The notes under the pieces were generated by a model. That model saw only the letters and a program-made list of their open reading frames with translations, was not told the DNA's origin and did not search any database. A stretch of DNA of 59,393 nucleotides from Acidobacteriota bacterium (GTDB lineage Bacteria; Acidobacteriota; Thermoanaerobaculia; Thermoanaerobaculales; Sulfomarinibacteraceae): contig JAJDNH010000161.1 in assembly GCA_022340775.1 (NCBI GenBank), positions 1 to 59,393 of the forward strand, given 5' to 3'. Positions 1 to 59,393 of the stretch are shown piece after piece (position 1 is the first letter of the stretch; every line of letters starts with the position of its first letter). The position numbers were made by a program, and so were the translations under genes.

Positions 1-125
1 TGACGGAGTGACGGAGCCCCCCACCCACCAGGGAAGAGGGAAAACGGGAAACACTCCCCCAACCACCCAGGAAGGTGAAGAGTGAAGGGTTAGGAGTCAG
101 GGGACCCCCACCCGCCCGCAGAACG
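1..125. repeat. simple-sequence module S1 (7-8-mer tandem units)
   Basis: Low-complexity intergenic DNA. It opens with TGACGGAGTGACGGAG, continues through C-rich and G/A-rich runs and includes GAAGGTGAAGAGTGAAGG. The same kind of module recurs at 3286-3452, 8911-8995 and 12325-12538, each time beside the dispersed repeats R2/R3. No coding potential is seen. Confidence 0.7.
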
Positions 126-149
126 CTGCCCAGAACGCCTCGGAGAATG

Positions 150-540
150 GTGCGTTGGGTGGCACGTGCCATGCTTCGAGGTTTCCTGAAGATCAGTGTC
201 GATACCGGCACATTGGGAGGAAACCTCGAGCTTGGCACCCCTGCAGCAAAGTGAGCTCATGGCCGTGGCCAAGGGGGTTGGAAGCGCGCAGCGCTGAAAA
301 GGGGGGGTGGCTGGCCATACGGCCATCTCACTTTCCAAAGGGTCACCGTCGCCAGAGGCGACGCGTGACCCGCGGGAAGGGCGCTTGCCTGTGTGGCTAC
401 AGTCGCGATGGAGGCGCCTCGTTGCCTGCCCGGAGTGGGCCGTGAGAGCTACGAACCGGTGGAGGTCTTTGCCCGCTCTGAGGCAGGCGACGACGGGCGC
501 CTGCGGAGCAGGCGTCCGGGCGCCGGAGTTGCAGAGAAGG
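150..540 (+). repeat. dispersed repeat R3, copy a
   Basis: This stretch closely resembles the reverse complement of 9300-9640, by eye roughly three quarters identical. Shared blocks include CTGGCCATACGGCCATCTC, TTTCCAAAGGGTCACCGTCG and CCCGCGGGAAGGGCG. It is rich in short hairpins, and at about 177-231 an 11-base inverted repeat (CGAGGTTTCCT with AGGAAACCTCG) lies just upstream of the shared part. Short ORFs cross it on both strands but none is protein-like, so it looks like a structured non-coding element. It abuts R2 copy a. Confidence 0.7.
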
Positions 541-544
541 CGAG

Positions 545-735
545 GCTCTCACGGTCCTTGGCGATGGGAGCATCGGCGCCACGATTGAGACAGGCGGCTC
601 AAGCAGGCTCCGGCGGTCGCCACGGAGTCGATCGTCCCCACTCGCTGCCTTGCGACCGCCGGAGATCGCGAGATGTGCGGTCGCTTTGGACCGCGCGGCC
701 GCCGGAGCTCCGGAGAACCCGGCCTAACCTCCCTG
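545..735 (+). repeat. dispersed repeat R2, copy a (13-31-13 hairpin)
   Basis: The core is a perfect 13-base inverted repeat, CTCCGGCGGTCGC at 608-620 and its complement at 652-664, around a 31-base loop. A second small hairpin, GCGGTC/GACCGC with loop GCTTTG, follows. The core recurs with the same 31-base loop at 2884-2940, 3061-3116, 9168-9224, 12107-12163 and 59107-59163. Confidence 0.75.
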
Positions 736-754
736 CGCCCTCTGACCACGGAGA

Positions 755-960
755 TGCGGCAGACTGATGCACGTCGTTCAGGCTCTCAAGAGGTCCGGGC
801 GGAGACACCGTTCGCAGCGAAATTCGCGAGACGGGCGTCAGATGTGCGTTTCTTCGCGCCGGAGCATGCCGCAGTCGTACCTGCAGGTACGTCGGAGGCA
901 TGCGACAAACCTAAAACGGAGAGCTGACCCTGTATCGCGGATTGCAGCCGCACGGGCTCT
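755..960 (-). repeat. dispersed repeat R1, copy a
   Basis: The reverse complement matches 58715-58905 over about 180 bases, including the palindrome CGTACCTGCAGGTACG and the blocks GCTCCGGCGCGA, AACGCACATCTGAC and CCGTCTCGCGAA. It lies between R2 copy a and the 3' end of the minus-strand sensor gene. A shorter, diverged version with terminal inverted repeats occurs at 41637-41814. Confidence 0.7.
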
Positions 961-979
961 CCGGCCGGGCCTCTACTAG

Positions 980-2692
980 CTATTCGTGGGAGGCCATGAC
1001 GCGCCAGGCGACCAGCCGGTCGTTCATGGCACGCAGACGGCGGCACAGCAGGCGGCACAGCAGGGACAGGAACTGCACCGCTGCGTCAGGGTCCATCGAC
1101 AGGACCTCTTCGAGGATCGAGCGGCTGACCGAGAACACGGTGCAGCCTCCGCGGTGGGACTTGGCATCCGCGGACCGCGGATGATCATCGATCAGCGCCA
1201 TCTCGCCGAACACCTCGCCGCGGCCGAGGATCGTCAGGCACTCCTCGCCCATTCCCGGAACCAGCCGCGAGATTCGAACCTCCCCGTCGACCACGATGTA
1301 CAGGGTCTCACCGCGCTCGCCCTCGGCGAAGATCATGGACTCGGCCGCGAAGCTCTCCTCGTGGGAGTAGGTGGCCAGCAGCCGCAGCTCCTGCGCCGAC
1401 AGGCCCTGCTCTCGCAGCAGGTCGAGCTTGTCTTCAGCCGACAGCTTGACGGGCTCTCCGCTGTCGTGCCGTGGCTCGCGCACCCAGCTCTGGACCGGGG
1501 AGCCGAACAGCTCGCTCATCTGCGCGTTGGCGCTGCGGACCTTCTCTGCCAACGTCTGCCAGAAGCTCCACAACAGCGCGACCGCCAGCTCTCGGTCCTC
1601 GCGTACCGCATGGTCGAGCTCGCCGGCGAGGATCATGTACAGCGAGCCCTCGCCAACGCCGAAGGCGGTCGCTGAGCGTGAGCCTCCGTCGAGGTACGAG
1701 ACCTCTCCGAACAGGCTCCCGGGGCCGAGGGTCGTCAGGACCTGGGTCCCCGCCGCGGTACGGCGAGTGACGTGAACCGTGCCCTCGCGCAGGAGGTACA
1801 GGTCGCGCCCCTCCATGTCTTCGCGGAACAGGACGTTCGCGTGCTGGAAAGGGACCGGCCGAGCGAGGCGGGCGAGAGCGATCAGCTGATCGTCCGCAAA
1901 GTGCCGGAAGAGGTCCATCCCGCGCAGCTCGCCGGCGCGGCGGATCAGATCCTCCCCGAGAAGCTCGCGCCGCTTGACCGAAACCCTGCGGCGGCGCCAC
2001 TGGGCGCCGGAGAAGATCCGTGCCTGGCTCAGCGAGACGTGGTCGCACGCCTTCTGGAGGGCATCGGTACGGGCCTTGGTCAGGTCGTCGACGTCTTCCT
2101 TTGAGCGGTCGCAGAGGTGTGCCAGCGTGCCCACACGCCGCCGGTCCTGCTCCTGCTCGCGGTCGTTCTCCCACTGCGACAGCAGCATCGCGTCGACCGC
2201 GTGCTCGAGGGCCACGGCGTAGCTTTCGAGCTGCAGCGCGGCGCGCGACGTCTCGACTGCGAGACGGAGGTCGAGCGGGTTGAGGCGCCGCGCCTGCGAG
2301 AACTCCTGCAGAGCCGTTGACGGATCGCCATTTCGCAGGTGGAGAAAACCGCTCGCGGCGTAGGCCAGGTAGTGGAAAGGGGTGCGAAGCTTGGCGAAAT
2401 CGAACATCTCGACCGCGCGTTCGAGCTCGCCACGGCTGTGGAACAGGTTGCCCATGCCGACGGCGTGCGACGACTCGAGGTTGCGGCGCTTGAACTCGCG
2501 ATCGAAGCTGTCCATGCCCTCGACCTCGCGCAGCCGACTTGCCTCCTCAAGGAGCTCAGAGCCGTGCGGGGAGAGCGCGGCGGCGATTTCTAGCAGCTCC
2601 GCCGCCTCGGCGGGACGCTTGGCGATCGCCAGGCGTCGCGCGATGGCGATGAGTCTCTCCACGAGGGACGGATGCGGAAGTACCTTATCCAT
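980..2692 (-). CDS. TPR and tandem cyclic-nucleotide-binding domain protein
   Basis: A 570-residue cytoplasmic protein, probably a signal-sensing or scaffold protein. Residues 1-220 are helical and TPR-like (for example ALQEFSQARRLNPLDLRLA near 128). Two CRP/PKA-type cyclic-nucleotide-binding domains follow at about 258-375 and 430-550. Their phosphate-binding cassettes are recognisable: FGEVSYLDGGSRSAT (328-342) and FGEMALIDDHPRSAD (495-509), each keeping Gly-Glu and Arg. There is no helix-turn-helix, kinase or other output domain, so it is not a CRP-type regulator; partner and ligand are unknown. The ATG at 2692 has AGGGA about 7 bases upstream. It is a single gene flanked by repeat blocks on both sides. 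Confidence 0.85.
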   Translation of the reverse strand: MDKVLPHPSLVERLIAIARRLAIAKRPAEAAELLEIAAALSPHGSELLEEASRLREVEGMDSFDREFKRRNLESSHAVGMGNLFHSRGELERAVEMFDFAKLRTPFHYLAYAASGFLHLRNGDPSTALQEFSQARRLNPLDLRLAVETSRAALQLESYAVALEHAVDAMLLSQWENDREQEQDRRRVGTLAHLCDRSKEDVDDLTKARTDALQKACDHVSLSQARIFSGAQWRRRRVSVKRRELLGEDLIRRAGELRGMDLFRHFADDQLIALARLARPVPFQHANVLFREDMEGRDLYLLREGTVHVTRRTAAGTQVLTTLGPGSLFGEVSYLDGGSRSATAFGVGEGSLYMILAGELDHAVREDRELAVALLWSFWQTLAEKVRSANAQMSELFGSPVQSWVREPRHDSGEPVKLSAEDKLDLLREQGLSAQELRLLATYSHEESFAAESMIFAEGERGETLYIVVDGEVRISRLVPGMGEECLTILGRGEVFGEMALIDDHPRSADAKSHRGGCTVFSVSRSILEEVLSMDPDAAVQFLSLLCRLLCRRLRAMNDRLVAWRVMASHE

Positions 2693-2844
2693 AGGTAATC
2701 CCTAGACCTACCATGGTAAGAAACTGTTCGTCTCACGTCAATCCTCTTGTGTCGGGGTTTCCGGACTGCACAGATTGATCTACAGACTCCCGTCGTTACT
2801 TGCCTCGTACCAGGCAGCATCGGGAACGTTCTTAGAAGCTCCGG

Positions 2845-3285
2845 CGGCCGTCTGGATGCCTGAGCACCCAGCCGTCTCGCGATCTCCGGCGGTCGCGAGG
2901 CAGCAAGTGGGGATAATCGACTCCGTGGCGACCGCCGGAGCCTGCTCGGGCCGCCTCTCTCAATCGTGTGGCCAGTACTCCCACCGCCAAAGGCCATGGG
3001 AAGTTTCGCCTTTGCAGATCCGGCGGCCGGACGTTCGCGACGCGAACGCCCGCCTCACGTCTCCGGCGGTCGCGACGCAGCAAGCGGGGATGAGCGATCC
3101 AGCGGCGACCGCCGGAAGCCGCTCGGGCCGCCTCCTTCGATCTTGAGGCCGATGCTCCCAGCGCCAAGGGCCGAGGGAGCCCGGCGTCGGCATTTCCCTT
3201 CCCTCGAGCTCGGCTGCCCGTCGCGCTCCAGGGAAGATGCCGCGCCCGGCACGCCCGTTTGAACGTCACATTCTCAGGAGCGCGC
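2845..3285 (-). repeat. dispersed repeat R2, copies b and c in tandem
   Basis: Two R2 units lie head to tail in the 760-base gap upstream of the sensor gene. Their core hairpins are 2884-2940 (13-base arms, perfect) and 3061-3116 (12-base arms), each with a 31-base loop. The second copy ends in CACGCCCGTTTGAACGTCACATTCT, close to the end of the copy at 12050-12325. Nothing protein-like is seen in this gap. Confidence 0.75.
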
Positions 3286-3452
3286 TACAGCTACGTTCTC
3301 CGGGGAGGTGGGGGGGCGTCTGGCGTCTTCCGTTTCCCGTCTTCCCGGGTGGGTGGGGGAACTTAATCACCTCATCACGCAATCACTTAATCACCGGATC
3401 CCCGTACGCCTTACTCCTCACTCTTGACTCTTCACTCCTCACCCTTCCCCCC
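3286..3452. repeat. simple-sequence module S2
   Basis: A G-rich run is followed by tandem 7-mer-like units (CTTAATCACCTCATCACG, AATCACTTAATCACC) and then CTCACTCTTGACTCTTCACTCC. It lies directly against the stop codon of the minus-strand archease gene. The order R2, G-run, TAATCAC units, TTCTCAC units is repeated at 12050-12538. Confidence 0.7.
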
Positions 3453-3860
3453 CTACACATCCAGCGTGACTTCGGCGATCCAGCTGCCGTCGGGTTCCTG
3501 CCGCAGCGCGGGTTCGTTATAGGTCACCGCCTTGACCTCGCGCAGCGGCGTCGCGTCGGCTGGCATCGGCGCAACGCCGAGCCGTCCGGTCTCGAGGCCG
3601 CCGTCGAGCACGACGATCGCCTCTCCGCGCAGCTGAAGCCGGTGGAGAGCCTCTCCGAGGAGCTCCACCAGCAGAAGCTCGGCGGGAGCCGGCTCCGGTG
3701 TCCACTCCTCCCAGGAAGTGGGACGCGACGAGAGAACCTCCCCGAAAACCACGGCCTGGAGGCCGGCGAGCAGGGCACCGACCGCATCCGCCGCCCGCGC
3801 GCCGTGGCCCTGCAGCCGGAGGTCCGCAGTGTGAGGAAGCTCACGCCATTTCGCCCGCAC
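3453..3860 (-). CDS. archease family protein
   Basis: A 135-residue protein with the archease signature: HTADLRLQGHG near the N-terminus, FGEVL in the middle, and VKAVTYNEPALRQ followed by WIAEVTLDV at the C-terminus. Length is typical for the family. Archease activates the RtcB RNA ligase by promoting guanylylation, but no rtcB is present in this window. The start is GTG at 3860 with no usable Shine-Dalgarno; a TAGGAT box lies 6 bases upstream, consistent with a leaderless mRNA. It diverges from tolQ with only 38 bases between the starts. Confidence 0.85.
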   Translation of the reverse strand: MRAKWRELPHTADLRLQGHGARAADAVGALLAGLQAVVFGEVLSSRPTSWEEWTPEPAPAELLLVELLGEALHRLQLRGEAIVVLDGGLETGRLGVAPMPADATPLREVKAVTYNEPALRQEPDGSWIAEVTLDV

Positions 3861-3866
3861 GGACCT

Positions 3867-3872
3867 ATCCTA
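3867..3872 (-). promoter_or_regulatory. candidate -10 box for leaderless archease mRNA
   Basis: TAGGAT on the minus strand, 6 bases before the GTG start. A transcript beginning about 7 bases downstream would start at the initiation codon. No convincing -35 is visible. Confidence 0.35.
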
Positions 3873-3894
3873 CTCGCCACGATGGGAGATCCCG

Positions 3895-3900
3895 TACAAT
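3895..3900 (+). promoter_or_regulatory. candidate -10 box overlapping the tolQ start
   Basis: TACAAT overlaps the ATG at 3899 and lies 7 bases before an in-frame GTG at 3908 (codon 4). If it is used, tolQ would be translated from a leaderless GTG. A GGGAG 10 bases upstream of the ATG argues for conventional initiation, so both remain possible. Confidence 0.35.
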
Positions 3901-4585
3901 GCCCGGCGTGGAGATACTCCGTTTCTTCGTCTCGACCGGGTGGGTGGCCAAGGTCGTCCTCCTCATCCTGCTGCTGTTCTCGCTCGGCTCGTGGTCGGTC
4001 ATCCTCGCCAAGTGGCGGGAGCTGGGAGCAGCACGGCGGACATCGGAGAAGTTCGTCAAGCTGTTCCGCCGAGCGACGCGGCTGAACGAGGTTGCCGACG
4101 CAGCACCCAAGCTGAGGTCGTCGCCATTGGCTGGCATGTTCCAGGCTGGATACGCGGAGCTCGAGGCACAGATCCGGGCCAGCCGCCGGCGCGCCGACGA
4201 GGGAACCGGGAGCGTGCAGGTCCGCAGCCTCGACGGAGTCGCCCGCGCCATCGAGCGCGCCATCGGCAGCGAGCAGGAGCGGCTGCAACGTGCGCTGCCG
4301 CTGCTCGCCACGACCGCCAGCGTGACCCCGTTCATCGGCCTGTTCGGGACCGTGTGGGGGATCATGAACACGTTTCGGGCGATCGGCGCCACCGGCTCCA
4401 CCTCGATCGTCACGGTGGCACCCGGAATTGCCGAGGCGCTCGTGAACACCGCCGCCGGGCTGGTCGCCGCCATTCCGGCGGTCATCGCCTACAACCACCT
4501 CCTGGCCAAGGTGCGCCAGCTCCGCAGGAGGATGGACGACTTCCTTCTCGAGTTCGTCAACCTGGTTGACCGGAACTTCTCCTGA
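3899..4585 (+). CDS. tolQ: TolQ/ExbB-family proton channel subunit
   Basis: A 228-residue inner-membrane protein with three membrane segments: one near residues 16-37 (VVLLILLLFSLGSWSVILAK) and two near the C-terminus (about 135-160 and 172-200). These contain the family signature LPLLATTASVTPFIGLFGTV and APGIAEALVNTAAGLVAAIP. With the next gene it forms the proton-driven motor that energises the Tol-Pal system during envelope constriction. ATG at 3899 was chosen; GTG at 3908 is the leaderless alternative. It is the first gene of a tight plus-strand cluster (gap of 5 bases to tolR). Confidence 0.92.
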   Translation: MPGVEILRFFVSTGWVAKVVLLILLLFSLGSWSVILAKWRELGAARRTSEKFVKLFRRATRLNEVADAAPKLRSSPLAGMFQAGYAELEAQIRASRRRADEGTGSVQVRSLDGVARAIERAIGSEQERLQRALPLLATTASVTPFIGLFGTVWGIMNTFRAIGATGSTSIVTVAPGIAEALVNTAAGLVAAIPAVIAYNHLLAKVRQLRRRMDDFLLEFVNLVDRNFS

Positions 4586-4590
4586 GCGCC

Positions 4591-5004
4591 ATGGCTGGAT
4601 CGGTACGCACCTCGAACGACCTCGGAGACCTGGCGGAGATCAACGTCACGCCATTGGTCGACGTCATGCTGGTCCTGCTCATCATCTTCATCATCACCGC
4701 CCCAATGCTGGTGCAGGGCGTCAAGGTGAACCTCCCCAAGCAGACTGCGCCCGCCCTCACCAGCAAGCACCTGGAGCCGCTGGTACTGACACTGACCTCG
4801 GACCGTCTGATCTACCTCGGGGACCAGCCGATCCACCTCAAGCTGCTTCCGGAAAGGCTCGGCGCCGTCCTGGGAGGCGAGCCGCGGCCGGTCTATCTGA
4901 AGGCGGACCAGTCGCTCCCATACGGTTTTGTGGTCAAGGTTCTGGCTGTTCTCGACCAGGTCGGCGTCGAGCAGGTCGGCATGGTGACCTACCCGGAGAG
5001 GTGA
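4591..5004 (+). CDS. tolR: TolR/ExbD-family biopolymer transport protein
   Basis: 137 residues: a short cytoplasmic N-terminus, one membrane helix (about 20-43) carrying the conserved proton-conducting aspartate in INVTPLVDVMLVLLIIF, and a periplasmic domain ending LAVLDQVGVEQVGMVTYPE. It partners TolQ in the motor complex. It starts 5 bases after the tolQ stop, and the next gene starts 3 bases after its own stop, so co-expression is almost certain. Confidence 0.93.
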   Translation: MAGSVRTSNDLGDLAEINVTPLVDVMLVLLIIFIITAPMLVQGVKVNLPKQTAPALTSKHLEPLVLTLTSDRLIYLGDQPIHLKLLPERLGAVLGGEPRPVYLKADQSLPYGFVVKVLAVLDQVGVEQVGMVTYPER

Positions 5005-5007
5005 CGT

Positions 5008-5721
5008 GTGGACCCGGTCTCTCATGTGCTCGAGGAGCGGCGGCGCCTCGAACGCTCCTACCTCCCGTACGTCGTACTCGCCCTTTTCCTCCACGGTGCG
5101 GTCGTGATCGGGGTGGCGGTCGCCGCCAGGTTCTCCCCGCATCGGCCGATACACCTGCCGTCGGTTTCGGTCCGCCTCGTTCGCATGCCGAGCCCGGGCC
5201 GCAAGGCCAGCCGCGCGCCGCGCGCGGCCGCGCCCCGTCCCACCGCGGTGCCGCAACCCAAGCCGAGCCCGCCGCCGAAGGTCGAGGAGCACCGCCCACA
5301 GCCCAGCCGGCGCCAAGCCAGCGCCGAGGCGATGCCGGCCAGGCGCGCAACGCCGGCGCCGACGCCTGCCGTCGAGGAGCCGTCCGGCGGCGGCAGAGGC
5401 CTGTCGCTCGCGCAGGGAGCGTCAGAAGGCTCGATCGGGATCCCCAGCGACTTCCACTTCACCTACTACGTGCAGCGAATGCTGGCCCTGATCGAGGCTC
5501 GCTGGTACAAGCCGCCGGTCCCCGCGGGTACAACGGCGCTGGTCCGCTTTAGCATCCTCAGGGGAGGACGCGTGGTCGACATCGCAATCGAAGACAGCTC
5601 GGGCATCCCCAGCTTCGACCGTGCCGCGTTGCGGGCCATGTACGCCGCCAACCCGCTGCCGCCCCTGCCGCCGGCCTATGGGCCGTCTTCACTCACTGTC
5701 CATCTTGCCTTTACGGAGTAG
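5008..5721 (+). CDS. TonB/TolA-like energy-transducing protein
   Basis: 237 residues. A cytoplasmic N-terminus precedes one membrane anchor (about 20-41, LPYVVLALFLHGAVVIGVAV), then a Pro/Ala/Arg-rich periplasmic linker (about 50-130) and a C-terminal TonB-type domain (about 145-237: YYVQRMLALIEARWYKPP, then VRFSILRGGRVVDIAIEDSS and FDRAALRAM). Its position between tolR and tolB is that of tolA, and it is shorter than the enterobacterial protein (237 against about 420 residues). It should carry motor force from TolQR across the periplasm. The start is GTG at 5008, 3 bases after the tolR stop. Confidence 0.85.
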   Translation: MDPVSHVLEERRRLERSYLPYVVLALFLHGAVVIGVAVAARFSPHRPIHLPSVSVRLVRMPSPGRKASRAPRAAAPRPTAVPQPKPSPPPKVEEHRPQPSRRQASAEAMPARRATPAPTPAVEEPSGGGRGLSLAQGASEGSIGIPSDFHFTYYVQRMLALIEARWYKPPVPAGTTALVRFSILRGGRVVDIAIEDSSGIPSFDRAALRAMYAANPLPPLPPAYGPSSLTVHLAFTE

Positions 5722-5723
5722 TC

Positions 5724-7019
5724 ATGCGCCTGCTTCCACGGTTTCTCGCCCTCCTGATCTGCATCGCCGCGGCAGCGACCGCGACGGCTCAGGACGAGCT
5801 CTACCTGAAGATCACCCAGCCCGGGCTGACCCGGGTGTCGGTGGCGACCCCGGCGTTCCTGGTGCTGCCGGGCACGCCGGCCGACGTTGCCCAGCAGTTT
5901 CAGAAGGTCCTCGACGCCGACCTCGCGGTCGCGGCCCCGATAGCGGTGCTCGACCCGAAGCTGTACAGCCTGGTGCAGGATGACTCCCGCCCGAAGGTGC
6001 TGTATGAGAGGTGGCGGTCGATCGGGGCCCAGTTCCTGCTGACGGGGACCGTTGTTCGTGCAGGCGGCCAGCTGGTCGTCGAGGCGCGGCTCGTCGACCT
6101 GGTCTCCGGTGAGTACGCGTTTGCCAAGCGGTACCGGGCCGGCCTCAACGCCGCCGACATTCTGGCCCACACGCTGGCCAACGACCTGGTCAAGGTCTTC
6201 ACCGGCCGTCCGGGACCGTTCCTGTCGCGCATCGCCTTCATCTCGGACCGCACCGGCCACTCGGAGCTGTGGCTGATGAACTGGGACGGCAGCGATCCCC
6301 GCCAACTCACCAAGCACTCCAGCATTGCGATCGGTCCGGCATGGTCGCCGGATGGCACCAAGATCGCCTTTACCTCCTACCTCCGCAACACGCCCGGGCT
6401 GTACCTGCTGACGCCGCAAGAGGGCTACCTCAAGCCGCTGTGGGACAAGGGAGGTGTCAACTCCTCACCGAGCTTCTCCCCGGACGGCACCAAGATCGCG
6501 TTCGCATCGAGCGTGAACGAGAACGTCGACATCTGGGTCATTCCGACGGCTGGGGGACAGGCGACGCGGGTGACAACGGCCCGCGCCATCGACACCCAGC
6601 CGGCGTGGGCCCCGAACGGCCGCCAGATTGTCTTCACCTCGGCCCGCTCGGGAACGCCGCAGCTGTACATCATGGACAGTGACGGCGCCAACGTCCGGCG
6701 CCTGACCTTCGACGGCGACTTCTTCGACGAGGCCGCGTGGTCGCCGGACGGCACCCACGTCGCCTGCACGACCAAGGTCAACGGCCGCTTCCAGTTGGCC
6801 ACCATCGACATCGCCACCGACGAGGTGACGATCCTCCACGGCCCGGGGAACAACGAGTCGCCATGCTTCTCGCCCGACGGCTCGCTGCTCGCGTTCTCCT
6901 CCGACCGCGACGGCAGCCAGCAGATCTACATCACCGATGCCGAGGGGCGGCCGCATCAGCTCACCCACCAGGGACGCAACTACTCTCCGACGTGGGGCGG
7001 CATGACGGTGTCCCGCTAG
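5724..7019 (+). CDS. tolB: TolB periplasmic beta-propeller protein
   Basis: 431 residues with a Sec signal peptide (about 1-22, cleavage after ATATAQ), an N-terminal alpha/beta domain (to about 165) and a C-terminal WD40-like propeller. The propeller shows repeats of the form WSPDGTKIAF at roughly 45-residue spacing. TolB links the Tol motor to Pal at the peptidoglycan. The gene starts 2 bases after the previous stop. No pal or ybgF follows, which is unusual for a tol cluster; Pal must be encoded elsewhere. Confidence 0.93.
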   Translation: MRLLPRFLALLICIAAAATATAQDELYLKITQPGLTRVSVATPAFLVLPGTPADVAQQFQKVLDADLAVAAPIAVLDPKLYSLVQDDSRPKVLYERWRSIGAQFLLTGTVVRAGGQLVVEARLVDLVSGEYAFAKRYRAGLNAADILAHTLANDLVKVFTGRPGPFLSRIAFISDRTGHSELWLMNWDGSDPRQLTKHSSIAIGPAWSPDGTKIAFTSYLRNTPGLYLLTPQEGYLKPLWDKGGVNSSPSFSPDGTKIAFASSVNENVDIWVIPTAGGQATRVTTARAIDTQPAWAPNGRQIVFTSARSGTPQLYIMDSDGANVRRLTFDGDFFDEAAWSPDGTHVACTTKVNGRFQLATIDIATDEVTILHGPGNNESPCFSPDGSLLAFSSDRDGSQQIYITDAEGRPHQLTHQGRNYSPTWGGMTVSR

Positions 7020-7097
7020 GCATGGCGGACGTGCCGGAGGTCATCGGCGCCGCGCGAAGTGGTAACCTCCCACAGACGAGGGACACAGGAGCACACC

Positions 7098-7535
7098 ATG
7101 GGTGATCGCAAGTACAGACACCGAGGCTACATGGATGATTCGGACGAGCGCGAACGACCACGCTCCAAGCCGGCGCAGAGCCAGCGGGAGCGGGTCGATG
7201 GAGCGCCCCGCGGCCGCGGCGTCGGCGCGCCGAAAGACGTCGTGTTCCGGTGCGCGGTGTGCGGCGAGCGAATCCGGACGCTCCAGACGATCGAGGCCGA
7301 GGCCCGCTGCACCAGCTGCGGCAAGCCCCTCCACACCTGCACCAACTGCGCGCATTTCGACTCCGGCGCCCGCCTCGAATGCCGCAAGCCGATTCCGGCC
7401 CGCATCGAGAGCAAGACCAAGGCCAACCAGTGTCCCCACTACCAGCCGAAGACGGTCCGCGACCTGTCGGCGAAGGGACCGGCGACACCGGACGACGCCC
7501 GTTCAGCCTTCGACGCTCTGTTCAAGAAACGCTGA
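7098..7535 (+). CDS. zinc-ribbon protein of unknown function
   Basis: 145 residues, hydrophilic. An Arg-rich, disordered-looking N-terminus (1-45) is followed by a cysteine-rich core with CAVCGERIRTL, CTSCGKPLHTCTNC and later C-x-KPI and NQCPHYQP, enough ligands for two zinc sites. The C-terminus (DDARSAFDALFKKR) is helical. ATG at 7098 was chosen because it has AGGAG a few bases upstream. It lies between tolB and the transporter gene on the same strand. Function is not known to me. Confidence 0.75.
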   Translation: MGDRKYRHRGYMDDSDERERPRSKPAQSQRERVDGAPRGRGVGAPKDVVFRCAVCGERIRTLQTIEAEARCTSCGKPLHTCTNCAHFDSGARLECRKPIPARIESKTKANQCPHYQPKTVRDLSAKGPATPDDARSAFDALFKKR

Positions 7536-7564
7536 CCGGACCACACCACCCGAAAGGACATCAG

Positions 7565-8869
7565 ATGACCGCCGAGCTGAGCTGGTTTCACCCATCCAAG
7601 AGGCCGTACCGCTTCACGATCCTCGTCTTCGTCAGCCTGCTGACCTACGGCTCCTACTTCGCCTACGACTCGGTGGGTGCCATCGCGCCGACCCTGCTCA
7701 AGGTGCTCGACGTCCCGCGGAGCGCCATCGGCACCATGTACACGCTGTACAGCGTAGCCGCGATCGTGTCGGTGTTCCTGGGCGGCATCCTGATCGACAA
7801 GATCGGGACCCGGGCGGCAAGTACCATCTTCGCCCTCCTCGTGGCCGTCGGCGCGGCGGTCGTGGCGCTCGCCCCCAGCATCTTCGTGGTCTACGTCGGC
7901 CGCTTCATCTTCGGCGCCGGGTCGGAGGCACTGGTGGTGGCGCAAAGCGCAATCCTGGCCCGCTGGTTCAAGGGCAAGGAGCTGGCCCTCTCGTTCGGCA
8001 TCGCGCTCACGATCAGTCGCCTCGGCACGCTGTTCTCGTTCAACACCGAGGAGCTGATCGCCAAGTACTTCGGGAACTACAAGGCCGCACTGTGGGCGGC
8101 CGTGATTCTCTGTGCCGTGTCCCTCGCCGCAGCGCTCGTGTACTGGGCGCTCGACCGCCACGGCGCCCACGCGCTCGAGCTCGAGGATGCGGGTGCCGAG
8201 GACAAGGTCGTGCTGTCGGACATCAAGAAGTTCCCGGCCTCGTTCTGGTACGTGGCGATCCTGTGCGTGACGTTCTACTCCGCGATCTTCCCGTTCACCG
8301 CACTGTCGACAGACTTCTTCCACGACAAGTGGAAAATCCCGCTCACCGTCGGCGAGGGCGGCGGCTTCCTGTACCAGGTGTTCTACAACATCATCCACAT
8401 GTTCTCGACCGCCGGCGGAACAACGACCATCATTATCGCCGCCTCGATGTTCCTGGCACCGTTCGCCGGCCAGCTCGTCGACAAGATCGGCAAGCGCGGC
8501 TCGCTCATGATCTTCGGCTCGATCCTGATGGTCCCGAGCTTTCTGGTAATGGCTTTCACCATGATCCAGCCGCGGTACCCGATGATGCTCCTCGGCGCAG
8601 CGTTCGTTCTTGTACCTGCAGCCATGTGGCCGGCGGTGCCGCTGATCGTGCGCAAGGAGCTGGTGGGCTCGGCGTTCGGGCTCATCACCATGATCCAGAA
8701 CATCGGCCTGGCCCTGTTCCCATACCTCAACGGCAAGCTGCGCGACGTCACCCACACCTACACCGCCAGCATGCTGATGTTCGCGAGCCTCGGCTTCGTG
8801 GGCCTGATCTTCGCGTTCCTGCTCAAGCGCGCCGACGCCCGCGAGGGCGGGGTCCTGGAACGCTCGTAG
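7565..8869 (+). CDS. MFS transporter, MFSD1-like
   Basis: 434 residues, about twelve membrane helices in two bundles separated by a cytoplasmic loop (about 205-225, rich in Glu/Asp). The MFS motif after helix 2 reads GGILIDKIGTRAAS and its counterpart in the second half is GQLVDKIGKRGSLM. The start SYFAYDSVGAIAPTLLKV and the paired GxLxDKxGxR motifs resemble the MFSD1 family, whose animal member exports dipeptides from lysosomes. The substrate here is unknown. ATG at 7565 has AAAGGA about 7 bases upstream. Confidence 0.8.
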   Translation: MTAELSWFHPSKRPYRFTILVFVSLLTYGSYFAYDSVGAIAPTLLKVLDVPRSAIGTMYTLYSVAAIVSVFLGGILIDKIGTRAASTIFALLVAVGAAVVALAPSIFVVYVGRFIFGAGSEALVVAQSAILARWFKGKELALSFGIALTISRLGTLFSFNTEELIAKYFGNYKAALWAAVILCAVSLAAALVYWALDRHGAHALELEDAGAEDKVVLSDIKKFPASFWYVAILCVTFYSAIFPFTALSTDFFHDKWKIPLTVGEGGGFLYQVFYNIIHMFSTAGGTTTIIIAASMFLAPFAGQLVDKIGKRGSLMIFGSILMVPSFLVMAFTMIQPRYPMMLLGAAFVLVPAAMWPAVPLIVRKELVGSAFGLITMIQNIGLALFPYLNGKLRDVTHTYTASMLMFASLGFVGLIFAFLLKRADAREGGVLERS

Positions 8870-8910
8870 CCCGCTGGAGGGGCAGGGCGGGACCGATCCG
8901 GCGTGCCGGC

Positions 8911-8995
8911 TCGGTGACGGAGTGACGGAGTGGCGGAGTCCCCCTCCCACCCCGGGGAAACGGAAAACGCCCTCCTACCCACCCGGAGAACCCAC
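8911..8995. repeat. simple-sequence module S3
   Basis: GGTGACGGAGTGACGGAGTGG followed by C-rich and A-rich runs. It mirrors the window start and, reversed, the modules at 3286 and 12325. It joins directly to R2 copy d through CGCGCCGCAGATAATGTGACG. Confidence 0.7.
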
Positions 8996-8999
8996 CACT

Positions 9000-9290
9000 A
9001 GCGCGCCGCAGATAATGTGACGCTCAGACGGGCGTGCCGGGCACAGCTTCTTCCTGGAGCGCGGCGGGCAGGCCAGCGCGCTACAAGGGAAAAGCTGGTG
9101 CCGGGCAACCTCGGACCTTGGCGATCAGAGTATCGGCCCCACGATTGGAGGAGGCGGCCCGAGCAGCTTCCGGCGGTCGCCACGGGGTCCTCCATCCCCG
9201 CTCGTTGCCTTGTGACCGCCGGAAACGTGAGGCGGGCGGTCGCTTTGGACCGCACGGCCGCCGGGGTCACGCAGGAGGTTCCGTAGGGCG
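9000..9290 (+). repeat. dispersed repeat R2, copy d
   Basis: A full-length copy with core hairpin arms TTCCGGCGGTCGC (9168-9180) and GTGACCGCCGGAA (9212-9224) around a 31-base loop. The outer pair is T-A here but C-G in other copies, a compensatory change. The GCGGTC/GACCGC mini-hairpin follows. It lies between convergent genes. Confidence 0.75.
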
Positions 9291-9294
9291 TTCC

Positions 9295-9640
9295 GATGTC
9301 GGCAACCCGGTCAATCGGTGCGGCCCGGGAGCGGTCCTCTTCGGCTCCGGCGCCCGGACGCCTACTCTGCAGACGCCCGTCGTCACCTGCCTGAGGCGGG
9401 CAACTGGCTCAGCCCCCGAATCGGTTTCAAGGCCCGCTTCGGGCAGGCAACGAGGCGACTTTCGGAGCTGCGGCCACACGGGCTACCGCCCTTCCCGCGG
9501 GTTACTCGCCGCCTTCGGCGACGGTGACCCTTTGGAAAGCGAGATGGCCGTATGGCCAGCCCCCACCCTCTCTGACCCCCATGGCCACGGCCATGAGCTC
9601 GCCTTCCTGCAGGGTTGCCACCTGTGACATTCCGCCCGAA
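9295..9640 (-). repeat. dispersed repeat R3, copy b
   Basis: Inverted copy of 200-540, keeping the blocks CTGGCCATACGGCCATCTC, CCCGCGGGAAGGGCGG and TCGTTGCCTGCCCG when read on the minus strand. It abuts R2 copy d. The remaining 9641-9768 up to the acyl-CoA dehydrogenase stop shows no gene or repeat that I recognise. Confidence 0.7.
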
Positions 9641-9768
9641 CGCGATAGGCTTGTGAAGTGCGTACAGCGGCAATGTCACGAATGGCACGCCCCGCCGAGC
9701 GCGACATGCTCTGGAGCACGCTGCGGTCACTTCCCAGGCTTGCACGACGGGCTTGGCGTCACACGTTG

Positions 9769-11025
9769 CTACTCGGGTTCGTTGTAGACCTTCTCGTCGG
9801 CGGCGTCTGCCTCGGCGGCGTCCGCCTCGACGTCCCTCCCCCGCTGCGCTGCGGCGAGGAGCTCGCGGTAGAGCTCGTGTTGGATAACCAGGTTCATGAT
9901 CTCGTTGGTGCCGGTCCAGATCGTGATCAAGCGGACGTCCCGCAGCATCCGTTCGACCGGATAGATATCGGTGTAACCGATCCCGCCGAGGACCTGCATG
10001 GAGTGGTTGACGACCTCCCATGCGCTCTCGGTGGAGAACTTCTTGGCCTCCGAGACCAGGCGTCGCACCTTGCCTGGATCCTCGCCGGCGTCAACGGTAC
10101 GGGCCACGGCGTGGTTGAGGGCACGGGCGGCGTCCAGCAGGGTCTGGCTCTCGGCGATCTTGAAGCTCACGCCCTCGAAACGGCGGATCTTGCGTCCGAA
10201 CGCGTGCCGCCGATCGGCGTAGCGGGCGGCGATCTCGAGGCAGGCGCGTCCCATCCCGACCGCCCCGCCGGCCGACGTCAGGCGCTCGGGGACCATCATG
10301 CGGTGGAAGACGGCCTCGCCGTTGCCGATCCCGGCCTCTCCCCCCAGCACGTTGGCGAGCGGCACCGCCGCGTCCTTGAAGACGAGCCTTCCGGTGCCCC
10401 CGCCACGGGTTCCCATGAGGCCGTAGACGTGGTGCACCTCGACGCCCTCGCCGCGTTCGACGAGGAATGCAGTCATGGCCCGCCGCGGGTCCTTCTCGCC
10501 CTCGACGCGGCCGTAGACGAGGATCAGATCGGCGCCCTCCGCACCGACCACGAACCGTTTCTGGCCGGTCAGGTAGAAGGTGTCGCCCTCCCGGCGCGCC
10601 ACCGTGGTCGCAGCAAAGAAGTCCGAGCCGCCGCGGGGCTCGGTGAGCCCCTCGGCCACCGCGAGCTGGCCCTTCAGCGCCGGCACCAGGAAGCGCTGCC
10701 TCTGGTCATCGGTACCGAAGACGTGAATCGCCTCGCCAACGATCGAGACCAGCGACCACAGGCAGGCCAACGACGTGCCCAGCACCCCGAGCTCCTCCAG
10801 CGCCGCCATCTCTGCAGTCCACGGCAGGCCGCGGCCGCCCCAGCCGACGTCGAAACGTGGCCCGAGCAGGCTACGGCGAGCCGCCTCCTCGAGAAACTCG
10901 CGCGGAAACCGCACCCGGTCCGCGTCCATGTCGAGCAATAGCTGCCTCGGCACCGAGGTCACGAACTCGCGAACCTCATCGCGAAAAGCTCTATCCTCAG
11001 CAGAGAGCATGACATCCAGGTCCAC
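9769..11025 (-). CDS. acyl-CoA dehydrogenase family flavoprotein
   Basis: 418 residues with the full ACAD fold: helical N-domain, beta-domain with LTEPRGGSD (about 127-135), and C-domain with [17 protein letters not shown] and TGTNEI. FAD-linked alpha,beta-dehydrogenation of an acyl-CoA is expected. The MCAD catalytic Glu position is Thr here (IWTGTNEI), while Glu247 in [11 protein letters not shown] aligns with the base used by isovaleryl-CoA dehydrogenase, so activity is probably kept. The start is GTG at 11025, which has GGAGG at good spacing; the frame stays open upstream without support. Monocistronic. Confidence 0.88.
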
Positions 11026-11072
11026 GTTCCACCTCCGAAAGGCGCCAGCGCCGCCGCCATTGTAGTCCGGGA

Positions 11073-11100
11073 ATGACATCCCGCTGGCATCTGCTATAAT
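11073..11100 (+). promoter_or_regulatory. sigma70-type promoter for the phosphoesterase gene
   Basis: -35 ATGACA (11073-11078), 16-base spacer, consensus -10 TATAAT (11095-11100). The start codon lies 32-35 bases downstream. Confidence 0.6.
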
Positions 11101-11131
11101 CCGCGGGCCGTCCCGACCGGGACGTGGCCAC

Positions 11132-12004
11132 GTGATGCAAGGACGACCAGTTCCGATCTCTCGCCGTGGGTTCCTCCGGCTAGCCTCTGCCGGAGCGGTG
11201 GCCTCGTTCGGTTTCGCCGAGGTTGGTTTCGCCGAAGCACGGAGCCTGCCAGACATCCGGCGCGTGAGTCTCGTCCTGCCGCACCTTCCCAGCGCCTGGG
11301 ACAACCTCCTGATCGTCCAGGTGTCCGACGTGCACGCCGGGCCGTACATGCCGCCGGCACGCATGCGCCGCATCCGCGACCTCATCGCCCGCATCCCCGC
11401 CGACATGATCGTCTTCACGGGCGACCAAATGGACCGGCGGGAATCCGATGCGCCGGCGTTCGTGAAGGGCTTTCGCGGACTGCGTGCACCCCTTGGCGTG
11501 TACGGTATTCTCGGCAACCACGACCACTACATCGATCCCGCGCTGTCGGTAGACGCCCTTGAGCGCGCCGGCATCACCCCCCTGGTCAATGACGGCGTGG
11601 TCCTGGAGCGCGATGGACAGAAGCTGGCGGTCGTCGGCGTCGACGATCTCGCGGCCCGTGGCGGTTCGCGGGCCGACTTTTCGGTCATCCGCAACTACTC
11701 AGGGAGCTTCCGGCTGTGCCTGTGCCACCAGCCGCAGGGCTGGTACCGCGCGCTTCACGCCGGCGCCCACCTGACTTTGGCCGGCCACACTCACGGCGGC
11801 CAGATCGCGGTCCCGACCCGAAACCTCAACGTCGCCCGCCTGCAGACGCGCTACATCGCCGGTCCCTATCGCCGCGATGACGCCTTCCTGTACGTCTCCC
11901 GGGGCATCGGCGTCGGTGCCGTGCCGGTCCGCGTCGGGGCGCCGCCGGAGATCGACGTCATCAGACTTCGTAGCAGCGCCTCAGCTCTCTCCGCTGCGGC
12001 CTGA
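11132..12004 (+). CDS. Tat-exported metallophosphoesterase (YkuE-like)
   Basis: 290 residues. The N-terminus has a twin-arginine signal, [20 protein letters not shown]. The calcineurin-like metal-binding motifs are all present: VSDVHAG, FTGDQMD, LGNHDHY and GHTHGGQ. It is therefore a periplasmic or membrane-attached phosphodiesterase or phosphatase of the YkuE group, which in Bacillus acts on lipid-linked or cell-wall substrates; the substrate here is unknown. The start may be GTG at 11132 or ATG at 11135. It diverges from the acyl-CoA dehydrogenase gene. Confidence 0.88.
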
Positions 12005-12049
12005 TCCACCGTCCAAGACGCTGGATCTGAGCCACTGCAACGCCTCAGG

Positions 12050-12324
12050 CGATGCTCTCTGTAGCTCCGACGGCAGTGGGTCGCGGCGCACCCACCCGTC
12101 TCGCGTCTCCGGCGGTCGCGAGGCAGCGAATGGGGATGATCGATTCCGCGGCACCCGCCGGAGCCGGCTCGGACCGCCTCAGTCGATCATGTGGCCGTTC
12201 TCTGCCACGCCAAGAGCCGAGGTTACCCCCCTTGACGTTTCTCGCCAGCATCAAACCCTCGTGATAGCCCTTCAGAGAAACATCAAGGACCGCACGTCCG
12301 GTTGAGCGTCACATTCTCTGGAGC
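12050..12324 (-). repeat. dispersed repeat R2, copy e
   Basis: Core arms at 12107-12119 and 12151-12163 with a 31-base loop (11 of 13 pairs kept). The end, GAGCGTCACATTCTCTGGAGCGCGCT, matches the end of the tandem copies at 2845-3285 and, inverted, the start of copy d. It lies between convergent genes. Confidence 0.75.
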
Positions 12325-12532
12325 GCGCTGAGGCGAGGTTCTTCGGGTGGGTGGGGGATCTTAATCACTCAATTACTTAATCACCGGGTCGGGGGGGGGG
12401 GCGTTTTCCGTTTCCCGTCTTCCGTCTTTCCGGCAGGAGGGGGATACCTAATCACCTAACAACTTAATCACTTAGTCACCGGGTTGGTGGGCGGGACCTC
12501 CTCACCTTCTCACCTTCTCACCTTCTCACTTC
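12325..12532. repeat. simple-sequence module S4
   Basis: Three tracts of tandem short units: AATCACTCAATTACTTAATC, a G-run of about 13, TAATCACCTAACAACTTAATC, and four units of CACCTTCT. It ends against the stop codon of the minus-strand FmdB-like gene, exactly as S2 ends against archease. Confidence 0.75.
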
Positions 12533-13009
12533 CTACATGGGATACAGCCCATCGTCCCGCCCCGGCTCGCCCGCAATCCCATTTCCTCCTTCGCCCATCT
12601 CCTCTTCGAGGAGGTCACCGAGCTCTTCCTCCACCTGCTCCGGATCTTCGCCGGCCTCGAGGCGTCGGATCATCTCCTCCATGGCCGGAGTCACCGGCTC
12701 GCCCGCAATCTCGGTCATCTTGCGGACCGCGCGCGCCATCTGGCGGGGATCGCTCTCGTCCATCCCTTCCAGCTCGGACGCGAAACGCATGAGCTCACGC
12801 TCGATGCGGGGATCATCGAGATCGCCCGATCCCCCGGCCGAGTCGGCCCCGGTCTTGGAACCTCCGGCCACCCCGAACCGCGAAGGCACCCGCTTCAGGC
12901 TCGCGGCACCGCACTTGGGGCAGGACGGTACCTTCTCAGTTTCCACGCGCCGTGACAGGAAGCTGTAGATCACGTTGCACTTGGGGCACAGGAACTCGTA
13001 GATCGGCAT
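12533..13009 (-). CDS. FmdB-family zinc-ribbon protein with long acidic tail
   Basis: 158 residues. The N-terminal 45 residues are a classic FmdB ribbon: MPIYEFLCPKCN, then SCPKCGAASLKRVPSRFG. Family members are usually about 60-110 residues; here an acidic helical tail (about 70-145, for example EEELGDLLEEEMGEGG) is added. FmdB-type proteins are called putative regulators but their function is poorly known. ATG at 13009 has GGGAGG upstream. It lies 28 bases downstream of hflX on the same strand, so probably the last gene of that operon. Confidence 0.85.
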   Translation of the reverse strand: MPIYEFLCPKCNVIYSFLSRRVETEKVPSCPKCGAASLKRVPSRFGVAGGSKTGADSAGGSGDLDDPRIERELMRFASELEGMDESDPRQMARAVRKMTEIAGEPVTPAMEEMIRRLEAGEDPEQVEEELGDLLEEEMGEGGNGIAGEPGRDDGLYPM

Positions 13010-13037
13010 CCGTCACCTCCCGTCAATGCGCGGTATG

Positions 13038-14348
13038 TCAGCTCCCCGCACCGACGACCGCTTCCCAGGCGGCAAGCCGATAGTCGGCCAGGCCAGCAGC
13101 CGCCAGCCGTTCGGAGCTGATACGAACGGCGAGATCCAGAAACTGCGGACGGAAGCGGCGGGCGAGGACGTGGGGTAGGCCGAGAGCGCGCTCCACCGCC
13201 GCAGCTTCGGTCAGCGGCACCCGCAGGGTGACCACGTCCGGCGCCGACAACAACCGCTCGCGGAGCAGTTCGCGGAGCCGGTGCAAACCCTCCCCGGTCA
13301 GCGCCGAGACGCGCGGCCAGCCCGGGGTGAACGGCGACGCCTGTCGCCCGTTCCCGTTGCGGAGCAGGTCGATCTTGTTGAGCACCACCAGCACCCGCTC
13401 CCGCTCGACGCCGAGCTCGCTCAGGACCTCGTCGCTGACCTCGAGCTGCTCCTCCCAGCCGGGGTGGGAAATGTCCACGACGTGCAGCACGAGGTCGGCC
13501 TCGGCCGCCTCTCCGAGCGTCGACCGGAACGGCGCCACCAGGTGGTGCGGCAGCTTGCGGATGAAGCCTACGGTATCGGTAAGGACAGCCGTCACGCCAT
13601 CACCAAGCCCGACCTGACGCGCCCGCGGGTCCAGGGTCGCAAACAGGCGGTCCCCGACCACAACGTCGGCGCCGGTGAGACGGCGGAACAGTGAGGACTT
13701 GCCGGCGTTGGTGTAGCCGACCAGCGCCACCGTCGGCGTCCCGCTGCGACGGTGCCGTCGCAGCCGGCGTCCGTGCTCGATCTCCGTGAGCTTCCGCTTC
13801 AGCTGAGCGATGCGGTGCGAGATCAAGCGGCGGTCGATCTCGAGCTGGGTTTCACCGACGCCGCGCGTTCCGATGCCGCCCGCCTGCCTCGAAAGGTGTC
13901 GCCAACGCCGTGTCAGCCGCGGCAGCAGGTAGGTCAGCTGCGCCAGCTCGACCTGGGTCTGCGACTCACGGCTGCGTGCGTGCAGCGCAAAGATGTCGAG
14001 GATGACCGCTGCCCGATCGAGCACCTTCACGTCGTCGGGCATCACTCTTTCGAGGTTGCGGACCTGCGAGGCGGTCAGGTCCTCGTCGAAGACCACCATC
14101 TGAGCGTTCTCGCGCTCACAGGCCTCGGCTACGCGTGCCGCGAAACCGGAGCCAACCAGCGTTGCCGGGTCAGGGGCAAGCCGCTCCTGTACAAACCGTG
14201 CGGCCTCCGCGCCACCCGCCGTCGACAGCAGACGAGCCAACTCGTCGAGATGCTCCTCGACCGCGCCGCGGTTCAGTCCGCCAAAAGCCAACCCGACGAG
14301 GACGGCACGCTCCGGCTGTTGCGGCAGCGCCTGGCCCGCATCAATCAT
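13038..14348 (-). CDS. hflX: HflX ribosome-associated GTPase
   Basis: 436 residues. It has the HflX N-domain with GSGFAARVAEACER and the GIGTRGVGETQLEIDRR signature, a coiled-coil linker, then the G domain with G1 GYTNAGKSS, G3 DTVGF and G4 NKID, and a C-terminal domain. HflX splits stalled or heat-stressed 70S ribosomes. The ATG at 14348 and codons 2-5 are identical to the terminal inverted repeat of the MITE-like element at 14335-14439, so the element supplies the start. There is no good Shine-Dalgarno sequence. Confidence 0.93.
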   Translation of the reverse strand: MIDAGQALPQQPERAVLVGLAFGGLNRGAVEEHLDELARLLSTAGGAEAARFVQERLAPDPATLVGSGFAARVAEACERENAQMVVFDEDLTASQVRNLERVMPDDVKVLDRAAVILDIFALHARSRESQTQVELAQLTYLLPRLTRRWRHLSRQAGGIGTRGVGETQLEIDRRLISHRIAQLKRKLTEIEHGRRLRRHRRSGTPTVALVGYTNAGKSSLFRRLTGADVVVGDRLFATLDPRARQVGLGDGVTAVLTDTVGFIRKLPHHLVAPFRSTLGEAAEADLVLHVVDISHPGWEEQLEVSDEVLSELGVERERVLVVLNKIDLLRNGNGRQASPFTPGWPRVSALTGEGLHRLRELLRERLLSAPDVVTLRVPLTEAAAVERALGLPHVLARRFRPQFLDLAVRISSERLAAAGLADYRLAAWEAVVGAGS

Positions 14349-14439
14349 GAGCGATCGTAGCGAGACCGGCGAGGCCCGGAGAGCGCGGCAATGGCTGGCG
14401 CAACGCCGGTCGCAGTAGATTGCGAGTGGATGATGCGGG
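14335..14439 (-). mobile_element. MITE-like element M1, short copy
   Basis: 105 bases bounded by terminal inverted repeats CCCGCATCAATCAT (14335-14348) and GTGGATGATGCGGG (14426-14439), 11 of 14 matching. Its interior, read on the minus strand, shares GCAATCTACTGCGACCGGCG, CGCCAGCCAT and GTCTCGCTACGATCGCTCAT with the 178-base copy at 41637-41814. It carries no ORF. It overlaps the first five codons of hflX. Confidence 0.7.
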
Positions 14440-14453
14440 CTGAGCCATTCCGA

Positions 14454-15665
14454 CTACGGCATGTCCTCCTGGTGCAGCTTCAGGAGAACTCTCTCGCAGG
14501 CGGCAAGAGTCTCCTCGACCTCCTTGACGCCGTGGGCGTTGGAAAGGAACGCGGTGCCACACGGAACACTTGGGATCAACACGCCTTCCTCGAGGAGCCC
14601 GTTCGCGAAACGCCGGTAGGCGTCCGCATCGGTGGCTTCCCAGCTGGCCTTATCGACCACCGGCTCACGACCGACGGCGACTGCAAAAGCCGAGCCGACT
14701 CGACTGAACGTCAACGGGCGCGAGAACCGCTCGGCAAGGGCCAGGATGCCTTCCTCCAGCTGCCGAGTGCGCTCCTCGAGCCTGTCGTACACGGAGTCAT
14801 TCTTGAGGATCGACAGCACGGCCTCGGCCGCCGCCAGCGACACCGGATGGGGAACGGGGAGGGACTCGTCTCGGACCAACTCCCCAGTGTCGACCCCTTC
14901 CCGCACCGCGATCGCGCCGATCGGAAAGCCCCCGCCGAGCGCGCGGCCGTAGACCGCAACGTCCGGCGTCACGTCATACAGCGTGGCGGCACCGCCGCGG
15001 TGCACCCGGAAGCCCGAGATACCCTCGTCGAACACCAGCAGCACCCCGGCCTCGGCGCAGATACCCGCGATCTCGGCCAGCGCTCCGGCCGGCGGCTCGA
15101 CGACACCGAACCGGGTCAGCAACGGGTCGAGGACGAGCGCCGCCACCTTGGAGGCGCCGCCGGTGACGGCGGCCTCGATCCGCGCCAGGTCCCAGCCAGG
15201 AACCTCCCGGACGAACCCGGAGCGGCTGGTGCCGGCCACTTCATGCTCATCGACGATGCCGTGCCCTCCGCCGTCCAGCAGCAGGAAGCTCGACTTGCCG
15301 GTCTGTCGACGAAGCCAACGCAACACAGTCCGCAGCGCCTCGTCGTGGTGGCGCACGAACGCCCACGTCGATGCCCACGGCACGAACTGCTCCAGACCCT
15401 CGGCCACATCGACCTCGAGTGGCACGTGCAGGCCGTCCGGCACGCCGGCCGCGAGCACCTTGCGAACGGCATCGAGGATGAACTGGTTGGCGTAGCCTAC
15501 GATCGCGGCGCCGCCGGCACCCGTGTAGTCGATATAGCCGTGGTTGTCGACATCATAGATGCGCGCACCTTCGGCCTTGTGAGCCAACGGATGATGCTCA
15601 ACCCGCGCCCTCATTTCCGGGAGAGCGCTGGCGCGCGTCAGGATTTCTTCACTTCTCTGGCCCAT
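14454..15665 (-). CDS. class III aminotransferase-fold protein lacking the PLP lysine
   Basis: 403 residues, clearly of the glutamate-1-semialdehyde aminomutase/class III aminotransferase fold: EGARIYDVDNHGYIDYTGAG, LLVFDEGISGFR (Asp kept) and ALGGGFPIGAIAV. The Schiff-base lysine expected before GGG is Arg241 (codon CGC, VYGRALGGG), and the Ser-Gly-Thr phosphate-binding motif is replaced by HHD (106-108). It therefore cannot act as a normal transaminase; a sensor, scaffold or lyase-like role is possible. The frame is intact and codon use matches the neighbours. It lies between a zinc-ribbon gene and hflX. Confidence 0.82.
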   Translation of the reverse strand: MGQRSEEILTRASALPEMRARVEHHPLAHKAEGARIYDVDNHGYIDYTGAGGAAIVGYANQFILDAVRKVLAAGVPDGLHVPLEVDVAEGLEQFVPWASTWAFVRHHDEALRTVLRWLRRQTGKSSFLLLDGGGHGIVDEHEVAGTSRSGFVREVPGWDLARIEAAVTGGASKVAALVLDPLLTRFGVVEPPAGALAEIAGICAEAGVLLVFDEGISGFRVHRGGAATLYDVTPDVAVYGRALGGGFPIGAIAVREGVDTGELVRDESLPVPHPVSLAAAEAVLSILKNDSVYDRLEERTRQLEEGILALAERFSRPLTFSRVGSAFAVAVGREPVVDKASWEATDADAYRRFANGLLEEGVLIPSVPCGTAFLSNAHGVKEVEETLAACERVLLKLHQEDMP

Positions 15666-15695
15666 ACACCATCCATCATGTCCGCCGATCCTACC

Positions 15696-15899
15696 TCAGC
15701 TCTCCTCGCCATCTTCTCCTTCTCCGTAGAAGAAGAAGTCGCGGCAACGGGTCGAGCAGAACTCCCGTCCGTACCCCTCGACCACGCAGCGATGGCAGAA
15801 GAGCCTACGACAGATCACACACACTTTCAATGCCTCCTCGAACACCGGGGAGCGGCACACCGGGCACCACGTTTCGACGTGTCCCTCGTTCGCTTCCAT
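15696..15899 (-). CDS. small cysteine-rich zinc-finger protein
   Basis: 67 residues from ATG at 15899, with paired motifs CPVC, CVIC, CHRC and C-STR-C, enough for two cross-braced zinc sites, and an acidic C-terminus. The frame remains open upstream, but that stretch has no motif and no better ribosome site. It ends 30 bases before the PLP-fold gene on the same strand. Function unknown; a binding or adaptor role is plausible. Confidence 0.65.
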   Translation of the reverse strand: MEANEGHVETWCPVCRSPVFEEALKVCVICRRLFCHRCVVEGYGREFCSTRCRDFFFYGEGEDGEES

Positions 15900-16027
15900 A
15901 GCCCTCAGTATACTCTGCACAAATCGTACGAATGTGAGCCCGGTCAGCGTCCAGCCGGGGATCGGGACGAGGGTCAGCCGGCGCCTCGCCACAGCTGTCT
16001 CCACCATCCCGAGAGAGCCGCCTCTGC

Positions 16028-16057
16028 TTGACTTGAACCGCGGCCAGACCGTATATT
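16028..16057 (+). promoter_or_regulatory. promoter of tRNA(CAT)-tilS
   Basis: -35 TTGACT (16028-16033), 18-base spacer, -10 TATATT (16052-16057). Transcription would start near 16064, five bases before the tRNA. Confidence 0.7.
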
Positions 16058-16068
16058 GCAGCTCCTCT

Positions 16069-16143
16069 GGCGGTGTAGCTCAGAGGCAGAGCAGGGGTCT
16101 CATAAGCCCTGTGTCGGTGGTTCAAGTCCACCCACCGCCACCA
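16069..16143 (+). tRNA. tRNA-Met (anticodon CAT)
   Basis: The cloverleaf folds fully: acceptor GGCGGTG/CACCGCC, D stem GCTC/GAGC, anticodon stem GGGGT/GCCCT with loop CTCATAA, T stem GGTGG/CCACC, discriminator A and encoded CCA (16141-16143). The 1-72 pair is G-C, so it is not the initiator. Acceptor GGCGGTG matches elongator tRNA-Met; a lysidine-modified tRNA-Ile2, which also carries CAT, cannot be fully excluded from sequence. The 3' end lies 6 bases before tilS. Confidence 0.93.
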
Positions 16144-16149
16144 CCCTCG

Positions 16150-17451
16150 ATGATCTTCGCCGGCTTCGCCCGCACGTTCGTCCGCAGCTATCCGGATCTG
16201 CTCGGCAGGCGTGTGCTCGTCGCCTTGTCGGGCGGCCCGGACTCGGTGGCCCTGCTCCACCTGATGCGCCACCCCGAGCTGCGCTTGGAGCTGATGGCCG
16301 CTCACGTCCACCACGGAACGCGTGGACCGGAGGCCGACGCGGACGCTGCGTTTTGCCGCGAGCTGTGCGAGCAACTCTCGGTTCCCTTCCATCTCCGCTA
16401 TATTGCTGCCCCGGAACATCCGGCCGAGGGACGCGAGGCGGCGTGGCGGCGGCTTCGTTACCAGCAGCTGGCGGAGCTCGGGCGACAGCTCGGCGCCGTC
16501 GCCGTCGCAACCGGCCATCAAGGTGACGATGTCGCCGAGGGCGTGCTGGTTCAGATCCTACGCGGAGCAGGACCACGAGCCCTCGCCGGCATCTCGCCGC
16601 GCACCGAAGCCGGCGTCATCAGGCCGCTGCTGCCGTACTCGCGCGCGCAGATCATCGCCTGGCTGTCCGAGCAGGGTATCGGCTGGCGGGAAGACACCTC
16701 CAACCGTAATCTGGACCATCTCCGCAACGCCGTCCGCCACCGGATCCTACCGGCTCTCGAGGAGCAGGAGCCCGCAGTTCGCAGCCACCTGGTCCGTCTG
16801 GCCGGCGCGCTCGCCGACGACGAGTCGTACCTGGCTACAGAGCTGGCGCGACGAGCCCAGTGGCTCGATCCCTGGGACCCGGACGGGGGAGTGCCCCTGT
16901 CGCTTCTCGCCGGGCTCCACGCGGCCCTGTTGACACGTTGGCTGCACGCCCAGACGAAACGCGCCGGCATCGGCCGCGCCAGCCGCCGTCAGGCCGAGCT
17001 CCTGCAATCCCTCGTCAACCACGGCTCGCCGCGGGCGGTCACACTCGGCGGACGGTGGCGGCTGCGGGCCGCACGCGGCTCGCTCTGGCTCGAGCCACCG
17101 AGCCCCGTGGAGCCGTACCGAATTCCTCTCGAGCACGGCTCGGTGATCGGGCTCCCGCTTCCCGGCTGGGCAATCCGGGTCGCAAGCAAGGGGGGCGAGG
17201 CACGCTGGTCGTTCGAGGCCCCGGCCGGGCTGCCGCTCATCGTGCGCTCGCCGGAGGCGGGCGACAAGGTCGTCGAAGAGGGTCGCCCTCGCTCACTCGC
17301 GCCGCTGTTGGCACGCCACCTCCCCCGCCACCTGCGGACGGCATGGCCGGTCGTTTGCTCCGGTGTTACAATTGTTTGGGTTCCAGGAGTATGGTCCTGG
17401 TCGCCCGCAGAACGGTCGCTTGGGGTGACCGTGGAGGTGGTGCACCGATGA
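16150..17451 (+). CDS. tilS: tRNA(Ile)-lysidine synthetase
   Basis: 433 residues. The N-terminal PP-loop ATPase motif is VALSGGPDSVALL (about 22-34), followed by HVHHGTRG; the substrate-binding and C-terminal domains follow, including the family ending LPRHLRTAWPVV. TilS converts C34 of tRNA-Ile2(CAU) to lysidine, so that AUA is read as Ile. The ATG at 16150 begins 6 bases after the CCA of tRNA(CAT), with no Shine-Dalgarno; cleavage of the tRNA would leave an almost leaderless mRNA. It overlaps the next gene by 4 bases. Confidence 0.93.
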   Translation: MIFAGFARTFVRSYPDLLGRRVLVALSGGPDSVALLHLMRHPELRLELMAAHVHHGTRGPEADADAAFCRELCEQLSVPFHLRYIAAPEHPAEGREAAWRRLRYQQLAELGRQLGAVAVATGHQGDDVAEGVLVQILRGAGPRALAGISPRTEAGVIRPLLPYSRAQIIAWLSEQGIGWREDTSNRNLDHLRNAVRHRILPALEEQEPAVRSHLVRLAGALADDESYLATELARRAQWLDPWDPDGGVPLSLLAGLHAALLTRWLHAQTKRAGIGRASRRQAELLQSLVNHGSPRAVTLGGRWRLRAARGSLWLEPPSPVEPYRIPLEHGSVIGLPLPGWAIRVASKGGEARWSFEAPAGLPLIVRSPEAGDKVVEEGRPRSLAPLLARHLPRHLRTAWPVVCSGVTIVWVPGVWSWSPAERSLGVTVEVVHR

Positions 17452-17981
17452 ACGGGGTCCGAGTTCTGTACACGGCCGAGGAGATCGACGCCCGGGTCGC
17501 CGAGCTCGCTGCGCGTATCACTGAGGAGTACGCCGGTCGGGACGTCGCACTGGTCGGGATTCTGAAGGGAGCGGCCTTCCTCCTCGCCGACCTCGCTCGC
17601 CACATCCGCATGCCGCTTCACTTCGAGTTCGTTGACGTGACCGCCTCGCGCGGGGAGCGGGGCGAGGTCGTCAGCCTGACCTACGCGACCCACTTTAATC
17701 TCAAGGGACGACACGTATTGATTCTCAAGGACGTCCTCCATACGGGCGTCACCGAAAACTACCTCATCACTCACCTGACCCAGCTCGAGCCGGCGTCGAT
17801 CGAGATCCTGGCGCTGGTCGACAAGCCGCAGCTGCGCAGCGTCAACCTGGCTGCACGCTACTCGGTGTTCACTGAGATCCCCGAGGGCTACCTGGTGGGC
17901 TACGGCCTCGGCAGCGACACCGACGAGCACGTCAACCGCCCGGAGCTGTGCCTGGTGGAGACGGCCGCTCCATCCTCTTAG
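17448..17981 (+). CDS. HPRT-like phosphoribosyltransferase-fold protein with altered active site
   Basis: 177 residues in the place of hpt between tilS and ftsH. The fold is clear: [25 protein letters not shown] and LVGYGLG. Residues that define the enzyme are changed. The PRPP motif, normally (E/D)D-I-I-D-T-G, reads KDVLHTG (94-100): the first acid is Lys94 and the catalytic Asp is His98. The flexible-loop Ser-Tyr is lost (TASRG), and the Asp after GYGL is Gly155. Hypoxanthine/guanine salvage is therefore doubtful; a regulatory or changed-substrate role is possible. The frame is intact, with an ATGA overlap with tilS. Confidence 0.8.
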
Positions 17982-18051
17982 GGAAGGTCGCCGCTGCTTC
18001 CGTGGTTCTGTCATACGTCCGTCGCAGGGCGGCTTTGGAGGATTGAGAAGA

Positions 18052-19925
<1,874 letters not shown>

Positions 19926-19929
<4 letters not shown>

Positions 19930-20798
19930 GCTCTACGACGCCGACCACGGAGCGGGACACGGACCGGCTGCAGCGGCTCGAAAAACTGTGGAGCCTCCCT
20001 CGCCCGGCGGTGATGGGGATCCTCAACTGCACACCCGACTCGTTTGCGGATGGCGGGCGTTTTCTCGGTTTCGAAGAAGCCGTCCGGCACGGTGAGCAGT
20101 TGATGGCCGACGGCGCCGACATCGTCGACATTGGCGGTGAGTCCACTCGCCCCGGAGCCGAGCCTGTTGCCGCCGAAGAGGAGATCAGTCGCGTAGGCCC
20201 GGTCTTGAAGGAGCTGCGGCATCGGCATCCGCGAGCGCTCCTGTCCATAGACACCGTCAAGGCGGAGGTCGCGGAGATCGCCCTCGGTGCCGGCGCCGAC
20301 CTGGTCAACGATGTGAACGCCGGCCGCGACCCCGGCATGCTCCCAGCGGTCGCCGGGCACAACGCCGGTATCGTCCTGATGCACATGCGCGGCAGCCCCC
20401 GCACCATGCAGCAGAACACCGGCTACGCCGACGTCGTGGCCGAAGTCACCGAACACCTGCGCCGGGGCGCCGCGGCCGCAATGGCTGCCGGGATCCCGGC
20501 CGAAGCGGTGTGGTTGGACCCGGGAATCGGCTTCGGCAAGGATGACTCCGGCAACCTCGCCCTGCTCGCCGCCCTACCCGACCTCGCCACGCTCGGCCAT
20601 CCGATTGTGATCGGCCCGTCACAAAAGTCGTTCATCGGCCGCATCACAGGCGCTGATGTCGGAGACCGTCTGCCCGGCACCCTGGGAGCTCTGACAACGG
20701 TTCTGGAATGCCCGCGGGCGGTGGTGCGCGTCCACGACGTCCGTTCTGCGGTACAGTACTTGCAGATCGCAGGGGCGATTCGGAGCACGGTACGGTGA
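19926..20798 (+). CDS. folP: dihydropteroate synthase
   Basis: 290 residues. The DHPS signatures are present: [52 protein letters not shown] and [10 protein letters not shown], with the sulfonamide/pABA-site motif PSQKSFIGR. It condenses pABA with the pterin pyrophosphate in folate synthesis. The start is GTG at 19926, overlapping the ftsH stop (GTGA). The stop overlaps the cdaA start in the same way, so it is part of a translationally coupled chain. Confidence 0.95.
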
Positions 20799-21601
20799 CC
20801 TGGTTGGTGGACTTCTTACGCGAGCTCACTCAGTTGCAGGTGAGCTTCGCCGATCTGGCGGACATCCTCACGGTGACCGTCCTCGTCTACGCCCTGCTCG
20901 TGCTCCTGCGCGGCACCCGGGCAATGCAGATGATGTGGGGCATCATCATCATCGTTGCCCTGTATCTCGGCTCCAACGCGCTCGGCCTCGTGACCCTGTC
21001 GACGATCCTGCGCGACTTCCTGTTCTACCTGCCATTTGCCATTATCGTCATCTTCCAGCAGGAGATCCGCCGCATGCTGACGGCGTTTGGATCAACCTCG
21101 TGGGTCCACCTCTTCAGCACCGCCGACGGTGGTACGGTCCTCCTCAACGAGCTGGGACTCGCGGCCCAGGCGCTGGCCGCGAAGAGAATCGGGGCCTTGA
21201 TCGCGATCGAGCGCCGTGATTCCCTGGCCTCCTGGGCCGACACCGGAATCCGCCTCGAGGCGAGGTTCTCGTACGACCTGGTGCTCAACATCTTCATCCC
21301 CGGCACGCCCCTCCACGATGGAGCGGTCATCGTGCGCGGCGACCGCATCTCGTCTGCTTCGTGCTTCCTGCCATTGACCACACGGCCAGAGCTGTCCACC
21401 GAGCTCGGAACCCGCCACCGGGCGGCGATCGGCCTGTCGGAGGAGACCGACGCCCTGGTCATCGTGGTGTCGGAGGAAACCGGCACCATCTCCCTGGCGG
21501 TAGATGGGCAGCTGCTGCGACCGCTCGATGAGACAACGTTGCGCAACGCCCTGGCCGAGAACCTCTATCAGCTGCGGGCGCGTGCGGAGGCGACCGGATG
21601 A
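20795..21601 (+). CDS. cdaA: diadenylate cyclase CdaA
   Basis: 268 residues: three N-terminal membrane helices (about 20-85), then a DisA_N cyclase domain with the catalytic motifs DGAVIVRGDR and RHRAAIG. It makes c-di-AMP from two ATP. The order cdaA-cdaR-glmM is the one known from Firmicutes, where c-di-AMP controls K+ and osmolyte transport and cell-wall homeostasis. The start is GTG at 20795 (GTGA overlap with folP), and the stop overlaps cdaR by 4 bases. Confidence 0.95.
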   Translation: MTWLVDFLRELTQLQVSFADLADILTVTVLVYALLVLLRGTRAMQMMWGIIIIVALYLGSNALGLVTLSTILRDFLFYLPFAIIVIFQQEIRRMLTAFGSTSWVHLFSTADGGTVLLNELGLAAQALAAKRIGALIAIERRDSLASWADTGIRLEARFSYDLVLNIFIPGTPLHDGAVIVRGDRISSASCFLPLTTRPELSTELGTRHRAAIGLSEETDALVIVVSEETGTISLAVDGQLLRPLDETTLRNALAENLYQLRARAEATG

Positions 21602-22299
21602 AGCTGCGCCCTCGCTACCCGATGATGTTCCTGATCGCGCTGGCGGTCGGATTCTGGCTGTGGTACGCGGTCGCCGGGCAACGACGGGAGCGAATCTCGG
21701 AGCGGCAGGTGGTCGTGCCGCTGACGCTCGCCAACGTGCCGCGCACGCTCGTCATCACCAATGACGTTCCCGAGTCGGTGTCGCTCCGCCTGCGCGGTGC
21801 GCTCGGCCGCGCCTTAGCGGACACTCGCAACCTGGAGGTCGTCCTGGACCTGTCCGACGCCCAGCCCGGGACGCGCGCCTATCCGGTAAAGGCCTCCCAG
21901 ATCAAGCTGCCGTCCGATGTCTCCGTCATCAGCATCGACCCGCCGGAGATCACGCTCCATCTCGAGCCCCTGCAGACCAAGAGCATCCCCGTGAAAGCTG
22001 TCCTCGAGGGTACCCCGGCTGCCGGCTTCAAGGTTTCGGGAATCCGCATCGTGCCCCCGGAACTGTCGGTGCAGGGCCCTGAGAGCCTGCTCGCAGCGCT
22101 CGAAATCGTCGAGACGACGCCGGTCAGGATTGACGATGCCACCGGACCGGTCGAGACCGCAGCCCAACCGCGCCTCCCCCATCCGTTGCTGCGTCCGGTC
22201 ACAGGGGTACCGCTGCTGGTCGTTGTGGACATCGTCCCCGGGCCGACGCCGACACCCACGCCCCCCGCGCACCATCGCGAGTCACGAAGGAGACGCTGA
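21598..22299 (+). CDS. cdaR: YbbR-domain protein, CdaA regulator
   Basis: 233 residues: one N-terminal membrane anchor (PMMFLIALAVGFWLWYAVAG) and an extracytoplasmic part with about two YbbR-like beta domains (roughly 45-115 and 120-205; SVISIDPPEITLHLEPLQTK and IRIVPPELSVQGPESLL are typical). The end is Pro/Thr-rich. CdaR modulates CdaA activity at the membrane. Its stop abuts the glmM start with no spacer. Confidence 0.88.
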   Translation: MKLRPRYPMMFLIALAVGFWLWYAVAGQRRERISERQVVVPLTLANVPRTLVITNDVPESVSLRLRGALGRALADTRNLEVVLDLSDAQPGTRAYPVKASQIKLPSDVSVISIDPPEITLHLEPLQTKSIPVKAVLEGTPAAGFKVSGIRIVPPELSVQGPESLLAALEIVETTPVRIDDATGPVETAAQPRLPHPLLRPVTGVPLLVVVDIVPGPTPTPTPPAHHRESRRRR

Positions 22300-23646
22300 A
22301 TGCCGAAGCTGTTTGGAACCGATGGAATGCGTGGGCGCGCCTTCGAAGCACCCCTCGATGAAGGTACCGTCCGCCGTCTCGGTACAGCTCTTGCCGAGGA
22401 GCTCGGCGGCGCCAACGCGGCTCCCCTTCTGCTTGCGGGCGACACCCGCGGTTCGACGACCCTCCTCGCCTCGTGGCTCGGGGAGGCGTACCAGGCCGCC
22501 GGCGGCCGTATCGTCTGGGGCGGCGTGCTGCCGACCCCTGCCGTCTCTCACCTCCTGCGCGAGGGCAGCTTCCTGGCCGGGGTGGTCATCTCCGCCTCGC
22601 ACAACCCGGCTGACGACAACGGCATCAAGGTGCTCTCGAGGACCGGGGAGAAGGTCCCCGACGCGATGGAGCGGAGGCTCGAGGCGCGGCTGTCTTCGGC
22701 CACGGCTCATCATGGCCCCGGACTGCCCGAGTGCGATACCCGCCTGGCAGAGCGCTACCTGGAAGTTCTTCATCGCAGCCACGGCAACCGTCGCCCCCTC
22801 CGGGGTCTCCACGTCGTCGTCGATGCCGCTCACGGCGCCGCCTATGGCCTGGCAGGACGCTACCTGGAGGAGCTCGGTGCGCGGGTGACCGCGATCTTCG
22901 ACCGCCCCGACGGCACCAACATCAACGCCGACTGCGGCGCCACGTCTCCAGAGCTGTTGGCCCACGCGGTCGTCACCGCCGGCGCCGACGCCGGCCTCGC
23001 CCTCGACGGAGACGCCGACCGCGCGGTGCTCACCGACGAGCACGGTAAGGTGCTCGACGGGGACGATATCCTGCTCGCGTGGGGTCGCCAGCTGGCGGCC
23101 GACGATCGGTTGCCCGGGCGGCGGATCGTCGCCACCGTGATGAGCAACTTCGGGCTCGAGAAGGCGCTGGCCACCGAGGGTATCGAGCTCAACAGGTGCC
23201 AGGTCGGCGACCGCGCGGTGTGGGAGGCGATGCGCCACCACGGAGCGGCTCTCGGCGGTGAACAGTCAGGACACATTATCTGCTCCCACCACGGCGTCAC
23301 CGGCGACGGCCTGCTCACCGGCACCCACGTGCTCGCGATCGCCGCCGCCAGCGGGCGGCCGGTGTCCGAGCTCTCCGACCTGGAGCGCATGCCGCAGGTT
23401 CTCCTCAACGTACGTGTTGCGCGGAAGGTGCCCTTTACCGATGTGGGGCCGGTCAAGGAATTGCTCGATCAGCTACAGGCCGAGCTCGAGGGGCGCGGGC
23501 GCGTCCTCCTGCGGTACTCCGGCACCGAGCGGCTGGCTCGGGTCATGGTCGAGGGAGAGGACGAGCAGCTGATCCGGGTCGGCGCGGAGCGGCTCGCACA
23601 GGCGATCGCGCGTGAGCTCGGAAACCCGCGCGCCGTCAACGCGTGA
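22300..23646 (+). CDS. glmM: phosphoglucosamine mutase
   Basis: 448 residues. It has the alpha-D-phosphohexomutase layout: KLFGTDGMRG at the N-terminus, active-site serine loop ISASHNPADDNGIK, metal loop DGDADRAVL, sugar loop GGEQSGHI and C-terminal phosphate loop RYSGTERLARVMVEG. It converts GlcN-6-P to GlcN-1-P for UDP-GlcNAc, and hence peptidoglycan and LPS. It is last in the tilS-to-glmM run; the next gene is convergent and separated by inverted repeat N1. Confidence 0.96.
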   Translation: MPKLFGTDGMRGRAFEAPLDEGTVRRLGTALAEELGGANAAPLLLAGDTRGSTTLLASWLGEAYQAAGGRIVWGGVLPTPAVSHLLREGSFLAGVVISASHNPADDNGIKVLSRTGEKVPDAMERRLEARLSSATAHHGPGLPECDTRLAERYLEVLHRSHGNRRPLRGLHVVVDAAHGAAYGLAGRYLEELGARVTAIFDRPDGTNINADCGATSPELLAHAVVTAGADAGLALDGDADRAVLTDEHGKVLDGDDILLAWGRQLAADDRLPGRRIVATVMSNFGLEKALATEGIELNRCQVGDRAVWEAMRHHGAALGGEQSGHIICSHHGVTGDGLLTGTHVLAIAAASGRPVSELSDLERMPQVLLNVRVARKVPFTDVGPVKELLDQLQAELEGRGRVLLRYSGTERLARVMVEGEDEQLIRVGAERLAQAIARELGNPRAVNA

Positions 23647-23692
23647 CCCCCAAGACGGCGCACGGACCACGGCAGAAATCGCCCTTCGGGAA

Positions 23693-23788
23693 GAACACAA
23701 CGCAAGGATGCCAAGACGAGAGACGCCAGGAAGGGCTTTCTTTCTCTGTCTTTGCGTCTCTGCACCTCTGCGACTCTGCGTTGAGAGG
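23693..23788. repeat. inverted 8-mer array N1
   Basis: Left arm AACGCAAGGATGCCAAGACG... and right arm GCGTCTCTGCACCTCTGCG... form a long imperfect hairpin. The right arm is a tandem of the 8-mer CTCTGCGN. It lies between the convergent glmM and hydrolase genes and could act as a bidirectional transcript end. Confidence 0.7.
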
Positions 23789-23849
23789 CACCGCCACACA
23801 GGGGCCGGGTTGCCACGCACCGTGAAGCAGTCGGCAAACAGCGCGACCG

Positions 23850-24662
23850 TCAGGCTGGCGGGCTGCCGGCGACGTGGCCGATGATCCGGTGTGCGACCTC
23901 CCCCGGCGCCTCGAGCGGCAAGAGGTGGCCACACCCTGCAAGGACCTCCAACCGTGCGCCCGGGATGCTCCCTGCCGCCTCTTCGGCGAAGGCCCGGAAG
24001 CCGGCCATCTCGTCACCTCCAACCAGGACCAGGGTGGCCGCGCCGACCGTGCCAAGCCGTTCGGGAACCGTCCAGCCACGGTCGACGTGGTCGCGCTCGG
24101 AGGCCAGATAATCGGCACCGGGAAAGTCCGCCACGATCGTCGACAGGCGCTCGCGAACGCCCGGCTTGGATATGGAACGTGCAAACAGCGGGCTTCCGGC
24201 CCAAGGACCAGCCATGGCCGCTCCGATCCCTTCGCTTCGCGCCACTCGGGCCACCTGCTTGAGGTTGTCGAGAAACGCCGGTTCGAAAGGACGGTCCGGC
24301 ATGACCGGCGACATGAGGACCAGACGTTCAACCAATTTGGGGTGGCTGACGGCCATCTCCAGCGCCACGCCCCCGCCGAGGGAGAAGCCAACCACGGTCG
24401 CGTGCTCGACGGCGGCGTCTTCCAGCACCGCCTCCATGTCGGCGGCGTGATGCGACCAATGGTAGCCCTTGGACGGCATCTCGCTGCGCCCGTGCCCTCG
24501 TAGATCGGGCCGGATGACCCGCAGACCGGCGGCCGTCAGCAGCGGAGCCACGTCGTCCCAGACCCTGAGGTCCAGGGTGTGCCCATGGATAAGCAGCACG
24601 GGCGCACCGCTCCCTTCGTCGCCGTAGTGGATCCTGAGCCCGTCGTTGCTCGCCTCGGCCAT
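23850..24662 (-). CDS. alpha/beta-fold hydrolase
   Basis: 270 residues. Oxyanion motif LLIHGHTLDLRVWDD, nucleophile elbow VGFSLGGG, acid Asp in LVLVGGDEMAG and histidine in LAGCGHLLPLEAPGEVA: a complete catalytic triad of the epoxide hydrolase/esterase group. Substrate unknown. ATG at 24662 was chosen over 24668 because it puts GGAGGA about 8 bases upstream. It is divergent from plsC (110 bases between). Confidence 0.87.
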   Translation of the reverse strand: MAEASNDGLRIHYGDEGSGAPVLLIHGHTLDLRVWDDVAPLLTAAGLRVIRPDLRGHGRSEMPSKGYHWSHHAADMEAVLEDAAVEHATVVGFSLGGGVALEMAVSHPKLVERLVLMSPVMPDRPFEPAFLDNLKQVARVARSEGIGAAMAGPWAGSPLFARSISKPGVRERLSTIVADFPGADYLASERDHVDRGWTVPERLGTVGAATLVLVGGDEMAGFRAFAEEAAGSIPGARLEVLAGCGHLLPLEAPGEVAHRIIGHVAGSPPA

Positions 24663-24758
24663 CGTCATCTCCTCCCGTCGAAACGCGATTGTAGCGTGAC
24701 CGCGGCGCCGTGCCCGCATCCCTCGCGACGGCAGGCTGCCGAGGCGCGCGGCCGGCGG

Positions 24759-24764
24759 TACAAT
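24759..24764 (+). promoter_or_regulatory. candidate -10 box for leaderless plsC mRNA
   Basis: TACAAT ends 8 bases before the plsC ATG. No Shine-Dalgarno sequence and no clear -35 are visible. Confidence 0.4.
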
Positions 24765-24772
24765 GTCCCTGC

Positions 24773-25561
24773 ATGCGGGCGCTTCAGATCCTCTACACCG
24801 TCATCGCATTGCCGATAGCAGTCGTGGCCACAGTGGTCTTCGCAGTCCTGGCCATGGTCATCGCGTTGTTCGGCCGCCACGGCCGCCTGGCACTGGAGGC
24901 GGTGAGGCTGTGGGCGCGAATCTGCCTCGGCATCGGCGGGATCATCCTGCACGTTGAGGGCGTGGAGGGAATCGACCTCGACCAACGCTACATCGTCATG
25001 TCAAACCACGAGTCGAGCGTCGACATACCGGCCCTGCTGGCAGCCCTCCCGCCACGCCTCAAGGTCAGGTTCCTGGCCAAGAAACAGCTCTTCAAGATCC
25101 CGTTCCTGGGCTGGGCGATGCGTGCGGTCGGCTTCGTGCCGGTCGACCGCGCGGACCGCTCCACCGCGGCTGGCATGTTCCGAGCCGCCGTCAACGAGAC
25201 GCAGCAGGGCAGCTCGCTACTGGTCTTCCCGGAGGAGACCCGCACCAGGGACGGACGGCTGCTCGAGCTGCAGCGCGGCGGCTTTCTCCTCGCCCTGCGA
25301 TCGGGCTTCCCGATCCTGCCGGTCGGCCTCGAGGGAGCACGCGTCGCGCTGCCGGCCAAGAGCTGGCTGTTGAGGCCGGGAACGCGGGTCGCGGTCCGCT
25401 TCGGCGGGCCGATCCCGACGGCCGGCCTTGCGACCGCGCAGCGCCGCCAGCTGACCGCCACTACCCGCCGCGAGATCGACCGGCTGCGCGGTTTGCGCGG
25501 CCACATCCCGGACGCCGAGCGCCCCGAGGAATCGGCGGCCGCCGGCAGCGGTTCGGGCTAG
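24773..25561 (+). CDS. plsC: 1-acyl-sn-glycerol-3-phosphate acyltransferase
   Basis: 262 residues: N-terminal membrane segments (about 5-35), the HX4D motif in SNHESSVDIPAL, then GFVPVDRADR, FPEETRTRDG and the proline motif LPVGLEGA. It transfers acyl chains to lysophosphatidate in membrane lipid synthesis. ATG at 24773 is used; upstream codons in the frame have no motif, and a TACAAT box 8 bases upstream suggests leaderless initiation. It is 32 bases upstream of mrp. Confidence 0.9.
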   Translation: MRALQILYTVIALPIAVVATVVFAVLAMVIALFGRHGRLALEAVRLWARICLGIGGIILHVEGVEGIDLDQRYIVMSNHESSVDIPALLAALPPRLKVRFLAKKQLFKIPFLGWAMRAVGFVPVDRADRSTAAGMFRAAVNETQQGSSLLVFPEETRTRDGRLLELQRGGFLLALRSGFPILPVGLEGARVALPAKSWLLRPGTRVAVRFGGPIPTAGLATAQRRQLTATTRREIDRLRGLRGHIPDAERPEESAAAGSGSG

Positions 25562-25593
25562 GAAAGGGCCGCCAGGCCCAGCGAGGAGTCTTT

Positions 25594-26658
25594 ATGCCGT
25601 TGTCCCAGGAGGCCGTCATGACAGCGCTCGGCAGCATTACGCTGCCCGGAACCGACCGCAGCCTCGTCGAGGCCGGTTGTGTACGGCAGGTCGAGGTCGA
25701 CGGCGCGACCGTCCGCGTCCTCCTCGCCGTGCCAACAGGGAACCCCGCGGATGGCGATGCGGTGCGCGCCGATGCGGTGCGCGTGCTGGAGGCCACCGAG
25801 GAGGTCGAGAAGGCGATCGTCGAGGCGAAGGTCCTGTCTCCGCCTCCGGACAGCGAGGCCCCCGCGGTCGGTTCGCAGCAGGCGCCGGCGTGGGCCGATC
25901 GCCTGGCAGACATACGCCACGTGATCGCCGTGGCCTCCGGCAAGGGTGGCGTCGGCAAGTCCACCGTCGCCGCCAACCTCGCCCTCGGGCTGGCACGGCT
26001 GGGCCGCGGGGTCGGTCTCCTCGACGCGGACATCTACGGCCCCTCGCAACAGATCATGCTCGGTGGTGGGCAGCCGATGGGGGATCCGAGCGGGAAGATC
26101 CTCCCGATCAAGGCCGTCGGCGGTGTCAAGGTCATGTCCCTGGGCATGATCATCGATGCCGACCAGCCGGTGATTTGGCGGGGACCGATGCTGATGAAGG
26201 CGCTCGAGCAGTTCATCGGCGACGTCCTGTGGGGCGAGCTCGACGACCTCGTCGTCGACCTGCCGCCGGGCACCGGAGACGTCGCCTTGACCCTGTGCCA
26301 GAACGTCCCGTTGGCGGGCGCCGTGATCGTCACCACGCCGCAGGATGTCGCCCTCATCGATGCCCGCAAGGCGCTCCTGATGTTCCGCAAGCTGGGGGTA
26401 CCGGTCCTGGGCCTGATCGAGAACATGGCCCACTTCACCTGTCCGTCGTGCGGCCACGTGGAGCACATCTTCGGCAGTGGCGGCGGCCTGCGCACGGCCC
26501 GGGAGCTGGACATCCCATTTCTTGGCGAGATCCCGATCGACTCCGCGATTGTCGCCGGCGGCGACTCCGGGCGCCCGATCGTCGTCGAGCGCCCCGACTC
26601 CCCCGCCTCGCAGGCGTTCCAGGAGCTCGCCCGCCAGGTGGCAGAGCAGCTGTCATAG
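25594..26658 (+). CDS. mrp: Mrp/ApbC-family Fe-S cluster carrier ATPase
   Basis: 354 residues. N-terminal MIP18/DUF59 domain (about 8-75), then a P-loop ATPase with the deviant Walker A VASGKGGVGKSTVAANLALG, GLLDADIYGPSQ, DLPPGTGDVALT and the cluster-binding pair CPSCG in FTCPSCGHVEHIFG. It is a scaffold or carrier for iron-sulfur cluster delivery, relevant to the PFOR in this window. ATG at 25594 has GAGGAG upstream. Confidence 0.92.
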   Translation: MPLSQEAVMTALGSITLPGTDRSLVEAGCVRQVEVDGATVRVLLAVPTGNPADGDAVRADAVRVLEATEEVEKAIVEAKVLSPPPDSEAPAVGSQQAPAWADRLADIRHVIAVASGKGGVGKSTVAANLALGLARLGRGVGLLDADIYGPSQQIMLGGGQPMGDPSGKILPIKAVGGVKVMSLGMIIDADQPVIWRGPMLMKALEQFIGDVLWGELDDLVVDLPPGTGDVALTLCQNVPLAGAVIVTTPQDVALIDARKALLMFRKLGVPVLGLIENMAHFTCPSCGHVEHIFGSGGGLRTARELDIPFLGEIPIDSAIVAGGDSGRPIVVERPDSPASQAFQELARQVAEQLS

Positions 26659-26703
26659 CCCCGATAACCCGGGCTCAAAGAAAAACACGATGACAGGGGC
26701 CGG

Positions 26704-26790
26704 TAGGACGGACCGAGGCTTGCCTCGAGGACGGACTGACGGTCCCCGAGGGGTGCGGCCGCAGGCCGCGGATCTGCAAGAGCCCAGATA
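26704..26790. repeat. hairpin-rich convergent spacer with short repeat R5
   Basis: The spacer between mrp and rsmD contains the perfect hairpin CGAGGC-TT-GCCTCG (26714-26727) and GGTGCGGCCGCAGGCCGCGG at about 26752-26771, nearly repeated at 59178-59197. No ORF. Confidence 0.45.
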
Positions 26791-26800
26791 CAACGGTGGT

Positions 26801-27346
26801 CTACCGGGGTCTCAAGATGAGAAGCCGGGAGGCGCCGCCGGCGAGCTCGCGCTCGAGGCGCAGCGCCTTGCCCCGCCACTCCGCCGTCGCCGGGCACTCG
26901 AGGCAGGCCACGCCGTCTTCGGTCAGCAGCGTCGCCACCGCTTCCAGAGCCTGCGCGCCCTCCTCCCACAGCTCGAACGGCGGATCCGCCCACACCAGGT
27001 CGAACCGTTCGCCCCGCGCCACGAGGGCGCGGACCGCTGACAGAACCGGCCGGACGAGGACCCGGGCTGCCTCGTCAGCCCCGAGGGCGCTCAGGTTGGC
27101 CTCGATCAGGGCGGCGGCCTTGCGGTGACGCTCGACGAAAACCGCCTCGCGCGCCCCTCGCGACAGCGCTTCCAGCCCGACGGCGCCGGTGCCCGCGAAC
27201 AGATCGAGCACGCGGGCGTCCGTCACGAGGCCTGAGAGCACGGCGAACGCCCGCTCCCGCAGAGCATCCGGCGTCGGTCGCAGCGGCATCCCCCGCGGTG
27301 GACCCTTGAGGCGGCGGGAACGCCACCGACCGCCGGTGATCCTCAC
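26801..27346 (-). CDS. rsmD: 16S rRNA (guanine966-N2)-methyltransferase
   Basis: 181 residues. N-terminal MRITGGRWRSRRLKGP and RPTPDALRERAFAVL are typical of RsmD; the SAM motif is VLDLFAGTGAVGLEALSRGA and the catalytic motif is DPPF. It methylates G966 of 16S rRNA. The start is GTG at 27346, overlapping the stop of the preceding gene by 4 bases (GTGA). Confidence 0.93.
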   Translation of the reverse strand: MRITGGRWRSRRLKGPPRGMPLRPTPDALRERAFAVLSGLVTDARVLDLFAGTGAVGLEALSRGAREAVFVERHRKAAALIEANLSALGADEAARVLVRPVLSAVRALVARGERFDLVWADPPFELWEEGAQALEAVATLLTEDGVACLECPATAEWRGKALRLERELAGGASRLLILRPR

Positions 27347-27984
27347 CGCGGGCGCTCCAGGAGCTCGAGGATGCGAGAGTCCCTTTGGCCTTTCGCCACG
27401 TACTCGATCACGCCGACATCCTCGTACTCGACGACCACTCCGCCGTCATCGTGAACCTCGACCACTACCGCCGTCTGGCCCGTCACCATCCGCAACCGAT
27501 CGCCACGCCGTGGCTCCCAGATCGCGAGGCGATCGTGGGCCGGCTTGGTTTCCATGACGACCGTCTGGAGGTCGTCGAGCGTCGCCAACAACCTGCCGAG
27601 TGCGAGCTTCGGCGAGCGCAATGTCGCATAGCGAACGACTCTCTCGGGCCCCTCTCCTACATGAAGCGTGATGACACCGACGTTATCGGCGGGGAGATCC
27701 TGCTGCGGCTCGAGAGCATCGAGGCCCGGCAGAGTCTCGGTGACCGCCGCCAGGTAGCCGAGGTACGCCTCCGCGCTCAGGGTCCGCCGCCGGACCACGG
27801 TTTGGACGCCGTCCTCTGACAGCGACACAACGGCGACCCGATTGTCAAACAGAGAGAGGCGGGTACGCGAGTCCCCGCGAGTGACGATTCGCTCCACGAC
27901 CGGCGACGGCACCCGAGCGGTCGGCGTCGGCGACGGCATTGCAGTGGCCGCCTGGAGGGCTATCAGAAGCAGTGCGGCCGTCAT
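27343..27984 (-). CDS. secreted protein of unknown function
   Basis: 213 residues with a short Sec-type signal (MTAALLLIALQAATAMPS), then a mainly beta domain. Blocks such as RLSLFDNRVAVVSLSEDGVQ and TAVVVEVHDDGGVVVEYEDV suggest two similar strand-rich halves. No family is recognised. ATG at 27984 overlaps the stop of the upstream CCA-fusion gene, and its own stop overlaps rsmD, so all three are coupled. Confidence 0.7.
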   Translation of the reverse strand: MTAALLLIALQAATAMPSPTPTARVPSPVVERIVTRGDSRTRLSLFDNRVAVVSLSEDGVQTVVRRRTLSAEAYLGYLAAVTETLPGLDALEPQQDLPADNVGVITLHVGEGPERVVRYATLRSPKLALGRLLATLDDLQTVVMETKPAHDRLAIWEPRRGDRLRMVTGQTAVVVEVHDDGGVVVEYEDVGVIEYVAKGQRDSRILELLERPR

Positions 27985-30641
27985 TGCGTCCGACCCTGTC
28001 CGCCCTGCCCCGAGCGTCGCCTCATCAGCTTGCGAGCACGGGCCAGTGCGAACTCCGAGCTCTCGGCGGCGCCGATATCGCCATCCACCAGCGCGTCCCT
28101 GGTCTCCCGCAGGGCCCGCCCGATGTGAGGTCCCGGCGGAAGACCCTGTTCGAGGAGGTCGTGGCCGCTCACTTCTGGCCGTACCCTGGTCGCGGCCTCG
28201 ACGGCGTTTGCGAGCCGCCTCCGCCGCTCGAGATCGAGGCCGGCCATGGAGAGCAGCACCGCTCCGACCGGGACCTCCTCGACCGCGCGGACAAGCGTGC
28301 TCAGCGAGGATGCAGCATCGACCACTGCCCGTAGGCTCGCAACCCTCTGTGCGCACTCGACCAGGCAGCTGCGCCGCTCTCCGGCCAGCTTCAGTCGCGA
28401 CACCAGGCCGGTTGCGGCCTTTTCGTCGCCGAACAGGGTCAGGGCGCCCAGAAACAGCAGCCACGGTGGGCCGGGGTCGCCGCGGTGCTCCACCTCGTAC
28501 CACTTGATGACGCCCTCGAGCTCGAGCAGGAAGAAGCGCAGCTCGTCGTTCCAGGTCACCGCGGGAGCGACGACGCCCAGCAGCCCGAGCTCGGCCACCA
28601 GCGACAGCGCCTCGGTTGGGTGGGGCTCACTCAGCAGCAGCGCCAGCTCGTGGCAGAGGCGTTGGCCCGAAAGGCGTTCGAACACCTTCTCCCGCACGGC
28701 GGTCTCGATCAGGTTGTGGGTGTCGGCGGCGATCTGAAATCCGAGGCGGCGGGAGTATCGTACGGCGCGGATCGCGCGCGTCGGATCGTCGATGAACGAG
28801 AGCGCATTGAGGACACGGATCTCTCGCCGGTGCAGGTCCTTGCGCCCGCCGAAGAAGTCCACGAGGGTACCGAAGCGATCTCCGGACAAGAGAACTGCGA
28901 GCGCGTTGATCGTGAAGTCGCGGCGGTACAGGTCCTGGCGAATGAGTGAGGTCTCGACTTCCGGCAGCGCCGCGGGCGTCCGATAGAACTCGGTTCGCGC
29001 CGACGCCACGTCGACCTTGTTGCCGGAGGGCAACGTGATCACCGAGGTCAAAAAAGGACGGTGAGGATGGCTGCGGCCGGCCGTCTCCTGCGCCAGCGCC
29101 TCGGCAAAGGCAATGCCGTCGCCCTCCACTACGAGGTCGACATCCTCGTTGGCCCGCCCGAGCAGCAGGTCGCGGACGACCCCGCCGACCAGGTACACGT
29201 CTTCCCCGCGGCTGGCGGCAAGCTCCCTCACGGTCGCCAGGAGGTCCTGCACCCACGGCGGCGCGACCTCGCGCAGCAGGCGGTTGACCGGCTGGCTGAC
29301 GAGGCGAGCGCCCCGGATGCGGTTGTCGAGCGATGTCCCGGCCTCACGCTGCAGCTCGAACAGCCGGCGGAAAAGCTCCATGCGGGTGATCAACCCCACC
29401 GGGCGTCCTCCGTCCTCGACGATCACGAACCGGTACGAGCGCTCGAGGAACAGGTCGCGAAGGTCCTCCAGCGGGGTGGCGCCTCCCACCGTCGGCACCC
29501 GCGGCAGCATGACAGTGCTCACCGGCCGGCCGGCCAGGCCGTGGGCGAGCCCCTGGTCCAGGAGCTGGCGGGTCACCGTGCCGACTAGCTCCCCCGACGA
29601 GTGGTCCTCCACCGGGAGCGCGTTCACCCGCAGCTGGTTGGCACGCTCCTTGGCCTGGGCAACGGTCGCGCTGTCGATCACGGTGAAGATGCGCTTGACG
29701 GCCGCATCCCGTGCCGCGAGCGGAGGCGGCATCTCCTGCTCGAGCAGCCTCAGCAGCTCCTCCCGTACCTCGACTGCCAGCCGCCCGGACAGGCGCGCGG
29801 AGGCAGCGGTCGCATGACCGCCACCGCCGAACGGCTGCACCAGCCGTGCCGCGTACAACCCGGGAAGGTGGGAGCGAACGATGAGGTTGATGTGCGGCGG
29901 CCGGACCAGCATCACGATGCCGACCTTGAGGTCGAAGGTCTCCATCCAACGGTGAATGACGAACGCCGCCTCCTCGTGGTAGCTGTCCACGACGATCTCT
30001 GCGAACGACACGGGCACACCGTTGACCGCGACCTCCTCTGTGTTCTCCACCAGGCGGCTGAGCAGCTCGAACTGTTCCGGCTCGAGGCTCCGCAGCAGCC
30101 ACCGCCTCACCCATTCGAGTGAGCCCCCTTCCTCCACCAGCCAGGCGGCCGCCCGGAAGTCGCCGGGAGCGGTCTCGCGGTAGGAAAGACCCCCCGTGTC
30201 CTCGTAGATGCCCATCAGCAGCAGCGAGGCCTCTTCCTGCGCTGGCCGCACGCCCCGCTCCTGCATGAGGTTGGCGATCAGGGTGCAGGTGGCGCCGACC
30301 CGGTCTGAGATCACCTCCACCGCCCCGAGACCGTCTGGCTCCCCGATGTGGTGGTCGATGAGTGTCATCGGACACCGATCGCGTTGGATGAGGTCCCATG
30401 CCTCACCCAGCCGCTTGGGCTTGCGGGTGTCGACCACCACTGCGTGCTCCCACCTCGCTCGGCGAGCCTCCCGCAGTCGGAGCTCTGGGAACGACAGCTT
30501 GGTCTCGGCCAGGAAGCGGCGCACGGTGATCTCCTGCGAACCCGGAAACAGGACCCGGTGTTTGGGAAACAGGCGCACCGCACACACCGCCGCCGCGAAC
30601 GCGTCGAAGTCGGCCGACAGGTGGGTCGTAATGATCAGCAC
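27981..30641 (-). CDS. DHH phosphoesterase-CBS-tRNA nucleotidyltransferase fusion
   Basis: 886 residues in three parts. Residues 1-300 are a DHH/DHHA1 phosphoesterase (SADFDAF, DT at 71, DHH at 96-98, FGGGGHATAAS near 290). About 310-430 are two CBS domains (VSTVMLPRVPTVGGATPLED, RFVIVEDGGRPVGLITRMEL). From about 470 there is a class II poly(A) polymerase/CCA-adding head with YLVGGVVRDLLLGRANEDVD, RRDFTINALAV and RAIRAVRYSRRLGF. It probably adds A or CCA to tRNA 3' ends, with a nuclease module and nucleotide-sensing CBS pair attached. Start GTG at 30641. Confidence 0.9.
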   Translation of the reverse strand: MLIITTHLSADFDAFAAAVCAVRLFPKHRVLFPGSQEITVRRFLAETKLSFPELRLREARRARWEHAVVVDTRKPKRLGEAWDLIQRDRCPMTLIDHHIGEPDGLGAVEVISDRVGATCTLIANLMQERGVRPAQEEASLLLMGIYEDTGGLSYRETAPGDFRAAAWLVEEGGSLEWVRRWLLRSLEPEQFELLSRLVENTEEVAVNGVPVSFAEIVVDSYHEEAAFVIHRWMETFDLKVGIVMLVRPPHINLIVRSHLPGLYAARLVQPFGGGGHATAASARLSGRLAVEVREELLRLLEQEMPPPLAARDAAVKRIFTVIDSATVAQAKERANQLRVNALPVEDHSSGELVGTVTRQLLDQGLAHGLAGRPVSTVMLPRVPTVGGATPLEDLRDLFLERSYRFVIVEDGGRPVGLITRMELFRRLFELQREAGTSLDNRIRGARLVSQPVNRLLREVAPPWVQDLLATVRELAASRGEDVYLVGGVVRDLLLGRANEDVDLVVEGDGIAFAEALAQETAGRSHPHRPFLTSVITLPSGNKVDVASARTEFYRTPAALPEVETSLIRQDLYRRDFTINALAVLLSGDRFGTLVDFFGGRKDLHRREIRVLNALSFIDDPTRAIRAVRYSRRLGFQIAADTHNLIETAVREKVFERLSGQRLCHELALLLSEPHPTEALSLVAELGLLGVVAPAVTWNDELRFFLLELEGVIKWYEVEHRGDPGPPWLLFLGALTLFGDEKAATGLVSRLKLAGERRSCLVECAQRVASLRAVVDAASSLSTLVRAVEEVPVGAVLLSMAGLDLERRRRLANAVEAATRVRPEVSGHDLLEQGLPPGPHIGRALRETRDALVDGDIGAAESSEFALARARKLMRRRSGQGGQGRTQ

Positions 30642-30785
30642 ACCCCATTCTAAGTACTTCTGGTCGCAGCTTCGCTCGCATCCGGGAAACGACAGGTCCC
30701 ACCACCCCAGTATGGAGGCGTGCCCCGGCTGTCCTGTCAGCTGTTTTCAAGCGCGTACTCAAGCGCGCGCGAATCGCTTTCCGGG

Positions 30786-30799
30786 ACGGGAGATCCCGT
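30786..30799. other. small palindrome in the 270-base intergenic gap
   Basis: ACGGGA-GA-TCCCGT. The gap 30642-30914 otherwise holds only the stem-loop listed next; no gene is seen. Confidence 0.4.
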
Positions 30800-30868
30800 T
30801 AAAGAGGCACATCGAGACCGCCCTGGGACACGTGCTCCGGCCGAGCCGAGCCGCTGGGAGACCTTGCG

Positions 30869-30908
30869 CCGGCCTCGCTCCGATCGGTCACGACTCATCC
30901 GAGGCCGG
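30869..30908 (-). terminator. candidate 3' stem-loop after gcvPB
   Basis: Perfect 9-base arms CCGGCCTCG/CGAGGCCGG with a 22-base loop, 6 bases beyond the gcvPB stop. No T-tract follows, so it would be a stabilising or factor-dependent end rather than a classical intrinsic terminator. Confidence 0.4.
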
Positions 30909-30914
30909 TCGCGC

Positions 30915-32402
30915 TCAGGACTCGGCAGGACCCCCGGGCCGCCAGCGCAACACCGGCTGACGCGCCGCGCGCACCTCGTCCAGCCGCCCGACCGGTGTCT
31001 CATGGGGAGCCTCAAGCAAACGTTCGGGGTGCTCCTGTGCCTCGCGCGCCAGCTCCAGCATGGCCTCGCAGAACGCCTCCACCTCCTCCGGGCTGGCGCT
31101 CTCGGATGGCTCGATCATGAGGGCACCGTGGACGATCAACGGGAACGACATCGTCGGCGGGTGGAACCCATAGTCGAGGAGCCGCTTGGCGATGTCGACG
31201 TTGTGCACGCCCTGTTCTGCCTGCAGGCTGTCATCGAACACGACCTCGTGCATCGAGGGAGCGTCGTACTTCAGGTGGTATGCGCTGCGCAACCGGTGAC
31301 GCACGAGGTTCGCATAGAGCACCGCCACCTCGGACATCTCCCGCAGCCCATCCGGGCCAAGACTCCGGATGAAGGCGAGGGCCCGCACCAGGACCAGGAA
31401 GTTGGCATAGAAGCCACGCATCGGCCCGATCGAGCTCTCGTCGTCCCACTGGAGCCCGAAGCCGGATTCGTTCTTCACGACGCGCGGCACCGGCAGGTAC
31501 GGCTTCAGAACCTCCGATACGGTCACCGGCCCGGCCCCGGGGCCGCCGCCGCCGTGCGGGGTCGAGAACGTCTTGTGAAGGTTGATGTGGAGGGCATCGG
31601 CCCCCATGGCGCCCGGCAGCGCCCTGCCGACAAAGGCGTTCAGGTTCGCACCGTCGAGGTACAGCAGGCCTCCACGAGTGTGAACGAGGTCCGCGATCTC
31701 GAGGATGCGGTGCTCGAAGACGCCAAGGGTGTTGGGCACCGTCAGCATCAGACCGGCAACGCGGTCGGTCATCATGCGGTCGAGAGCCGCCAGGTCGACC
31801 GTGCCGTCCTTGGCAGAGACGATTTCGACCGCCTGGAAGCCGGCGAAGGCCGCGGTCGCCGGGTTCGTGCCGTGCGCCGAGTCCGGCACCAGCACCTGGT
31901 CGCGGTGCTCACCCCGAGCCTCGAGCGCCTTGCGGATCATCAGCATCCCGGTCAGCTCGCCGTGTGCTCCCGCCGCAGGCTGCAGGGTCACCGCCGCCAT
32001 GCCGGTGATCGAACGCAGGGCCTCGGAGAGCTCCCACATCAGCCGCAACGCGCCCTGAACCTGAGACACCGGCTGGAGAGGGTGGATCCGAGTAAAGCCG
32101 GGTAGACGGGCCGCCTGCTCGTTGATTCGCGGGTTGTACTTCATGGTGCACGAGCCGAGCGGGTAGAGACCCTCGTCGACCGCGAAGTTGAGCTGGCTCA
32201 GCCTGTGAAAGTGCTGCACCACGTCGAGCTCGCCGAGATCCGGCAGCTCGTTCAGGGACGCCCGCACGAGGTCGGCGGGAAGAACTTCCGTCGGTTCCAC
32301 GTCATCGACATCTGCAGGAGGAAGCCGGAAGCCGCCACGCGTCCGGCGGGCAGGGTTCCGTTCGAAGATCAACGGCTCCTCCCGGAGCATTCGGCGCCTC
32401 AT
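30915..32402 (-). CDS. gcvPB: glycine dehydrogenase (decarboxylating) subunit 2
   Basis: 495 residues, the PLP-bearing half of a split P-protein. Typical blocks are LYPLGSCTMKYNP, LQPAAGAHGELTG, SAHGTNPATAAFAG and the PLP-lysine region INLHKTFSTPHGGGGPG. With GcvPA it decarboxylates glycine and loads the aminomethyl group on GcvH. ATG at 32402 overlaps the gcvPA stop by 4 bases. Last gene of gcvT-H-PA-PB. Confidence 0.95.
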   Translation of the reverse strand: MRRRMLREEPLIFERNPARRTRGGFRLPPADVDDVEPTEVLPADLVRASLNELPDLGELDVVQHFHRLSQLNFAVDEGLYPLGSCTMKYNPRINEQAARLPGFTRIHPLQPVSQVQGALRLMWELSEALRSITGMAAVTLQPAAGAHGELTGMLMIRKALEARGEHRDQVLVPDSAHGTNPATAAFAGFQAVEIVSAKDGTVDLAALDRMMTDRVAGLMLTVPNTLGVFEHRILEIADLVHTRGGLLYLDGANLNAFVGRALPGAMGADALHINLHKTFSTPHGGGGPGAGPVTVSEVLKPYLPVPRVVKNESGFGLQWDDESSIGPMRGFYANFLVLVRALAFIRSLGPDGLREMSEVAVLYANLVRHRLRSAYHLKYDAPSMHEVVFDDSLQAEQGVHNVDIAKRLLDYGFHPPTMSFPLIVHGALMIEPSESASPEEVEAFCEAMLELAREAQEHPERLLEAPHETPVGRLDEVRAARQPVLRWRPGGPAES

Positions 32403-33757
32403 CTGACTCGCCCCATGGCCGCCACCAGCGCCTCCAGCTCGTGCCGGCTGCTGCGCTCGGTGACGGCGACCAGCAGGCCGTCCGGCCACGATCCTCCCCA
32501 GAGCCGCGATGGGACGCCGGCCAGCACCCCCTCGTCGGCCATGCGCTCCACCAGCTCCGGGCCGGAACCCGGCCCGAGAAGGAGCATCTCGTTGAAGACC
32601 GCGCTACCTGGGTAGGCCAGCCGCCAGCCCCCGCCGATCGTGGCGACCCTCTCCCGCAGCCAGGCCGCGCGGCTCAGACAGGAATTGGCCAGCGCGCACA
32701 GGCCGCTGCCACCGAGCAGCTCCAGCCAGACGGTTGCCGCCAGCGCCATGAGACCGTGGTTGGTGCAGATGTTCGAGGTCGCCTTGGCACGGCGAATGTG
32801 CTGCTCGCGGGTGGACAGAGTCAGGCAGAAGCCCCTGCGGCCTTCGGCGTCGACGGTCTCGCCGACCAGCCGTCCCGGCATCTGCCGCACGTGCTCCTCG
32901 CGGCATGCGAAGAAGCCCAGGTGCGGGCCACCGAACCCTGCCGGGATCCCGAACGACTGCGCCTCGCCGCACACGATGTCGAAGCCGAGCGCGCCGCCGC
33001 CCTTGAGCACGCCGAGCGAGGCCGCCTCGGCCACCACCTGGATCGCGATCGCACCGCAGCCGTGCGCCGCTGCTGCTGCGGCCGGCAGATCCTCGATCAC
33101 GCCGAGGAAGTTCGGCGACTGCACGACGACTCCGCAGACGTCCTCACCGACGGCGGCAACCAGCGCACAGCCGTCGAGGCGGGCATCCTCCGACAGCGGA
33201 ACGGTCTCGACCTCGAGTCCGAGCGCGTCGGCGTAGGTATTGAGGACCCGCCGGTAGACCGGGTGGACCGTCTCGGCGACAAGGATGCGGTCGCGTCGCC
33301 CGCGGTGAATGCGGTGGGCCATCAGCGCCGCCTCCACGACCGCTGTGGCCCCGTCGTACAGCGAGGCGTTCGCGACCTCGAGCCCGGTCAGCTGGCAGAT
33401 GATCGTCTGGAACTCGAAAATCACCTGCAGCGTTCCTTGCGAGATCTCGGGCTGGTATGGGGTATACGAGGTGAAGAACTCGGCCCGGCCGAGAACCGCA
33501 TCGACGGCCGCCGGCTGCACGTGGCGGTAGACGCCTGCGCCGAGGAACGACGGCATGTCATCGAGCGTCAGGTTCTCGCCGGCCAGCCCCTCCAGATAGG
33601 TGAGCAGTGAGGCCTCGTCGAGCGCCTCGGGTACGCCGACGGCCCCTACCTGCACACTCTGCGGCAACTGTGAAAACAGCTGGTCCACGGATCCCTTGCC
33701 GATCTCGGCAAGGATCCGCGCCCGGTCCTCGGCACCGGCGCCGATCCAGGGATGCAT
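32399..33757 (-). CDS. gcvPA: glycine dehydrogenase (decarboxylating) subunit 1
   Basis: 452 residues, the N-terminal half of the split P-protein: FLGAGVYRHVQPAAVD, FFTSYTPYQPEISQGTLQ, NASLYDGATAV and GGPHLGFFA are family signatures. It forms a heterodimer with GcvPB. The ATG at 33757 shares one base with the gcvH stop (TGATG), which points to translational coupling. Confidence 0.95.
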   Translation of the reverse strand: MHPWIGAGAEDRARILAEIGKGSVDQLFSQLPQSVQVGAVGVPEALDEASLLTYLEGLAGENLTLDDMPSFLGAGVYRHVQPAAVDAVLGRAEFFTSYTPYQPEISQGTLQVIFEFQTIICQLTGLEVANASLYDGATAVVEAALMAHRIHRGRRDRILVAETVHPVYRRVLNTYADALGLEVETVPLSEDARLDGCALVAAVGEDVCGVVVQSPNFLGVIEDLPAAAAAAHGCGAIAIQVVAEAASLGVLKGGGALGFDIVCGEAQSFGIPAGFGGPHLGFFACREEHVRQMPGRLVGETVDAEGRRGFCLTLSTREQHIRRAKATSNICTNHGLMALAATVWLELLGGSGLCALANSCLSRAAWLRERVATIGGGWRLAYPGSAVFNEMLLLGPGSGPELVERMADEGVLAGVPSRLWGGSWPDGLLVAVTERSSRHELEALVAAMGRVR

Positions 33758-34143
33758 CAGTGGCTTTCCTCGGCCAGGAACTGCTCGTATGCGGCGCCGT
33801 CCAGCAGGGTGTCCTCGTCGATCGACGAGACCCGGATCTTCACCAGCCAACCGTCACCGAACGGATCGTCGTTGATCAGGTTCGGCTCCTCATCGAGCCG
33901 CTCGTTGACCTCCACGATCTCACCTGCGACTGGGGCGAAGAACTCAGATACCGCCTTGACCGACTCGAGGGTGCCCAGCTCCTCGGCAGCGTCCACGGTC
34001 AACCCGGTGTCGGGCAGTTCCACGTAGACCACCTCGCCGAGCTGGTCCTGCGCGTAATGGCTGATTCCGACGACCACGGTCCCGTCATCGCGCCGCAACC
34101 ACTCGTGAGTCTTGGTGAACAGGAGATCATTCGGTACCGACAT
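33757..34143 (-). CDS. gcvH: glycine cleavage system H protein
   Basis: 128 residues. It begins with TKTHEWLRRDDGTVVVGIS, and the lipoylation lysine lies in LGTLESVKAVSEF. The lipoyl arm shuttles the aminomethyl group between P, T and L proteins. ATG at 34143 has GGAGGG upstream; the frame is open further upstream but carries no conserved sequence. No lipoamide dehydrogenase gene is in the window. Confidence 0.95.
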   Translation of the reverse strand: MSVPNDLLFTKTHEWLRRDDGTVVVGISHYAQDQLGEVVYVELPDTGLTVDAAEELGTLESVKAVSEFFAPVAGEIVEVNERLDEEPNLINDDPFGDGWLVKIRVSSIDEDTLLDGAAYEQFLAEESH

Positions 34144-34240
34144 CCAGCCCTCCTTGGTCTTCCGCCGCACTCCCGGTACGGCCCTCAACACCCCGACGGT
34201 ACGCACCCGCGGCCGCGGCCGGGACGCGCCATATTGTCCA

Positions 34241-35365
34241 TCAGCTCTTCTTCTTCCGCGAGTAGAAGGGAAGCTCGACGACTCTCGCACGGCGACCGCT
34301 GCCCCGGATGGAGATCCAGATCTCGGTGCCGGGTGCACTCAGCTCGGCAGGGACGTACGCCATCCCGACCGCCTTGCCGAGGGTCGGCGAGTGAGTGCCA
34401 GAGGTCACCTCTCCCACCTCATCGGCTGCGTTCTCGGCGGCCAGCACGGGGTAGCCGTGACGGCCAATCCCACGGTCTACCATCTCGAACCCGACCAGCC
34501 GGCGCTCGGTGCCCTCCTGCAGCTGCCGTTCGATCACGTCGCGGCCGATGAAGTCGCCCTTCTCGACCTTCACGATCCACTCAAGGCCGGCCTCGATCGG
34601 CGTGGTTGTGCCATCGATATCATTTCCATACAAGCACATGCCGGCTTCGAGGCGGAGCGTGTCGCGGGCCCCGAGCCCGGCCGGGATGAGGCCCTTCGGA
34701 CCCCCTTCCTCGAGCAGTGCACGCCACACGGGCGGCGCATCCTCGGGCGCCAGATAGAGCTCGAACCCGTCCTCGCCGGTGTACCCCGTGCGAGCGATGA
34801 TGGCTGCGCGCCCCAGGACATCGCCCCAGGTAAACCGGTAGTAGCGAATCTGGGAAAGGTCGGTCTCGGTCATTGCCTGGACCACCTCGAGCGCGACCGG
34901 CCCCTGAACCGCGATTTGAGCCGTCTCGTCGGAGCGGTTGATGACCTCGACGCCGTCCTCGCCTTCGGCCAGCTCCCTGATGTAGGCGAAGTCCTTGTCC
35001 ACGTTGGCCGCGTTGACCACCAGCAGGTACTCGTCATCGGTCATCCTGTGGACCAGTAGATCGTCCACGAACGTCCCCTGGGGGTACATCAGGCCGGTGT
35101 ACTGGGCTCGCCCGACCACCATCTTGGAGTGGTCGTTGCAGGAGATCCGCTGCACGAACTCCAGGGCGCGCGAGCCTCTGATCGTGATCTCCCCCATATG
35201 GGACACGTCGAACAGGCCGGCATGCGTCCGTACCGCCGTGTGCTCGTCGCCGATCGAGGTGTACTGCACGGGCATCTCGAAGCCTGCAAAAGGAACGATC
35301 TTGCCGCCCGCCGCAACGTGTTCATCGTAGAGCGGAGTACGCTTGAGAAGCTGGCTCTCGGTCAC
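34241..35365 (-). CDS. gcvT: aminomethyltransferase (glycine cleavage T protein)
   Basis: 374 residues with MPVQYTSIGDEHTAVR, LFDVSHMGEI, NDHSKMVVGRAQYT, RTGYTGEDGFELY, GLGARDTLRLEAGMCLYG and a C-terminal THSPTLGKAVGMAYVP: a complete T-protein. It moves the one-carbon unit to tetrahydrofolate, which links to folP in this window. The start is GTG at 35365 with a strong GGAGGAGGT 6 bases upstream. I find no glycine-riboswitch sequence in the 170 bases upstream. Confidence 0.95.
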   Translation of the reverse strand: MTESQLLKRTPLYDEHVAAGGKIVPFAGFEMPVQYTSIGDEHTAVRTHAGLFDVSHMGEITIRGSRALEFVQRISCNDHSKMVVGRAQYTGLMYPQGTFVDDLLVHRMTDDEYLLVVNAANVDKDFAYIRELAEGEDGVEVINRSDETAQIAVQGPVALEVVQAMTETDLSQIRYYRFTWGDVLGRAAIIARTGYTGEDGFELYLAPEDAPPVWRALLEEGGPKGLIPAGLGARDTLRLEAGMCLYGNDIDGTTTPIEAGLEWIVKVEKGDFIGRDVIERQLQEGTERRLVGFEMVDRGIGRHGYPVLAAENAADEVGEVTSGTHSPTLGKAVGMAYVPAELSAPGTEIWISIRGSGRRARVVELPFYSRKKKS

Positions 35366-35535
35366 GCGGCACCTCCTCCTCTCACGATCCCGAGAAGACT
35401 ATCACCCCGCTTCCAGCCAGGAAAGGGGCTGCGGCGTTCACTCGCACCGGTCCGCCGTGGACCCGAAGCAGCGAGCGCCCTGCGTCAACCGCCGGCAGAC
35501 GGCCGTGCGAGGGCGGTCGCCGTCGGCGCTGTCGC

Positions 35536-36315
35536 TCACGAAGAGGCGAACAAGCGGGTCAGCATCTCCCGAGCATGATCGAGATCACCGGATCCCGACT
35601 CAACCTGAGAGAGAAGGTAGGCGTAGCTCTTGCCGAGCGGCTCGAGGTCGCCGCTGCGGACCAGCTCCAACAGCTCCTCCAACGCCGCGCGGCCCTGGTC
35701 GCCAAGCGTCTTCCGGCCCAGCTCGCGCTCGATGATGACCCTTGCCAGCGACAGCACTTCCTGACGCTCCTGCATCTCTTCGTCGGAAGGGTCGCTCTCC
35801 CCGTCCGGCGCCACGAACGGCTCCTCCGACACCTCCGACTCCTCCACCTCGCGGGGGAGGAACGGTTCGGCGGGGCCTTCCGTGCCCGGTTTGATACCGT
35901 CCGGCAACTGACGCAACTGGCGGCTGAACCGACCCAGCATCAGGTACAGCTCCTTGTCCGATGCGAAGTTGCCGACCAGCCGGGCGGTCCGGTCGAGCTC
36001 CAGCTGCTCCGCCTCCTGGAGCATGATGTAGGCCATCGCACCCTTTTCGAGGGTGATCTTCCGGGCCTTTACGCGCCAGGCCGTCAGCTCGCCCGCCACG
36101 TAGCAGCTGTCGGCAGCCTGCACCGAAACCGCCTCCACCTTGACCCCGGGGTCAACGCGGACCGAGCCGCTGCCGGACTCGATCAGGCTGTAGGAGCCCG
36201 AGTTCTGGATCACGAGGTTGCCGGGCGTCTTGATCGAGAGCTGCCCGTGCTCGTTGACCGAGATGTCGGTTCCTGAGGGGATGATCATGGTCGGAAAGTT
36301 GCGTTCGTCTTCCAT
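35536..36315 (-). CDS. bactofilin-like / acidic-tail protein
   Basis: 259 residues. Residues about 10-115 show short hydrophobic repeats ending in Gly (SIKTPGNLVIQNSGSYSLIE, VEAVSVQAADSCYVAGELT), as in a beta-helix of the bactofilin type. The rest is acidic linker and helical (ALEELLELVRSGDLEPLG). The assignment rests on pattern and on its place 3 bases after an M23 peptidase gene, the usual bactofilin neighbour. ATG at 36315 has GAGGTG upstream. Could also be an unrelated beta-solenoid scaffold. Confidence 0.5.
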   Translation of the reverse strand: MEDERNFPTMIIPSGTDISVNEHGQLSIKTPGNLVIQNSGSYSLIESGSGSVRVDPGVKVEAVSVQAADSCYVAGELTAWRVKARKITLEKGAMAYIMLQEAEQLELDRTARLVGNFASDKELYLMLGRFSRQLRQLPDGIKPGTEGPAEPFLPREVEESEVSEEPFVAPDGESDPSDEEMQERQEVLSLARVIIERELGRKTLGDQGRAALEELLELVRSGDLEPLGKSYAYLLSQVESGSGDLDHAREMLTRLFASS

Positions 36316-36318
36316 TTT

Positions 36319-37338
36319 TCACCTCGTTCGTACCAGTGAAGGCAGTGGATCGAAGGCCGGCCGCGGCGCACCACGGCTCGCCGCCAGCAGCGCCTCCTGG
36401 CCCTTCCACTCGTAGTTCAGGATGTAGATCCGCGGGTCGACCGGTACCGGCTCCTGTTCCGACCGATCCCGCACTCTCACCTCGTAGTGGAGGTGTGGCG
36501 AAGTCGACCACCCCGTGCTGCCGACGGTACCGATGACCTCACCGCGTTTCACGCGCCGGCCGCGGCGGACCAGCAGGTCCTCAAGATGAGCGAAGATCGT
36601 CAGGTACCGCGATCCGTGGGCCAGCACCACGACGTTTCCGTACCGCCACCAACGGACGTTGCGACGAAGGGGAAAGCGCCCCGCGAACACGACCCTGCCA
36701 TCCCCCGGGGCCATGACCTTGGTGCCGTCCCGGGCTGCGAGATCGATGCCGGCGTGGAAGTCGCGCTCGTTGGTGAACGGGGAGATGCGGTCACCGAACG
36801 GCGACGTGAGGACGAAGCTCCCGATCGGGAGCGGGCAGATCGAGGGCACGGTGCGCGTCAGCTCGTGATGCTCCTGAACGAACCTGGCAAGATCGTCGGA
36901 CAGCGTGAGAAGGGCCTTGCTTTCCGTCTGCAGACGGTTCGCGCGCCGCTCGGCGAGCGCCGCCTCCGGAAGACTGATGTCCTGATCCATTGGTTCGGGG
37001 TAGCCCCCCAACCCGCGCGATTCCTGGGGCGCGCCGAGGATCATGGCCATCTGCTGCTGCCGACTGCGGGCAGCCGCAACCCGCCGCTCGAGCCGCTCCA
37101 ACGTGGTCGCACGCTGCAGCAGAACGTCGTTGAGCATTCGGCTTTCGTAACGCAGGGTGTGCAGCTCGGTGCTGACCAGCAGCGAGCGCACACCCATTGG
37201 CGCCAGCAGCAGGCCGGTCACGATGATCGCCAACGCCGCCACCCCGCCCGCCATCGCCCACCGTGCAGCACGCCGGGAAAGGAAAAGATACCGCACTTGC
37301 TTGCGGATATCTGCGGGATGGAACTGGACCTCGTACAT
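36319..37338 (-). CDS. M23 (LytM-type) peptidase, membrane-anchored
   Basis: 339 residues: cytoplasmic N-terminus, one membrane helix (about 29-50), periplasmic coiled coil (about 60-160) and a C-terminal M23 domain. The zinc ligands are in DFHAGIDLAARDG and HLHYEVRVRD, with FAHLEDLLVRRG between. It should cut peptide cross-links of peptidoglycan. It sits directly upstream of the bactofilin-like gene, a pairing known to shape cells in several diderms. ATG at 37338. Confidence 0.9.
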   Translation of the reverse strand: MYEVQFHPADIRKQVRYLFLSRRAARWAMAGGVAALAIIVTGLLLAPMGVRSLLVSTELHTLRYESRMLNDVLLQRATTLERLERRVAAARSRQQQMAMILGAPQESRGLGGYPEPMDQDISLPEAALAERRANRLQTESKALLTLSDDLARFVQEHHELTRTVPSICPLPIGSFVLTSPFGDRISPFTNERDFHAGIDLAARDGTKVMAPGDGRVVFAGRFPLRRNVRWWRYGNVVVLAHGSRYLTIFAHLEDLLVRRGRRVKRGEVIGTVGSTGWSTSPHLHYEVRVRDRSEQEPVPVDPRIYILNYEWKGQEALLAASRGAPRPAFDPLPSLVRTR

Positions 37339-37527
37339 GGCCCCTCAGTAGTTCACTGTAGCATGCGGGGATCACACAGCCGGTGAAAAGCCGGCCCACC
37401 ATGTGATCCCGGTCGCTGCGAGCCAGCCAGTCGCCCGTCCAGTCGCTGTCCCGCCTCTTCCGCGCTACCTGGTCTCAATTTCATTGCTTTTCTGTACTGG
37501 ACGTTGAAGCCACGGTCAAACCGCCCC

Positions 37528-38721
37528 TCACACCGAACGCAGCGCGGTGACCGGGTCGAGGCGTGCAGCCCGGCGTGCGGGCCACAGCGAGGCCAGCACC
37601 ACGACCACGGTGCAGACGACGGCAACTGCCACCAGGTGCGGTATCGTCACCTTCAGGGGGATGAACTCGACCAGGTACACGCGCGCCAGCCCGGGCGGAA
37701 AACTGATGATCCGATAGTGCGTCATGACGAGACTGACCAGCCAGCCCAGAGCGATCCCCGCACCGACCCCCGCCAGCCCGAGCAGGCACCCGACCTCCAT
37801 CAGCAGTCGTCGAATCCTCGACGGCGTCGCGCCGAGGGCCTGCAGCATGCCCGAGGTCCGCCTCTTCTCCACCGAGACCACCACCAGTGCGGAGCTGACC
37901 TGGAACGAGGCCACCGCCGCCACCAGGCTGAGAACAACGAACAGCGACAGAGTCTGCCAGCGCAGAGCCGCGAACAGCGCCGGGTTCATCTCGAGCCAGT
38001 CGGTGACCATGAATCCCGGGAGAGCCTTCTCGACCGCGTGGTGCAGCCTGGCCACGTGCATCGGGTCGTCGACCTCGAGCTCGATCGCCGCCACCCCGAG
38101 CCCGGGCTGTGACGCCAGAACCTGCGCCAGCGGCGCAACGATCCACTGCTCATCGAACTCCGCGAAGGCGACGTGGAAGGTACCCACCACTTGCAGCGAG
38201 AGGGACGGCAGCAGCCAGCTTCCCTGCCGGGGCGGCAACAGCACCTCGACCGTGTCTCCCTCGTGCGCGCCGATCTTCTCCGCCAGACGGTAGCCGAGCA
38301 CCGCGGGGATCGCCTTCTGCGCCGCCGGCCACGCCTTCAGGCCGACGAAGCCCGGAGGTCGCGCAGCCGCCTTGACGACCACTGACAGCGGCGACGCCGG
38401 CTGCTTCGGGTCCTGAAGCAGGCCCGCCAGATAAGTGACGGTCATGGCCGACCGGACCCCGGGTGTGGCGGCCACGCCCACCGCCAGGCGGTCGGCCTTG
38501 GCCGGCGCCAGCGGTCGCGGCGAAAAGGCAACCATCTGGGCGCTTCCACGCTGCAGGGCGGTTGCGATCGCCCGCTGGTAGCCGTCCATCAGAGCGAGCG
38601 TGATGACCAGAGCCGCAGTTGCGATGGCAACCCCGGTGAGCGCAGCCAACGACGTACCCCGCAGCAGCACGCCTTTGCGGCGCCGCAGGAAACGCAGGGC
38701 GAGCTCGAGCTCCAGTTGCAC
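37528..38721 (-). CDS. LolC/LolE-family lipoprotein-releasing permease
   Basis: 397 residues with one N-terminal membrane helix (about 22-45), a large periplasmic MacB/LolE-type domain and three C-terminal helices of the FtsX fold, ending in the typical LASLWPARRAARLDPVTALR. It would extract lipoproteins from the inner membrane together with an ATPase LolD, which is not in the window. GTG at 38721. Confidence 0.85.
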   Translation of the reverse strand: MQLELELALRFLRRRKGVLLRGTSLAALTGVAIATAALVITLALMDGYQRAIATALQRGSAQMVAFSPRPLAPAKADRLAVGVAATPGVRSAMTVTYLAGLLQDPKQPASPLSVVVKAAARPPGFVGLKAWPAAQKAIPAVLGYRLAEKIGAHEGDTVEVLLPPRQGSWLLPSLSLQVVGTFHVAFAEFDEQWIVAPLAQVLASQPGLGVAAIELEVDDPMHVARLHHAVEKALPGFMVTDWLEMNPALFAALRWQTLSLFVVLSLVAAVASFQVSSALVVVSVEKRRTSGMLQALGATPSRIRRLLMEVGCLLGLAGVGAGIALGWLVSLVMTHYRIISFPPGLARVYLVEFIPLKVTIPHLVAVAVVCTVVVVLASLWPARRAARLDPVTALRSV

Positions 38722-38775
38722 GGCGGCAGTCTAACCCGAACCACTGGGCAGCGATCTCCAAGCGCCAAGAATCTG

Positions 38776-38804
38776 TTGACGATTCGATAACCTGTCGTTA
38801 GCAT
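38776..38804 (+). promoter_or_regulatory. promoter of the FadL-like gene
   Basis: -35 TTGACG (38776-38781), 17-base spacer, -10 TAGCAT (38799-38804). Confidence 0.5.
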
Positions 38805-38847
38805 GGAGCGCAGTGATGCGACCAGGAGGAAAGGAAGGAGGTTCGAT

Positions 38848-40146
38848 GTGTCAGGCATGAATCGAAAGCAGCTTGTGGCCGCTGCGGCGGTGCTGCTCTT
38901 GGTGCCGACCCTGAGCTGGGGTGCGGGGTTCGCGCTCTTCGAGCACGGAAACAAGGCGATGGCCATGGGCGGCGCCTTCACCGCGGTGGCGAACGATCCC
39001 TCGGCCGTCTACTGGAACGCGGCCGGCCTCGCATTCCAGAGTGACAAGGGCATCCAGTTCATGGCGGGCGCCACGTTCATCGATGCCAGCCAGGATTTCA
39101 CAGGTGAGTCGCCGTACCCCGGGGCCGGTTACACTGCATCCCAGAAAAGCCAGATCTTCTTCCCCCCCCACGCGTACCTCGTCTATCCCATCAACGACAC
39201 GATGACCCTCGGCGTCGGCGTTCTCACCCCCTTTGGCCTCGGGACATGGTGGGAGGAGAACTTCGCCGGCCGGTTCATTTCCAAGCGCGTCGACCTCAAG
39301 CTGTACGACTTCACGCCGACCCTGGCTATCAAGGTCAGTAACGACGTCGCAGTGGCGGTCGGCATCGACTACACCATCGGCCAGATCGACCTCACCAAGG
39401 GAATCGGCGTCATCAACCCGTACACGCAGCGCCTCGCCGACGTCGGTCAGGTCCACATGTTCACGGACGGTGCGAGCAATACCGCGTTCGGCTGGAACGC
39501 GAGCATCTTCGCCAAGCTGGGGTCGGGCTTCTCGGCTGGCGTGATGTACCGCTCGCAGATCGACATGGATCTCGACGGCTACGGCTCCTTCACCCAGTAC
39601 CCGACCGGCTACGCGGACTTCGACGCGGCGCTCGGCGCAATGGTCCCCTTCGGCCAGAAGACGCCCCTGAAGACCAAGATCAAGTTCCCGGACTACCTCT
39701 CGGTCGGCCTCGCGTGGCAGAACGCAAAGTGGACTGTTTCCGGCCAGGTCGGGTTCATGGGCTGGTCGAGCTTCCAGAACCTGCCGATCAACTTCACCGA
39801 GCATCCCGAGCTCAGCACGACCGTCGAGGAAGGCTACAAGGACACGACGCAGTACCGCCTCGGCGTCGAGTATCGGGTCAACCCGACCTGGTCGCTGCGC
39901 GCCGGAGCGCTTCACGACGAGACGCCGCAGCCGGCCGCGTCGATGTCACCCCTGCTCGGCGACGGTACCCGCAAAGGCTACTCGGCGGGCGTGGGCTGGA
40001 CCAACGGCAAGATTTCGGTCGACGTCGGCGATCTCTACCTTGTGTTCGACAAGCGCTCAACCGGAGGCATGTCGTTCGACGGCTACGAGGGTACTTACGA
40101 CACCTCGGCCAACCTGTTCGGCGTCACCTTCGGCGTCAGGTTCTGA
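38848..40146 (+). CDS. FadL/OMPP1-family outer-membrane transport protein
   Basis: 432 residues: signal peptide (to about LSWGAG), then the FadL hatch-like N-terminus GFALFEHGNKAMAMGGAFTA and NDPSAVYWNAAGLAF, followed by a beta-barrel of amphipathic strands ending in the C-terminal Phe (FGVTFGVRF). The family imports long-chain fatty acids or aromatic hydrocarbons. GTG at 38848 was chosen since AGGAGG lies 6 bases upstream; ATG at 38857 is the alternative. It is 16 bases upstream of a secreted lipase/esterase-like gene. Confidence 0.9.
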   Translation: MSGMNRKQLVAAAAVLLLVPTLSWGAGFALFEHGNKAMAMGGAFTAVANDPSAVYWNAAGLAFQSDKGIQFMAGATFIDASQDFTGESPYPGAGYTASQKSQIFFPPHAYLVYPINDTMTLGVGVLTPFGLGTWWEENFAGRFISKRVDLKLYDFTPTLAIKVSNDVAVAVGIDYTIGQIDLTKGIGVINPYTQRLADVGQVHMFTDGASNTAFGWNASIFAKLGSGFSAGVMYRSQIDMDLDGYGSFTQYPTGYADFDAALGAMVPFGQKTPLKTKIKFPDYLSVGLAWQNAKWTVSGQVGFMGWSSFQNLPINFTEHPELSTTVEEGYKDTTQYRLGVEYRVNPTWSLRAGALHDETPQPAASMSPLLGDGTRKGYSAGVGWTNGKISVDVGDLYLVFDKRSTGGMSFDGYEGTYDTSANLFGVTFGVRF

Positions 40147-40162
40147 GAGGGGGGCGAAGAGA

Positions 40163-41584
40163 ATGAAACGAACACTTTTCATCTGCACGCTGGCGGTGCT
40201 CCTGGTGGGGCTGTCCGCTGGTGCGCAAAGCGCAGACTTTTCCCGGTACGTCGCTCTCGGCGACAGCCTGACCGCCGGGTTCTCCTCGGGCGGCCTGGTC
40301 CAGACGTTCCAGCAGGGCTCCTACCCGGCCCTGCTCGCCCACCAGGCCGGAACGCCCGACTTCGAGCAGCCGCTGGTCTCCGAGCCGGGCATCCCGGTGC
40401 TGCTGACGCTGCAGGCGCTGCTGCCGAACCCGGTCATCATGGCCCCCGACGTTGCGCCGGGCTCACCGATCAACGCCGAGTACCCGGCCCCGTACAACAA
40501 CCTTGGGGTCCCGGGCGCGAACCTGTACGACCTGATCCACACCACCGGCAACATCATGAACCTGCTGGCCGGCAACCAGGACAACGTAATGCACGACCTG
40601 ATCCTGCGCGACGGCCAGCACACTGCACTCGAGCAGGCGATCGGCCTGCAGCCGACCTTCGTCACGATGTGGATCGGCAACAACGACATCCTCGGCGCCG
40701 CGGTGTACGGCACGCCGGTCGAGGGCGTGACGATGACGCCGGTGGCCGACTTCCAGTCGATGTACCAGACCGCGCTCGGCGCGCTGGCGACGAACACCAG
40801 CGCCGACATCGTGGTCGTCACCCTGCCCGACGTGGCCGCGATCCCGTTCGTGACCACCGTCAAGCCGTACATCACGCTGCCGGACGGCTCGCACGTGCCG
40901 CTCATCGGCTCCAACGGCCCGCTGCCCGAAGATGCCTACGTGACGCTGAACGGTGCGGCATTGATCGCCCAGGGATACGGCCTGCCTCCCGGAATCCCGG
41001 GCGCCAACGGCGAGCCGCTGCCCGAGGACATGCAGGTCGTCAACGGTGTGCCGGTCCCCGGCGTGGTCCTCCGACAGGAGGAGATCTCGATCATCCGCGA
41101 CCGCACGGCGGCGTTCAACAACATCATCCGTGACACGGCGGCGGCGATGGGCGCCAAGGTCTTCGACATCAACGACCTGTTCGGCAGCATCGTGCGGGGC
41201 GACTTCGGCGTCCTCGGCGGCATCACGCTCAACGCCGACTTCCTGACCGGTGGGATCTTCTCCTACGACGGCGTCCACCCACAGGCGGTCGGCTACGGAC
41301 TGGTGGCGATGAGCCTGATCGACTTCATCAACCAGACCTACGGCACCAGCATCCCGCAGGTCAACATGTTCCAGATCCTGTGCCCCGGTGGAGACTGCGC
41401 CGGCCCGGCCGAGACCCAGGCCACGCACGCCGTGTTCTCCGCTCAGGCGGCCGAGCAGGTGCAACGGATCTTCGCGCCGCGCCTGGCCAACGCGCCGATG
41501 GCACGGCGGGCGACCGGAGCGCACCGGGCGGTCCGCAGCGACCATGTCCTGAAAGTGCAGAAGGGTGCGCACCGGGTTCAGTAA
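40163..41584 (+). CDS. secreted SGNH/GDSL-family hydrolase
   Basis: 473 residues with a Sec signal (cleavage near LSAGAQSA). All four SGNH blocks are present: block I FSRYVALGDSLTAGF, block II Gly in NLGVPGANLYDL, block III MWIGNNDILGA and block V YDGVHPQAVGYG with the catalytic Asp and His. It is likely an esterase or lipase. Its pairing with the FadL-like channel suggests release of fatty acids outside or in the periplasm followed by uptake. A strong intrinsic terminator follows. Confidence 0.9.
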   Translation: MKRTLFICTLAVLLVGLSAGAQSADFSRYVALGDSLTAGFSSGGLVQTFQQGSYPALLAHQAGTPDFEQPLVSEPGIPVLLTLQALLPNPVIMAPDVAPGSPINAEYPAPYNNLGVPGANLYDLIHTTGNIMNLLAGNQDNVMHDLILRDGQHTALEQAIGLQPTFVTMWIGNNDILGAAVYGTPVEGVTMTPVADFQSMYQTALGALATNTSADIVVVTLPDVAAIPFVTTVKPYITLPDGSHVPLIGSNGPLPEDAYVTLNGAALIAQGYGLPPGIPGANGEPLPEDMQVVNGVPVPGVVLRQEEISIIRDRTAAFNNIIRDTAAAMGAKVFDINDLFGSIVRGDFGVLGGITLNADFLTGGIFSYDGVHPQAVGYGLVAMSLIDFINQTYGTSIPQVNMFQILCPGGDCAGPAETQATHAVFSAQAAEQVQRIFAPRLANAPMARRATGAHRAVRSDHVLKVQKGAHRVQ

Positions 41585-41606
41585 CCGACCTCCTTGTCCT
41601 TCCCCT

Positions 41607-41634
41607 GCCCGGGTCCCAGACCCGGGCTTTTTTT
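41607..41634 (+). terminator. intrinsic terminator after the GDSL hydrolase
   Basis: Perfect 9-base stem GCCCGGGTC/GACCCGGGC with loop CCA, followed by seven T. It is the only classical intrinsic terminator I could find in the window. A MITE-like element begins 3 bases beyond it. Confidence 0.9.
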
Positions 41635-41636
41635 AC

Positions 41637-41814
41637 CCCGCATTATTCATTCGCAATCTACTGCGACCGGCGATACGCCAGCCATCGCTGTGCTCTTCGC
41701 GTCTCGGCGTCCTCAACATACACTCCGAGTATGCCTGCGGTGCCTCAACGCTCAGAACCCAGCGCTGACAGGCGTCTCGCCAGTCTCGCTACGATCGCTC
41801 ATGAACAATGCGGG
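41637..41814 (+). mobile_element. MITE-like element M1, long copy
   Basis: 178 bases with terminal inverted repeats CCCGCATTATTCAT (41637-41650) and ATGAACAATGCGGG (41801-41814), 13 of 14 matching. Inside lies the hairpin CATAC-(7)-GTATG, corresponding to CGTAC-(6)-GTACG in R1 copies a and b. It has no ORF. It sits 39 bases upstream of the xerD start; the short copy sits on the hflX start. Confidence 0.75.
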
Positions 41815-41853
41815 CTAGCTCGCACCGTGCACGATCCGGGCTACCATGAGTCC

Positions 41854-42762
<909 letters not shown>

Positions 42763-42763
42763 G

Positions 42764-43477
42764 GTGCGCGCCATCCCCCTTTGCCTCGCGGCCTTGATAC
42801 AGCTCGCTGCAGTCGCCGTGCCGGCCGCCAAGCTGGCCGTGTTCGTGGACGGGCGCGTGCTGCGGGTCACCGACGCGCGCCTCGCCGGCCACCGCATCGC
42901 CCTCGAGCTCCCCGGCGGTGGCACGCTCGAGGTGCCCGCCACGAGCCTCGATCGCGTCATCACGGACGACACCGAGGCGGCGGCCGATTCACCGCCGCTG
43001 GCGACTGCCGCGTGCAGCCCCGGCTGGTCGAAGGCACCACTCCCGCCGGATATCCCTTTCCACAGCGAGATCGAGGCCGCGGCGCGTGCGGCCAACCTCC
43101 ACCCCTGGTTGCTGGCGGCGGTGGTCCAGGTCGAGTCCGCCTTCGACCCACGGGCCGAGTCACGCGCGGGCGCTCGCGGACTCACTCAGCTGATGCCGGC
43201 CGCCGCCGCCGATCACAAGGTGCGCAACGTGTGGAAACCGGCCGACAACCTGCGCGGCGGCGCCGAGCATCTGCGGGCCCTGCTCGACCGGTTCCACTCC
43301 CTGCCACTCGCTCTCGCCGCCTACAACTCGGGCGCCGCCACCGTGGAGCGAGTCGGTGATGTCCCGCCGTACGTCGAGACACGGACCTTCGTCGCTCGAG
43401 TGCTGGCGATATTCTGCCCCGGAACCGAAGCCGCTCCGGGTGGTACACTCCACCGCCGAGGAGGCCAGGAGCCATGA
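42764..43477 (+). CDS. lytic transglycosylase, SLT domain
   Basis: 237 residues with a signal peptide (about 1-22), an N-terminal beta-rich part (VFVDGRVLRVTDARLAGHRI) and a C-terminal goose-type lysozyme domain. Catalytic Glu in VVQVESAFDPRAES, then GARGLTQLMPAAA and PLALAAYNSGAATVERVG. It cleaves glycan strands to anhydromuropeptides. GTG at 42764 begins one base after the xerD stop. It overlaps the lipoprotein gene by 4 bases. Confidence 0.9.
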   Translation: MRAIPLCLAALIQLAAVAVPAAKLAVFVDGRVLRVTDARLAGHRIALELPGGGTLEVPATSLDRVITDDTEAAADSPPLATAACSPGWSKAPLPPDIPFHSEIEAAARAANLHPWLLAAVVQVESAFDPRAESRAGARGLTQLMPAAAADHKVRNVWKPADNLRGGAEHLRALLDRFHSLPLALAAYNSGAATVERVGDVPPYVETRTFVARVLAIFCPGTEAAPGGTLHRRGGQEP

Positions 43478-43932
43478 CACAGCGAACCTATGTCAGCGTT
43501 GCGATACCGCTTCTCGTCCTGGCGCTCGCCGGATGCGGCCCGCGCTTGACACCGGCGCAGCGGGTCGAGAAGCTGCGGCTCGAGCACGAGATCATCCCCG
43601 TCGGCAGCACCACGGTTCACGATGCCGAAGGTAACCCGACGCTGATCGTGGACCTGCGCGTCACCAACAAGGGAACCGAGCACCTTCCGCACCTTACGGT
43701 GCTGGTCCGGGTCCACGGCAAGGACGGCGTTGAGAAGGCCAGCCGGCGGGTGACGCTGGATCTGGCCGACGCGTCGCCGGGGGTCGGGATCCAGGTCGCG
43801 GCCAAGCTGCCCGGCGTCGAGGCCGGCGAGGACGACCAGGTCACGGTACAGCTGGAGTCGAACCTGTCTCCAGAGGTGCTGAAGACCTTTCCGGAGTACC
43901 AGGACGTCGTCAAGATGGAGGGAGCTTCTTGA
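43474..43932 (+). CDS. lipoprotein of unknown function
   Basis: 152 residues with a clear lipobox, LALAGC, at about 17-22. The mature part has a beta-sandwich-like pattern (PTLIVDLRVTNKGTEHLPHL, then VTVQLESNLSPEV) similar to Ig-like or FxLYD-type domains. ATG at 43474 overlaps the transglycosylase stop. It is convergent with the small gene that follows. Confidence 0.8.
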   Translation: MTQRTYVSVAIPLLVLALAGCGPRLTPAQRVEKLRLEHEIIPVGSTTVHDAEGNPTLIVDLRVTNKGTEHLPHLTVLVRVHGKDGVEKASRRVTLDLADASPGVGIQVAAKLPGVEAGEDDQVTVQLESNLSPEVLKTFPEYQDVVKMEGAS

Positions 43933-43961
43933 TCGAACGGACCTGGTCGGGCTCGGCTTTC

Positions 43962-44225
43962 TCAGTGAATGCGCGCGCCGGAATCATCGACGACGCCGAA
44001 GCGCTCCAGCAGGACGCGGCGGAGGAGGGGGCGAACCTTGGCATCAAAGTGGTCCAGCGAAGCCGCATCGGTACGCGCCATGGTCTGGCGCGTCGCCTCG
44101 ATCAGCCGCAACCCCTCACACAGCCTCAGCTCGCTGTCCTCGGCAAGGATATCGTGAGTCACGTCGAGAATCAGTCGGCAGCGAGCATCGAGCACGTCCT
44201 CGTCCCTTCGTCTTGCGGCGACCAC
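43962..44225 (-). CDS. small helical hypothetical protein
   Basis: About 87 residues from GTG at 44225, which has AGGAGG 10 bases upstream; longer starts are possible. It is mostly helical (LRLCEGLRLIEATRQTMART) and has the G/C-rich third codon positions of real genes here. It fills the gap between convergent and divergent neighbours, just upstream of suhB on the opposite strand. No family recognised. Confidence 0.5.
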   Translation of the reverse strand: MVAARRRDEDVLDARCRLILDVTHDILAEDSELRLCEGLRLIEATRQTMARTDAASLDHFDAKVRPLLRRVLLERFGVVDDSGARIH

Positions 44226-44266
44226 GGTGTGCGTGCCTCCTGCCACCGGTAACCGAAGGAAACACG

Positions 44267-45109
44267 ATGGTATTTCGTGACCCCGACCGGCTGCTCGGCA
44301 CGGCACGTGCGGCGGCCGAGGCCGGCGCCCGGACGCTCATGGAGTACTGGCGCTCCCTGAAGCCGTCGCAGGTCGATGAGAAGGCGAAGAACGACCTCGT
44401 CACCGACGCTGATCGGGCATCGGAGGCGGTCATCCTCGAGGTCATCCGCTCGGCCTTTCCTGCTCACCGGTACCTGGCCGAGGAGTCCGGCCGGGCCGAG
44501 AGCGGCGACGAGGGACAGCCGATGTGGATCATCGATCCGCTCGATGGAACCACTAACTTCGTTCACGGCCTACCGCACTTCGCGGTGTCGGTTGCGGCCG
44601 CAGTCGGCGGGCGGCCCGTGGTGGGCGTCGTCCTGGACCCGATCAAGAACGACGTTTTCACGGCCGTTCAGGGTGGGGGCACGAGGTGGAACGGAGCCCC
44701 GTGTCGCGTCAGTCAGCGACAGGGGCTCGCCGGGGCTCTGCTGACAACTGGCTTCCCGTTTCGAGCACGCCATCTGCTCGAGCCGTACCTGGCGATCTTC
44801 CACGACGTCTTTCTCGGCTCGAAGGCGATCAGGCGGCCGGGGGCAGCCGCACTGGACCTGGCGTACGTGGCGGCCGGCATCTTCGACGGCTTTTTCGAGT
44901 TCCAGCTGTCGCCGTGGGACATCGCGGCCGGCGCTCTGCTTGTCATCGAGGCCGGCGGCGTGGTCTCGGACATGGAGGGCGGGGACGCCTATCTGGCAAC
45001 CGGGGATGTGGTTTGCGGCACGCCCGGGGTGCACGGTGAAATGCTCGAGATCGTCCGCCGTCATCACGGCGCATGGCAGACGGACGGCGCAGGGTCATCT
45101 ATACTATGA
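44267..45109 (+). CDS. suhB: inositol monophosphatase family protein
   Basis: 280 residues. Metal-site motifs: EESG, WIIDPLDGTTNFVHG and, near the C-terminus, SPWDIAAGALLVIEAGG. It hydrolyses inositol-1-phosphate or a related sugar phosphate; SuhB homologues can also act with the transcription machinery in rRNA synthesis. The ATG at 44267 is preceded by GAAGGAAA. It overlaps the TPR gene start (ATGA). Confidence 0.9.
   Translation: MVFRDPDRLLGTARAAAEAGARTLMEYWRSLKPSQVDEKAKNDLVTDADRASEAVILEVIRSAFPAHRYLAEESGRAESGDEGQPMWIIDPLDGTTNFVHGLPHFAVSVAAAVGGRPVVGVVLDPIKNDVFTAVQGGGTRWNGAPCRVSQRQGLAGALLTTGFPFRARHLLEPYLAIFHDVFLGSKAIRRPGAAALDLAYVAAGIFDGFFEFQLSPWDIAAGALLVIEAGGVVSDMEGGDAYLATGDVVCGTPGVHGEMLEIVRRHHGAWQTDGAGSSIL
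45100..45105 (+). promoter_or_regulatory. candidate -10 box inside the suhB end
   Basis: TATACT immediately precedes ATG 45106 and lies 6 bases before the in-frame ATG at 45112, so a leaderless transcript of the TPR gene is possible besides coupling to suhB. Confidence 0.3.
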
Positions 45110-45600
45110 GAATGGTGGAATCGGGGCTGCACGACAGCGATGTACACGCCAGAGTCAAGCATGCAGTGGAGCTCACCCGCGAAGAGAACTACGAGCAGGC
45201 GCTCGAGATCTTCGAGGAGCACCTGCCGTCTCTGACCGCAGGGACCATCACTGACAAGCGGGCCGCTGCCGCGGCGATGTCGTACTACGGCCTGTGCATC
45301 GCGATGATCCGCCGCAAGTACTCCGATGCCGTGCGGTGCTGCCAGATCTCGGTCAACAGCAACATGTTCGAGCCCGACCATCGCTACAACCTGGCAATGG
45401 TATTCCTTGAGCGGGGAGATCGCCGAGGCGCGGTCGAAACCCTCAACGCGGGCCTACGCCTGCGCCCCAACCACACGCAGATCCACCGCCTCTTCAATGA
45501 GATCGGGCGCCGCAGGCCGCCCGTCCTACCATTCCTCAGCCGTGGCAACCCCCTCAACGTGTGGCTGGGCAAGAAGCTGCGCGGTCCGCACTCCCGGTAG
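45106..45600 (+). CDS. TPR-repeat protein
   Basis: 164 residues, all helical, with about three TPR units (YEQALEIFEEHLPSLTAGTI, YSDAVRCCQISVNSNMFEPD, GAVETLNAGLRLRPNH) and a basic C-terminus (RGNPLNVWLGKKLRGPH). It probably mediates protein contacts; no catalytic motif is seen. ATG at 45106 overlaps the suhB stop; ATG at 45112 is an alternative. Confidence 0.78.
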   Translation: MRMVESGLHDSDVHARVKHAVELTREENYEQALEIFEEHLPSLTAGTITDKRAAAAAMSYYGLCIAMIRRKYSDAVRCCQISVNSNMFEPDHRYNLAMVFLERGDRRGAVETLNAGLRLRPNHTQIHRLFNEIGRRRPPVLPFLSRGNPLNVWLGKKLRGPHSR

Positions 45601-45638
45601 CGGCCCGACCGGGGCCGAGTCGGGTGCCACGGCGCGCC

Positions 45639-45667
45639 TTGCAAGCCCGGACGGTGAAGCGTATGCT
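45639..45667 (+). promoter_or_regulatory. promoter of the PFOR gene
   Basis: -35 TTGCAA (45639-45644), 17-base spacer, -10 TATGCT (45662-45667). The expected start is near 45674, giving a leader of about 90 bases. Confidence 0.6.
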
Positions 45668-45676
45668 AACCCGGTA

Positions 45677-45694
45677 TTGTGAATAGGTTCACGT
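45677..45694 (+). promoter_or_regulatory. Rex-type operator just downstream of the PFOR promoter
   Basis: TTGTGAATAGGTTCACGT matches the Rex consensus TTGTGAA-N4-TTCACAA at 12 of 14 defined positions. It covers about +3 to +20 of the predicted transcript, where a bound repressor would block transcription. The same bases also fit a CRP-type TGTGA-N6-TCACG site. Confidence 0.55.
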
Positions 45695-45762
45695 GCCCAC
45701 CGTGAGCCGTTTTCCCGGTACATCTGCCCTTTCGCCCGCACGGGCTGGAATCGGAGGTTCCC

Positions 45763-48700
45763 ATGGCAACACGTCGTATGGTTACGATTGACGGTAACGA
45801 GGCCACAGCTTCAACAGCCCATCGCCTCAACGAAGTGTGTGCGATCTACCCCATCACCCCGTCCTCGCCGATGGGGGAGCATGCGGACGAGTGGTCGGCG
45901 GCTGGCAGGACCAACATCTGGGGCAGCGTGCCCCAAGTTGTGGAGATGCAGTCCGAGGGCGGCGCCTCGGGCGCCGTGCACGGCTCCCTGCAGGGCGGCG
46001 CGCTGACCACGACCTTCACCGCTTCCCAGGGCCTGCTGCTAATGATCCCGAACATGTTCAAGATCGCCGGCGAGCTGACGTCGGCCGTGTTCCACGTTTC
46101 CGCCCGGTCGGTCGCCACGCACGCGCTGTCGATCTTCGGCGATCACTCCGACGTCTACGCCTGCCGTCAGACCGGCTTCGCGATGATGGCCTCCGGCTCG
46201 GTCCAGGAGGCCCACGACGTTGCGTGCATCGCGCAGGCGGCCACGCTGGGAAGCCGGGTCCCGTTCCTCCACTTCTTCGACGGCTTCCGGACCTCCCATG
46301 AGGTCGCCAAGATCGAGGAGCTGAGCGACGACGACCTTCGGTTCATGATCGACGACGAGCTGGTGCAGGCTCATCGTGAGCGCGCCCTCTCCCCCGACCA
46401 CCCGTTCATCCGCGGCACGGCGCAGAATCCGGACGCCTTCTTCCAGGCCCGCGAGACGGTCAACAGGTACTACCAGGCGTGCCCCGGCATCGTGCAGGAG
46501 GCAATGGACCGGTTTGCCGCCCTCACCGGGCGCGCCTACCACCTGTTCGACTACATCGGCGACCCCGAGGCGGAGCGCGTCCTCATCATCATGGGCTCGG
46601 GTGCAGAGGCTGTGCACGAGTACGTCGAGTGGGCGAACGCCCGGGGCGAGAAGATCGGCATGATCAAAGTCCGCCTGTACCGGCCGTTCTCGGCCGAACA
46701 CCTGCTGGCCGCTCTGCCCGCCACGACCCGCGCCATCGCGGTGCTCGACCGCACCAAGGAGCCCGGCGCCCCCGGCGAGCCGATGTACCTGGACGTCGTC
46801 ACCGTCCTGGCCGAGGCGCAGGCAGAGGGCTCGGCTCAGTTCGCCTCACCGCCACGAGTCGTCGGCGGCCGCTATGGGCTGTCGTCCAAGGAGTTCAACG
46901 CCGGCATGGTCAAGGGCATCTTCGGCGAGCTGGCCAAGACGAACCCACAGAACCACTTCACCGTCGGTATCGTCGACGACGTCACCCACACCTCGCTGCC
47001 AATCAACCGCGACTTCGACATCGAGCCTGACGAGGTGACCCGGGGCGTGTTCTTCGGCCTCGGCTCCGACGGCACCGTCGGCGCCAACAAGAACTCGGTC
47101 AAGATCATCGGCGAGGAGACCGACAACTTCGCCCAGGGCTACTTCGTGTACGACTCGAAGAAGGCCGGTGCGATCACGATCTCGCACCTGAGGTTCGGAC
47201 CCAAACCGATCCACTCGACCTACCTCATCAAGCGGGCCAACTTCGTTGCCTGCCACCAGTGGGTGTTCCTCGACCGGTACGACGTCCTCGAGTATGCAGC
47301 CCCGGGCGCGGTGTTCCTCGTCAACTCGCCGTTCGGACCCGACGAGGTCTGGGATCAGTTCCCGGCAGAGGTTCAGGAGCAGATCATCGAGCAGGAGCTC
47401 AAGGTCTACACCATTGACGCCTACGCGGTTGCCGGCGAGACAGGGATGGGCGCCCGCATCAACACCATCATGCAGACCTGCTTCTTCGCAATCTCCGGGG
47501 TACTGCCCCGGGAGGAAGCCATCGCCAGGATCAAGGATGCGATTCGCAAGACCTACGGCAACAAGGGCGAGGAGATCGTCGAGCTCAACTTCCGGGCCGT
47601 TGACACCGCACTCGCCCACCTGCACGAGGTCAAGATCCCGGGCAGCGTCACCGCGACCCGCCGCCGCCCACCCATCGTGCCCGACGAGGCGCCCGACTTC
47701 GTCAAGAAAGTGACCTCGCTGATGCTCGCCGGCAAGGGCGACCTCCTCCCCGTCAGCGCCTTCCCGGCGGACGGCACGTGGCCGTCGGCCACCACCAAGT
47801 GGGAAAAGCGCAACATCGCACTCGAGATTCCGGTCTGGGACGAGGCGCTCTGCATCCAGTGCAACAAGTGCGCGCTGGTGTGCCCACACGCCGCCGTCCG
47901 TGCCAAGGTGTACGAGCCGGCGCTGCTTGACAACGCGCCGGCCACCTTCAAGTCGGTCGACTACAAGGCCCCCGATTTCAAGGGCCTCAAGTACACGATC
48001 CAGATCGCGCCGGAGGACTGCACGGGCTGCACCCTGTGCGTGCAGGTCTGCCCGGCCAAGGACAAGTCCAACCCCAAGCACAAGTCGCTCGATATGCACC
48101 CGCAGATGCCGCTGCGCGAGCCGGAGAATGAAAACTACGCCTTCTTCCTCGATCTGCCCGACCCCGAGCGCACCCGGGTAGCGAAGATCGACGTCAAGGG
48201 CTCTCAGTTCTTCGAGCCCCTGTTCGAGTACTCCGGCGCCTGCGCCGGCTGTGGCGAAACGCCATACATCAAGCTGCTCACGCAGCTGTTCGGCGACCGC
48301 GCCCTGATCGCGAACGCCACCGGTTGCTCGTCGATCTACGGCGGCAACCTACCGACCACTCCGTATGCAGTCAACAGGGACGGTCGCGGTCCGGTGTGGT
48401 CGAACTCGCTGTTCGAGGACAACGCCGAGTTCGGTCTCGGCTTCCGCCTCGCGATCGACCAGGCCGGGCGGTACGCGACCGATCTGCTGAGACGCCTGGC
48501 GACCGAGGTTGGCGACAACCTGGTTGGCGAGATCCTGAGCGCCGACCAAACTGATGAGGTCGGGATCAACGAACAGCGCCGGCGCGTGGCCTCCCTGCGC
48601 GACAAGCTCGGCAGCCTCGACAGCCCGGAGGCGAAGGCACTGGCCAGCGTCGCCGACTACCTGGTGAAGAAGAGCGTTTGGGTCGTCGGCGGCGACGGCT

Positions 48701-49347
48701 GGGCCTTCGACATCGGCTACGGCGGCCTCGACCACGTCCTGGCCCTCAACCGGGACGTCAACATCCTCGTCCTCGACACCGGCGTCTACTCCAACACCGG
48801 CGGCCAGGCCTCAAAGGCGACGCCGCTCGCCGCCACCGCCAAGTTCGCAGTCGCCGGTAAGCCTGTAGAACGCAAGGACATGGGCCTGATGGCGATGAGC
48901 TACGGCCACGTCTACGTAGCGCAGGTCGCGTTCGGCGCCAAGGACACGCAGACCGTTCGTGCGTTCCAGGAGGCGGAGTCGTACCCGGGAGTCTCGCTCA
49001 TCATCGCCTACTCACACTGCATCGCCCACGGCTTCGACTTGGCGAACGGCCTCGACCACCAGCGGGCCGCGGTGGAATGCGGGCTGTGGCCTCTGTACCG
49101 TTTCGACCCGCGCCGACTGGCGACCGGGGAGCCACCGCTCAAGCTCGACTCTCGTGCACCGACGCTCGCTGTCGATCAGTTCGCGATGACCGAGACCCGC
49201 TTCCGCATGCTGATGAAGACCAACCCCGACCACGCCAAGGAACTGCTGCAGCAGGCCGACCGCGCCGCCCGCGCACGCTTCGATGTCTACGAGCAGCTCG
49301 CGCAGCTCAAGGTGCGCATCGACGGCACACCGGAAGCAACCAACTGA
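45763..49347 (+). CDS. nifJ: pyruvate:ferredoxin (flavodoxin) oxidoreductase
   Basis: 1194 residues, the single-chain homodimeric form. Domain I starts VTIDGNEATASTAHRLNEVC and IYPITPSSPMGEHADEW. Two 4Fe-4S ferredoxin motifs are at Cys697/700/703/707 (CIQCNKCALVCP) and Cys753/756/759/763 (CTGCTLCVQVCP). CAGCGETPY (827) supplies ligands of the third cluster, and the TPP site is GGDGWAFDIGYGGLDHVLAL (near 977) with SNTGGQ. It oxidises pyruvate to acetyl-CoA, reducing ferredoxin. ATG at 45763 has CGGAGG upstream. A Rex-like operator precedes it. Confidence 0.96.
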   Translation: MATRRMVTIDGNEATASTAHRLNEVCAIYPITPSSPMGEHADEWSAAGRTNIWGSVPQVVEMQSEGGASGAVHGSLQGGALTTTFTASQGLLLMIPNMFKIAGELTSAVFHVSARSVATHALSIFGDHSDVYACRQTGFAMMASGSVQEAHDVACIAQAATLGSRVPFLHFFDGFRTSHEVAKIEELSDDDLRFMIDDELVQAHRERALSPDHPFIRGTAQNPDAFFQARETVNRYYQACPGIVQEAMDRFAALTGRAYHLFDYIGDPEAERVLIIMGSGAEAVHEYVEWANARGEKIGMIKVRLYRPFSAEHLLAALPATTRAIAVLDRTKEPGAPGEPMYLDVVTVLAEAQAEGSAQFASPPRVVGGRYGLSSKEFNAGMVKGIFGELAKTNPQNHFTVGIVDDVTHTSLPINRDFDIEPDEVTRGVFFGLGSDGTVGANKNSVKIIGEETDNFAQGYFVYDSKKAGAITISHLRFGPKPIHSTYLIKRANFVACHQWVFLDRYDVLEYAAPGAVFLVNSPFGPDEVWDQFPAEVQEQIIEQELKVYTIDAYAVAGETGMGARINTIMQTCFFAISGVLPREEAIARIKDAIRKTYGNKGEEIVELNFRAVDTALAHLHEVKIPGSVTATRRRPPIVPDEAPDFVKKVTSLMLAGKGDLLPVSAFPADGTWPSATTKWEKRNIALEIPVWDEALCIQCNKCALVCPHAAVRAKVYEPALLDNAPATFKSVDYKAPDFKGLKYTIQIAPEDCTGCTLCVQVCPAKDKSNPKHKSLDMHPQMPLREPENENYAFFLDLPDPERTRVAKIDVKGSQFFEPLFEYSGACAGCGETPYIKLLTQLFGDRALIANATGCSSIYGGNLPTTPYAVNRDGRGPVWSNSLFEDNAEFGLGFRLAIDQAGRYATDLLRRLATEVGDNLVGEILSADQTDEVGINEQRRRVASLRDKLGSLDSPEAKALASVADYLVKKSVWVVGGDGWAFDIGYGGLDHVLALNRDVNILVLDTGVYSNTGGQASKATPLAATAKFAVAGKPVERKDMGLMAMSYGHVYVAQVAFGAKDTQTVRAFQEAESYPGVSLIIAYSHCIAHGFDLANGLDHQRAAVECGLWPLYRFDPRRLATGEPPLKLDSRAPTLAVDQFAMTETRFRMLMKTNPDHAKELLQQADRAARARFDVYEQLAQLKVRIDGTPEATN

Positions 49348-49371
49348 GCGGCGGACGAGAGGAGACACAGG

Positions 49372-50358
49372 ATGGACCTGAGCACAACGTTTCTCGGTTT
49401 CGAGCTCAAGAACCCGATCGTTCCCGGAGCGTCGCCACTGATCGAGTCGGCGGATGACGCTCGCCGTCTGGAAGACGCCGGCGCGGCCGCGCTGGTCCTC
49501 CACTCGCTGTTCGAGGAGGAGATTCTGCGCGAGGTCGGAGCGCAGCTGGCCGCGGAAGCGCACACGGAGAGCTTCGCCGAGGCGCTGACCTACTTCCCCG
49601 ACCTGCATTCGCATCTCGGCCCCGGCCAGTACCTGGAGCTCGTGCAGCAGGTCAAGGCAGCGGTCGGAATCCCGGTGATCGCCTCGCTCAACGGGTCGAC
49701 TCCAGGGGGCTGGACGAGGTATGCGAAGAAGATCGAGGAGGCGGGAGCGGACGCACTTGAGCTCAATATCTTCTTCTTGGCCACCGACCCCTCCGAGACC
49801 GGCCAGCAGGTCGAGGACCGTACGGTCGACATCGTCCGCGAGGTCAAGAGCACGGTGACGATCCCGGTGGCGGTCAAGCTGTCACCGTTTTACTCCTCGT
49901 TCGTCAACCTGGCCGCGCGCCTGAAGGATGCGGGGGCGGACGGGCTGGTCCTGTTCAACCGCTTCTATCAGCCAGATATCGACATCGAGGAGCTGGCGGT
50001 CACCCCCAACCTCCGCCTTTCCACCTCGGACGACCTTCGCCTACGGTTGAGACAGCTCGCTCTGCTCGCGGGTCGCGTGGACCTGTCCCTTGCCGCCACG
50101 GGCGGCGTCCACTCGGCGGTCGACGTGATCAAGGCGGTCATGGCCGGCGCCGATGTCACGCAGATCGTGTCGGCGCTGCTCATCCACGGAGCGGAGCACA
50201 TCGCGCGCACGCTGCAGGCGCTCGAGTTCTGGCTCGAGGAGCACGAGTACGAGTCGTTGCGTCAGATGCGGGGCAGCATGAGCCTGGCACGGACGCCCGA
50301 TCCGGCCGCACTCGGCCGCGCCAACTACATGCAGGTCCTGGAGGACTGGCGGCACTAG
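49372..50358 (+). CDS. dihydroorotate dehydrogenase-like flavoprotein
   Basis: 328 residues with a DHOD-type FMN barrel: FELKNPIVPGASPLIES, VIASLNGSTPGGW, GADALELNIF, VAVKLSPFYSS and LAATGGVHSAVDVIKAVMAG. The ending ANYMQVLEDW is typical of the group encoded beside PFOR genes, distinct from pyrimidine-pathway PyrD. It may pass electrons to or from PFOR, but its substrate is unknown. It starts 24 bases after the PFOR stop with its own GAGGAG. Confidence 0.87.
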   Translation: MDLSTTFLGFELKNPIVPGASPLIESADDARRLEDAGAAALVLHSLFEEEILREVGAQLAAEAHTESFAEALTYFPDLHSHLGPGQYLELVQQVKAAVGIPVIASLNGSTPGGWTRYAKKIEEAGADALELNIFFLATDPSETGQQVEDRTVDIVREVKSTVTIPVAVKLSPFYSSFVNLAARLKDAGADGLVLFNRFYQPDIDIEELAVTPNLRLSTSDDLRLRLRQLALLAGRVDLSLAATGGVHSAVDVIKAVMAGADVTQIVSALLIHGAEHIARTLQALEFWLEEHEYESLRQMRGSMSLARTPDPAALGRANYMQVLEDWRH

Positions 50359-50500
50359 AGCCCGCCGGCTCCACCGCCCTCTGAACCGGCCGACATGAGG
50401 CTCGGCGCACGGGAGAACGAGCACCCTGTCCGTCCTCTTCTCCTCGGCTGTACAATCCACGGAATCGGTCGTCTCTTGTCTTTATTTCGCGGGAGGAGCC

Positions 50501-50677
50501 TAACCACGGATTTCACGGATTCCACGGATTCTCAGTAGGGGAAGAAAAGCTCTTGCCTGGTCCGGAGTGCTCTTCGCCAGCCGACAGGAGGTTGGACGCC
50601 CGGGGGAACAAACACCCCTCCCACTCATCTGTGTCATCCGTGTAATCCGTGGTACCTCTTCGTAATCCGTGGTTCAG
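50501..50677. repeat. inverted 9-mer array N2
   Basis: The left arm is built of CACGGATTN units (CCACGGATTTCACGGATTCC); the right arm is the reverse complement pattern (GTGTCATCCGTGTAATCCGT, then GTAATCCGTGGTT). It forms a long hairpin with a spacer of about 90 bases. The rest of the 400-base gap 50359-50767 shows a TACAAT box at about 50449 and no gene. Confidence 0.75.
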
Positions 50678-50754
50678 CAGCCAGGCAGCACGATGAGCCT
50701 GGAGATGGGCGGCGTACCAGCGATCGCCAAGGACTGAGAGTCGATTGTCCGGGC

Positions 50755-50760
50755 TAAGAT
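50755..50760 (+). promoter_or_regulatory. candidate -10 box for leaderless DMT transporter mRNA
   Basis: TAAGAT ends 7 bases before ATG 50768. No Shine-Dalgarno sequence or clear -35 is seen. Confidence 0.35.
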
Positions 50761-50767
50761 GGCCTCG

Positions 50768-51646
50768 ATGAGGCCTGCTGGTTCGGAATCCTCGCTTCTC
50801 GGGCCGCTCATGGTGGTCGCGGCCGCGGTCCTGTTCTCGACCGGGGGCGCCGTCATCAAGGCCTGCACTCTGAGCGGCTGGCAGGTGGCCAGCTTCCGTT
50901 CCGGCATCGCCTTCCTCGCGGTGTTGGCAATGGTCCCGACGGCACGCAGAGGCTGGACCCGGCGCACGTTCGCGGTGGGCGTGGCCTACGCCGCAACCAT
51001 GGTGCTCTACGTCCTCGCCAACAAGCTCACGACCGCCGCCAACACGATCTTCCTGCAGGACACGGCACCGATGTATGTCCTGCTGCTGGGACCGTGGCTG
51101 CTCGGCGAGCACATCCGGCGCCGCGATCTGCCGTTCATGGTCAGCATGGCGGCCGGCATGGCTCTGTTCTTTGTCAGCTCGGGCCCGGTGTTCGCGACCG
51201 CACCAGACCCCCTCACCGGGAACATCCTCGGCGTCGCTGCCGGCGTCTGCTGGGCCCTGACGATCATGGGCCTGCGCTGGCTCGGCCGCGCCAGCGACGG
51301 CAGCCACGGTGCCTCCGCCGGCGCCGTCGCCTGCGGCAACCTGATCGCTTTCGCCGCGACCCTACCGTTGGCCATCCCCGTTCACGGCGGGACGAGCCTC
51401 GACTGGGGACTCATCTCCTTTCTCGGCGTCGTTCAGATAGGCGTTGCTTACGTTCTTCTCACGCGCGGGGTCCGCAGCGTACCGGCGCTCGAGGCTTCGC
51501 TGCTGCTGCTCTTCGAGCCGGTTCTGAACCCAATCTGGGCCTGGATCATCCAGGGTGAGCACCCGGGCCCGTGGGCCCTCCTCGGCGGGGCCGTCATTCT
51601 CGGTGCCACCGCGACCAAGACGTGGGCGGACTCAAGGCGCTCCTGA
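50768..51646 (+). CDS. EamA/DMT-superfamily transporter
   Basis: 292 residues, ten predicted membrane helices in two EamA repeats (about 10-130 and 155-285); the second ends with the typical LLLLFEPVLNPIWAWIIQGE and GAVILGATATKT. It is likely a metabolite exporter or drug/metabolite permease. ATG at 50768 was preferred because a TAAGAT box lies 7 bases before it; ATG at 50759 overlaps that box. It is convergent with the next gene, only 18 bases apart. Confidence 0.87.
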   Translation: MRPAGSESSLLGPLMVVAAAVLFSTGGAVIKACTLSGWQVASFRSGIAFLAVLAMVPTARRGWTRRTFAVGVAYAATMVLYVLANKLTTAANTIFLQDTAPMYVLLLGPWLLGEHIRRRDLPFMVSMAAGMALFFVSSGPVFATAPDPLTGNILGVAAGVCWALTIMGLRWLGRASDGSHGASAGAVACGNLIAFAATLPLAIPVHGGTSLDWGLISFLGVVQIGVAYVLLTRGVRSVPALEASLLLLFEPVLNPIWAWIIQGEHPGPWALLGGAVILGATATKTWADSRRS

Positions 51647-51664
51647 TCCAGTACGCGCAGCGTG

Positions 51665-53491
51665 TCAGTCGAGCTCGAGAATCGGCCACGGCGGTCCGGC
51701 CACGAACCTGAGGCGATGTCCCTTGGTCAGGCTCTGGAGGATCGGCCGCGGCATTCCCTCAGTTATCACGAAGACCCTCCTTCCGGCTTTCTCGAACGCT
51801 CGCGTCAGCGCAGGTGCGTCCTTTCCGCGGTCGATCCACGGATCCGCCACGACGAGGTCGTGGTCGATCTGGAGCGGAGCGATCGAGTCCTTGGCGCCCC
51901 AGTATGCAAAGACGGCCGCCGGAGCCGAAGGCAGCACCCGCGCAAGTGCTTCCTGCTGCCGGTGGTGGCGGATGCGGTGCTCTCGAGAGGCATACAGGTC
52001 GACTCCCAGGTGGACCGCCGCCGACCATGCCAGACAGGCTCCGAGCAGAAGCGAGACAGGGACAACCAGCCGGGGCAACTTCAAGCTCAGGATGGCCGCT
52101 GCAGCCAGACCGAGACCCAGTACCACCGGGAGCTTCAACATCCACTCCTGCCTCGTCAACCCCTCGGGAGGCATTTGCAGCAACGCAACAACAGCACCGG
52201 CCGCCCCGGCCGCGCCAATCGCCACCCAGACCGACCCAAGCTGGAGCCTCTCGGTCACCCATGCCAGAATCACGCTGGCAAGCGGGGTCAGCTCCAGCAG
52301 GTATCTTTGGTTGAACGCCCAGCCCTCGGTACGGTAACCGAACAGCGCGAAGCTCCCGAGAACGCCGAACACGACGATTGCAGCCGCTCTGACCTCTGTC
52401 GTGCGTCCTTGGGTCCACCTCAACCGAGTGAACCACGCCAGTACCAGCACGACGAGGACCAGGAGGATCCAGGGACACGATTGGGCCCACGCCTTCTTCA
52501 CGACCCCCAGCACCAGGAACGCCCCACTGTGCGGGTCCTTGGGCAAGAGGCGGGCGATCTCACTTCCGGGCTCGCCTGCGGCAGGCCACGCCGAGCGATC
52601 CACGACCCGTCCCCAGGTCGACTGCAGACCGATCGAAACCACATGCAGGGCTCGTGACACGAGGCTCCCTGTCCCACCGGCAACGTCTCCCACGCTCAGG
52701 TATCCCGGCCCCTTGTTGAACGGATTCCACGAACCGAGACGGTGGTGGTTGATGATGGTCGTTGCCGCCGCGGGAAGAGCCGCCCCGGCCGCGTACAGAG
52801 AGCTCATGAGCCAGCGGCGCCGGCACCACACGATGAGACCGAAGCCGACAAACCCCGCGAACGCGATGTTCTGATATCGAACCCCGGCCGCCAGCCCAGC
52901 GAGAAGGCCGGCGACGCCGGCATACCACGGGGCCGCGCTCGAGCGGGCTCGGCTCGCTGCTACGAACGCGGAGGTACACAACCCGACCGCCAACATATGC
53001 GGCCAGACACCCTGCGCGTACTCGACCGTGAAGCTGCACAGCGTGAACACCGCCAGCGCCACCCACGGTGTTCGCTCCGACCTCGAAAAGCGAGCGCAGT
53101 AAAGGAAGACCAGCGCGGCGGTCAGCAGGTACGAGAGAATGTTGAGAGCGATAAGACCTCTCCAGCCTGCAAAGGAAAACGGGTATGCGAAGAACGAATA
53201 CAGCGGCGGCGCCGTCGACGTCAGCGGCAAGCCGCGCCCCCCCGGCGTGTGCGGCACCGGGTCGAAGTACTCCAGCTCCATGCTTGGAGGAAGCTCTGCG
53301 GTTCCTGGCACCGCAAAGGTGCCCTGGCGGAGGCCGAGCACGGTGACAAGGTAGTTGGCCTCGTCGATCGTGAACACGCCGGGCACAGCGCTGCAGAACA
53401 GGAGCAGCCCTGCTGCGGCAAGGACAACCACCAGCACGGCGCGGCTTCTTCGGCTCGGCACCGACAGTGCAGAGAACCTGCAGCTCGCCAT
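51665..53491 (-). CDS. polytopic membrane protein, probable GT-C glycosyltransferase
   Basis: 608 residues with about 11-12 membrane helices and a short periplasmic C-terminal domain (from about 520). The first loop carries FTIDEANYLVTVLGLRQG, a DE motif placed like the catalytic acid of ArnT/PMT-type (GT39/GT83) enzymes. Such enzymes transfer sugars or aminoarabinose from polyprenyl donors to lipids or proteins outside the membrane. Donor and acceptor are unknown. ATG at 53491 has GGGAG close upstream; the frame runs further but without support. Confidence 0.7.
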   Translation of the reverse strand: MASCRFSALSVPSRRSRAVLVVVLAAAGLLLFCSAVPGVFTIDEANYLVTVLGLRQGTFAVPGTAELPPSMELEYFDPVPHTPGGRGLPLTSTAPPLYSFFAYPFSFAGWRGLIALNILSYLLTAALVFLYCARFSRSERTPWVALAVFTLCSFTVEYAQGVWPHMLAVGLCTSAFVAASRARSSAAPWYAGVAGLLAGLAAGVRYQNIAFAGFVGFGLIVWCRRRWLMSSLYAAGAALPAAATTIINHHRLGSWNPFNKGPGYLSVGDVAGGTGSLVSRALHVVSIGLQSTWGRVVDRSAWPAAGEPGSEIARLLPKDPHSGAFLVLGVVKKAWAQSCPWILLVLVVLVLAWFTRLRWTQGRTTEVRAAAIVVFGVLGSFALFGYRTEGWAFNQRYLLELTPLASVILAWVTERLQLGSVWVAIGAAGAAGAVVALLQMPPEGLTRQEWMLKLPVVLGLGLAAAAILSLKLPRLVVPVSLLLGACLAWSAAVHLGVDLYASREHRIRHHRQQEALARVLPSAPAAVFAYWGAKDSIAPLQIDHDLVVADPWIDRGKDAPALTRAFEKAGRRVFVITEGMPRPILQSLTKGHRLRFVAGPPWPILELD

Positions 53492-53540
53492 GAGCTCCCG
53501 ATCGAAGCCTAGCACCTCCTGGCACCGGGCTCCTCTGTGG

Positions 53541-53546
53541 TACCCT
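53541..53546 (+). promoter_or_regulatory. candidate -10 box for leaderless PNP mRNA
   Basis: TACCCT ends 7 bases before GTG 53554. Weak match; no -35 or Shine-Dalgarno sequence. Confidence 0.25.
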
Positions 53547-53553
53547 CCGGGCC

Positions 53554-54396
53554 GTGACGACACGGTTGACCCCTGACGGCTTGCGACGGATCGCGGACGA
53601 GTTCTCTCGCTCGCACTCGCCCGGACGGGTGCGCGGGCTGCTGATTGCGGGCTCGGGCCTGACCCTTGAAGTGCCGGGCTGGGAGGTCGGCGAGGTCGTG
53701 GCAATGGGCGACCTGCTGCCGTTCCCGATACGCAGTCTCGCCGGACACGACCACACCCTGACGGTGTGGCGACGCGGCGTCGACAGCCTCCTGGTCATGA
53801 ACGGGCGCTTCCATCTCTACCAGGGGTATGCGCAGGAAGAGGTCGTGGCACCGGTGCGCTTGGCAGCCCTGCTCGGCGCCGAGGTGCTGATCGCGACCAA
53901 CGCCACAGGTTCGCTCGACCCTGAGGTCGAGGCCGGCTCGCTGGTCGTTGTGTCCGACCACCTCAACCTCCAGGGTTCGAACCCGCTGGCCGGAGTGTGG
54001 GGCCCGGAGCTCGGGCCACAGTTTCCCGACATGACCGAGGCCTATGACCCCGAGCTGAGGGAGCTCGCCCACCGCGCGGCCGCCGCCGCGGGCTTCACCG
54101 TCCACGAAGGTGTTTACGCCGCTGTCCTCGGGCCCTCGTTCGAGACCCCGGCCGAGGTCCGGATGCTGCGGCAGCTGGGGGGAGCCGTGGTTGGCATGTC
54201 CACCGTCCCCGAGGTCATCGCAGCCCGCCACATGGGTATGCGTGTTCTCGTACTCTCGCTCGCCTCCAACCCGGCCGCCGGCATCAACCAGTACCCGCTG
54301 TCGCACGAGGAGGTGCTCGCTGCCGGCCACGAGGCGGCGGATCGCCTGCGAGATCTGGTTCGTCGCCTGGTTGCCGTAATCTTCCCCGAGAGCTAG
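53554..54396 (+). CDS. purine nucleoside phosphorylase (trimeric type)
   Basis: 280 residues of the PNP/MTAP family: GLLIAGSGLT, GRFHLYQGY, ATNATGSL, DHLNLQGSNPL, VLGPSFETPAE, VVGMSTVPEV and SLASNPAAGINQ. The phosphate- and base-site residues are largely kept. In the loop GRFHxYEGY the Glu is Gln (GRFHLYQGY), a small deviation. It cleaves purine nucleosides with phosphate. If the HPRT-like protein at 17448 is inactive, purine salvage would need another phosphoribosyltransferase. GTG at 53554. Confidence 0.9.
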   Translation: MTTRLTPDGLRRIADEFSRSHSPGRVRGLLIAGSGLTLEVPGWEVGEVVAMGDLLPFPIRSLAGHDHTLTVWRRGVDSLLVMNGRFHLYQGYAQEEVVAPVRLAALLGAEVLIATNATGSLDPEVEAGSLVVVSDHLNLQGSNPLAGVWGPELGPQFPDMTEAYDPELRELAHRAAAAAGFTVHEGVYAAVLGPSFETPAEVRMLRQLGGAVVGMSTVPEVIAARHMGMRVLVLSLASNPAAGINQYPLSHEEVLAAGHEAADRLRDLVRRLVAVIFPES

Positions 54397-54417
54397 GGGG
54401 AAAAGGGGACCAGGGCC

Positions 54418-55062
54418 GTGCTGCTCGACGTCTTTCCGACCGGTCCGATTCAGGCCAACTGCATCCTCATCGGCGACCCTGTCGGAGGCCAGTTGGCGGT
54501 CATCGACCCAGGTGACGAGCCCGAGATGATCCTCGAGCGAATCGAGGCCACCGGCCTGACTCCGGTTGCGATCCTCCACACCCACGCCCACGTCGACCAC
54601 GCCGGCGGCACAGCCGGCGTCGCTGCAGGCCTTGGTGCATCGGTACCAATCGGTCTGCACCGCGAGGAGCTCGAGCTGTACGAGAACCTGGCCGTCCAGG
54701 CCCGCATGTTCGGCCTCGAGGTTGATCCCCCACCACCCCCCACCCTGTGGCTGGAGCACGGCCAGAGAGTTCCGGTGGGAGGCCTGGAGCTCGAGGTCCG
54801 GCACACGCCAGGCCACTCACCCGGCAGCGTTTCCTTCGTCGTCGCCGGTGCCGCAGAGCCGCTCGTGATCGTCGGCGATGTCCTGTTCGCGGGCTCGATC
54901 GGAAGAACCGACCTCTGGGGAGGCTCGTTCGAGGTCCTCGAGCGCTCGATCCGGGAGCAGCTCTACACCCTGCCGGAGACCACGCGCGTGATCTCGGGGC
55001 ACGGCCCGGTCACCACCATCGGCCACGAGAAGCGCACCAACCCGTTCGTGCGCGCCGAGTAG
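54418..55062 (+). CDS. MBL-fold hydrolase (glyoxalase II-like)
   Basis: 214 residues. Metal motifs: LHTHAHVDHAGG, RHTPGHSPGS, VGDVLFAGSIGRTDL and ISGHGPVTTIGHEKRTNPF: a complete metallo-beta-lactamase fold close to YcbL-type glyoxalase II proteins. It probably hydrolyses a thioester. GTG at 54418, 21 bases after the PNP stop. Confidence 0.9.
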   Translation: MLLDVFPTGPIQANCILIGDPVGGQLAVIDPGDEPEMILERIEATGLTPVAILHTHAHVDHAGGTAGVAAGLGASVPIGLHREELELYENLAVQARMFGLEVDPPPPPTLWLEHGQRVPVGGLELEVRHTPGHSPGSVSFVVAGAAEPLVIVGDVLFAGSIGRTDLWGGSFEVLERSIREQLYTLPETTRVISGHGPVTTIGHEKRTNPFVRAE

Positions 55063-55072
55063 CGCGAAAGAG

Positions 55073-55260
55073 GACCACGGATTACACCGATTACACCGAT
55101 TGAGAGGAAGGACAGTTAAGGTACCCGCTGCCCCACGGGTCCATCCTGAAGCCGGTCGGCTCCAACCGTACCGGGGCCCGGCAGCAGCTGCTGCCGCCTT
55201 CTTGTGAATATCCGTGAAATCAGTGAAATCCGTGGTTAGTCTCCTCTCCCGTGGTTAGGA
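55073..55260. repeat. inverted 9-mer array N3
   Basis: Left arm ACCACGGATTACACCGATTA..., right arm ATATCCGTGAAATCAGTGAA ATCCGTGGTTAG: the same family as N2, with a spacer of about 100 bases. It lies between convergent MBL and rsmB genes. Confidence 0.75.
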
Positions 55261-55295
55261 AACTCTGACGCTGACGCTTGGCGAGCGGTACTACG

Positions 55296-56570
55296 TCATG
55301 CATTCAGCCGACGGAGGGCGTGGAGCGAGAAGCCGTCATTGGCCGGCGCCGGCAGGATCGTGACCCCGCCGGCGGTGGTCGCGACTGCCGGCGTGCCTGG
55401 CGGCAGCAGGGGCTCCAGCGGCTCGACGGCCCAACCCGGCGGCACCTCCTCGAACAGGCGTTCGTTCTCCTCCGGTTCTACCGAACACGTGGAGTAGAGA
55501 AGAACACCGCCGGCGGCGACCAGCTCCCGTGCAGCCTCCACCATGGCGAGCTGCCGCGCCGCCAGCGTCGCGATCGCGTCCGGCGCCAGCCGCCAGCGCA
55601 GCTCGGGGTGTCGGCGCAGGGTACCGGTCCCCGAGCACGGTGCATCAAGGACCACAAGGCTCCATGCCTGCGGTGCGAAGGGCGGACGCTCGGCGTCGGC
55701 CACTGCAGCCAGGGCCGCACCCCCCAGACGGGCCAACGTCGCCTTGAGAAGGCGCAGCCGTCCCAGCCGCAGGTCGCCGGCCACTGCCGTCCTCCACCGG
55801 TGGAGCCGCACCGCCAGGGCGGTCTTGCCTCCCGGTGCGGCGCACAGATCGAGCAGCGTTGCCGCGTCGAGCGTGGCGCCAAGGGCAGCCGTCACGTGCG
55901 CCACGAGCTGCGACGACGGGTCCTGGGCATACGCATCGTCCGCCGCCACCGCTCGCGCGAGGGCCGGCGCGTCCGCGGGCGACCGCCACGCACCCGGACA
56001 CCAGGGGTGCGGTGCCAACCACAGGCCGCCCGCAGTGGCGTGCCGGGCCTCGGCCTCGTTCGCCCACCATACCCAGAGGCCGGCCGGCGTCTGATTCACC
56101 TCCATCATCCGAACGGCCGCTTCGCGCCCGAAGGCGGAGCACCAGCGTTCGTACAGCCAGCGCGGGTGGGAAAGGCGGAGATCAGGCGTGGCGGAGCTGT
56201 CCAAGGCCTGCCACCGTTCCCCGGCGCGGCGCAGCACCGCGTTGACCATCCCAGCAGCGGAGCCCTTGCCGAGCCTGCGAACCAGTCGGACCGCAGCATC
56301 GGTGGCGACGGGCGGCGGTACGCCGAGGTCGGCGGCCTCGAACAGGCCCAGTCGCAGCACGGCGCGAACCTCGGGATCGAGCTTCGCGAGCGGCCGCCGG
56401 GTGAGCGCGCCGAGCGCCTCGTCGAGCCTGCGCAGCCATCGCAGCACGCCGAGAACACGGGCCCGCACACCACCCTCCTGTACGCGTTCGAGGAGCCGGG
56501 AGGCGAATGCACCACCCTCGACACGAACCAGCATCAGCGCGGCGCGCTGCCGGTCAGCCGAAGAGCTCAC
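55296..56570 (-). CDS. rsmB: 16S rRNA (cytosine967-C5)-methyltransferase
   Basis: 424 residues. N-terminal NusB-like domain (about 5-135), then the Rossmann methyltransferase with LLDLCAAPGGKTALAVRLH, LDAPCSGTGTLRRHPELRW (catalytic Cys in PC) and YSTCSVEPEENERLFEE (TC). It methylates C967 of 16S rRNA. The start is GTG at 56570, overlapping the fmt end by 17 bases; the pair fmt-rsmB is a common bacterial arrangement. Confidence 0.94.
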   Translation of the reverse strand: MSSSADRQRAALMLVRVEGGAFASRLLERVQEGGVRARVLGVLRWLRRLDEALGALTRRPLAKLDPEVRAVLRLGLFEAADLGVPPPVATDAAVRLVRRLGKGSAAGMVNAVLRRAGERWQALDSSATPDLRLSHPRWLYERWCSAFGREAAVRMMEVNQTPAGLWVWWANEAEARHATAGGLWLAPHPWCPGAWRSPADAPALARAVAADDAYAQDPSSQLVAHVTAALGATLDAATLLDLCAAPGGKTALAVRLHRWRTAVAGDLRLGRLRLLKATLARLGGAALAAVADAERPPFAPQAWSLVVLDAPCSGTGTLRRHPELRWRLAPDAIATLAARQLAMVEAARELVAAGGVLLYSTCSVEPEENERLFEEVPPGWAVEPLEPLLPPGTPAVATTAGGVTILPAPANDGFSLHALRRLNA

Positions 56571-57492
56571 CGGCGACCACCCGCTCGCCGATCAGGAACG
56601 CGTCGGCGGGCATGCGTCGCCTGCCCTCCCGCTGCAGCTCGGTAATCCGGACTGCGGTCCCCCAGCCACAGCGCAGGACGATGCCCTGGGCGTCGGCCCA
56701 CAGCACCGTACCGGCCTCCTCCGCCCCGTGCGGTGGCTGCCGAACCTCCTCCAGCCCATGGAGCTTGAGGCGACCACCGCGGAACTTGGTGTACAGCCCC
56801 GGCCACGGCGTGAACGCCCGTAGTCGGTTCACCAGCTGCCGCGCCGGCATCGACCAGTCCACCTTGGCGAAACTGCGGCGGATCATGGGGGTCACGTTGG
56901 CACCCTCGTCCGGCTGCGCTTGCGGCGCAACGGTGCCTGTCGCAAGGCCGTCCAACGTCCTCACGACCAGCTCCGCGCCGACCTCTGCGAGCCGTGCCGA
57001 GAGATCAGCGGCGTTCTCCAACGGCAGGATCTCGACGCTCTCCTGGAGGAGAAGCGGGCCGGTGTCCATCCCCTCGTCCAGGACCATCGTCGTGACGCCG
57101 GTCGTGGTGTCGCCTGTGGCGAGCGCCCACTGGATTGGGGACGGCCCCCGGTGACGCGGCAGCAGGCTCGGGTGCAGGTTGATGATGCCGAGATGCGGAA
57201 TGCCCAGGATCCCCGGCGGAATCAGCCTGCCGTACGCGACGACCACGCCGATATCCACTCCGGCCCCGCGCATCATCTGCGCGACCTCCTGTCCCTTCAG
57301 GCTCTTGGGCTGGATGACGGGGAGACCGAGCTTGTTCGCGAGCTCGACGACGGGCGGCGAAGACAGCACCTGATGACGGCCGACCGGCTTGTCGGGCCGC
57401 GACACGACCAGCGTGACTCGGTGGTCACCGCGGACGAGGCGTCGGAGAGTCGGAACCGCGAACTCTGGGGTACCGAAGAAAACGACCTTCAT
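56554..57492 (-). CDS. fmt: methionyl-tRNA formyltransferase
   Basis: 312 residues: MKVVFFGTPEFAVPTLRRL, VSRPDKPVGRHQ, VVAYGRLIPP, INLHPSLLPRHRGPSPIQ and MDTGPLL carry the formyl-folate site and the Asn-His-Asp catalytic set; the C-terminal OB domain follows. It formylates initiator Met-tRNA. ATG at 57492. The peptide deformylase gene often adjacent is not here. Confidence 0.95.
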   Translation of the reverse strand: MKVVFFGTPEFAVPTLRRLVRGDHRVTLVVSRPDKPVGRHQVLSSPPVVELANKLGLPVIQPKSLKGQEVAQMMRGAGVDIGVVVAYGRLIPPGILGIPHLGIINLHPSLLPRHRGPSPIQWALATGDTTTGVTTMVLDEGMDTGPLLLQESVEILPLENAADLSARLAEVGAELVVRTLDGLATGTVAPQAQPDEGANVTPMIRRSFAKVDWSMPARQLVNRLRAFTPWPGLYTKFRGGRLKLHGLEEVRQPPHGAEEAGTVLWADAQGIVLRCGWGTAVRITELQREGRRRMPADAFLIGERVVAGELFG

Positions 57493-57598
57493 GAGGGGAA
57501 GTGTAACGCACTGAGATGGCGGCGGCGCCGCCGGACCTGCTCCGGGCGCCGGAGAAAAGCCCGTCGGAAACCACCGGTGGACCAAGCGACCGATGCGC

Positions 57599-57628
57599 TT
57601 GGCGGGCGTCCAGCCGGGCGTGTATAGT
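57599..57628 (+). promoter_or_regulatory. promoter of the HD-GYP regulator
   Basis: -35 TTGGCG (57599-57604), 18-base spacer, -10 TATAGT (57623-57628). The ATG follows 12 bases after the -10, leaving a leader of only about 6 bases. Confidence 0.5.
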
Positions 57629-57640
57629 CGTCGGTGAACG

Positions 57641-58681
57641 ATGTCAGACGAACCGCGCCACCCCGTCATCCTCGTTGCCGAGGACGAGCCCACTATCCTG
57701 TTGGCGGTGAGGGAGTTCCTGGAATCCCGCGGCTACGGCGTCCGGACCGCCAGCAACGGCATCGCGGCCCTCGCAGAGGTGCGTGAGAAGACGCCCGATC
57801 TGGTCGTACTCGACGTCAGCATGCCCCGCTTGTCGGGGCTCGACGTCGCCCTCAACCTGCGCTTCGTTCAGAGCCGGAGCGACCTCCCGATTCTGGTCAT
57901 CACGGGCCGCAACGACATCGCGACGCGCCGGCGCAGCCAGCAGGCCGGCGCCGACAGGATCATCCTCAAGCCGTTCGACCTTGCCACGCTCGAAGGCGAG
58001 GTCAGAGGCTTGCTCGCCCGCAAGCGCCCATCCTGGCTGGCTCTCGAGGACCGGTACGTGCCTGGTGGCGAAGAAGCAGTGGTCGCCTTGCCCGAGGAGG
58101 TCCACCGGCGCCTGACCCGAATGACGCGCACCCACCGATCGATGCTCGGCCTCCTCGCCCGCTCCCTGGACGAGCGAGGGCTGCATGGGAGCTACCACTC
58201 ACTCCAGGTCTCGCGGCTCGCAGGAATGACCGCAACCGCGCTGCAGCTCGACGAGGAGCAACTGCAACTGATGCGCACGGCAGGTCTTCTCCACGATCTC
58301 GGTCTGGCCATGCTGCCCGACGCCGTCCTCGCCAAGCCTGGGCCTTTGACGCAGGAGGAGTGGCGCCGCATAGCCCAGCATCCCGTCCTCGGTGCACGCA
58401 TGCTGGATGCACCTCCGTACCGCGGCGAGATCGCGTCCGCCGTCCTTCACCACCACGAGCGCTGGGACGGCTCCGGATACCCGGATGGTCTCGAGGCGAC
58501 CGCCATTCCCCTTGGCGCGAGGATCCTCGCTGTGGTCGACGCGTTCTCGGCCATGACCACCCGGAGAGGCTACGCGGACGCGGCCACCCCCGAGCAGGCG
58601 GTTGCCGAGCTCGAGCGGTACGCTGGAACGCAGTTCGATCCGGAGGTCGTCGACGCCTTCCGCCGCGCCGCCCATTTGTAG
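57641..58681 (+). CDS. response regulator with HD-GYP c-di-GMP phosphodiesterase domain
   Basis: 346 residues. The receiver domain (about 8-125) has acidic pocket EDE, phospho-acceptor Asp58 (VVLDVSMPRLSG), Thr88 and Lys110 (ILKPFD). The HD-GYP domain (about 155-345) has HD at 218-219 (LLHDLG), HHE at 271-273 and DGSGYP at 276-281. It is RpfG-like and should degrade c-di-GMP under control of an unlinked sensor kinase. ATG at 57641. Confidence 0.92.
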   Translation: MSDEPRHPVILVAEDEPTILLAVREFLESRGYGVRTASNGIAALAEVREKTPDLVVLDVSMPRLSGLDVALNLRFVQSRSDLPILVITGRNDIATRRRSQQAGADRIILKPFDLATLEGEVRGLLARKRPSWLALEDRYVPGGEEAVVALPEEVHRRLTRMTRTHRSMLGLLARSLDERGLHGSYHSLQVSRLAGMTATALQLDEEQLQLMRTAGLLHDLGLAMLPDAVLAKPGPLTQEEWRRIAQHPVLGARMLDAPPYRGEIASAVLHHHERWDGSGYPDGLEATAIPLGARILAVVDAFSAMTTRRGYADAATPEQAVAELERYAGTQFDPEVVDAFRRAAHL

Positions 58682-58689
58682 CCCGGGTC

Positions 58690-58905
58690 ATCCCCAGAGG
58701 CCCGGGCGGAGCACCCGTTCTACTGCGGTCCGCGATACGGGGTCACCTGCACGTTCTTCACTTGTCGCTCGCCTCCAACGTACCTGCAGGTACGCCTGCG
58801 GCGTGCTCCGGCGCGAGAAAACGCACATCTGACACCCGTCTCGCGAACCTCGCTACGAACCGGCTCTCCGCCCGGACCTCAAGAGACTCTGAACGGATGA
58901 GGGTC
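58690..58905 (+). repeat. dispersed repeat R1, copy b
   Basis: Matches the reverse complement of 755-960 over about 180 bases, including CGTACCTGCAGGTACG. Its left half also aligns with the MITE-like copy at 41637 (CTACTGCG, CGATACG, GCCTGCGG). Short ORFs through it are not protein-like. Confidence 0.7.
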
Positions 58906-58964
58906 GCTCTATTTCGGACGATACAGGATACAGATCCGAGCGCAGCGAGCCCTCGGAAATCTCT

Positions 58965-59178
58965 CAAATGGGCGTGCCGGGCACAGCTCTTCCCTGGAGC
59001 GCGAAAGGCAGCCTACCGCGACAGAAGGGAAAAGCTGATGCCGGGCTCCCTCGGTCCTTGGCGTTAGGAGTACGGCCTCAAGATTGAATGAGCCGGCTCG
59101 AGCACGCTCCGGCGGCCACCACGAAGACACCGATCCCTCCTCGTGACCGTGCGGCCGCCGGAGCAACGCAGAACTCCT
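58965..59178 (+). repeat. dispersed repeat R2, copy f
   Basis: Core arms CTCCGGCGGCCAC (59107-59119) and GCGGCCGCCGGAG (59151-59163), loop again 31 bases. A C-G pair here replaces the T-A pair of other copies. The 5' part (GGGCGTGCCGGGCACAGCT, GGGAAAAGCTG) matches copy d. Confidence 0.75.
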
Positions 59179-59393
59179 GGGTGCGGCCGCAGGTCGCGGA
59201 TCCGCCTCACCAGGACGTTGTCTCCATGAACGGTCCCGCGGTGGGGCGGGGACGGAGCGAAAGGAGGCGAGCGGCCATCCCGCCGCGGGCGGTGGGGGGA
59301 CCGGGCGCAGGAGGCTTGGCCCGATGTCGGAAGAGGGTAAGTCTCCGAGTACGGTTCCCCCGCCGTCTTCGGCGGGTGCAGCCGTGAGCCGAC
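59179..59393 (+). other. unexplained structured tail running off the window
   Basis: GC-rich, hairpin-rich, without a convincing ORF. It begins with GTGCGGCCGCAGG, also seen at 26753, and near its end has TAAGTCTCCGAGTACGGTTC. GTGCG at a 5' end and AAGTCTC-N-GTACGGTTC recall group II intron RNA, but a clean domain V is not visible before the sequence ends. Confidence 0.3.

Follow-up and report, generated by a model that had tools for sequence, protein, structure and literature searches.

The gene and its product

The locus considered here raises the question of what a protein of the GSAM/HemL family can still do once it has lost the lysine that binds PLP as a Schiff base, and why its reading frame should be kept open. 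The gene lies in the window, by which we mean the whole 59,393-nt stretch of DNA that was analysed, and we refer to its product and the orthologues of that product as pseudo-HemL. The gene and the codons at issue are the following.

14454..15665, (-) strand: gene for a lysine-less GSAM/HemL pseudoenzyme, 403 aa, ATG start
14943..14945, (-) strand: codon 241, CGC, Arg in the place of the PLP Schiff-base Lys, from the reading ...GTC TAC GGC CGC GCG CTC... and from alignment
15027..15029, (-) strand: codon 213, Asp, the counterpart of Asp246 of Arabidopsis GSAM and the one cofactor contact retained (29/29 orthologues; PMC4909244)
15342..15350, (-) strand: codons 106-108, His-His-Asp instead of the phosphate-binding Ser-Gly-Thr motif, from alignment; not conserved

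The initial annotation had recognised a GSAM-like open reading frame at exactly this position, and our profile and structure searches agreed with it on both counts. The 403-aa protein matched the class III aminotransferases (PF00202, 96.9 bits, E=1.4e-27, above the Pfam gathering score of 30.5); its best profile was that of hemL/GSAM (TIGR00713), at 209 bits, which is below the NCBIfam equivalog cut-off of 527.3 bits; and solved GSAM structures in the PDB matched it with E values down to 4e-47. The accompanying statement that the fold is well kept holds as a GSAM-like family match at the level of sequence; AlphaFold2 models of the window protein, built from one or two sequences only, had pLDDT values of 38 and 41.

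Loss of the lysine and of the cofactor pocket

We observed both of the replacements that had been pointed out before, Arg241 for Lys and His-His-Asp for Ser-Gly-Thr, in the codons as well as in alignments with GSAMs, where the window protein reads YGRALGGG against GK(V/I)(I/L)GGG, and VRHHDEA against V(N/S)SGTEA (RHHDEA at NSGTEA). Orthologues were sought in 60 relatives and then in 149 genomes of the class, and among these they were confined to two families (f1 and f2) of one order. The position of Arg241, which corresponds to Lys274 of Arabidopsis GSAM, was Lys in 0/29 full-length orthologues in that order: 19 of them have Gly there, 6 have Ala and 3 have Ser, and Arg occurs in the window protein only. 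An intact Ser-Gly-Thr motif was likewise present in 0/29. The argument that the loss of Lys is no read error and excludes ordinary transamination is thus upheld, since a read or assembly error is ruled out by 29 independent genomes; the loss, being shared by 29/29 full-length orthologues of two families, is old and lineage-wide. The conservation that the initial annotation had looked to for Arg241 and for His-His-Asp was not found among these orthologues, in which the place of Ser-Gly-Thr varies. Two other lysines, K30 and K381, are invariant among pseudo-HemL orthologues, and the K381 position is also Lys in 10/39 normal HemLs.

In Arabidopsis GSAM the cofactor is contacted by Gly124, Thr125, Tyr151, Asn218, Asp246, Lys274 and Thr306*, and the gating loop residues are Tyr302*, Ser164 and Thr187, the asterisk denoting the other subunit (PMC4909244). 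The phosphate site is lost from pseudo-HemL: the window protein has His107, Asp108 and Leu269 at the positions of Gly124, Thr125 and Thr306*, which are retained in 1/29, 3/29 and 0/29 orthologues, respectively. The contacts made by Tyr151 and Asn218 are lost as well (Gly134 and Arg185 in the window protein, with 0/29 and 0/29 orthologues retaining them), so that the losses in the pocket take in the ring-stacking Tyr and the cross-subunit Thr and Tyr. Deletions have also removed the substrate loop at the N terminus (GVxSPVR) and the greater part of the gating loop; the latter, with its Ser164, is missing from 16/29 aligned orthologues, those of the window's family, and is shortened or changed in most others. 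When HemL-invariant columns were defined as those at least 95% conserved among 39 Lys-bearing HemLs, the window protein kept 1/10 of the pocket and gating columns, compared with 42/84 of the other invariant columns (Fisher p=0.019). The orthologues have conserved residues of their own, namely K30, N60, Q61, D65, R223, S285, N289, R299, R316 and K381, and 64 columns are at least 95% conserved among them. With this pocket lost and neither Arg241 nor His-His-Asp conserved, the PMP-dependent chemistry that the initial annotation had offered as an option is unlikely as judged from the aligned sequences, and chemistry by way of Arg241 or His-His-Asp was rejected.

Distribution and constraint

Within f1 and f2, 29 of the 37 genomes carry a full-length, intact copy of the gene, 3 have a copy cut at contig ends (G016, G029 and G036), 1 has a frameshifted copy and 4 are without the gene. 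One of these four (G001) has a clean deletion; the other three (G007, G017 and G035) are 88%, 66% and 74% complete, and the absence may reflect incompleteness. We saw no sign of a pseudo-HemL family beyond f1 and f2 in the 60 relatives or the 149 class genomes, the best matches read from other families being HemLs with Lys. The same family is also represented by a named public record (L033), a MAG from Thermoanaerobaculia (Acidobacteriota).

In eight close orthologue pairs (85-96% identical), dN/dS by the Nei-Gojobori method (NG86) was 0.05-0.20, similar to that of HemL from the same genomes, these figures being rough owing to GC-rich codon use. Values in this range place the gene under constraint, in keeping with the earlier view that its open frame is under selection. 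Pseudo-HemL is constrained, though less than the working enzyme: within families and in the same genomes, it has evolved ~1.9 times faster than working HemL. Nor is it indispensable, as follows from the loss in G001 and the frameshift in G027.

The two exceptional loci may be described briefly. In G027 (L069:1861-3113) the reading frame is broken once, within a run rich in G, and two sister genomes are intact; either an error in the sequence or recent decay may lie behind the break. In G001 (L124:2959-3210) pseudo-HemL is cleanly missing from between the zinc-finger gene and hflX, and ~250 bp are left with an inverted repeat, TCGTGTTTGGA...TCCAAACACGA, which is possibly the footprint of a small mobile element.

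Neighbouring genes and the ancestral locus

The gene is flanked in the window by the following features.

12533..13009, (-) strand: gene for an FmdB-type zinc-ribbon protein, downstream of hflX, in f1 only
13038..14348, (-) strand: hflX GTPase gene, downstream, adjoining the pseudo-HemL gene in f1 only
15696..15899, (-) strand: gene for an 8-Cys zinc-finger protein of ~67 aa, the constant upstream partner (15696-16007 as a listed open reading frame, in which Met37 is the start that homologues share)
16069..16143, (+) strand: tRNA-Met (CAT), between divergent transcription units
16144..17451, (+) strand: tilS, start approximate; it heads the protein genes of a conserved divergent unit, tilS-hpt-ftsH-folP-dacA, which marks the syntenic place

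On the shared strand, 30 bp separate the zinc-finger gene from the pseudo-HemL open reading frame, and 105 bp separate the latter from hflX. The zinc-finger protein has eight invariant Cys in four Cys pairs with a RING/B-box/FYVE-like spacing, and no Pfam family matched it above the family's cut-off. Its gene is upstream of pseudo-HemL orthologues in both f1 and f2; the f2 unit consists of these two genes without an adjacent hflX, while hflX and fmdB follow in f1 only, and in G001 (f1) the zinc-finger gene and hflX persist without pseudo-HemL. The operon proposed in the initial annotation therefore stands as regards its common strand, its short gaps and its constant zinc-finger gene, but the clue to translation or stress that had been drawn from hflX is weak, because that adjacency is limited to f1 and hflX outlasts the gene in G001. 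It is the zinc-finger gene upstream, a marker of the hemB-hemL locus in relatives, and not hflX that is informative here.

A profile search detected the zinc-finger family in 76/297 genomes sampled from the phylum, a minority of these being weak partial matches. Of 40 loci outside f1 and f2, 22 had the zinc-finger gene immediately upstream of a co-oriented hemB, and in 10 hemL came next. Five genomes (G125, G144, G152, G160 and G221) have the order folP-ftsH-(hpt)-(tilS) and then, divergently, zinc finger-hemB-hemL; the window has folP-ftsH-hpt-tilS and then, divergently, zinc finger-pseudo-HemL. The shared synteny on the tilS side, together with the zinc finger, indicates that pseudo-HemL occupies the hemL place of this locus, from which hemB has gone.

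Loci across Acidobacteriota with the zinc-finger gene directly before hemB, and often then hemL, include L041 (G038), L135, L139, L141, L142, L154, L157, L158, L161, L163 and others. Since many HemB enzymes depend on zinc, the zinc-finger protein might have a part in assembling or regulating HemB, a link that deserves a test. Nothing was found in open-access text on this zinc-finger gene together with hemB and hemL, and its family, beside hemB/hemL in many lineages of the phylum, is a lead to early heme regulation or assembly.

Relation to the working HemL

On contig C170 of the genome to which the window belongs, hemA, hemC, hemB, hemL, hemE and hemN form one cluster, the HemL of which has GKVIGGG and SGTEA; hemB, hemL and hemE are also together in most of the other f1 and f2 genomes examined. 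This working HemL, encoded in a cluster other than that of pseudo-HemL, is ~32% identical to it. In our tree the pseudo-HemLs formed one clade (100/100), with f1 and f2 each monophyletic, and a common clade of pseudo-HemL and the order's working HemL was rejected (p-AU 1.9e-5); an origin of pseudo-HemL as a recent duplicate of the working HemL is rejected with it. Families f7 and f9 of the same class supplied the nearest HemLs in the tree, with support (96/68) short of decisive. A topology that groups pseudo-HemL with all zinc-finger-linked HemLs of the phylum was rejected as well (p=0.007), which fits what is expected if HemL follows species descent, though it is no proof of this. With that grouping rejected, descent from a zinc-finger-linked hemL rests on position.

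Comparison with known systems

Pseudo-HemL resembles GSAM/HemL (TIGR00713, EC 5.4.3.8) in its predicted full-length class III aminotransferase fold, in the cofactor-site Asp, the glycines and the C-terminal F-S-AH motif, and in holding the hemL place of the zinc-finger-hemB-hemL locus. It differs in that the Schiff-base Lys, the Ser-Gly-Thr motif and the Tyr/Asn/Thr* contacts are missing, in its deleted loops, and in a score far below the cut-off; the pseudo-HemL genes of f1 and f2 should not be annotated as aminomutases. Dead relatives of PLP enzymes are already known. LCB1/SPTLC1 of serine palmitoyltransferase is the dead partner subunit of a fold-type-I PLP enzyme, an alpha-oxoamine synthase, and like pseudo-HemL it has a PLP-enzyme fold without Lys, under selection beside an active paralogue; there, however, the active partner is an obligate subunit, whereas the active HemL here is a distant paralogue of another cluster. 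In the ColD/E1-type lysine-less, PMP-dependent dehydratases, too, Lys is replaced in a fold-type-I protein, but the His that they use is conserved and their cofactor site is intact; in the window family, by contrast, the position is R/G/A/S and the cofactor site is lost. The plant GluTR-binding regulators GBP and FLU (PMC9614494) offer a likeness in the proposed non-catalytic adjustment of GluTR-GSAM, although they are proteins unrelated to pseudo-HemL and a GluTR-GSAM role is, for the latter, a proposal. We found no HemL pseudoenzyme described in open-access literature text. The history of the present one can be read as that of an old locus which lost hemB and whose function moved to another cluster.

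Proposed function

The explanation that we favour, at a probability of roughly 0.6, is that pseudo-HemL has no catalytic role and serves as a partner linked to the zinc-finger protein and probably to tetrapyrrole synthesis. The ancestral locus would have been a zinc-finger-hemB-hemL operon, with pseudo-HemL descending from its hemL; hemB would have left this locus in the order of f1 and f2, HemL catalysis would have moved to another hem cluster, a complete one, and the former enzyme would have shed its PLP/PMP pocket while its scaffold was retained under purifying selection. Such a protein is expected to bind neither PLP nor PMP and to be without aminomutase activity. The adjacency of the two genes suggests that it most likely forms a complex with the co-transcribed zinc-finger protein and acts in this form, and this complex may regulate or scaffold early tetrapyrrole (ALA) synthesis, for example by binding HemA/GluTR, with which HemL naturally pairs, or the working HemL. 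GluTR and GSAM (HemA and HemL) are known to associate in E. coli, Chlamydomonas and A. baumannii (PMC9614494); a surface of this kind could have survived in a dead HemL. As a tentative extension, and one that we hold to be possible at best, the 8-Cys zinc-finger protein and the HemL-derived pseudoenzyme might be a regulatory pair controlling entry into tetrapyrrole synthesis (HemA/HemL) in this one order, the zinc finger being a general heme-pathway factor that works with active HemB-HemL phylum-wide.

Conceivably, a non-catalytic protein of the HemL fold has drifted wholly from heme, either as a translation or stress factor with HflX and FmdB or with the zinc finger directed to some other target. 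We think this unlikely while giving it some weight: hflX and fmdB are co-oriented with the gene in f1, the working hem cluster lies elsewhere, and several of the protein's own invariant residues (K30, N60, Q61, R223, N289, R299 and R316) are atypical of HemL. The neighbourhood argues the other way, in that hflX is not adjacent in f2 and stays in G001 after the gene loss, and in that the constant partner is the zinc-finger gene, the companion of hemB and hemL elsewhere.

There is very little to recommend a PMP-dependent enzyme that, like the ColD/E1-type dehydratases, works without the lysine and has Arg241 or another residue as its base. Although the GSAM reaction begins from PMP (PMC4909244) and all members keep the cofactor-contacting Asp, pseudo-HemL has lost the counterparts of Gly124, Thr125, Tyr151, Asn218, Thr306* and Tyr302* along with the greater part of its gating loop, Arg241 occurs only in this genome, and His-His-Asp is not conserved. 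A functionless, decaying relic that is in frame by chance would account for the faster evolution, the one deletion (G001) and the one frameshift (G027), but it is highly improbable: two diverged families keep the gene intact in 29 genomes, close pairs have dN/dS of 0.05-0.20, and conservation reaches at least 95% in 64 columns.

A tie of pseudo-HemL to a second HemA was also considered. This second, shorter HemA (GluTR), in which the catalytic Cys is kept, is encoded at L187:5014-6072 (G000:C242), L188 and L192; its operon also includes genes for a membrane redox complex and one gene of the siroheme-synthase type, and this HemA is patchy in the order. Such a tie was rejected on these grounds, the second HemA having its catalytic Cys and an operon of its own, a patchy occurrence, and a location that is not near the pseudo-HemL gene.
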